Source: a virus. Taken from it: a DNA stretch of 27,449 nt. The notes under the pieces are model-generated. The model was not told the DNA's origin, made no database searches, and saw nothing but the letters and a program-made list of their open reading frames with translations. Position 1 is the stretch's first letter. Every line of letters begins with the position of its first letter. Below are positions 1 to 27,449 of this stretch, one piece after another. Location of the stretch: the IMG/VR virus record IMGVR_UViG_3300006845_000035, positions 1-27,449 of that record. The stretch is one strand, 5' to 3'. Position numbers and translations under genes: made by a program.

Positions 1-2
1 CC

Positions 3-557
3 CGCGCCCGCTGGCAGGTGGATGCGCACGCATTCTGGCGTTCCTCCGGCCAGCGGCACCTCACTCCCGACGAGCTGGCCGCGCTGCCGCCCGAGCAGTT
101 GTCCGCGCTGTTCACCGAGCACGGCCTGAGCCAGGTCTACGACTACGAGACCCACGTCCGGCTCGGCGAGGCCCTGGAGCAGCGCGGCGCGCTGCCGGCA
201 ACCTTCATGAGCCTCGCGCCCGGCTCCCATCATCCCGACGTCTGGCACGACGTCAACCGAATGCGCACGCTCAACACCGAGCAGTCCCGCAAGGCGCAGA
301 CCATGCACGTCTGTCCGCTGCAGTTCGACATCGTCGACCGCCTCATCACCCGCTACAGCAACCCCGACGAGCTGGTATTCGACCCGTTCGGAGGCCTGTC
401 CACCGTGCCGCTGCGCGCCCTGCACCTCGGCCGCCGCGGCCGCGCTGTCGAGCTCAACGCGGACTACTACGCCGACGGGGTCGCCTACCTGCGTGCCCAC
501 GACGCCGCGGCCAGCGTGCCGACCCTGTTCGACCTCGTCGAGGAGCTGCCGGCATGA
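3..557 (+). CDS. DNA methyltransferase, C-terminal part (5' end outside window)
   Basis: The frame is open to the left edge, so this is the C-terminal end of a longer protein; a GTG at 18 exists but need not be the true start. The last third reads like an N4/N6 site-specific DNA methylase: a CPLQFDIVDRLI helix, then FDPFGG (SAM-binding motif I, FxGxG type), then LHLGRRGRAVELNADYY, which fits motif II and the following helix. In beta-class enzymes the DPPY catalytic motif precedes motif I, and here it would lie upstream of the window. Expected role: adenine-N6 or cytosine-N4 methylation of phage DNA, for restriction avoidance or regulation. The stop overlaps the next ATG by 4 bases, so it belongs to the early operon. 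The target site cannot be read from this fragment. Confidence 0.8.
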   Translation, partial: RARWQVDAHAFWRSSGQRHLTPDELAALPPEQLSALFTEHGLSQVYDYETHVRLGEALEQRGALPATFMSLAPGSHHPDVWHDVNRMRTLNTEQSRKAQTMHVCPLQFDIVDRLITRYSNPDELVFDPFGGLSTVPLRALHLGRRGRAVELNADYYADGVAYLRAHDAAASVPTLFDLVEELPA

Positions 558-1063
558 CCCCGCAGGAGTACCGGAAGATCCGACCGGGCGCGCGTGTGTG
601 GTCGCTCCGGCCGCTCCGCAACGGCCATTTCGAAGTCCCCCCCGGCGCCGAGGGCACTGTCACCTTCAAGCGCTCCGGCTTGGACGTGCGTTTCGACCGG
701 TGTGACACCTGCGGAGTCCGGCCGCTCGTGTCTCGCATTCCCGCTGGCCACCTGAGCGCTCAGACCCGAGGACGTGCCGGCGTGACGCACCGGGTGCAGT
801 GGCACATCGATCGGTACGGCGTCCGCGGGTCGCTGGTGTGCGACGCGCCGGAGGGCGCCGAGTGCCGAATGGGGTGCCCGAGCGGCTGCGAGTCCTGGCC
901 GTGCGACCACCAACCGGAGGACCAAGGCGAATGCCAGATCCTGCCGTGGATCGACAACAGCGAGGTCGTCGACTGCTACGTCGGCGAACGAGCCCCAGTG
1001 CGGGACGGCCCGATCGTCCTGGAGTGGACCGGCGAGGGATACGACTGGAGCTACCCGGCATGA
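554..1063 (+). CDS. Hypothetical Cys-rich early protein, 169 aa
   Basis: I do not recognise this protein. It starts at an ATG overlapping the methyltransferase stop (ATGA) and ends in an ATGA overlap with the next gene, so translation is probably coupled. The first 50 residues look like a small beta-barrel-like domain (PGARVWSLRPL, PPGAEGTVTFKRSGLDVRFD). A cysteine-rich middle follows, with DTCGV, then CDAPEGAECRMGCPSGCESWPCDH and GECQILPW, which could bind zinc or form a small Cys/His cluster. The C-terminus is acidic and aromatic. High third-position GC supports coding. Position suggests an early accessory or DNA-modification partner, but that is inference from neighbourhood only. Confidence 0.7.
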   Translation: MTPQEYRKIRPGARVWSLRPLRNGHFEVPPGAEGTVTFKRSGLDVRFDRCDTCGVRPLVSRIPAGHLSAQTRGRAGVTHRVQWHIDRYGVRGSLVCDAPEGAECRMGCPSGCESWPCDHQPEDQGECQILPWIDNSEVVDCYVGERAPVRDGPIVLEWTGEGYDWSYPA

Positions 1064-1431
1064 TCACCCGCCCGAACGGTAAGCCGTACCGGCCGCGAAA
1101 GCCGCCGGCCGGGACGTACCTGGACGACCTCGTCGGCAGCGGGGCGGTGCTGATCCTGCGCACCCACGACGTGGATGCGCACCTGGCGTGGGCCCGGGAG
1201 CTGTGGCGCCGGGAGACCGGCGAGGACGTACAGCTGGTCGGTGTGGCCCGCTGGGTGCGCCTGGTGCCCTGGGATGCCAGTGGCCACGGCGGGGACTCGA
1301 CGTGGATCGGCTGCCACGGCGACGACCCACGCGGGTGCCCGGCTGTGCAGTACCACCCGGCTCCCCGGAACGGCGGCACGACTCATTGCAATAAGATCGC
1401 CCAGGTGCCGGCAACCGAGAGGGGGCGATAG
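1060..1431 (+). CDS. Hypothetical early protein, 123 aa
   Basis: The chosen ATG overlaps the preceding stop as ATGA; the frame is open further upstream, but that part overlaps the previous gene. The basic N-terminus (MITRPNGKPYRPRKPP) is followed by a compact domain with AHLAWARELWRRETGEDVQLV and a tryptophan/cysteine-bearing C-terminal part (GDSTWIGCHGDDPRGCPAVQY). No known family is recognised. A purine-rich GAGAGGGGG element near its 3' end serves as the ribosome binding site of the replication initiator, whose GTG begins at the base after this stop, so the two genes are probably translationally coupled. Confidence 0.65.
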   Translation: MITRPNGKPYRPRKPPAGTYLDDLVGSGAVLILRTHDVDAHLAWARELWRRETGEDVQLVGVARWVRLVPWDASGHGGDSTWIGCHGDDPRGCPAVQYHPAPRNGGTTHCNKIAQVPATERGR

Positions 1432-2418
1432 GTGCCGCGTGACGCCTTCGCGGCGATCCGTTGGGCGCGCACGGTCCCGGCGGTGCGCCGCGCCGACGGC
1501 CTGCCCGATCACGTCGCGCATCACGTGCTGCTGGTGCTGGCCACCTACGCCGACCGGGAGGGCCGGGCCCGGCCGAGCCTGGCCACGCTGGCGGACGAGG
1601 CGTACGTGGCCGACGAGACGGCCAGGAGCGCCCTGGGGCGACTGCGTCGTGCCGGCCTGATCTCCCCGGCCGGCGACCACGCCGGAACGCCCGTGTGGCA
1701 ACTGGCGCTGACACCGCGCGAGACGGTCACCGGCCGCGAGCAGGACGCCCGCCGGCGGCGTGCCCGCGAGCTGGCGGCCGCCCGCCAGCGTCGGTACGCC
1801 GACCGCCAGCGCAGTGGCGTGACGGTCTCGGACACCGTCAGCCCTGACGGTCTCGGACACCGTCACCTGACGGCCTCGGACACCGTCACGCCGACCACAC
1901 CTGACGGTCTCGCGCACCGTCAACTGACGGTTCCGGAGACCGTCACTAACGGTTCCGCAGACCGTCAGGTGACGGTGTCACGACCGTCATCGTCGCAGGT
2001 CAGCACGGGTGTAACTGCCATAGGAACTACCAATGAACTGCCATTTGAACTGCCACGCGCCGACGAGGCTGTGCCTCGTCGAGAGCGCGCGAGCACAACG
2101 GCCTACTCGGCAGCGTTCGAGGCGTTCTGGGCCGCGTACGGCCGCAAGGGCGCCAAGCGGGCCGCCTACACCGAGTGGCAGCGGGCGACCAAGCGGGCTA
2201 ACCCCGACGTGATCATGGCCCGCGTTGGGCCGTATGTGGCGGGCACTCCGGAGATCCGATACCGCAAGGACGCCGAGCGATGGCTGAAGGGCGACTGCTG
2301 GGAGTCGGCGATTGCGCCGCGCGGCCTGGGCTCTAGCGGCCAGCGGGTGGCATACCAAAGCCCAGTCGATCAATCCGAATATGACGTTTCCTTGAGAAGG
2401 AGCAGAACAGCCAGATGA
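1432..2418 (+). CDS. Replication initiator with winged-helix DNA-binding domain (lambda O-like role); gene contains the putative origin
   Basis: The N-terminal domain (about residues 25-85; HHVLLVLATYADREG, then ATLADEAYVADETARSALGRLRRAGLI) is a typical winged helix seen in phage initiators. Residues 98-125 are very basic. Residues 130-215 are low-complexity and encoded by an iteron array plus short direct repeats. The C-terminal domain (about 225-295; FEAFWAAYGRKGAKRAAYTEWQ) resembles the tail of many phage replication proteins and may contact the helicase loader. The 328-aa length is close to that of lambda O. The GTG start directly follows the upstream stop and has GAGAGGGGG upstream. The DnaC-like loader and DnaB-like helicase follow in ATGA overlaps. 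Inferred role: bind the iterons in its own gene, open the adjacent AT-richer segment and recruit the loader/helicase. Domain calls are by eye. Confidence 0.82.
   Translation: MPRDAFAAIRWARTVPAVRRADGLPDHVAHHVLLVLATYADREGRARPSLATLADEAYVADETARSALGRLRRAGLISPAGDHAGTPVWQLALTPRETVTGREQDARRRRARELAAARQRRYADRQRSGVTVSDTVSPDGLGHRHLTASDTVTPTTPDGLAHRQLTVPETVTNGSADRQVTVSRPSSSQVSTGVTAIGTTNELPFELPRADEAVPRRERASTTAYSAAFEAFWAAYGRKGAKRAAYTEWQRATKRANPDVIMARVGPYVAGTPEIRYRKDAERWLKGDCWESAIAPRGLGSSGQRVAYQSPVDQSEYDVSLRRSRTAR
1820..1989. repeat. Iteron array, seven copies of TGACGGT-N6/7-ACCGTCA inside the initiator gene (putative ori)
   Basis: Six 21-bp copies lie at 1820-1840, 1845-1865, 1868-1888, 1902-1922, 1925-1945 and 1947-1967, with a seventh 20-bp copy at 1970-1989. 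Each is a dyad with TGACGGT/ACCGTCA arms and a 6-7-base centre (CTCGGAC in the first two). Start-to-start spacings are 25, 23, 34, 23, 22 and 23 bp. None is a multiple of three, so copies alternate between two reading frames and encode VTVSDTVS-like or PDGLGHRH-like peptides. That points to selection on the DNA, as in lambda ori within gene O. Function as an origin is inferred. Confidence 0.88.
2012..2055. repeat. Four phased 9-bp direct repeats (GAACTGCCA), candidate DNA-unwinding element
   Basis: TAACTGCCA at 2012, GAACTACCA at 2024, GAACTGCCA at 2035 and GAACTGCCA at 2047 are spaced 12, 11 and 12 bp, close to one helical turn. The stretch 2011-2055 has 20 G/C of 45 bases, far below its surroundings, and starts about 20 bp after the last iteron. 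Iterons next to an AT-richer repeat block match the general plan of initiator-dependent origins. Unwinding here is inferred. Confidence 0.6.
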
Positions 2419-3098
2419 ACGATTTCTCTAACGAGGACTACAACCCCTTCGTGTACGACCCCGATGGGAGCTCGACTTCGGAACAGGAACGTGCGCACTG
2501 GGCCGCGACTCGCCTCAAGCGGCTGATTCCGGCGCACTACCTGGAGCGGTCGGTAACCGCGACCCATTCCGAGGTGGTCGCCTGGGCGGAGGGGGTCGCC
2601 CAGGGCCACCTGTCCAAGGCATGGACGGCGGCTGGACGCAGGGCCCGGTTCCAGGATCGCGAGCTGTCGGGCCCGTCGCTGCTCCTGCTCGGCCCGACCG
2701 GGGTGGGCAAGACCTTCGAGGCGTATGGGGCCCTACGGCTGCTCATCGAGACGAGGGGGGCGCCCGGGTCGATCATGGCCACCACGGCAGCCGACCTGTA
2801 CGCCCGACTGCGCCCCCGCGACCGGGTCGACCCCGAAGCCGAGTTCGAGCGCTTCGCCACCGCCAGCGTGCTTATGCTCGACGACCTCGGTGCGGCAAAG
2901 ATGACCGACTGGACGGAGGAGGTCACGGCCCGCCTGATCGACCACCGGTACAACGGCGTCCGGGCCACGGTGATCACCAGCAACCTCACGCCCGCGAACC
3001 TGGAGTCCACGTTCGGCGAGCGAGTGGTCAGCCGACTGACCGAGATGTGCACGGTCGTCGCGCTCAAGGGCGACGACCGGCGCCGGAGTCCCGCATGA
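2415..3098 (+). CDS. DnaC/IstB-like AAA+ helicase loader
   Basis: The 227-aa protein has an AAA+ ATPase core: Walker A GPTGVGKT at residues 93-100, Walker B VLMLDDLG at 152-159, sensor-I-like ITSN near 187-190, and GERVVSRL at 201-208 carrying the likely arginine finger. This is the pattern of DnaC/DnaI-type loaders, which place the ring helicase on DNA opened by the initiator. About 80 N-terminal residues before the ATPase core probably hold the helicase-contact region. The ATG overlaps the initiator stop (ATGA), and a strong GAGAAGGAG lies at 2394-2402. The following DnaB-like gene overlaps its stop by 4 bases, so initiator, loader and helicase form one coupled module. Confidence 0.9.
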   Translation: MNDFSNEDYNPFVYDPDGSSTSEQERAHWAATRLKRLIPAHYLERSVTATHSEVVAWAEGVAQGHLSKAWTAAGRRARFQDRELSGPSLLLLGPTGVGKTFEAYGALRLLIETRGAPGSIMATTAADLYARLRPRDRVDPEAEFERFATASVLMLDDLGAAKMTDWTEEVTARLIDHRYNGVRATVITSNLTPANLESTFGERVVSRLTEMCTVVALKGDDRRRSPA

Positions 3099-4375
3099 GT
3101 CTGGAGGCCGACGAACCCCCGCACGACATGCAGGCGGAGATGTCCGCGGCCGGCGCGGCCATCCTGTCCGCCGCCGCGCTGGCCGACGTGACCGCGCTGG
3201 TACCGCCGGCCGGCTGGTACTCGCCCCGCCACGGCGTCATCCTGGCCGCCGCACAGGCCGTCGTAGACCGCGGCGAGGGCCTGGACCCGGTCACCGTCAC
3301 GGCCGAGCTGGACCGGCGGGGCCAGCTCACCCGCGTGGGCGGCGCCCCCTACCTGCACACCCTGGTGGCCACCGTCCCCACCACGGCGAACGCCGGCTAC
3401 TACGCGGAGATCGTGGCCGAGAAGGCCGCGCTGCGGCGGGTGATCCAGGCCGGCCGCCGGCTGGTCCAGATCGGCTCATCGCCGGTCGGCGACTCGCTCG
3501 CCGCCGTCGAGCTGGCCCGCGCCGAGCTGGACCGGGTCACCGCCGCGCCCGTCACCGACGAGGACTGGTCGACGCTGCTCGACCGGGTGGTGGACTCCTA
3601 CGACGACGAGGTCGACCCGGGCCTACCCACCCCGTGGCCCGACCTTGACGACATCATCGGCGGGCTCGCTCCCGGCACGCTGACCGTGATCGGCGCCCGC
3701 CCCGGCGGTGGAAAGTCGATCGCACTGGCCAACATCGCCGCCCACACGGCAGCCGGCGGCATTCCCACCCTGGTGCACTCCCTGGAGATGCCCAGCGCCG
3801 AGCTGGTGCACCGCATCATCGCAGCCGAAGCCAATGTCGAGTACCGCGCCCTGCACTCCCACCGGCTCACCGACTGGGACTGGCCGCGCGTCCGCAAGGC
3901 CCAGTCGGCGATGCGAGACCTGCCGTTGCACATCGACGACCGATCCACCATCACCGTGGAGCAGATCCGAGCCACCGCCCGCAGCCTCGGCGACCTCGGG
4001 CTGATCGCCGTCGACTACCTGCAGCTGGTGCAGGGCCCCGACGCCCGCGCGCCGCGGGAGCAGCAGGTTGCCGGCGTCTCCCGTGGCTTGAAGCTGTTGG
4101 CCCGCGACCTGCACGCGCCGGTCGTCGTGGCCGCGCAGATCAACCGGGCTGCCACCACCGGCGCCGGCCGGCCCCAGCTGTCCCACCTGCGGGAGTCCGG
4201 GGCCATCGAGTCCGACGCCGACCTCGTGATCCTGCTGCACCGCGACCCCGAACGCCCCGGCGAAGTGGACGCCGACATCGCCAAGCACCGCCACGGCGCC
4301 ACCGGCGTCGTCTCACTCCAGTGGGCCGGCCACTACGCCCGGCTCCGCACCCTCGCCCAAGGAGGCGCAGCGTGA
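3095..4375 (+). CDS. DnaB-like replicative helicase
   Basis: The 426-aa product has the two-domain DnaB layout. A helical N-terminal domain (about 10-110, including GWYSPRHGVILAAAQ and TANAGYYAEIV) is followed by a linker and a RecA-like ATPase from about 175. Visible motifs are PWPDLDDIIGGL, Walker A GARPGGGKS at 200-208, SLEMP at 229-233, Walker B LIAVDYLQL at 303-311, QINR at 348-351 and a KHRHGATG segment near 397-404 where the arginine-finger region lies. It would unwind DNA 5'-3' at the phage fork and recruit primase. The ATG at 3095 is chosen because it overlaps the loader stop (ATGA); the frame is open further upstream only inside the loader gene. No phage primase was recognised, so host DnaG may be used. 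Confidence 0.92.
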   Translation: MSLEADEPPHDMQAEMSAAGAAILSAAALADVTALVPPAGWYSPRHGVILAAAQAVVDRGEGLDPVTVTAELDRRGQLTRVGGAPYLHTLVATVPTTANAGYYAEIVAEKAALRRVIQAGRRLVQIGSSPVGDSLAAVELARAELDRVTAAPVTDEDWSTLLDRVVDSYDDEVDPGLPTPWPDLDDIIGGLAPGTLTVIGARPGGGKSIALANIAAHTAAGGIPTLVHSLEMPSAELVHRIIAAEANVEYRALHSHRLTDWDWPRVRKAQSAMRDLPLHIDDRSTITVEQIRATARSLGDLGLIAVDYLQLVQGPDARAPREQQVAGVSRGLKLLARDLHAPVVVAAQINRAATTGAGRPQLSHLRESGAIESDADLVILLHRDPERPGEVDADIAKHRHGATGVVSLQWAGHYARLRTLAQGGAA

Positions 4376-4797
4376 CCCCCGACCCCGTCAACCTGGTGCA
4401 CGACGCCATGCGCGCCGTGCTGGTCGAGCGCCCCGACTCCACAACCCCTGTGTTTGTCGGCCTCCGCCTGTTGGCCCAGGCGGCCGTCGACGCGCTCCTC
4501 GGCCAGGCCGTACGCCCGACGGTCTCGGCGACCACCCCGCTCACCGAGGTCGATCGAGGTCGTATGCGCCTGGCGGACGACCTGTCCGGCCCGACCGTCA
4601 GGGGCGCCATCCTGCACCGCCGGCTGCTGCTGGCCGAGGTCGATCGGCTCACCGCCGACCTCGCCGCCGCCGAGCTCGAGCGGGACGAGAACGCAGCCCG
4701 CCTGTACAGGGCGACCTGTTCGCAGCGCGAGGCTGGTCACGTGTCCGTGTACCTCGGTGGGAGCCGGCAGCAGGAGGTGCCCACCGATGGCGCCTGA
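4372..4797 (+). CDS. Hypothetical protein, 141 aa, helical with C-terminal coiled-coil-like segment
   Basis: The GTG overlaps the helicase stop (GTGA) and is preceded by GGAGG at 4361-4365. The N-terminal half carries LVHDAMRAVLVERPDS and LLAQAAVDALLGQAV; the C-terminal half has a heptad-like run (LLLAEVDRLTADLAAAELERDENAA) that could form a coiled coil. No family is recognised. The stop overlaps the next gene's start region by about 11 bases. Its place directly after the helicase suggests a replication or early accessory role, but nothing in the protein shows it. Confidence 0.65.
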   Translation: MTPDPVNLVHDAMRAVLVERPDSTTPVFVGLRLLAQAAVDALLGQAVRPTVSATTPLTEVDRGRMRLADDLSGPTVRGAILHRRLLLAEVDRLTADLAAAELERDENAARLYRATCSQREAGHVSVYLGGSRQQEVPTDGA

Positions 4798-5713
4798 CCC
4801 CTGCGTCGCCTGCGGACAGCCGTCCTACCGCGTCGGCGCCGCGCTGTGCGCACCGTGCGACGCCCAGCTGCTCGCCGACCTCACCGCCGCCCACGGGTTG
4901 TGGGACGACCTCCAGGCCACCATCGCCGGCACCGAGCGAGTGACCACCCGCCCGGTAGGTGGTCACTCAGCCGAGACCCGCATCCCGTGGACCGGACGCG
5001 CCAGCAGGGCCAGCGCTGCGGCCCGCAAGCTGCATCACGCACTCGCCGACGCCGTGATCCCCACCTGGCGCCAGCTCGACATCCGAGTCACCGTGTGCTC
5101 GCTGTGTCGTACCCCGGCCAACCGGCACGCCGAGGGTCCTGCCCCGTCCCCGCGGGAGTGGCTGGACGAGCCGGCCCCGCTCGGCCACATCAACTGGGCC
5201 GCGCCTGACGCGCTGGCCGGCTGGCTGCTGCGCTGGCGCCGCGGCCTCGACCAGCTCCCCGGCCACGTCACCGCCATCCGCCATGCCGTTCGCCGGGCCC
5301 GCGCGGCCGTCGACATCCCCATCGACGGCCGGGTGTACCTCGGCGAGTGCGTGCACCCGCTCGACCACAACCAGTCGTGCGAGCCGGACTGTCAGGGCCA
5401 CCCCGAGGTGTGCGGCGCCGACCTCTACGGCACCAAGGGCGAGCCCTACGCCCGCTGCACCAGGTGCGGATCCGAGTACGACGTCCCCGAGACCCAGGCC
5501 TGGATGCGCGACCAGGTGCGCGACGAGGTCGCCCCCGCCCCTTTGCTGGCCGGCCTGCTGTCCCGTCTCGGCGTCCAGGTCACTGCCCGCGACATCCACG
5601 GCCTGGCTCGCGCGCAGCTGCTGCTCCACGCCGGCATGGACTCCGGCAAACGCCGCACCTACCGCGCCGGCGACGTGCTCGATGCGCTCGACCAGTCGAA
5701 GGAGGCCAGCTAG
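4787..5713 (+). CDS. Hypothetical zinc-ribbon-containing protein, 308 aa
   Basis: The ATG at 4787 follows CAGGAGG about 10 bases upstream; the open frame further upstream is a shadow of the previous gene. The N-terminus has two CxxC pairs (C6/C9 and C21/C24), a classic zinc ribbon. A further CSLC pair lies near residue 105, and a Cys-rich patch in the second half (CVHPLDHNQSCEPDCQGHPEVCG, CTRCGSEYDV) includes another CxxC knuckle. The last about 75 residues (LSRLGVQVTARDIHGLARAQLLL ... TYRAGDVLDAL) resemble a helix-turn-helix followed by an excisionase-like tip. Several metal sites plus an HTH-like end suggest nucleic-acid or protein binding in the early region; the family is not identified. 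A hairpin lies inside the gene at 4938-4968. Confidence 0.75.
   Translation: MAPDPCVACGQPSYRVGAALCAPCDAQLLADLTAAHGLWDDLQATIAGTERVTTRPVGGHSAETRIPWTGRASRASAAARKLHHALADAVIPTWRQLDIRVTVCSLCRTPANRHAEGPAPSPREWLDEPAPLGHINWAAPDALAGWLLRWRRGLDQLPGHVTAIRHAVRRARAAVDIPIDGRVYLGECVHPLDHNQSCEPDCQGHPEVCGADLYGTKGEPYARCTRCGSEYDVPETQAWMRDQVRDEVAPAPLLAGLLSRLGVQVTARDIHGLARAQLLLHAGMDSGKRRTYRAGDVLDALDQSKEAS
4938..4968. repeat. 11-bp perfect inverted repeat inside the zinc-ribbon gene
   Basis: GAGTGACCACC (4938-4948) is exactly complementary to GGTGGTCACTC (4958-4968), with a 9-base loop. It encodes part of a linker after the N-terminal zinc ribbon. It could be an mRNA hairpin or a dimer binding site; no function can be assigned. 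Confidence 0.5.
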
Positions 5714-5970
5714 TGTCCGACTTGGAACAACAGCTCGGCGACGCAGTAGCGGACGACCGAATCACGGTCGCCGACGCCGACGCAGTGCGGACCTTCGCCC
5801 TGTTCCTCCAGGAGACGCCAGCCGGCGTCCGCGCCGCGATCAAGGCCAAGTCCCCCAAGTCCATCGCGGGCTGCTTCGCCACCGTCGCCGAATTTCGCAC
5901 CTGGCGAAACCGCTGGTGGCCCTACGTGATCGGCGAATCGACGGAACCGGCAGCAGGATCACCCGAATAG
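5713..5970 (+). CDS. Hypothetical protein, 85 aa
   Basis: The GTG uses the last base of the preceding stop and has a strong AAGGAGG at 5699-5705, 7 bases upstream, which decides this start. The protein is small, mainly helical and acidic in its first half (SDLEQQLGDAVADDRITVADADAVRTFALFL), with basic and tryptophan-rich residues later (KAKSPKSIAG, TWRNRWWPYV). No family is recognised. Its TAG stop is the first three bases of the first 15-bp operator-like palindrome, so a protein bound there would sit at the end of this gene. Confidence 0.65.
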   Translation: MSDLEQQLGDAVADDRITVADADAVRTFALFLQETPAGVRAAIKAKSPKSIAGCFATVAEFRTWRNRWWPYVIGESTEPAAGSPE

Positions 5971-6023
5971 TGTATGACACTACGCCTCGACCAACCTTGA
6001 TCCGCTGGTAGTGTCATACACTA
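5968..6023. promoter_or_regulatory. Pair of perfectly inverted 15-bp palindromic operators
   Basis: TAGTGTATGACACTA at 5968-5982 and TAGTGTCATACACTA at 6009-6023 are exact reverse complements, 41 bp apart start to start (about four helical turns). Each is itself a dyad, TAGTGT-N3-ACACTA. The first includes the stop of the upstream gene and the second ends on the A of the downstream ATG. A dimeric repressor binding both sites is the natural reading. A long hairpin in RNA (15-bp stem, 26-base loop) is an alternative. Confidence 0.8.
5987..6014 (+). promoter_or_regulatory. Candidate promoter for the 153-aa gene (leaderless)
   Basis: TCGACC (5987-5992, four of six matches to TTGACA), a 16-base spacer, then TAGTGT (6009-6014, fits TAnnnT). 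A start point 7-9 bases beyond would fall on or next to the ATG at 6023. No ribosome binding site precedes that ATG, so a leaderless mRNA is plausible. The -10 is part of the second operator, so repressor binding would block it. Confidence 0.45.
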
Positions 6024-6484
6024 TGAGCGATTGCCTGATGTGCAACACCGAGACCACCGAAACCGTCCGGGGCCGCGACGGCGACCGCACCGGCCCCATG
6101 TGCACCGACTGCCAGCACTGGTGCGACGGCAACCTCGTCGAGAATCCCTCAATGGCCCGCTACTGGCACATCGCGCACCCGTCGTGGCAGCCCGGCCAGC
6201 CGCTCCGCTGCCGCGACAGCCTCATCGCCGACGGCGTCGAGATCCCCTGGCTGTGGGACGAGGCCGACGAGGGCGTGGACGGCGACATCGTCTGCCTGTT
6301 CCCAGACACCGAGCAGGGCCGCCAGCACGCCGACTGGATGCTCGACGACCGCCCCGGCTACCACATCGTCCGCGTGGACCTGCCCGACGGCATCGAGATC
6401 ACCCGCGCATCCTGGGAGGACTTCCCCGCTGTCCGCGGCCAGATCCCCGCCGAGCACCTCACCCGCGTGAACGAGATAGCCTGA
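6023..6484 (+). CDS. Hypothetical protein with N-terminal CxxC knuckles, 153 aa
   Basis: The ATG at 6023 is preferred over an in-frame GTG at 6011 because the GTG lies inside the operator and neither has a Shine-Dalgarno sequence; a leaderless start fits the -10 spacing. The N-terminus carries CLMC, then CTDCQHWC, a likely treble-clef or zinc-ribbon metal site. The remainder is acidic and aromatic (WLWDEADEGVDGDIVCLF, EQGRQHADWMLDD), ending in a small alpha/beta-looking segment (YHIVRVDLPDGIEITRASWEDF). The family is not recognised. It shares a base with the start of the ribbon-helix-helix-like gene, so the two are co-expressed under the operator pair. Confidence 0.7.
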   Translation: MSDCLMCNTETTETVRGRDGDRTGPMCTDCQHWCDGNLVENPSMARYWHIAHPSWQPGQPLRCRDSLIADGVEIPWLWDEADEGVDGDIVCLFPDTEQGRQHADWMLDDRPGYHIVRVDLPDGIEITRASWEDFPAVRGQIPAEHLTRVNEIA

Positions 6485-6672
6485 TGCCCCGCCCCGGCCC
6501 CCGCCGCCCCGTCATCACACTCCGACTCAGCGAGTCCGGCCGCGACTGGGTCGACCAGCGCGCCCACGACGAGGGCCTCACCATCCGCAACGGCGACCCC
6601 AACCGGTCGGAGATGATCCGCCTCGCCCTGGCCTACGCCCAGCGCCACATGCCGGAAGGATGGCGACCGTGA
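6484..6672 (+). CDS. Small ribbon-helix-helix-like DNA-binding protein, 62 aa
   Basis: The ATG shares its first base with the previous stop (TGATG). After a short Pro/Arg-rich leader, VITLRLSESGRDWVDQRAHDEG has the beta-strand plus helix pattern of the ribbon-helix-helix fold. NRSEMIRLALAYAQRHMP matches the second helix, where the N-R/P-S-E-x-I/L signature is common in CopG/Arc/MetJ relatives. Such proteins bind operator dyads as dimers and often regulate their own operons. The two 15-bp dyads just upstream of this two-gene unit make autoregulation attractive, but that link is inference. It is the last gene before the noncoding segment that precedes the terminase genes. Confidence 0.65.
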   Translation: MPRPGPRRPVITLRLSESGRDWVDQRAHDEGLTIRNGDPNRSEMIRLALAYAQRHMPEGWRP

Positions 6673-6943
6673 CTGCTTCGCGGACACAGTCGCTCGGCAC
6701 GCAGGATGACCCGCAACACCCGGCGCGTCCTGACCACCCTCCTTGCACGCCGAGATCTTCGCGGGCTACCGTCTGATTGACTCGGACGTTCTGTCCCCAG
6801 GTTCACCACATTAATGATGCGAGGGCCCTGGCCGGCCCCAATGAAGGGAACCGGCCAGGGCCCTCGCCTGTTCGAGCCAACCGCAACCGGTTGCACCCGG
6901 GTTCCGCGGCCTCACGCATGCGCGCGAGAGAGGTTGCCCGGCC
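6673..6943. other. Noncoding segment between early and packaging genes
   Basis: About 270 bases carry no convincing gene. The segment holds a perfect 17-bp hairpin (6819-6867), a 12-bp perfect palindrome GCAACCGGTTGC (6883-6894), and weak promoter-like hexamers (TTGCAC at 6743-6748, 18 bases, TACCGT at 6767-6772). It lies immediately before the small terminase gene, the usual place for a cos or pac site, but no end sequence can be identified by eye. Confidence 0.5.
6819..6867 (+). terminator. Perfect 17-bp hairpin, probable transcription terminator
   Basis: GCGAGGGCCCTGGCCGG at 6819-6835 is exactly complementary to 6851-6867, with a 15-base loop that could close further through CCC/GGG. No U-tract follows, which is common for actinobacterial terminators. 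It would separate early from late transcripts. A packaging-site role is an alternative because the small terminase gene is next. Confidence 0.7.
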
Positions 6944-7474
6944 GTGGTCCGACCGATCACCGACGAGGACCGGCGGCGGGTTCGCGAACTGCACGCCGCC
7001 GGCAAGGGTCGTAACGCGATCGCCCGCGCGCTGGGCCGCTCCGGCCAGACCATCTCCAAGCTCGCCGACGAACTCGGCCTGTCGTTCGACCGCTCGGCCG
7101 TCGTACGGGCAACCGAGGCAGCGAAAGCGGACGCCGCGGCCAAGCGTGCGGCGCTGATGCACCACTACCTCGACGACGCAGCGAAGCTCCGCCAGCGGAT
7201 CTGGGAAGCCCGGGTCTACTGGGACTGGGGCGGCAAGGACCACGCGTACGACGAGAAGCACGTCGACGAGCCGATCCCGGCCGACCAGCTCAAGCTCATG
7301 CAGGCCTCGGCCATGGCCGCCGACCGCTCGATGAAGCTGGAGCTGCACGACGCGGACAAGGGCGCCGAGGACGGCAAGTCGATGCTCGGCTCGCTGGCCG
7401 CCGGCCTACAGGCCGCGTACGACCAGCTCACTGGCGGAGGCAGCGATGAGCCGTCGCCCGCCGAGGAGGAGTAG
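6944..7474 (+). CDS. Terminase small subunit
   Basis: The 176-aa product opens with a helix-turn-helix (residues 5-45: TDEDRRRVRELHAAGKGRNAIARALGRSGQTIS), typical of small terminase DNA-recognition domains. A helical central region follows (LMHHYLDDAAKLRQRIWEAR) with an acidic C-terminal tail (SDEPSPAEEE). It would recognise the packaging site and present DNA to the large subunit. The GTG has GAGAGAGG at 6926-6933, 10 bases upstream. The large terminase gene starts inside this gene's last 29 bases in another frame. The noncoding stretch just before it is the likely location of its binding site. Confidence 0.82.
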   Translation: MVRPITDEDRRRVRELHAAGKGRNAIARALGRSGQTISKLADELGLSFDRSAVVRATEAAKADAAAKRAALMHHYLDDAAKLRQRIWEARVYWDWGGKDHAYDEKHVDEPIPADQLKLMQASAMAADRSMKLELHDADKGAEDGKSMLGSLAAGLQAAYDQLTGGGSDEPSPAEEE

Positions 7475-8795
7475 CACGCGGGTCACAGAACGGTCTCCGC
7501 AGGTCCGCGCGGCACACCTCGACGCCCTCCTCAAAACGGTCAGCGAGAAGCAGATCAGATCCATCGTCGAGTCTGCGCGGGGACGACTCTCGATCTGGGC
7601 CGGCGCCGTGCGATCCGGCAAGACGATCGCCAGCCTGCTGGCGTTCCTGATCGCTCTGTCGGCGGCGCCTAACCACGGCCTCGTGGTGATCGTCGGAAAG
7701 ACGCTACAGACGATCGAGCGCAACCTCGTAGAGCCTCTCCAGGACTTCGCCCTGTTCGGCCCGCTGGCGCGGCTCGTGCACCACACCACCGGCGCCAACA
7801 CTGCGGTGATCCTCGGCCGCACGGTGCACCTGATCGGTGCTAACGACGTCAAGGCCGAGTCGAAGATCCGCGGCATGACGGCGTGCCTGGCCTACGTCGA
7901 CGAGGCCACCGTCATCCCCGAGTCGGTATGGCGGATGCTGCTGTCGCGGCTGTCCGTCCCCGGCGCCCGACTGCTCGCCACCACCAACCCCGACGGGCCG
8001 GCGCACTGGCTGCGACGGGACTTCCTGCTCCGCGCCGGCGAGCTGGACCTGATGTCGTGGCAGTTCACGCTCGACGACAACCCCGCGCTTGACCCGGCGT
8101 ACGTGCGCGCGCTGCGGGCCGAGTACGTCGGGCTGTGGCACCGCCGGTTCATCCTCGGCGAGTGGTGTCTCGCCGAGGGCGCCGTGTACGAGGCGTGGGA
8201 CCCCGACCGCATGGTCGTCACCGACCTGCCCGCCATCGTCCGCTGGCTGGCGTTGGGCATCGACCACGGCAGCACCAACCCGTTCGCCGCGCTGCTGCTC
8301 GGGCTCGGCGCCGACCACCGGCTCTACCTCACCCACGAGTGGCGCTGGGACTCCAAGCACCGGCGCCGGTCGCTCAGCGACGTCGAGTACAGCCGCGAGC
8401 TGCGGTCCTGGCTGACCAACCTCGAGGTGCCCGGCGCTCCGGGCCTGCGCGGCATACACCCCGAATACGTCGTCGTAGACCCGTCGGCCAAGCCGTTCCG
8501 GGTCCAGCTCCACCACGACGGCTGGTCCCCACACCTGGCCGACAACAACGTGCTCGGCCGCATCCGGCTCTTGTCGTCGCTAATGGCCGCCGACAAGTTC
8601 CGCGTGCACCAGCGGTGCCCCGGCTGGATCAACGAGGCCCCGGGCTACTCCTGGGACCCCGACAAGGCCGCCAAAGGCGAAGACGCCCCGATCAAGAGCG
8701 ACGACCACTCCCTCGACGGCAGCGGCTACGCCGTCTACACCACCCGGGCCCTGTGGCGACCCCTCGTCCAACTACACCTGGAGCTGGCAGCATGA
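7446..8795 (+). CDS. Terminase large subunit (PBSX/SPP1-type)
   Basis: The 449-aa protein has the two-domain packaging motor plan. ATPase: Walker A GAVRSGKT at residues 53-60, Walker B LAYVDEA at 148-154, coupling motif ATTNPDGP at 179-186. RNase H-like nuclease: acidic residues in GIDHGSTN (D273), VVVDPSAK (D345) and SDDHSLDG (D419/D420/D424). It translocates DNA into the prohead and cuts it. The ATG at 7446 has GGAGG at 7436-7440. The final ATGA overlap links it to the following small gene. Length is normal for the family, and no key residue appears to be missing. Confidence 0.95.
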   Translation: MSRRPPRRSSTRVTERSPQVRAAHLDALLKTVSEKQIRSIVESARGRLSIWAGAVRSGKTIASLLAFLIALSAAPNHGLVVIVGKTLQTIERNLVEPLQDFALFGPLARLVHHTTGANTAVILGRTVHLIGANDVKAESKIRGMTACLAYVDEATVIPESVWRMLLSRLSVPGARLLATTNPDGPAHWLRRDFLLRAGELDLMSWQFTLDDNPALDPAYVRALRAEYVGLWHRRFILGEWCLAEGAVYEAWDPDRMVVTDLPAIVRWLALGIDHGSTNPFAALLLGLGADHRLYLTHEWRWDSKHRRRSLSDVEYSRELRSWLTNLEVPGAPGLRGIHPEYVVVDPSAKPFRVQLHHDGWSPHLADNNVLGRIRLLSSLMAADKFRVHQRCPGWINEAPGYSWDPDKAAKGEDAPIKSDDHSLDGSGYAVYTTRALWRPLVQLHLELAA

Positions 8796-9040
8796 CGGAC
8801 CCCCGCCGCTTCTACCTCCACCGCACGCGCGACATCACCGGCGCGTCCGGAACCGGCAGGGTGGCCGACGGCGTGCTGTGGACCGACGGCTCCGCATCCG
8901 TGCGCTGGCGCGGCGAACACGGCTCGGTGGTCCACTGGGACCGACTCGAGTCCGCCGAGCGCGTCCACGGCCACAACGGCGCCACCATGCTCGTGTGGCT
9001 GGACGAGGCCGCTTCGTCAGCCTCCGGCGCCGGAGGCTGA
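8792..9040 (+). CDS. Small hypothetical protein between terminase and portal, 82 aa
   Basis: The ATG overlaps the terminase stop (ATGA). The protein looks all-beta (RRFYLHRTRDITGASGTGRVADGVLW, SVRWRGEHGSVVHWDRLESAERVHGH), suggesting a small barrel-like fold. I recognise no family. Its last codons form the left arm of a 30-bp perfect palindrome whose right arm contains the portal gene's ribosome binding site. Translating this gene would therefore open that hairpin, and its reading may control portal synthesis. Confidence 0.65.
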   Translation: MTDPRRFYLHRTRDITGASGTGRVADGVLWTDGSASVRWRGEHGSVVHWDRLESAERVHGHNGATMLVWLDEAASSASGAGG

Positions 9041-9043
9041 CGA
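9014..9043. promoter_or_regulatory. 30-bp perfect palindrome burying the portal ribosome binding site
   Basis: The arm TCGTCAGCCTCCGGC (9014-9028) is exactly complementary to 9029-9043, and the portal GTG begins at 9044. GGAGG at 9032-9036 sits in the right arm, paired with CCTCC of the left arm. In mRNA this hairpin would hide the Shine-Dalgarno sequence unless ribosomes translating the upstream gene melt it. A terminator or attenuator role is also possible. Confidence 0.65.
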
Positions 9044-10612
9044 GTGCCGTCGATGCCCCTGCCTGACGGCGACCAGCCCTGGCCGCCGAAGCACCTCGCG
9101 CCCGTCTACAGCCAGATCGCGACCTGGGCGGCGTGGTACTCCGGCGACCCGGAAGCCCTGGCCGCGATCTACGGCGGCAGCCAGGGCTACGACTCGACGG
9201 GGTTCTTCGCGTCCGAGCGGGGCGGCTGGCGCGGCGCGGTCGGACGGGCGATCGAGCGGTGGTTCTGGGGCACCCGCCTATCACAGGGTGAGCAGCGCAC
9301 CAAGCTACACCTCCCCGCCGCCAGCGACATCGCCAGCACCTCCGCCGACCTGCTGTTCAGCGAGGCCCCGACGCTGACCGTTGAGGACAAGGCCACTCAG
9401 GCCCGCCTCGCCGAGCTCGCCGGCGACGGCATGCAGGCCGCCCTACTGGAGGCCGCCGAGATCGCCGCCGGCCTCGGCTCCGTGTACCTGCGCACCGTGT
9501 GGGACACCGAGGCCCGACCTGACGGCCCGTGGCTCACCGGCGTCCACCCCGACGCCGTGGTGCCGGAGTGGTCCTGGGGCGAGCTGGCCGCGGCCACCCT
9601 GTGGCGGGTGCTGCGCGACGACGGCCGCACTGTGGTGCGGCACCTGGAGCGCCACAACCCCGGCCGCATCACCCACGGCGTCTACGAGGGCACCCCGGAG
9701 AAGCTCGGCCGGCCGGCGCCGCTCACGGAGTACCCGGAGACCGCCAGCATCGACGGCCTGTCCGACGGCAACGTGGTCGAGACCGGCGTCCCCAAGCTCT
9801 TGATCGAGTACGTGCCGAACATCAAGCCTAACCGCCTGTGGCGCAACGTCCCCACTGCGGCGCCGTTCGGGAGGGCTGACATCGCCGGCACCGAGCCGCT
9901 GATGGACGCGCTCGACGAGGCGTGGACATCGTGGATGCGCGACCTGCGGCTGGCCAAGGCGCGACTGGTCGTGCCCCGCGCCTATCTCCAGTCCAACGGG
10001 CCCGGCCGCGGCGCTGGCTTCGACGTGGACAAGGAGCTGTACGAGGCGCTGGACATGCTGCCCGGTGACGACACGGGCGCACAGATCACCCTGGTGCAGT
10101 TCGCGATCCGGGTGGAGGAGCACGCCAAGACCGTCGAGGCGCTCTGGTCCAGCATCGTCCGGGCGTGCGGCTACAGCGTCCAGACCTTCGGCGAGCTCGG
10201 CGACGCGGGCGCCGGTGTGACCGCCACAGAGATCCGCGCCCGCCAGCGCCGCAGTTTCATGACGGCTGGTAAGAAGGTCCGCTACTGGCGGCCGCGGCTG
10301 GCGTCGAGCATCGAGACCCTGCTGATGGTCGACGCCGCGGTGTTCGGCAGCCGGATCACCCCGGTCCGGCCACAGGTCGAGTTCGGCGACAGCATCGCGG
10401 AGGACCCGCGCACCACGGCTGAGACCCTGTCGCTGCTGGAGACCGCCCGCGCGATCTCCACCGAGATGAAGGTCCGGGCCCAGCACCCGGACTGGGAGGG
10501 ACCGGAGGTCGCCGCAGAGGTAGCCCGGATCAAGGCCGAGCAGGCCATGAGCGAGCTGACCGACCCCGCCACCTTCCGCGGCAACCCGCCAGCCGACCCC
10601 GCCGAGGAGTAG
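9044..10612 (+). CDS. Portal protein (SPP1 gp6-like)
   Basis: The 522-aa protein follows the terminase gene and has portal-like features. The N-terminal part has PVYSQIATWAAWYSGD. An early core region includes KLHLPAASDIASTSADLLFSEAP, a signature-like stretch of SPP1-type portals. The wing contains VHPDAVVPEWSWGE, and the stem/crown region carries ATEIRARQRRSFMTAGKKVRYWRP. The C-terminus has a helical, acidic run typical of the clip/crown. A dodecameric ring of this protein would form the DNA channel at one vertex and bind the terminase. The GTG start is decided by GGAGG at 9032-9036. GAGGAG at 10604-10609 serves the next gene. Confidence 0.9.
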   Translation: MPSMPLPDGDQPWPPKHLAPVYSQIATWAAWYSGDPEALAAIYGGSQGYDSTGFFASERGGWRGAVGRAIERWFWGTRLSQGEQRTKLHLPAASDIASTSADLLFSEAPTLTVEDKATQARLAELAGDGMQAALLEAAEIAAGLGSVYLRTVWDTEARPDGPWLTGVHPDAVVPEWSWGELAAATLWRVLRDDGRTVVRHLERHNPGRITHGVYEGTPEKLGRPAPLTEYPETASIDGLSDGNVVETGVPKLLIEYVPNIKPNRLWRNVPTAAPFGRADIAGTEPLMDALDEAWTSWMRDLRLAKARLVVPRAYLQSNGPGRGAGFDVDKELYEALDMLPGDDTGAQITLVQFAIRVEEHAKTVEALWSSIVRACGYSVQTFGELGDAGAGVTATEIRARQRRSFMTAGKKVRYWRPRLASSIETLLMVDAAVFGSRITPVRPQVEFGDSIAEDPRTTAETLSLLETARAISTEMKVRAQHPDWEGPEVAAEVARIKAEQAMSELTDPATFRGNPPADPAEE

Positions 10613-10616
10613 CAGC

Positions 10617-10898
10617 GTGAGGATCTCCAGCATCACCGACCCCGCTGTCTGGCCCCACGTCCGCGCGGTGCTCCTCACTGACCACCAGTGGTACGAGCTG
10701 ATCACCGGTGAGGTCCTGCACGTTGACGACCTCACCGGTGAGGTCGTCATAGCCGCGGCCGCCGGCTCCGTGATCACCACGCTGGCGGCCATCGCGGCCG
10801 TGCGCGTGGACACCGACCAGGCTCGGCGCATCGTCGAGGAGACATCCGCCCGCCGCCGCGCCGAGCGGATGGGTGACGCCGCGCCCGATGCCCGCTGA
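10617..10898 (+). CDS. Small hypothetical head-region protein, 93 aa
   Basis: The GTG has GAGGAG at 10604-10609, 7 bases upstream. The N-terminal half repeats a short motif (ITGEVLHVDDLTGEVV), reflecting a DNA duplication around ACCGGTGAGGT. The middle is hydrophobic (IAAAAGSVITTLAAIAAV) and could be a membrane segment or a buried helix; the C-terminus is basic (SARRRRAERM). No family is recognised. A 26-bp perfect palindrome lies within the gene at 10724-10749. The gene overlaps the start of the MuF-like gene, so the two are probably translated together. Confidence 0.6.
   Translation: MRISSITDPAVWPHVRAVLLTDHQWYELITGEVLHVDDLTGEVVIAAAAGSVITTLAAIAAVRVDTDQARRIVEETSARRRAERMGDAAPDAR
10724..10749. 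repeat. 26-bp perfect palindrome within a coding sequence
   Basis: The arm TGACGACCTCACC (10724-10736) is exactly complementary to 10737-10749. Part of it (CACCGGTGAGGTC) repeats an element about 30 bases upstream (TCACCGGTGAGGTC). It could form a cruciform or an mRNA hairpin, or bind a dimeric protein. Its outer TGACG/CGTCA bases resemble the iteron arms, but the centre differs. Confidence 0.55.
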
Positions 10899-12015
10899 CC
10901 GCACCCTCGCTGAGGGTCTGGCGATCGAGCTGGTGCAGCTGTACGAGGACCTCGCTACCCGCCTGGCCGTCGACATCGCCCGCCGCCTGCGCGACGGCAT
11001 GACCCTGCCGGACTGGGCACAGCGCAAGCACGCCGCCGTCCACCAGCTCCAGCGCGCCGCCCAGCGGATGCTCGCCGCTCTCGACGCCGACATCCTCACG
11101 GATCGGGTAGAGCAGGCCATCGGCCAGGCGTATGCCCGCGGCGGCGCTGCGGCGGTCGCTGAGCTGGCCAAGCTCGGCCGGCTCAGCGACCGCGACCAGG
11201 CCATCCTCCGCGAGGGTGTGCCGCAGCTCGGCGCCATCCAGCGCATGGTGTTCAGCCTCGTCTCGACGTTGCGGGGCACGCACCTGCGCATCCTGCGCTG
11301 GGACCTGGACGTCTACCGCGAGGTCATCGCCCGCACCGTGCTGACCGGCACGCTCGTCGGCCACGAGACCCGGCTGAGGACCGCGCAGCGCGCCTGGGAG
11401 CGGCTGCTCTCCCGCGGAGTCACCGGCTTCGTGGACAAGTCCGGTCGCGCGTGGGAGCTGGCGTCGTACGTCGAGTTGGCCACCCGCACCGGCACCGCGC
11501 AAGCGGCCGTCGAGGGCCACCTCGACCGGCTCCGGGACGTCGGCGTCGGCCTGGTGATTGTCTCGGACGCGCCGCAGGAGTGCGAGCTGTGCCGGCCGTG
11601 GGAAGGCCAGGTACTCACCCGCTCCGGGCCAGCCGGCCGGCGCACCGTACAGGCGCAGCACGCCACCGAGGACCGCACCGTCAACGTGCAGGTGCGCGGG
11701 ACGGTCTCCGAAGCCATCGCCGCCGGCCTGCTACACCCGAACTGCCGGCACTCGCTGTCCGCCTACCTGCCGGGCGTGACCCGCATTCCAACCCACACCG
11801 CGGACCCGGACGGCGACGAGGCGCGGCAGCACCTGCGCAAGCTGGAGCGCCGACTGCGGCGGGCCAAGCTCCAGGCCGCGGCCGTGATCGACCCCGCCCG
11901 ACAGAGCGCGCTCAACGCCCGGGTGCGCGCCATCCAGGGCCAGATCCGCGACCACGTCGACGAGACCGGCCTGATCCGCCAGCGCCACCGCGAGCGGATC
12001 GGAGTAGCGCGATGA
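10873..12015 (+). CDS. MuF-like minor head protein (phage minor capsid protein 2 type)
   Basis: The long helical N-terminal region (about 1-220) is followed by a compact Cys/His domain: ECELCRPWEGQVL (C237, C240, W243) and LHPNCRHSLSAYLPG (288-300). This C-x2-C-x2-W ... HPNCRH pattern marks SPP1 gp7/Mu F-like minor head proteins, which bind the portal and are carried in the head. The C-terminus is a basic coiled-coil-like helix (HLRKLERRLRRAKLQAA). A GTG at 10873 and an ATG at 10888 are both possible starts; both overlap the previous gene and neither has a strong ribosome binding site. It lies between portal and scaffold, the expected place. The ATGA overlap at the end leads to the next small gene. 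Confidence 0.85.
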   Translation: MTPRPMPADRTLAEGLAIELVQLYEDLATRLAVDIARRLRDGMTLPDWAQRKHAAVHQLQRAAQRMLAALDADILTDRVEQAIGQAYARGGAAAVAELAKLGRLSDRDQAILREGVPQLGAIQRMVFSLVSTLRGTHLRILRWDLDVYREVIARTVLTGTLVGHETRLRTAQRAWERLLSRGVTGFVDKSGRAWELASYVELATRTGTAQAAVEGHLDRLRDVGVGLVIVSDAPQECELCRPWEGQVLTRSGPAGRRTVQAQHATEDRTVNVQVRGTVSEAIAAGLLHPNCRHSLSAYLPGVTRIPTHTADPDGDEARQHLRKLERRLRRAKLQAAAVIDPARQSALNARVRAIQGQIRDHVDETGLIRQRHRERIGVAR

Positions 12016-12329
12016 CGGACGGGCCGTACGAGCGTCTCGACTGGGACGAAGGCGAGAGCATCGGCATCGGCCACGGCGTGACCATCCGGTACGTGCAGTG
12101 GCGCGGTCACAACCCGGCCGGTCTCATCGAAGAGCACGACCGCCCAGACAACGGCCGCCGCTGCCTCGGCACCGTGCTGTTCGACCTACCTGGCATCCGC
12201 GAGGCGTTCCCAAAGCGCCACGTGTGGCAGGTACAGAGCCTCGACCCGCTGACCTTGACGCCGTCGCTGGCGTGCTCGGCGTGCGGTCACCACGGCTTCA
12301 TCCGCGCCGGCCAGTGGGTGCCGGTCTGA
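12012..12329 (+). CDS. Small hypothetical protein with C-terminal CxxC knuckle, 105 aa
   Basis: The ATG overlaps the MuF-like stop (ATGA). The protein is beta-rich (GVTIRYVQWRGHNPAGLIEEH, RRCLGTVLFDLPG), then PLTLTPSLACSACGHHGFIRAGQWVPV. The CSACGHHGFIRxGxW ending looks like one half of a zinc ribbon and recurs in small actinophage proteins, but the family is not certain. It ends the first packaging/head block: about 120 noncoding bases with two hairpins follow. Coding is supported by the overlap and by high third-position GC. Confidence 0.65.
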   Translation: MTDGPYERLDWDEGESIGIGHGVTIRYVQWRGHNPAGLIEEHDRPDNGRRCLGTVLFDLPGIREAFPKRHVWQVQSLDPLTLTPSLACSACGHHGFIRAGQWVPV

Positions 12330-12335
12330 CAGCTT

Positions 12336-12384
12336 CCCGCCACGTGGCGGGTCGATCCCTCCTCCTGCCGCCAGGCGCGGCAGG
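12336..12384 (+). terminator. Tandem hairpins between the MuF-like block and the scaffold gene
   Basis: CCCGCCACGTGGCGGG (12336-12351) is a perfect 16-bp palindrome. CCTGCCGC/GCGGCAGG (12364-12371 and 12377-12384) is an 8-bp stem with a 5-base loop. They lie in a 119-base gap that has no gene. No U-tract follows either, so partial termination, or RNA processing that sets scaffold/capsid mRNA level, are the likely roles. Confidence 0.5.
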
Positions 12385-12448
12385 CCGCACCACCCCAACC
12401 CCAGGCCGGCCAGGTGCCGACCTCCGACGCGTCCCCAGGAGGGCCGCA

Positions 12449-13096
12449 GTGTCCCAGCCCATCCCGACGCCGGCAGCCCCGCCAGCCGACCCCGCCGCCG
12501 CCCCACCAGCCGCGGCCCCGCAGCCGCCAGCGGCCCCACCCGCGCCGGCCGTCGCTCCGCCCGCGCCGCCCGCGGCGCCTCCGGCTGCACCGCAGTACGT
12601 GCCCCCACCAGCTCCGTACGCGCCACCGGCGCCGCCACCGGCTGTCGAGCCGGTCGACGACGGCTCCCGGGACATCTCCCGGCTGCCGCAGTGGGCGCAG
12701 AAGGACATCGCGGACCTGCGCGCCGAGAACGCCAGCCGGCGCGTTGCGGCCCGCACCGCGGTCGTCATGCAGCATGCGTTCGCCGCGGCGCCGACCCTCG
12801 GCGTCAACGGTCACGCACTGCTCGGCAGCACGGCATTCCAGTCAGCCGCCGCTCAGCTCGACCCAACGGCCGCCGACTTCGGCCAGCAGCTTGCCGCGAA
12901 GATCCAGGAGACCCTCGCGGCGAACGCCTGGATGACCGCCCAGCTGGCGGCGCCGACGCCACCGGCGAGGGCGGGCGGGGAGTTCTCGGGCGGACCCGGC
13001 GCGGGGGCGCCCATCACCGAAGACCAGCTGGCCAAGATGTCGCCCGCCGAGACGGCGAAGGCGTACGCCGAGGGCCGGCTCTCCCACCTCATGTGA
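12449..13096 (+). CDS. Capsid scaffold protein
   Basis: The 215-aa protein begins with about 70 residues made almost entirely of Pro and Ala, then a helical region (DISRLPQWAQKDIADLRAENASRRVAARTAV), a middle segment (AAPTLGVNGHALLGSTAFQSAAAQLDP), and a small C-terminal helical motif (ITEDQLAKMSPAETAKAYAEGRLSHLM). The last part resembles the capsid-binding ends of phage scaffolds. A position directly before the major capsid gene supports this. It would guide coat assembly and then leave or be degraded; no protease gene was recognised nearby. The GTG at 12449 has AGGAGGG at 12437-12443. The open frame extends upstream, but that part overlaps the hairpins and the previous gene. Confidence 0.82.
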   Translation: MSQPIPTPAAPPADPAAAPPAAAPQPPAAPPAPAVAPPAPPAAPPAAPQYVPPPAPYAPPAPPPAVEPVDDGSRDISRLPQWAQKDIADLRAENASRRVAARTAVVMQHAFAAAPTLGVNGHALLGSTAFQSAAAQLDPTAADFGQQLAAKIQETLAANAWMTAQLAAPTPPARAGGEFSGGPGAGAPITEDQLAKMSPAETAKAYAEGRLSHLM

Positions 13097-13110
13097 CCTG
13101 AGAGGACCCC

Positions 13111-13962
13111 ATGGCCATCACCCGTTTCCGGCCGATCGTCTGGGCCAAGCTCCTGTTGGCCGCCACCGAGACCAAGCTCGTCTACGGGCACCCCAAGGTC
13201 GTCAACCGCGACTACGAGGGCGAGATCCGCGACGCCGGCGACGTGGTGAAGATCACCAGCATCTCGGACCCCACGGTCGCGACCTACACCCCGAACTCGA
13301 CGGTCATCACTCCCCAGGAGCTGACCGACGCTCAGCGAAACCTGGTCATCGACCAGAGCAAGTACTTCGCGTACAAGGTGGACGACGTCGACCAGGCACA
13401 GGCCGCCGGCAACGTCATGCCGCAGGCCACGGCTCGCGGCGGCTACCAGTTCGCGAAGACCGCGGACAGCTACGTCGCCGGCCTGTACACCGGCGTCTCT
13501 GCAGCCAACGCCATCGGCACCGTCTCCGTCACCACTGGCGCGCTGGCCTACACGCAGCTGCGGCTCCTGGCGCTCCGCCTGGATGAGGCGGACGTACCCG
13601 AGGACGGCCGCTACGTGGTGGCCCGCCCCTGGTTCTGGTCGCTCCTGCTGGAGGAGACCAAGTTCATCGACGCCGCGGCCCGCGCCGACGGCGGCCAGAC
13701 GCTGCGCACCGGCTGGGTCGGGCACATCCCGACCCTGGGGTTCGACTGCCTCAAGTCCAACCAGGCGCCGCTCGTCACTGGCAACGACTACGTGGTGCAG
13801 GCCGGCGTCCCACAGGCGATCACCTTCGCGCAGCAGATCAACAAGCTGGAGGCCTACCGGCCCGAGTCTTCGTTCGCGGACGCCGTGAAGGGCCTGCACC
13901 TGTACGGGGCCAAGCTCGTCCGCCCCGACTTCATCGCCACCGTCATCGCATCGCAGGACTGA
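13111..13962 (+). CDS. Major capsid protein (P22 coat/HK97-fold type)
   Basis: The 283-aa protein follows the scaffold and has GAGAGGA at 13100-13106. It starts MAITRFRPIVWAKLLLAATETKLVYG, an N-terminal arm typical of P22 gp5-like coat proteins. A beta-rich part follows (GDVVKITSISDPTVATYTPNSTVITPQELTDAQRNLVIDQSKYFAYKVDDVD), then an A-domain with YVVARPWFWSLLLEE, and a C-terminal strand (LHLYGAKLVRPDFIATVIAS). It forms the icosahedral shell. The short length and absence of a prohead-protease cleavage region fit scaffold-dependent assembly without a delta domain. It would be the most abundant product of the late operon. Confidence 0.9.
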   Translation: MAITRFRPIVWAKLLLAATETKLVYGHPKVVNRDYEGEIRDAGDVVKITSISDPTVATYTPNSTVITPQELTDAQRNLVIDQSKYFAYKVDDVDQAQAAGNVMPQATARGGYQFAKTADSYVAGLYTGVSAANAIGTVSVTTGALAYTQLRLLALRLDEADVPEDGRYVVARPWFWSLLLEETKFIDAAARADGGQTLRTGWVGHIPTLGFDCLKSNQAPLVTGNDYVVQAGVPQAITFAQQINKLEAYRPESSFADAVKGLHLYGAKLVRPDFIATVIASQD

Positions 13963-13967
13963 CCGGC

Positions 13968-14060
13968 ATGTGGGTCAACTGGTTCACGGGCTCCACCGTT
14001 CGCGGCCGGGTCCGCGTCGACCACCTCGTCGCATTCGACACCATCCTGAACGGGAGCTGA
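13968..14060 (+). CDS. Possible 30-aa small protein between capsid and decoration genes
   Basis: An ATG at 13968, 6 bases after the capsid stop, opens a 30-codon frame (MWVNWFTGSTVRG ... FDTILNGS) ending at 14060. Nearly every codon ends in G or C, as in real genes here, and it fills an otherwise empty 104-base gap. Its last bases (GGGAG at 14052-14056) act as the ribosome binding site of the next gene. There is no clear ribosome binding site of its own, so reinitiation after the capsid gene would be needed. No function is assigned. Confidence 0.4.
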   Translation: MWVNWFTGSTVRGRVRVDHLVAFDTILNGS

Positions 14061-14066
14061 TCTTTC

Positions 14067-14447
14067 ATGGCACGCACCGCCATCACCCCCCGGGCGCTGG
14101 TTGCCAACGGCAGCCTCGACAGCGTGACGGGTCCCACCACCATCGACGCCACGCTCGTCACCAACGGCGTGGTCATCAACTCGGCCGAGCCCGAGCGCAC
14201 CATCCTCCGTGTCGCGAACACCGAGGGCTCCACCAACGTGGTCACCGTCCGCAAGGGCGACAACCCGCCCGCGCTCGCGGCCGGCCAGGGCGACCTGGCG
14301 GTCACGATCGCCGCGACCACCGGCATCAGGTACCTGGGCCCGTTCGAGTCGGGCAAGTACCTGCAGAACGACGGCTCCATGGAGATCGACTTCGAGACCG
14401 GGATGACCGGCACGATCGACGTGCTGCTCATCCCGCGGGCCACCTGA
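14067..14447 (+). CDS. Putative capsid decoration/structural protein, 126 aa
   Basis: The ATG has GGGAG at 14052-14056. The product is an all-beta, small-residue-rich protein (TAITPRALVANGSLDSVTGPTTIDATLVTNGVVI, ERTILRVANTEGSTNVVTVRKGD, KYLQNDGSMEIDFETGMTGTIDVLLIPRAT) with no cysteine. Composition and a position right after the major capsid gene resemble head decoration or small structural proteins of actinophages. The stop shares a base with the next ATG (TGATG). A head-surface role is inferred from position and fold type. Confidence 0.7.
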   Translation: MARTAITPRALVANGSLDSVTGPTTIDATLVTNGVVINSAEPERTILRVANTEGSTNVVTVRKGDNPPALAAGQGDLAVTIAATTGIRYLGPFESGKYLQNDGSMEIDFETGMTGTIDVLLIPRAT

Positions 14448-14788
14448 TGACCACCCCGACGCCGGACACGGCGTGGTTCCGCTGCGAGGGCGGGTGCGTC
14501 CTGGAGATGGACCTGCCCCTACCGGAGGGCATCGCCCAGCGGGTGCAGGCCGGCGCCATCGTGCGCGTCAACGGCCCGGACGGCGACCCCTACATCCCCG
14601 CGCCGGACTCGCCGCCTGCGCCTGCGCCGCCCACCCGCCGGCCGGCGGACAGCGCCCGCAAGCCGGAGTGGGTCGCCTGGGCTGTGGTATGCGGCGCCGC
14701 CCCCGAGGTGGCGTCCGGGATGACCGCCCAGGAACTCAAGGACCGCTACGGCAGTGCCGTGCCGGCCGAGCGGGTCCCGGAGAGCTGA
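14447..14788 (+). CDS. Small head protein with Pro-rich linker and HeH/LEM-like C-terminal motif, 113 aa
   Basis: The N-terminal part (TAWFRCEGGCVLEMDLPLPEGIAQRVQAGAIVRVNGPDGDPY) is followed by a Pro/Ala linker (PAPDSPPAPAPPTRRP). A C-terminal segment (KPEWVAWAVVCGAAPEVASGMTAQELKDRYG) has the WVxxAVxxGxxxxxAxxMTxxxLxxxYG pattern found at the ends of many actinophage head-tail proteins and likened to HeH/LEM helical domains. The ATG shares a base with the previous stop. A role in the head or in head-tail joining is likely from position; exact function is unknown. Confidence 0.7.
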   Translation: MTTPTPDTAWFRCEGGCVLEMDLPLPEGIAQRVQAGAIVRVNGPDGDPYIPAPDSPPAPAPPTRRPADSARKPEWVAWAVVCGAAPEVASGMTAQELKDRYGSAVPAERVPES

Positions 14789-14791
14789 CCC

Positions 14792-15226
14792 ATGGGCAAC
14801 GTCGTGATCAACGTCGCCAAGGGCAGGCTGGCCTACTACGCCAGCCTGCCCGCGGCGACCGACGCCCTGATCGTGGTGCCGCTGCTGGCCGCCGGACTGG
14901 TCTCCGACGCCACGATGGTCGACTACACCACCCTGTCCGGCCTGCTGGCCGGCGCCTCCGACGAGGCCGCCGTCGGTCGCAAGACCCTGGCCAACGTGTC
15001 GGTCACCGTCGACCAGGCCAACGACCGGGTGGCCATCGACGCCGACGACGTGGTGTGGACCTCGCCGGGCGGGGGCGCCGTGGGCGCGGTGGTGATCTGC
15101 TACGACCCGGACACCACCACCGGCACCGATGCGGACCTCATCCCGCTCACCAAACACGACCTCACGTGGACGCCGGACGGGTCGACTTTCACGCTGACGA
15201 TCACCGACCTGGCGCGTTGTAGCTGA
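14792..15226 (+). CDS. Putative structural protein, 144 aa
   Basis: The ATG lies 4 bases after the previous stop. The product is a beta-rich protein without cysteine in its first 120 residues (VVINVAKGRLAYYASLPAATDALIVVPLLAAGLV, VTVDQANDRVAIDADDVVWTSPGGGAVGAVVICYDPDT, HDLTWTPDGSTFTLTITDLARCS). The pattern of an opening amphipathic segment, a set of TTLSGLLAGASDEAA helices and a closing beta region is often seen among siphophage virion proteins next to the capsid gene. The stop shares a base with the LamG-like gene's ATG. Its role as a decoration or connector component is inferred from position. Confidence 0.7.
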   Translation: MGNVVINVAKGRLAYYASLPAATDALIVVPLLAAGLVSDATMVDYTTLSGLLAGASDEAAVGRKTLANVSVTVDQANDRVAIDADDVVWTSPGGGAVGAVVICYDPDTTTGTDADLIPLTKHDLTWTPDGSTFTLTITDLARCS

Positions 15227-16131
15227 TGAGTGTCCGGTTCGACACGGCGTCCGACCGGGTCAGCTACACGGCGAGCAACCCGCCGGCCCCGTCGACCGGC
15301 TTCACGCTCACGGCGTGGGCATACCTGTCCGCCGACCAGAACAACAACACCACGTTCGCCCGCCTGCATGCCGCAGCCGGCGGTTCGACCGTGGCGACCC
15401 TGGCCACCAGTAGCGACGGCACCGGCGGCCCGAACTACTTCACCGGCGGCGGCTCGGTCACCAACGCGACCGGGTTCGTGGTCGGCGAGTGGCGCAAGGT
15501 GGCGTGGTCCGCGTCCGGCACGACGGGCAAGTCCTACGTGGCCACGCCGGCCGGGAGCACCGAGGTCGACTCGGGCACGGTGGCCACCGGCACGGCGCCG
15601 ACAGGCCTCACCCTCGGCGGGCGCTCGGCGGGTGACGCCAGCGAGTGGCTCGACGGGCGGTTGGCCTACGTACGGCTCTGGTCCGCCGAGCTCTTGCAGG
15701 CGGAGATCGAGGCCGAATGGGCGTCCACCACGCCGGTGCGCACGTCCGGGCTGTGGGCGGACTGGCCACTTTCTGTCCATACAGACCTAACTGACCACTC
15801 CGGCAACGGCCGCAACCTGGTCGCCGGCTCGACCCCGACGACCACCGAGGACGGCCCGCCGATCGCCTCCGGCGCAACCCTCGGCATCGCCGTCGAGACC
15901 TCGTCCGCGCTTGCTCTGGTCGGCGGCAAGTCCGCCGCGCTGGGCACCGCACTGGAGATCGCCACGGCGCTGGCTCTGGTCGGTGCGAAGTCGTCCGCGC
16001 TCGGCACCGCGCTCGAGGAGGACGTCGCCCTACCACTGGGCGCGCCCCTGGTCCCCGGCGTGCACGTCGCGTCCGTGTCGGTCCCCATGCTGGCCACCAC
16101 GGCGGCCCTGGCCCTCCTGGAGGCGTCGTGA
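15226..16131 (+). CDS. LamG/concanavalin-like structural protein with C-terminal 20-aa repeats
   Basis: Residues 1-190 look like a LamG/concanavalin-A-type jelly roll: VRFDTASDRVSYTAS at the start, FTLTAWAYLSADQNN, VVGEWRKVAWSASGTTGKSYV, LTLGGRSAGDASEWLDGRLAYVRLWSAEL, then a closing WPLSVHTDLTDHSGNGRNL. These domains often bind sugars. Residues about 224-283 hold two clear and one degenerate copies of a 20-aa repeat (GTALEIATALALVGAKSSAL-like), matched by a 60-bp DNA period. The protein sits between head and connector genes, so it may decorate the head or neck and help attachment. It shares start/stop bases with both neighbours. Confidence 0.75.
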   Translation: MSVRFDTASDRVSYTASNPPAPSTGFTLTAWAYLSADQNNNTTFARLHAAAGGSTVATLATSSDGTGGPNYFTGGGSVTNATGFVVGEWRKVAWSASGTTGKSYVATPAGSTEVDSGTVATGTAPTGLTLGGRSAGDASEWLDGRLAYVRLWSAELLQAEIEAEWASTTPVRTSGLWADWPLSVHTDLTDHSGNGRNLVAGSTPTTTEDGPPIASGATLGIAVETSSALALVGGKSAALGTALEIATALALVGAKSSALGTALEEDVALPLGAPLVPGVHVASVSVPMLATTAALALLEAS

Positions 16132-16814
16132 CCGAGCAGGACACCGGGGACGTCGCCACCCTCACCCTGACCGTCACCCCGTCCGCCGGGGACACCACTG
16201 CCACCGTGCTGGCAACCTCCCCGCTCGGCGCCACCAGCGCGCCGTCAGCGTCCCCGAACGCGGACCGGTCGGTGTGGACGGCACTGCTGCCGCTCACCAG
16301 TCCCGGCACCTGGGTGGCGGTGTGGACGGTTACCGGCACCGGCGCCGGGGTGGAGCAGCGCGACGAGATCACCGCCCGCCCGGTCCTGCCGGTATCCACC
16401 GGCCAGCGGGTCTACGCCACCACCGCCGACCTCGCCAACTACCTCGAAGCGGCCCCACCCGCGGGTGCTCGCCGGCTGCTGCGGCGCGCATCCCGCCGCG
16501 TCGACCAGGCACTGCTCACCGCCCTCTACGACACCGACGACGACGGCCTACCCACCGACGTCAAGATCACCACCGCGCTGCGGGACGCCACCTGCGCACA
16601 GGTGGAGTACTGGGCCACCTCCGGCACCGACCCAGGTGGCGCAGACGCCGTCTACGACGACGTGGCCATCGGCTCGGCCCGACTGTCCCGCCGAACCACC
16701 AGCGGGGCGCCGGCCGGGGTGCGGCTGTGCGCCGACGCCGCGGAGATCCTGCGGCTGGCCGTCGACTCATCCGGGCTGCCGCTGCTGTCCGACACCATCA
16801 TCAGCTACTGCTGA
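16128..16814 (+). CDS. Head-tail connector (gp6-like) with N-terminal Ig-like domain
   Basis: The GTG overlaps the LamG-like stop (GTGA). Residues 1-90 form an Ig-like beta sandwich (VATLTLTVTPSAGDTTATVLATSPLG, SVWTALLPLTSPGTWVAVWTVTGTG). The C-terminal 130 residues match the helical connector class (VYATTADLANYLEAAPPAGARRLLRRASRRVDQALLTALYD, then KITTALRDATCAQVEYWATSG and DDVAIGSARLSRR). These adaptors form a ring beneath the portal that extends the DNA channel. GAGGAG at 16813-16818 overlaps its end and serves the next gene. Two domains in one chain is somewhat unusual for a connector. Confidence 0.78.
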   Translation: MTEQDTGDVATLTLTVTPSAGDTTATVLATSPLGATSAPSASPNADRSVWTALLPLTSPGTWVAVWTVTGTGAGVEQRDEITARPVLPVSTGQRVYATTADLANYLEAAPPAGARRLLRRASRRVDQALLTALYDTDDDGLPTDVKITTALRDATCAQVEYWATSGTDPGGADAVYDDVAIGSARLSRRTTSGAPAGVRLCADAAEILRLAVDSSGLPLLSDTIISYC

Positions 16815-16823
16815 GGAGCCAGC

Positions 16824-17066
16824 GTGATCTACGAGTACTACCGGGACGGACGGCTGGTCGAGCGTCAGGAGCCGCTGGACCAGCCCGGCGACGCGGGCGA
16901 GACCGCCATCCAGCTCAAGGTGCTGGCCCGGCGCGAGGCCGGCCAGCGCGACGGCTGGTACTGCGAGGGCGACTGGGCTGCTGCGGAGGACGAGCGCGCC
17001 GCGGCCGAGAAGACCAGGAAGCGCGCGAGCAGCAAGACCCCGACCACCACTGACGGCCAGGAGTAG
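16824..17066 (+). CDS. Small hypothetical protein, 80 aa
   Basis: The GTG has GAGGAG at 16813-16818. The N-terminus is acidic (MIYEYYRDGRLVERQEPLDQPGDAGE); the remainder is helical and charged (LKVLARREAGQRDGWYCEGDWAAAEDERAAAEKTRKRASSKT) with a Lys/Thr-rich tail. It resembles small actinophage proteins found among connector genes, but no function is known to me. CAGGAG in its last codons probably starts translation of the next gene, which begins 4 bases after its stop. Confidence 0.65.
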   Translation: MIYEYYRDGRLVERQEPLDQPGDAGETAIQLKVLARREAGQRDGWYCEGDWAAAEDERAAAEKTRKRASSKTPTTTDGQE

Positions 17067-17069
17067 ACC

Positions 17070-17573
17070 ATGGCACTGTCCAGCCGCTTGACCGTAGCCG
17101 TAGCCGCCGAGGCGTCCCTGGCAACCGACCTGGCCAACGCCGTGGCCCCGGTCGCGCTGTCCAAGGCGATGACACTGCTGACCGGGGTCGGCGCCGATCA
17201 GGCCGACAAGATCTTCGCCGACAGCCGCTCGGTCACGGCCAGCACCACGGACAGCCTGGACGTGGCCACCGGCGGTGGCCTCACCGACGTACTCGGCGCC
17301 GCGCTGGCGCTGGTCAAGGTCAAGGCCTTGGTCATCGTGAACACCCACGCCTCCCAGGCCCTGTCCTACTCCCGGCCGGCGGCCGGTGTGCCGATCCTGA
17401 CCGCCGCCTCGGACGCCGTCCCGATCCCGGCCGGTGGGGTGCTCGCGCTCGCGGCGCCGGGTGCGGCGGGCCTGGCCACCGTCACCGCGACCACGGCCGA
17501 CCTGATTGACATCGTCAACGGTGCCGGCGTGACCGGCACCTACTCGATCGTCATCATCGGGACGTCGGCGTGA
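17070..17573 (+). CDS. Putative virion structural protein, 167 aa
   Basis: The ATG lies just after the previous stop, with CAGGAG upstream. The protein is very rich in Ala, Val, Thr and Gly. It has an N-terminal helical part (SRLTVAVAAEASLATDLANAVAPVALSKAMTLLTGVGADQADKIFADSRSV) and then a long beta region (ALALVKVKALVIVNTHASQALSYSRP, AVPIPAGGVLALAAPGAAGLATVTATTADLIDIV) that looks like a jelly roll. It lacks cysteine. Position between connector proteins suggests a minor head, neck or decoration component. The stop overlaps the next start by 4 bases. Confidence 0.68.
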   Translation: MALSSRLTVAVAAEASLATDLANAVAPVALSKAMTLLTGVGADQADKIFADSRSVTASTTDSLDVATGGGLTDVLGAALALVKVKALVIVNTHASQALSYSRPAAGVPILTAASDAVPIPAGGVLALAAPGAAGLATVTATTADLIDIVNGAGVTGTYSIVIIGTSA

Positions 17574-17905
17574 CCGTAGGGCCGGACATCATCGCCATCC
17601 TGCGCGCCCGCGGGCTGGTCACCACCATCACCATCGAGCCCTACGCCGGGCAGGGCGGTTCCGGGCCCACCTACGGCGCACCGGCGGCCATCGAGGCGTA
17701 CGTCGAGGCTGCGCGTCGGCGGGTCACCAACACAGTCGGCAAGCAGGTGCTCAGCTCGACCACCTGCTACTGCCGGCTCGGCACCGACGCCCCGCCCGAC
17801 TCCCGGGTCACCGTCGGCTCCACCGTGACATACGTGCTCAGCCAGACCGTGCACGACGGCGCCAGTGCACCGCTGCCGTCCCACGTCGAGCTGCACCTGG
17901 TGTGA
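17570..17905 (+). CDS. Putative head closure (stopper) protein, 111 aa
   Basis: The GTG overlaps the previous stop (GTGA). The 111-aa protein is beta-rich after a short N-terminal helix (PDIIAILRARGLVTTITIEPYAGQGG, PAAIEAYVEAARRRVTNTVGKQVLSSTTCYCRLGTDAPPDSRVTVGSTVTYVLS). Its size, position after the connector gene and beta-barrel-like pattern fit SPP1 gp16/lambda FII-type stoppers that seal the head after packaging. The assignment is positional. GAGAGGAG at 17904-17911 starts the next gene. Confidence 0.65.
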   Translation: MTVGPDIIAILRARGLVTTITIEPYAGQGGSGPTYGAPAAIEAYVEAARRRVTNTVGKQVLSSTTCYCRLGTDAPPDSRVTVGSTVTYVLSQTVHDGASAPLPSHVELHLV

Positions 17906-17915
17906 GAGGAGCGAC

Positions 17916-18260
17916 GTGGGCGCCAGATACACCAGCAACACCGACGCAGCCCGTCGCGCCCTACACAAGGGCGCCGTGCGGGGCCTGACGCTGGCCGCCG
18001 AGCACGTGCTAGGCGCCTCCCGGGCGCTCGTGCCGCTCGAGGAGGGCACCCTGGAGCGCTCCGGCCACACCGACGTGGACGCTGCCGACCTCACCGCCGC
18101 CGTGTCCTACGACACCCCGTACGCGGTCCGCCAGCACGAAGAGTTGACCTGGCGACACGCTGACGGTCGGCAGGCGAAGTACCTGGAGACGCCGCTGGTC
18201 GCCGAGGCGGGCGCGGTGCGGAGCATCCTCGCCGCTGAGCTGCGCCGGGTGCTGCGGTGA
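17916..18260 (+). CDS. Putative neck/tail-completion protein (HK97 gp10-like), 114 aa
   Basis: The GTG follows GAGAGGAG at 17904-17911. The sequence has an N-terminal helix (AARRALHKGAVRGLTLAAEHVLGASRALVPLEEGTLERSG), then ADLTAAVSYDTPYAVRQHEELTWRHADGRQAKYLETPL and a final helix. The VPxxxGxLxxSG ... VSYDTPYAxxxHE ... KYLExP pattern is characteristic of HK97 gp10-like and related minor capsid/neck proteins found between stopper and tail terminator genes. It would help finish the head-tail interface. It overlaps the next gene by 4 bases. Confidence 0.8.
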   Translation: MGARYTSNTDAARRALHKGAVRGLTLAAEHVLGASRALVPLEEGTLERSGHTDVDAADLTAAVSYDTPYAVRQHEELTWRHADGRQAKYLETPLVAEAGAVRSILAAELRRVLR

Positions 18261-18670
18261 CCGATGACGAGGCGCTGGCGCAGCTGCTGGCCGAGCGCGG
18301 CCACGGCGTCTACACCACCCCGGCCGGCGGATCGATCTTCCTTGGCCGGTTGCCGGCCGCCCCTGACGAGGCCCTGGCGGTCACCCCCTACCCGGGTGCT
18401 GCGGGGGATGCGGGCATCGGATACGACCAGCCCCGCTACCAGATCGCGGTCCGCGGCGGCCAGGACTACGCGGTCACCCGCGCCCGCGCGCAGGCCGTCT
18501 ATGACGACCTGGTCGGGCTGACGTCCCGCCAGCTCGGCGACGCGTGGCTGGTGCTCATCGCCCCCGTGCAGTCCGGGCCCGTCTACCTGCCCCCCGACGA
18601 GCACGACCGCTGCCAGTTCGTGATCAACCTCGTCCTACACCTGCACCGGCCGACGGTGCACCGGATCTGA
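18257..18670 (+). CDS. Putative tail terminator (phage minor capsid protein family), 137 aa
   Basis: The GTG overlaps the previous stop (GTGA). The 137-aa product has LAQLLAERGHGVY, then ALAVTPYPGAAGDAGIGYDQPRYQIAVRGGQDYAVTRARAQAVYDDLVGL. This matches small proteins with a V/LTPYPG ... DxPxxQxxVRG ... Ax(A)xxxYDxL pattern, named bacteriophage minor capsid protein and thought to cap the tail tube as its terminator. Its location directly before the major tail protein gene fits that role. The C-terminus is a beta strand pair (DRCQFVINLVLHLH). Confidence 0.78.
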   Translation: MTDDEALAQLLAERGHGVYTTPAGGSIFLGRLPAAPDEALAVTPYPGAAGDAGIGYDQPRYQIAVRGGQDYAVTRARAQAVYDDLVGLTSRQLGDAWLVLIAPVQSGPVYLPPDEHDRCQFVINLVLHLHRPTVHRI

Positions 18671-18684
18671 CCAGGAGCCCGCAC

Positions 18685-19146
18685 ATGGTCATGCAGTACG
18701 TCCCCGCCCGCGACATGGTCGTCCAGGTGCTCCAGGCCGACGGCACCACCTGGACCACCGTCGAGGGCCTCAACAGCATCGGGTCGGATCCCGCCGCGAA
18801 CGAGGCCATGACTGAAAAGACCACGTACGGGTCGGCCGGGAGCTACGAGTCGATCAAGATGCAGGTAGGGCACTCTCTGGAGCTGGCCGGGCTGCTGAGC
18901 AAGGACTCGGTCACCGGCGCGCTAGCCAGCGGGCAGGCCCGGATAACCACCCTCGCCGCCCTGGTCTCCTACGCCGGGCTCGGACAGGTCCGGTTCCGAG
19001 AGAGCGGCACCACCGACACGCAGTGGATCAAGTGGGCCGAGGCCACGTTCAGCCGCGGTGCCAGCAATGGCGCCAACAACGACCTACGCACGTTCGCCGC
19101 GACCCTCGGTCGCAACAGCACGGCCACCCTGGAGGCCGTGCTGTGA
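18685..19146 (+). CDS. Major tail protein (tube), 153 aa
   Basis: The ATG at 18685 follows AGGAG at 18673-18677; the open frame upstream is a shadow of the previous gene. The 153-aa protein is beta-rich (DMVVQVLQADGTTWTTVEGLNSIGSDPAANEAMTEKTTYGSAGSYESIKMQVGHSLELAG, QVRFRESGTTDTQWIKWAEATFSRGASNGANN). The TYGSxGxYE ... GxSLELxG pattern and the position before the frameshifted chaperone pair are as in many siphophage tube proteins. It would polymerise as hexamer rings around the tape measure. GTGA overlap leads to the chaperone gene. Confidence 0.85.
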   Translation: MVMQYVPARDMVVQVLQADGTTWTTVEGLNSIGSDPAANEAMTEKTTYGSAGSYESIKMQVGHSLELAGLLSKDSVTGALASGQARITTLAALVSYAGLGQVRFRESGTTDTQWIKWAEATFSRGASNGANNDLRTFAATLGRNSTATLEAVL

Positions 19147-19571
19147 CCGCATCCCTGCGGGCCGTCGTGCCCATGTACGACGAGCCTCCCGCCGCTCTCG
19201 GCGACGATCAGTCCTGGGACGCGTTCTGGGCCGAGCGGGCACCAGCCCGCACGACCACGATCCGCGGCGTCGTGGTGCGCATCCCGACCGGCATCACCAT
19301 CGCCTACCAGCGGACCATCCGCGAGATGGTCGACCAGGCCGGCGTCGAGGGATTCGCGCCAGTGGCGGCGGCTCTGCTGCGCGCGCCCGACGGCGCCGAG
19401 ATTCCGGACCTCTGGGCGCGCTGGGACGCCGCCGGCATGGAGCTGCCCGAGCTCCACGTGATTACCACCTGGGCGATGGCCCACGCCGCCGGTAACCCGC
19501 TCACCTTCGCGCAGGCCGTCGAGGCCACGCGGGACGCGGGAAAAGCCCCGGCGCCGACCGGGACGCCCTGA
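19143..19571 (+). CDS. Tail assembly chaperone, short form (G-like)
   Basis: The GTG overlaps the major tail protein stop. The 142-aa protein is the upstream half of the usual tail chaperone pair (DDQSWDAFWAERAPARTTTIRGVVVRIPTGITIAYQR ... ALLRAPDGAEIPDLWARWDAAGMELPELHVITTWAMAHAAG). It prevents premature tape measure aggregation during tail assembly. A slippery GGGAAAA at 19538-19544 lies near its end in the correct frame, so some ribosomes slip by -1 into the downstream frame. The zero-frame stop is 19569-19571. Confidence 0.85.
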   Translation: MTASLRAVVPMYDEPPAALGDDQSWDAFWAERAPARTTTIRGVVVRIPTGITIAYQRTIREMVDQAGVEGFAPVAAALLRAPDGAEIPDLWARWDAAGMELPELHVITTWAMAHAAGNPLTFAQAVEATRDAGKAPAPTGTP

Positions 19572-19807
19572 TCCGACGGTACTGGTGGGCGGTCGAGGCG
19601 AGCTTCCAGACCGCGTACGGGATCAGCGGGCAGGAGATCCCCGGCCTGACCGTCCGCCGCTTCAACGTGCTCCTGGCCGGCCTGCCGCCGGACTCGGTGT
19701 GGCGCCTGGTCACCGCTGAGCACCAGTCGCCGCCGGAGTTCCTCCCGGCGGCGGCGCGCCCGGCCCTGTTCGACGCCCTGCGAGCCGACGCGAGGAGGCC
19801 GGCGTGA
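19143..19807 (+). CDS. Tail assembly chaperone, -1 frameshift product (GT-like)
   Basis: Ribosomes slipping at GGGAAAA (19538-19544, zero-frame codons GGA AAA) continue in the -1 frame, which is open to the TGA at 19805-19807. Joined as 19143..19544 and 19544..19807, the product is about 221 aa. The extra part (RYWWAVEASFQTAYGISGQEI, then TVRRFNVLLAGLPPDSVWRLVTAEH) matches the T-like part of tail chaperones and has no good start of its own. A CCCGG/CCGGG stem (19547-19551 and 19558-19562) just downstream may aid slippage. GAGGAGG at 19792-19798 inside this part starts the tape measure gene. Confidence 0.82.
19538..19544 (+). promoter_or_regulatory. Programmed -1 frameshift site GGGAAAA
   Basis: The heptamer has the X XXY YYZ form (G GGA AAA) in the zero frame of the short chaperone gene, about 27 bases before its stop. 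The -1 frame is open for 87 more codons. A short stem-loop follows after 2 bases. Confidence 0.82.
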
Positions 19808-21837
19808 CTCTCACCGTTGGTAGCCTCGTCGCCTACCTCGACGTCAAGGGCGACGCGGACCGCGAGCTGGCGGCCTTCGACAAGGACATGGCCACCCTGG
19901 AGGCCAAGACCAAAACCCACGTCGACGGCATCGAGCGCCAGTTCAAGCGCACCGGCACCGCCGCCGCCTCGGCGGGTGCGTCGATGCAGGAGATGGCCGA
20001 CAAGGTCACCGCCGCCCAGAAGCGGCTGACCGCGGCGCACGACGGCGAACGCGACGCGCTCGCGAAGGTGATCGCCGCGTCCAATGACCTGGACTTCGAG
20101 CGGATCGGCGGGGACACCGATAAGCTGACCGCGGCACAGAAGCGTCTGGACAAGGCGCTGGCCGGGGTGGCGAAGTCGCAGAAAGACGTCGCATCCGCGT
20201 CGAAAATCCTGGGCAAGGTGCAGGCTGAGTTCGCCAAGGCCGGCGAGGAATCGGCGGACTCCTTCAAGCGGGGCGCCACCAGCCTCCTGTCCCGAATCGG
20301 CCCCGGCCTGGCCGTAGCCGCAATACCGGTGGCGACGCTGGCCGGCGGGGCGATTGCCGGCGCGATGGTCCTCGGCTTCGGCGCCGGGCTCGTCGGTCTC
20401 GGCATCGCCGCGGGCGTCCAGTTCCAGCACGTCCGCGACGAGTGGTCCGAGCTGGGTAGGCACATCCGGGACGAGTCCAGGGCCGTGGGCGAGCCGTTCG
20501 CCCAGGCCATGATCGACATTCGCCACCAGGTTGGTGAGACCGTCGACTTTTTCGTGCCGGCCCTGACCAAGGCGTCGAAGCTGCTGGCGCCCGCTGTGTC
20601 GGAGTTCAGCGGCATCATGCTGAACTCCTTGCGGAATCTCGAGCCGGCCATCGAGCCGATCACCCGCGGGTTCAACAGCCTGCTCCGCGCGCTCGGTGAC
20701 CGGATGCCCGGCGTGATGGCCAAGGTTTCCCGTGGGATGACCAACCTGGCGGAGTCGGTGGAGAAGAACCCTGAGGCTCTGGCCGACATGGTCGACGGGC
20801 TCGCCTCTGCCACCGAGGCCTTCCTGAACTTCCTGGCCGCCCTGAACAAGGCGTACACCCCGGTGCGCAACGTGGTCGGCTGGCTGGCCGATCTCAATGA
20901 CAAGATTGTTGACCTGACCGGGCAGGACGACGATCTTAAGTGGCACAAGGACCTGGCCGAGACGCCTCCGGTCGCGGACGCCGCGACGGAGGCACTGGAC
21001 AAGACCCGGCAAGCCTCGGCGGACCTGGCCGCCGCGCAGGAGGCCGCCGCGGAGGCCGCCGCCGAGCACGCCCAGCGGCTGGAGGACCTCGTCCAGGCCA
21101 GCGACGACGTGATCGGCAGCCAGTTCGCCCTGCGGGACGCGATCGACGCCGCCGAGGAGGACTTCGCTGCGTACAACGATGCGCTCAAGCACAACAAGCG
21201 CAACTCGGAAGCGGTCAGCGACGCGCAACTGGCCGCCGAAGAGTCGGCGTATCGGGTGGCCACCGCGGTCCGTGACGCGGCGCTGGCGCAACAGGAGGGG
21301 TCGGGGAAGGCGCGCGACCTGGCCGGCGCCAACATCGCCGCCCGGGACAAGCTCCGCGAGCTGGCGAGCACGGCCAGTGGGCCGCTGCGGGATGCGATCT
21401 ACGGGCAGATCTCGGCACTGGACCAGCTCATCGCGAGGCTACGAAGCATCCCCGGCACGTACGCGGCGAAGGTGCAGATCACAGTCAGCCAGACCGGTCG
21501 CTACACCGGTCCGGCGCTGGGCGCTCTGCCCGCCTTCGCCCGCGGCGGCTCCATTGGCCCTGGTCAGATGGGCCGCGTCGCCGAGACCGAGCCAGAGATC
21601 CTGACGACCGCCGGCCGCTCCTACCTGATGATGAACAATGCGCCCGGACACATTACTCCGGCCAGCCAGCTGGGCCCTGGGGGTAGCCCCGGGGGCGGTG
21701 GCGCGAGCGAGATGCGGATCACCTGGGACGGTCGCGGCCTGTCCGGGATCGACCGGGCCATCTGGTCCTGGATCAAGGACAACGTGCGGTTCGAGGGCGG
21801 CGGCGACGTGCAGGTCGCCCTGGGTAGGCGGCGCTGA
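19804..21837 (+). CDS. Tail tape measure protein, 677 aa
   Basis: The GTG overlaps the long chaperone's stop and has GAGGAGG at 19792-19798. The 677-aa protein shows tape measure hallmarks: helical Ala/Lys/Asp-rich stretches (KVTAAQKRLTAAHDGERDALAKVIAAS, AQKRLDKALAGVAKSQKDVASASKILGKV), a hydrophobic region at about 165-210 (GLAVAAIPVATLAGGAIAG ... GLGIAAGVQ), coiled coils around 405-455, and a Gly/Pro-rich C-terminal end with the frequent LPAFARGGSIGPGQMGRVAETEPEIL motif near the tip. With the usual 0.15 nm per residue it predicts a tail of about 100 nm. No peptidase or lysozyme domain was seen. Confidence 0.92.
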   Translation: MTLTVGSLVAYLDVKGDADRELAAFDKDMATLEAKTKTHVDGIERQFKRTGTAAASAGASMQEMADKVTAAQKRLTAAHDGERDALAKVIAASNDLDFERIGGDTDKLTAAQKRLDKALAGVAKSQKDVASASKILGKVQAEFAKAGEESADSFKRGATSLLSRIGPGLAVAAIPVATLAGGAIAGAMVLGFGAGLVGLGIAAGVQFQHVRDEWSELGRHIRDESRAVGEPFAQAMIDIRHQVGETVDFFVPALTKASKLLAPAVSEFSGIMLNSLRNLEPAIEPITRGFNSLLRALGDRMPGVMAKVSRGMTNLAESVEKNPEALADMVDGLASATEAFLNFLAALNKAYTPVRNVVGWLADLNDKIVDLTGQDDDLKWHKDLAETPPVADAATEALDKTRQASADLAAAQEAAAEAAAEHAQRLEDLVQASDDVIGSQFALRDAIDAAEEDFAAYNDALKHNKRNSEAVSDAQLAAEESAYRVATAVRDAALAQQEGSGKARDLAGANIAARDKLRELASTASGPLRDAIYGQISALDQLIARLRSIPGTYAAKVQITVSQTGRYTGPALGALPAFARGGSIGPGQMGRVAETEPEILTTAGRSYLMMNNAPGHITPASQLGPGGSPGGGGASEMRITWDGRGLSGIDRAIWSWIKDNVRFEGGGDVQVALGRRR

Positions 21838-23879
21838 TGGCCTGGCCGGACACCGCGCACACCGTCCTGGCCGAGCTGTTCCGCGGCGGGTCATGGCAGG
21901 CGTCTGTGGTGCGTGAGGGGTCGCTGAGCCTGACCCACGGCGCCACGTCGGGTGATACCGGGGATGCGGCGCCGGCCGCCTGTCGGTTGGTCCTGGATGC
22001 GAAAGACGGCGCGCTGGCGCAGCTGCCGCTCGGCACGTCGATCCGCGTGAGCGTGGACGGCTCACAGCGGTTTGTGGGCGTCGTGACGTCGCGGTCGCTG
22101 TCCTGGGACGGTGGCAGCGGCACGGCGTGGCTGGCCGTGGTGGCGTCGTCGGAGCTGGCCCGGCTGCGGGAGTCCGGCGCGCCGCTGCGCGACGCCTACC
22201 ACCGGTGGGTGCTGACGACCTCACCCGTGGCGTTCTGGCCGCTGGACGACGGGCCCTTGGCCACGGTGGGCGTGCCACTGGCCGGGCCGTACCCGATGAT
22301 GCTCTCGCCGCGGCTGGCGACGAGCAGCTACTGGGGTCAGGGCGACCTGGGGCCGGTGTTGGACCGCGGTGTGGCGCTGCACGGCGGCGACAAGCTCGCC
22401 GCGTCGGTCAACATGGTCGCGGCGTTCAGCGACCGGTGGGCGGTGGACTGGGTACGCGCCTCCGACCACGCCTCCGACGCCACGCTGGAGGTCTTCCAGC
22501 AGTATTTCGGGTCCTGGCGGGTGACCTTCCAGAGCAACACCGACACGGTCGTGACCAGGCCCGATGGCACGACCGTGGGGACCGGCATCCTGCCGGCGGA
22601 GGAGTACGGGTCGGCCGTGGACTCCGGGCCGCACCACATCCGCTTCGCGTGCACGCAGGCCGGTGGCGACGTGGCATTCACCGTGGCCGTCGACGGGGTC
22701 ACGGTGATCTCCGACTCCTACACCGCCCACACGTTGCAGCCGGTCGGGCTGGTCGAACTGACCGACCTCACCGACCACGACCAGAAGCACGCGCTAGGCC
22801 GGGTGGTGATCTACACGACGGCGCCGGCCGTGACGACTGCGGCGCAGGCCGCGTTCGGGTGGGCCGCCATGCCGGGATTGTCGCTGGCCGCCGAGGTGGC
22901 CGGCCGGCGCGCGGAGAGGCTGTGCGACGAGGAGGGTGTGACCTTCGCTGGCGTTGGGGACCTGGACGACACGCAGGCGATGGGGCCGCAGCCCGCCGGG
23001 CTGTCGCTCGTCCAGCACCTCCAGCAGTGCGCCGACGCGGACGCGGCAATGGTCTACGACGGGTCCGGCGGGGTCATGTTCCGCGGCCGCGCGGACCTGC
23101 AAAACCAGTCCGCGGCGCTGGCGCTGACCTACAGCACCCGCGGGCACGTGAGCATGGCAGCCCCCGTCGAGGACGACCACGTCGTCAACGACGCCACGGT
23201 GACCCGCCTGTTCGGGCCGGCCGTGCAGGTGCAGCGGACCACCGGCCCGTTCGCCGTCTCGGTGATCGGCTCCCGCAGCGCCACGCCCACGGCCAACGTG
23301 GCCACCGACGAGCAGGCCGGGCACCTGGCCGGGTGGCTGGTGCACGTCGGCACCGTCGGTGAGCCTCGCTACGAGCTGCACTTGGACCTGTTGGCCCTCG
23401 CCGGCACAGCGCCCGCGCTGGTTACCGACGCGCTGGCCGTCGCGATCGGGGACCGCCTGACGGTGGCCGGGCTGCCGATCTGGTGCCAGCTGCCGACCGC
23501 TGATCTGTTGGTCGGCGGCATCACCGAGTCCGTGCCGTCCGCGGTCGGGTGGGGCCTGGTCTACGCCTGCGTGCCCTACACCCCGTACGAGGTCGGCGAG
23601 CTGGACACGGCGTGGCTGGACACCGACGGCGCCGCGCTGGCCGCGGGCATCACCAGCTCGGCGACCTCGCTGTCGGTCACGGTGACCGGCCCGCTGTTCA
23701 CCACCAGTGGCGGCGACTACCCCACGACCATCCGCATCGAGAGGGAGGACATGACCCTGACCGCGGTGTCCGGTGCCAGCTCGCCGCAGACGTTCACCGT
23801 CACCCGCGGAGCCGGCTCGGTCGCGCACTCCTCCGATGCAGCGGTGACGCTGGTGCACCCACTGGTGGTGACGCCGTGA
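21837..23879 (+). CDS. Tail hub/baseplate protein with lectin-like insert, 680 aa
   Basis: The ATG shares a base with the tape measure stop (TGATG). Residues 1-105 (VLAELFRGGSWQASVVREGSLSLTHG, CRLVLDAKDGALAQLPLGTSIRVSVDGSQRFVGVVTSRSLSW) look like the N-terminal distal-tail/hub domain of actinophage minor tail proteins. Residues about 120-320 (TSPVAFWPLDDGPL, RGVALHGGDKLAASVNMVAAFSDRWAVDWV, then VELTDLTDHDQKHALGRVVIYTTAP) resemble a LamG/concanavalin-like insert. The next part returns to hub-like sequence (GYxxLxxxxGxx-type repeats, RYELHLDLLALAG, GDRLTVAGLPIWC). The last 80 residues are a small beta domain (TSLSVTVTGPLFTTSGGDYPTTIRIERE). It would close the tail and contact the host wall. Confidence 0.82.
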   Translation: MAWPDTAHTVLAELFRGGSWQASVVREGSLSLTHGATSGDTGDAAPAACRLVLDAKDGALAQLPLGTSIRVSVDGSQRFVGVVTSRSLSWDGGSGTAWLAVVASSELARLRESGAPLRDAYHRWVLTTSPVAFWPLDDGPLATVGVPLAGPYPMMLSPRLATSSYWGQGDLGPVLDRGVALHGGDKLAASVNMVAAFSDRWAVDWVRASDHASDATLEVFQQYFGSWRVTFQSNTDTVVTRPDGTTVGTGILPAEEYGSAVDSGPHHIRFACTQAGGDVAFTVAVDGVTVISDSYTAHTLQPVGLVELTDLTDHDQKHALGRVVIYTTAPAVTTAAQAAFGWAAMPGLSLAAEVAGRRAERLCDEEGVTFAGVGDLDDTQAMGPQPAGLSLVQHLQQCADADAAMVYDGSGGVMFRGRADLQNQSAALALTYSTRGHVSMAAPVEDDHVVNDATVTRLFGPAVQVQRTTGPFAVSVIGSRSATPTANVATDEQAGHLAGWLVHVGTVGEPRYELHLDLLALAGTAPALVTDALAVAIGDRLTVAGLPIWCQLPTADLLVGGITESVPSAVGWGLVYACVPYTPYEVGELDTAWLDTDGAALAAGITSSATSLSVTVTGPLFTTSGGDYPTTIRIEREDMTLTAVSGASSPQTFTVTRGAGSVAHSSDAAVTLVHPLVVTP

Positions 23880-24367
23880 GCTACCCACCCGCGGCCGTCG
23901 TCGGCCCGCAGCGCGCCTCAGCGCTGGACGGCTACCGCCACCTGGGTGTGTACAAGACCGGGGACACGTCGCGCACCTCGACCACCACGCTGACCGCGGA
24001 CCCGCACCTGTCGATCGCTGTAGCGGCCAACGCTGTCTACACGCTGGTCATACGCCTGGCGATCAACGCGGGCGCGACGCCGGACTTCAAGTGGGACCTG
24101 ACCGCACCGGGCGGCGCGACGATCAGCGACTACAGCTACCTCGCGTGGGGGGCGGTTTCGCTGCACGACTACGGCACGCTGCCGCTGTTGTCCAGCGTGG
24201 GCGTGGCGGTGGGCGACGGCAACGTTCGGCCGCTGACCCTCTGGGGCACCCTGGTCACCGTCGGCACCGCCGCCAACCTTGATCTTCGGTGGGCCCAGAA
24301 CACCAGCTCAGGCACCGCCACGATCCTCAAGGCGGGTAGCTCCCTCAGCCTGGTGCGGATCGGCTGA
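23876..24367 (+). CDS. Tail tip/minor tail protein, 163 aa
   Basis: The GTG overlaps the hub stop (GTGA). The 163-aa protein is all-beta and jelly-roll-like: GVYKTGDTSRTSTTTLTADPHLSIAVAANAVYTLVIRLAINAGATPDFKW, then GTLVTVGTAANLDLRWAQNTSSGTATILKAGSSLSLVRIG. The closing LRWAQNTSSxTxTxxxxGSxLxxxRI pattern is shared by many actinophage tail and fibre proteins, where it likely forms a trimeric head domain. Its position after the hub gene and before lysis suggests a receptor-binding or tip component. The host receptor cannot be inferred. Confidence 0.78.
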   Translation: MSYPPAAVVGPQRASALDGYRHLGVYKTGDTSRTSTTTLTADPHLSIAVAANAVYTLVIRLAINAGATPDFKWDLTAPGGATISDYSYLAWGAVSLHDYGTLPLLSSVGVAVGDGNVRPLTLWGTLVTVGTAANLDLRWAQNTSSGTATILKAGSSLSLVRIG

Positions 24368-24369
24368 CC

Positions 24370-24786
24370 GTGGACGCCACGCTCCTGCCCTCCCTCATCC
24401 AGGCCGCGCCCCAGTACGCCATGGCGGCCATCCTGCTGGTGCTGCTCACCCGGGTGATGGGCCACGCCACCACCGACCGGGGCGACTACCGCGCCGACCT
24501 GGACGCCGCCGAGCAGCGCCACACCGCCGAGATCACACGACTGCGCGAGTCCTACGAGGTCCAGCTAGCCGCGCTGCGCGCCGCCTACGACGCCGAGATG
24601 GCCAGCCTGCGCGGCGCCCTGCACGACGTGCGCGACCAGCTCAGCTCGGTCACCGCCCAGGTCGACGCCGAGCGCCGCGCCCGCTGGCACGCCGAAGACG
24701 CAGCAGCAGAGGCCCGCCGGCTGGCCGCCGGCACCGCCGCGGTGCTCGCGTCCGCCACCACTACCGATACGACGGCAGGAGGCTGA
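24370..24786 (+). CDS. Membrane-anchored coiled-coil protein of the lysis cassette, 138 aa
   Basis: The GTG lies 2 bases after the tip protein stop. An N-terminal hydrophobic helix (about residues 14-30, QYAMAAILLVLLTRVMG) is followed by a long charged coiled coil (DLDAAEQRHTAEITRLRESYEVQLAALRAAYDAEMASLRGALHDVRDQLSSV). One membrane helix plus a coiled coil directly before the endolysin gene resembles holin-like or spanin-like helper proteins, though actinobacteria vary and no outer-membrane partner is expected. AGGAGG at 24777-24782, inside its end, starts the endolysin gene. Confidence 0.7.
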   Translation: MDATLLPSLIQAAPQYAMAAILLVLLTRVMGHATTDRGDYRADLDAAEQRHTAEITRLRESYEVQLAALRAAYDAEMASLRGALHDVRDQLSSVTAQVDAERRARWHAEDAAAEARRLAAGTAAVLASATTTDTTAGG

Positions 24787-24788
24787 TC

Positions 24789-25712
24789 GTGGCATTCGGC
24801 ATCGACATCTACGACCGTTACCAAGACGTCACCGACTGGCGCGCCGTACGTGACCACGGGGTGCGGTTCTGCATCATCAAGGCCACCGACGGCGGCGGCC
24901 GCGCGGTCGCACCGGCGGACGCGTTGGTGCGCGGCGCCCGGTCGGTGGGCATCCCGGTCGGGCTGTACCACTATGCGCAGCTGTCCCCCAGCCCGGAGAT
25001 CCAGGCCGACGTGCTCGCCGGCGAGATGCGCCGGCTCGCCCCGATCCAGCTGCCCCCGGTGCTCGACCTCGAGGGCGACTTCCACCCGCGGGCCGAGGAC
25101 TCGCCAGCCGTCCGTGCGCAGAAGATCAGCCGCGCGGTCGACTTCGGCCGGCGGTTCGCCACCCGGCTGTCCGCCGGCGGGCACCCGCGCGTGCTGCTGT
25201 ACGCCAACACCTCGTTCCTGAGCCAGCTGCGGCCGCAGACCTGGGGGCTGCCCGGCCTGCTCATCTGGGCAGCCGACTACGGCCCCAACGACGGCCGCCG
25301 CCACCCCGACCTGTCCCCGTACACCGGGCCGGTGGCCATCCACCAATACACCGACCGCGGCGCGGTGCCGGGCATCACCGCCAGCGGGGTGGATCTCAAC
25401 GAATCCCTGATCAACATCCTGGAGGACGACATGAGCGAAGACGCCGAGCGGCGGATCCGCGAAATCCAGGCCGCGCTCGGCACCGCCGAGGCGGCGACCG
25501 CCACCCCAGACAACCCAGCCGGGGTGCAGGTGGGCACCCAGGTCGCCGAGACTCGCACCGGCGTGCGCCAACTGGCGGCCGTCATCGGTGACATGCAGGC
25601 CGAGCAGGCGGCACAGCGCCAGGTGCTCAACGAGCTGGCCGCCCGGCCAGCCGCCGGCCCCACTGCGGCCGAGCTCGTTGACGAACTCCTGCACCGGCTC
25701 GCCGGCACGTGA
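24789..25712 (+). CDS. Endolysin, GH25 family lysozyme (muramidase)
   Basis: The GTG is preceded by AGGAGG at 24777-24782. Residues 1-205 form a GH25 lysozyme: FGIDIYDRYQDVTDW with catalytic-region Asp6, FCIIKATDG, GLYHYAQ, PVLDLEGDF with Asp93 and Glu95, VLLYANTSFL, LIWAADYG and IHQYTDRGAVPGI. It cuts the N-acetylmuramyl-beta-1,4-N-acetylglucosamine bond of peptidoglycan at lysis. There is no signal peptide, so export depends on the holin. The C-terminal about 93 residues are helical, charged and probably coiled-coil (ERRIREIQAALGTAE, ELVDELLHRL). They follow an internal ATG with its own ribosome binding site at 25421, so a separate C-terminal product is possible. Confidence 0.92.
   Translation: MAFGIDIYDRYQDVTDWRAVRDHGVRFCIIKATDGGGRAVAPADALVRGARSVGIPVGLYHYAQLSPSPEIQADVLAGEMRRLAPIQLPPVLDLEGDFHPRAEDSPAVRAQKISRAVDFGRRFATRLSAGGHPRVLLYANTSFLSQLRPQTWGLPGLLIWAADYGPNDGRRHPDLSPYTGPVAIHQYTDRGAVPGITASGVDLNESLINILEDDMSEDAERRIREIQAALGTAEAATATPDNPAGVQVGTQVAETRTGVRQLAAVIGDMQAEQAAQRQVLNELAARPAAGPTAAELVDELLHRLAGT
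25421..25433 (+). promoter_or_regulatory. Internal ribosome binding site and in-frame ATG in the endolysin gene
   Basis: GGAGGA at 25421-25426 lies 4 bases before an in-frame ATG at 25431-25433 (residue 215 of the lysozyme). It marks the border between the GH25 domain and the helical C-terminal tail. Initiation here would give a 93-aa C-terminal protein, as known for some phage endolysins that assemble with their own truncated form. Confidence 0.5.
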
Positions 25713-25728
25713 CAGCCACACCCTGGCG

Positions 25729-25833
25729 ATGACCGCGCCCCAGCCCCAGCAGCCGGCCACGCCGCAGTCGCCCCCTCAACCGCGCCGGCCAGTGCCCAGC
25801 CGGCCGCCGCGGAACCCCATCCCGAGGAGATAG
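25729..25833 (+). CDS. Possible Pro-rich small protein, 34 aa
   Basis: An ATG 17 bases after the endolysin stop opens a 34-codon frame (MTAPQPQQPATPQSPPQPRR ... NPIPRR), rich in Pro, Gln and Arg. It ends 3 bases before the holin start, and its last codons contain the holin ribosome binding site. It lacks a good ribosome binding site itself, and its composition could arise by chance in GC-rich sequence. It fills an otherwise empty gap in the lysis cassette; its role is unknown. Confidence 0.35.
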   Translation: MTAPQPQQPATPQSPPQPRRPVPSRPPRNPIPRR

Positions 25834-25836
25834 CCC

Positions 25837-26073
25837 GTGCCGATCAAAACCAAGCCCGCGAAGGCCATCGCGGCCGCGATCGGCGGCACGCTCACCGCCG
25901 CCGCCACCGCGCTGGCCACCGTCCAGCTCGTACTCGCCGACGACGCCGTGGACCTCGCCGAGTACGGAACCCTCGCCACCGCCGTCGTCACCCTGGTCGC
26001 CACCGTGGCAGCCGTGTGGCGGGTGCCGAACCGGCCGGTCGAGCGCGTCCCGGTAGCTGGCGGTGGGTCATGA
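25837..26073 (+). CDS. Holin-like membrane protein, 78 aa
   Basis: The GTG has GAGGAG at 25824-25829. The 78-aa product has a basic N-terminus (MPIKTKPAKAI), a first hydrophobic helix (about 12-33, AAAIGGTLTAAATALATVQLVL), a short acidic loop (ADDAVDLAEYG) and a second helix (about 44-62, TLATAVVTLVATVAAVW), ending in a basic tail. Two membrane helices, small size and position after the endolysin match class II phage holins, which open the membrane so the lysozyme can reach the wall. It overlaps the antirepressor gene by 4 bases. Confidence 0.82.
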   Translation: MPIKTKPAKAIAAAIGGTLTAAATALATVQLVLADDAVDLAEYGTLATAVVTLVATVAAVWRVPNRPVERVPVAGGGS

Positions 26074-26870
26074 CGGAACTGGCCCGCGCCAACCGCTCCC
26101 CGTTCGACGCGATCCGCCTCATCGACCAGGACGGCGAGCACTGGTCCGGTCGGCAACTGATGCCGCTGATGGACTACTCACAGTGGCGGGACTTCGCCGT
26201 GATGGTCGAGAAGGCCAAGGCATCGCTTGAGTTGGTGCAAGGGCGGGACGCCGCCGCGGCGAATTTTGCGGACATGCGCAAGATCTCGGCGACGCGACCA
26301 GGCGCCGACTACCGGCTCACCCGGTTCGCCGCCTACCTCGTGGCCATGGCCGGCGACGACACCAAGCGCGCGGTCGCCGAGGCCCGGATCTACTTCGCCG
26401 TGAAGACCCGCGAAGCCGAGATGTCCGCCAGCACGCCAGCTCTGCCGGACATCACCACGCCAGCCGGCGTGCTGGCCATGGCCGACATGTTCGCCACCAC
26501 CGCCCGCCAACTGGTGGCCGCGACCGACCGGATTGCCGAGCTGGAACCGAAAGCCGACCTCGCCGACACCTACCTGATCGCCGACGGCGGCACCCGGCTG
26601 GTCCGTGAAGTGGCAAAGCTGCTGCAGCTGCGCGAAGGGGAACTCCGACGGTTCCTGCTCGACGAAAAGCTGATCTTCGCCAAGCATGCTCCGTGCGGCA
26701 ACGTCCAGTACGACCTCTACGCCGAGCACGCCCACCACTTCATCGCCACCGAGACCATCGTCAACCACACGTGGGGCTCGTGCACGCACTACACGCTGCG
26801 GATCACCCCGCGCGGGATCGACCTCATCCGCAAACGCCTCACCGCCGCACGCGCCCCCGCCCTCGCCTGA
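26070..26870 (+). CDS. Phage antirepressor (DinD/BRO-like N-terminus, KilAC C-terminus)
   Basis: The ATG overlaps the holin stop (ATGA). The N-terminal half (PFDAIRLIDQDGEHWSGRQLMPLMDYSQWRDFAVMVEKAKASLE ... YRLTRFAAYLVAMAGDDTKRAVAEARIYFAVKTREAE) matches the DinD/BRO-N-like class of phage regulators. The C-terminal half (TYLIADGGTRLVREVAKLLQLREGELRRFLLDEKLIFAKHAPC ... THYTLRITPRGIDLIRKRL) is a KilAC DNA-binding domain, with its usual MxxAKxL ... xxGxxxLxxxL pattern. Such proteins antagonise repressors or control late decisions. It sits unusually at the end of the late operon, convergent to an HTH gene. A terminator follows at 26894. Confidence 0.85.
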   Translation: MTELARANRSPFDAIRLIDQDGEHWSGRQLMPLMDYSQWRDFAVMVEKAKASLELVQGRDAAAANFADMRKISATRPGADYRLTRFAAYLVAMAGDDTKRAVAEARIYFAVKTREAEMSASTPALPDITTPAGVLAMADMFATTARQLVAATDRIAELEPKADLADTYLIADGGTRLVREVAKLLQLREGELRRFLLDEKLIFAKHAPCGNVQYDLYAEHAHHFIATETIVNHTWGSCTHYTLRITPRGIDLIRKRLTAARAPALA

Positions 26871-26893
26871 CCTTCCCCAACGAGAAGCGCCGC

Positions 26894-26918
26894 GCCGCCC
26901 CACACGAAGTGGGGCGGC
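26894..26918 (+). terminator. Rho-independent terminator after the antirepressor gene
   Basis: GCCGCCCCAC (26894-26903), loop ACGAA, then GTGGGGCGGC (26909-26918) form a perfect 10-bp stem followed by TTTCGTGTGTG. It would end the long + strand late transcript. The convergent gene on the other strand stops 19 bases further on; in that direction no T-run follows the stem. Confidence 0.82.
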
Positions 26919-26936
26919 TTTCGTGTGTGTCACCGG

Positions 26937-27305
26937 TCAACAGCCCTGCACGATCTGGTACACCCGCTCCCGGCTCAGGCCCGCGGCGCGGGCGATGGCG
27001 GTCCGTGGGGCACCGACCTTGAACGCGGCACGTACGGCGGCGTCACGGCACTCCTTGGCGGTTTCCAGTGCTGCCGCGGCGGCTTCCACGTCCGCGAGAA
27101 CGTCGCCGGAGCCGGACTGGGAGCGGACCTCGCTCCGGATGAGTTCGGCCCCGGCCTCGGTGACACGCTCGGTGGCCGGGTCGTACAGGGCCGGGTCGTC
27201 GTTGATCTGCCCGGCCAGGGCGTCAATGGTCTCGCGCGAGACGTCCAGCTCTTCGGCCAGCTCGCCGAGGTCGTAGACGACGGGGTTTGCGGTGGTGTTC
27301 GTCAT
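26937..27305 (-). CDS. HTH regulatory protein, 122 aa (possible repressor-type gene)
   Basis: The only - strand gene. An N-terminal segment (YDLGELAEELDVSRETIDALAGQIN) has an HTH-like pattern, and a C-terminal segment (APRTAIARAAGLSRERVYQIVQG) is a clear helix-turn-helix with AxAAGLSxxxVYxIV. Helices with many acidic residues join them (LADVEAAAAALETAKECRDAAV). Small proteins of this kind occur in actinomycetes and their mobile elements. Its ATG lies 7 bases from a strong -10, with no ribosome binding site, so its mRNA is probably leaderless, as for some phage repressor genes. Repressor identity is inference from position opposite the antirepressor. Confidence 0.75.
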   Translation of the reverse strand: MTNTTANPVVYDLGELAEELDVSRETIDALAGQINDDPALYDPATERVTEAGAELIRSEVRSQSGSGDVLADVEAAAAALETAKECRDAAVRAAFKVGAPRTAIARAAGLSRERVYQIVQGC

Positions 27306-27312
27306 GTAAAGA

Positions 27313-27341
27313 AAACTACACGTCTAACAGAGCAGTGTCAA
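27313..27341 (-). promoter_or_regulatory. Near-consensus promoter of the - strand HTH gene (leaderless)
   Basis: On the - strand, TTGACA (27336-27341) is a perfect -35. A 17-base spacer follows, then TAGTTT (27313-27318) as the -10. The ATG starts 7 bases downstream of the -10, so transcription likely begins at or near it. CTACAC occurs (+ strand) at 27316-27321, overlapping the -10, and at 27347-27352, just upstream of the -35, 31 bp apart, like operators. Confidence 0.75.
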
Positions 27342-27449
27342 GTTTCCTACACAAGCTCGCCGCGCGTGTCCTGGACCGCATGTAGCGCGAACCCGACCCC
27401 TCACCGTCCGGAGAAGAGTCGGGCCCACTTCCTCGGCTACCGCCTCGGC
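27319..27449. other. Noncoding end of window upstream of the - strand gene
   Basis: Past the promoter the segment turns GC-rich again. No gene is evident up to the right edge. A weak CCCGAC/GTCGGG stem (27392-27397 and 27418-27423) is the only structure seen. A divergent + strand gene may begin beyond the window. Confidence 0.4.

Follow-up and report, generated by a model that had tools for sequence, protein, structure and literature searches.

Replication genes and the initiator protein

The stretch of DNA analysed here, referred to as the window, comprises the 27,449 bases of the IMG/VR fragment IMGVR_UViG_3300006845_000035, which is part of a genome. It carries three genes that follow one another with overlapping stop and start codons and that encode an initiator, a helicase loader and a replicative helicase (Table 1). 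The sequence-only reading had placed a loader and the phage's own DnaB downstream of the initiator, and this was borne out by Pfam and PHROG matches: the loader gene scored 50.1 bits against PF01695 (cut-off 24.1), which identifies an AAA+ domain of the loader/IstB type, and the helicase gene contains DnaB N- and C-terminal domains, both above the Pfam cut-offs. Farther along the record, terminase, portal, head and tape-measure genes were found together with an antirepressor (Ant-like) gene at 26016-26870 (PHROG 130, E 5.5e-21), which suggests, from gene content, a temperate phage. GC skew along the fragment falls almost steadily, without a usable turning point, and searches of the window for tRNAs and Rfam families gave no matches. 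Additionally, two perfect 17-bp inverted repeats were observed. The one at 5967-6024 (ATAGTGTATGACACTAC / GTAGTGTCATACACTAT, 24 bp apart) lies between two ORFs and is probably a pair of operator sites, since each arm is itself a palindrome, TAGTGT-N3-ACACTA; the other, at 6819-6867 (GCGAGGGCCCTGGCCGG, 15-bp loop), is GC-rich, lies upstream of the terminase genes and resembles a terminator without a T run.

The initiator had been described as a winged-helix protein, and the fold is supported by an AlphaFold model in which residues ~7-95 form a confident winged helix (pLDDT >90), with best winged-helix matches at Z 9-10 over 61-67 residues, although the HTH_36 (PF13730) match, at 22.3 bits and E 1.2e-4, falls just below the gathering cut-off of 25. 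A long basic helix follows, and residues 133-221 are then modelled with low confidence (pLDDT mostly 33-45) and are predicted to be disordered; the iterons and the repeats after them code for precisely this segment. The C-terminal helical domain is again modelled confidently (residues 227-292). None of 22 members gave a convincing Pfam family for this domain, and its comparison with solved structures returned chance-level matches only (Z at most 3.4). C-terminal domains of this type occur in many phage replication proteins.

Table 1. Features of the initiator gene and of the genes following it in the window (positions of the window).
Feature	Position	Strand	Basis
Initiator gene, 328 aa, PHROG 270 'replication initiation protein'	1432..2418	+	ORF; PHROG 270 E 1.7e-20, residues 27-293
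N-terminal winged-helix domain, proposed iteron-binding	1432..1716	+	HTH_36; AlphaFold pLDDT >90; structural matches
Long basic helix after winged helix	1729..1815	+	model helix, residues 100-128
Iteron 1, TGACGGT-N7-ACCGTCA	1820..1840	+	motif scan
Iteron 2, TGACGGT-N7-ACCGTCA	1845..1865	+	motif scan
Iteron 3, TGACGGC-N7-ACCGTCA, one mismatch	1868..1888	+	motif scan
Iteron 4, TGACGGT-N7-ACCGTCA	1902..1922	+	motif scan
Iteron 5, TGACGGT-N7-ACCGTCA	1925..1945	+	motif scan
Iteron 6, TAACGGT-N7-ACCGTCA, one mismatch	1947..1967	+	motif scan
Iteron 7, TGACGGT-N6-ACCGTCA	1970..1989	+	motif scan
Block ATCGTCGCAGGTCA, 10/14 matches to ACAACCGCAGGTCA	1989..2002	+	comparison with relatives
Four direct repeats AACTGCCA at 2013, 2025 (as AACTACCA), 2036 and 2048; proposed DNA unwinding element	2013..2055	+	repeat scan
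Least stable 40-bp stretch of the initiator gene	2012..2051	.	stability calculation
C-terminal helical domain (F..FW..Y..K), proposed loader/helicase or single-strand contact	2110..2307	+	model
DnaC-like helicase loader (AAA+)	2415..3098	+	IstB_IS21 E 3.5e-13; PHROG 50 E 6e-33
DnaB-type replicative helicase	3095..4375	+	DnaB_C E 1.5e-68; DnaB N-terminal domain E 6e-22; PHROG 19 E 3e-101

Dyads and low-stability repeats within the initiator gene

Seven dyads of 20 or 21 bp occupy positions 1820-1989, five of them perfect copies of TGACGGT-N6/7-ACCGTCA and two with one mismatch, the spacer being 7 bp in six and 6 bp in the last. Both the array and its start-to-start distances (25, 23, 34, 23, 22 and 23 bp) had been read from the sequence beforehand and were confirmed by a motif scan and by shuffling. 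The number of dyads expected by chance was 0.00 (100 dinucleotide shuffles of the window), and the rest of the 27-kb record holds no perfect dyad. When synonymous codons were permuted (n=1000) such that neither the encoded peptide nor its codon usage changed, the initiator gene contained 0.59 dyads on average and at most 3, against 7 observed; therefore, it is the DNA, and not the peptide, that is being kept. The dyads fall in two reading frames and thus do not represent a repeated peptide. An earlier shuffle statistic, built on the core TNACG with one mismatch, is weak because Val-Thr codons recreate the core, and it was replaced by a half-site test.

Directly 3' of the dyads lie a 14-bp block and an array of AACTGCCA repeats. 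The origin had initially been placed at 1820-1989, and the dyad part of that claim stands; its extent does not, since the block and the four repeats had been overlooked and the proposed origin runs to ~2055. The block motif ACAACCGCAGGTCA is exact in L085, L105, L191, L193 and L229, where it is read in two different frames. The repeats of the window are 11-12 bp apart and form a partly degenerate array (AACTACCA). Only 17 of the ~27,400 40-bp stretches in the record are less stable than the one at 2012-2051, the minimum of the initiator gene shifting to the 3' end of the gene when 50-bp windows are used. The repeat array is likewise the stability minimum of the gene in L006, L007, L008, L085, L105, L191 and L193, and such low stability is as expected of an element that would unwind. 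As for clustering of AACTGCCA, the level of the window was reached in 0 of 2000 synonymous shuffles, and that of L006, L007, L008, L105 and L193 was reached rarely (p 0.003-0.011). A tandem-repeat statistic gave p 0.70 for the window array, which it misses because the spacing alternates between 11 and 12. AACTGCCA was also considered as a universal phage origin motif and rejected, three spaced copies occurring in 12 viral stretches versus 34 for a scrambled control; most of its matches in genomes are 12-bp tandem repeats.

Relatives and other initiators with the same C-terminal domain

Relatives of the initiator were identified in viral contigs, with L006, L007 and L008 sharing 47-53% protein identity with it and L105, L085, L191 and L193 being more distant, and in actinobacterial genomes (L229 and L231, then L248, L249 and others). 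A direct tblastn search of cultured phages with the window protein gave no match, and relatives among cultured phages were reached via L008 and L193. On plasmids, two Klebsiella matches were found, both confined to the N-terminal region of the initiator. In nine related initiators, encoded by other viruses or prophages of actinobacteria, the dyads occupy the corresponding part of the coding sequence, with spacings mostly of 22-25 or 32-34 bp; together with the window, these constitute the detailed set of ten TNACG-type genes. In seven genomes, neighbouring detected dyads lie 22-25 or 32-34 bp apart and none at 26-31 bp; L006 has the only two larger gaps, which extend over degenerate copies. 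L007 and L008 share exactly the series 34, 23, 33, 22, 23, 22, to which the series of the others are similar, and the spacer of the 3'-most dyad is 6 bp in most relatives, the remaining dyads usually having 7.

The half-site itself differs among genomes, being TGACGGT in the window, TAACGCC in L006 and L231, TAACGGT in L007, TGACGCC in L008 and L229, TCACGGC in L085 and TCACGCC in L193, and it changes in all copies of a genome together. Within one mismatch of their own half-site, the window, L006, L007 and L008 contain 7, 5, 3 and 5 dyads, respectively; when half-sites were exchanged among these four, no matches were obtained, apart from one in the window to the half-site of L007. L105 and L191 have looser copies. 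On the question posed with the initial reading, the iterons were found to persist while the peptide varies: relatives of 47-53% identity retain the array at nearly the same spacing, and half-sites and encoded peptide change together. Such concerted change is expected if the sites are read by the gene's own DNA-binding domain, and it is what an initiator co-evolving with its iterons would give. A recognition-helix code, with arginine accompanying TAACG and an acidic residue accompanying CGG in the first genomes, was broken by L258, L249 and L085 (by eye) and was dropped. Initiators of the same family in L230 and in L260/L261 also carry dyads within the gene, although their sequences (GTCCGGGAGCCGGAC; CCCCCGAAGAA-type) are quite unlike those above. 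Separately, L006 contains an ORF (9221-10495) in which a 9-residue repeat (GDTARVEWM / GDTARVGSM) recurs many times in tandem.

A wider survey drew on phages and genomes of diverse origin and covered 36 non-redundant initiators that share the C-terminal motif of the window protein. In 21 of them the 40-bp stability minimum of the gene lay 30-120 bp before the C-domain (~10% expected), and in 26 of the 36 (72%) the stretch preceding this domain was less stable than its synonymous shuffles at p<=0.05. Short tandem repeats (p<=0.05) were present there in 56%, whereas two control stretches of the same genes gave 8% for low stability and 0% for such repeats. A significant excess of iteron-like 8-mers before the C-domain was detected in 18 of 29 actinobacterial and 5 of 15 other genes, against 2 and 3 in the control stretches, and therefore the iteron half of the arrangement is shown for actinophages only; in some distant relatives the iteron signal is weak or absent. 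Linkers are of low complexity, and relaxed constraint may lie behind part of the survey signal, the synonymous-shuffle control covering peptide composition and not local mutation bias.

Among cultured phages inspected by eye, the Arthrobacter phages Andrew, Leona, Galaxy, Basilisk, Kuleana, Chickaboom and LittleTokyo have GGGGTGNAC ~22 bp apart followed by AACCGTCC every 11 bp, the Mycobacterium phages Girr and MooMoo have CGCGAA/TCGCGA-type repeats followed by GGAACAGG, and the Gordonia phages Catfish and Dardanus provide further examples, so that, judging from these sequences, the plan appears common to cultured phages of the three host genera. Across loci L259, L183 and L244, the 8-bp repeat array of GGAACAGG before the C-domain is found in Girr, MooMoo and a bacterial-genome locus (L259), with differing iteron-like repeats upstream. 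It could tentatively be proposed, with somewhat less than even confidence, that a two-part origin in the linker-coding stretch is the general plan of phages whose initiators have the F..FW..Y..K C-domain, beyond actinophages as well. Fast-changing iterons would then be matched to the N-terminal domain, a short, easily melted tandem repeat before the C-domain would serve this domain or the loader, and the two halves would be exchangeable.

A candidate origin and its comparison with known systems

The features described above very probably constitute a lambda-type replication origin inside the initiator gene, composed of iterons and an adjacent, easily melted repeat. This reading, already put forward from the sequence, is supported by the comparison with relatives and by the unwinding-type element located 3' of the iterons, an arrangement also found in lambda ori. 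Through its N-terminal winged-helix domain, the protein encoded by the gene would bind the seven dyads, spaced by roughly two or three turns of the helix, and would fold them into a nucleoprotein complex. Strain from this complex would melt the adjacent low-stability AACTGCCA array (2012-2055), and the C-terminal helical domain, together with the DnaC-like loader, would place the phage DnaB on the opened strand. The cis sites lie in the part of the gene coding for the linker predicted to be disordered, in which nearly any sequence would be tolerated by the protein. Owing to this location, initiator and origin would travel as one piece, and the half-site could change in all copies along with the binding domain.

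The proposed likeness to lambda, whose ori lies within gene O, concerns the layout: in both, dyad iterons occur in the middle of the initiator gene (20, 24 and 23 bp apart in lambda), a low-stability tract comes directly after them, and a helicase-loader gene follows, so that the lambda-like placement suggested initially is upheld. As a positive control, the stability minimum of gene O was computed at gene position 437, directly after the annotated iteron 4 (416-433), which is where the AT-rich tract of lambda has been published (PMC7466680). However, the window has seven iterons, 21 bp long and unrelated in sequence to those of lambda, short direct repeats containing GC where lambda has an AT tract, a DnaC-like loader in place of lambda P, and a phage DnaB. 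No homology of the window initiator to lambda O was detectable (hhalign probability 1.1%, E 0.047). The two proteins belong to different PHROGs, 270 for the window initiator and 277 for lambda O, and their weak PHROG 391 matches concern different parts of that profile. By analogy, the candidate origin is one that would work like lambda ori, but with a protein outside the lambda O family.

The window protein shares sequence family and domain order with the phage initiators of PHROG 270, some of which, in actinobacteriophages, are annotated 'RepA-like replication initiator'. No description of an origin or iterons inside PHROG 270 or actinobacteriophage initiator genes was found in the open literature, to which the search was confined. 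For extrachromosomal mycobacterial prophages, it was demonstrated that repA and its flanking intergenic regions suffice for plasmid replication, and the ori was inferred to lie beside or within repA, no repeats being identified in the region examined (Wetzel et al. 2020, PMC7157519). Among plasmids, iteron origins that have 13-mer unwinding elements, such as RK2 oriV, F and P1, also combine iterons with an unwinding element built of repeats (PMC10797057, PMC5043065), but plasmid iterons usually lie outside the Rep gene, whereas both elements of the window are in coding sequence. Binding of single strands of such unwinding regions has been described for lambda O and plasmid initiators (PMC5043065, PMC7466680, PMC10797057).

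Other functions for the dyads were considered. Operators for winged-helix proteins also look like dyads, and an array of them could allow the initiator or a repressor to shut off its own operon, with replication starting elsewhere; this is improbable, since seven sites in mid-gene, ~400 bp past the start codon, would be unusual for operators, the low-stability array directly 3' would be left without a role, and the arrangement matches lambda ori. Nevertheless, an initiator that binds within its own gene could incidentally repress transcription. Considerably less probable still is a role at the RNA level, in which the dyads would fold in the transcript into successive 7-bp hairpins and so control how the initiator message is translated or how stable it is. 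Although both arms change together, as paired RNA arms do, the distances of 22-25 or 32-34 bp, with none at 26-31 in seven genomes, have a periodicity to be expected of DNA helix faces and not of RNA, and pairing alone would not require all copies of a genome to change to one new sequence. Moreover, the GGGGTGNAC repeats of the related Arthrobacter phages are not clear hairpins. A partition (parS-like) or packaging site, located in the initiator gene by chance, would also take the form of a repeat array, but the loader and helicase genes immediately downstream and an iteron identity that tracks the initiator gene make this equally remote.

Few replication start sites of actinobacteriophages are known, and the window gives a precise, sequence-defined candidate origin for one such phage replication module. 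It also offers a search rule, namely dyads in the linker-coding stretch followed by a low-stability short repeat before the C-domain. The relatives, with a common layout and differing half-sites, form a natural series in which the co-evolution of initiator and origin becomes testable. Finally, these observations suggest a reason why such origins are found inside the gene, in that the disordered linker is where the protein can carry arbitrary DNA.
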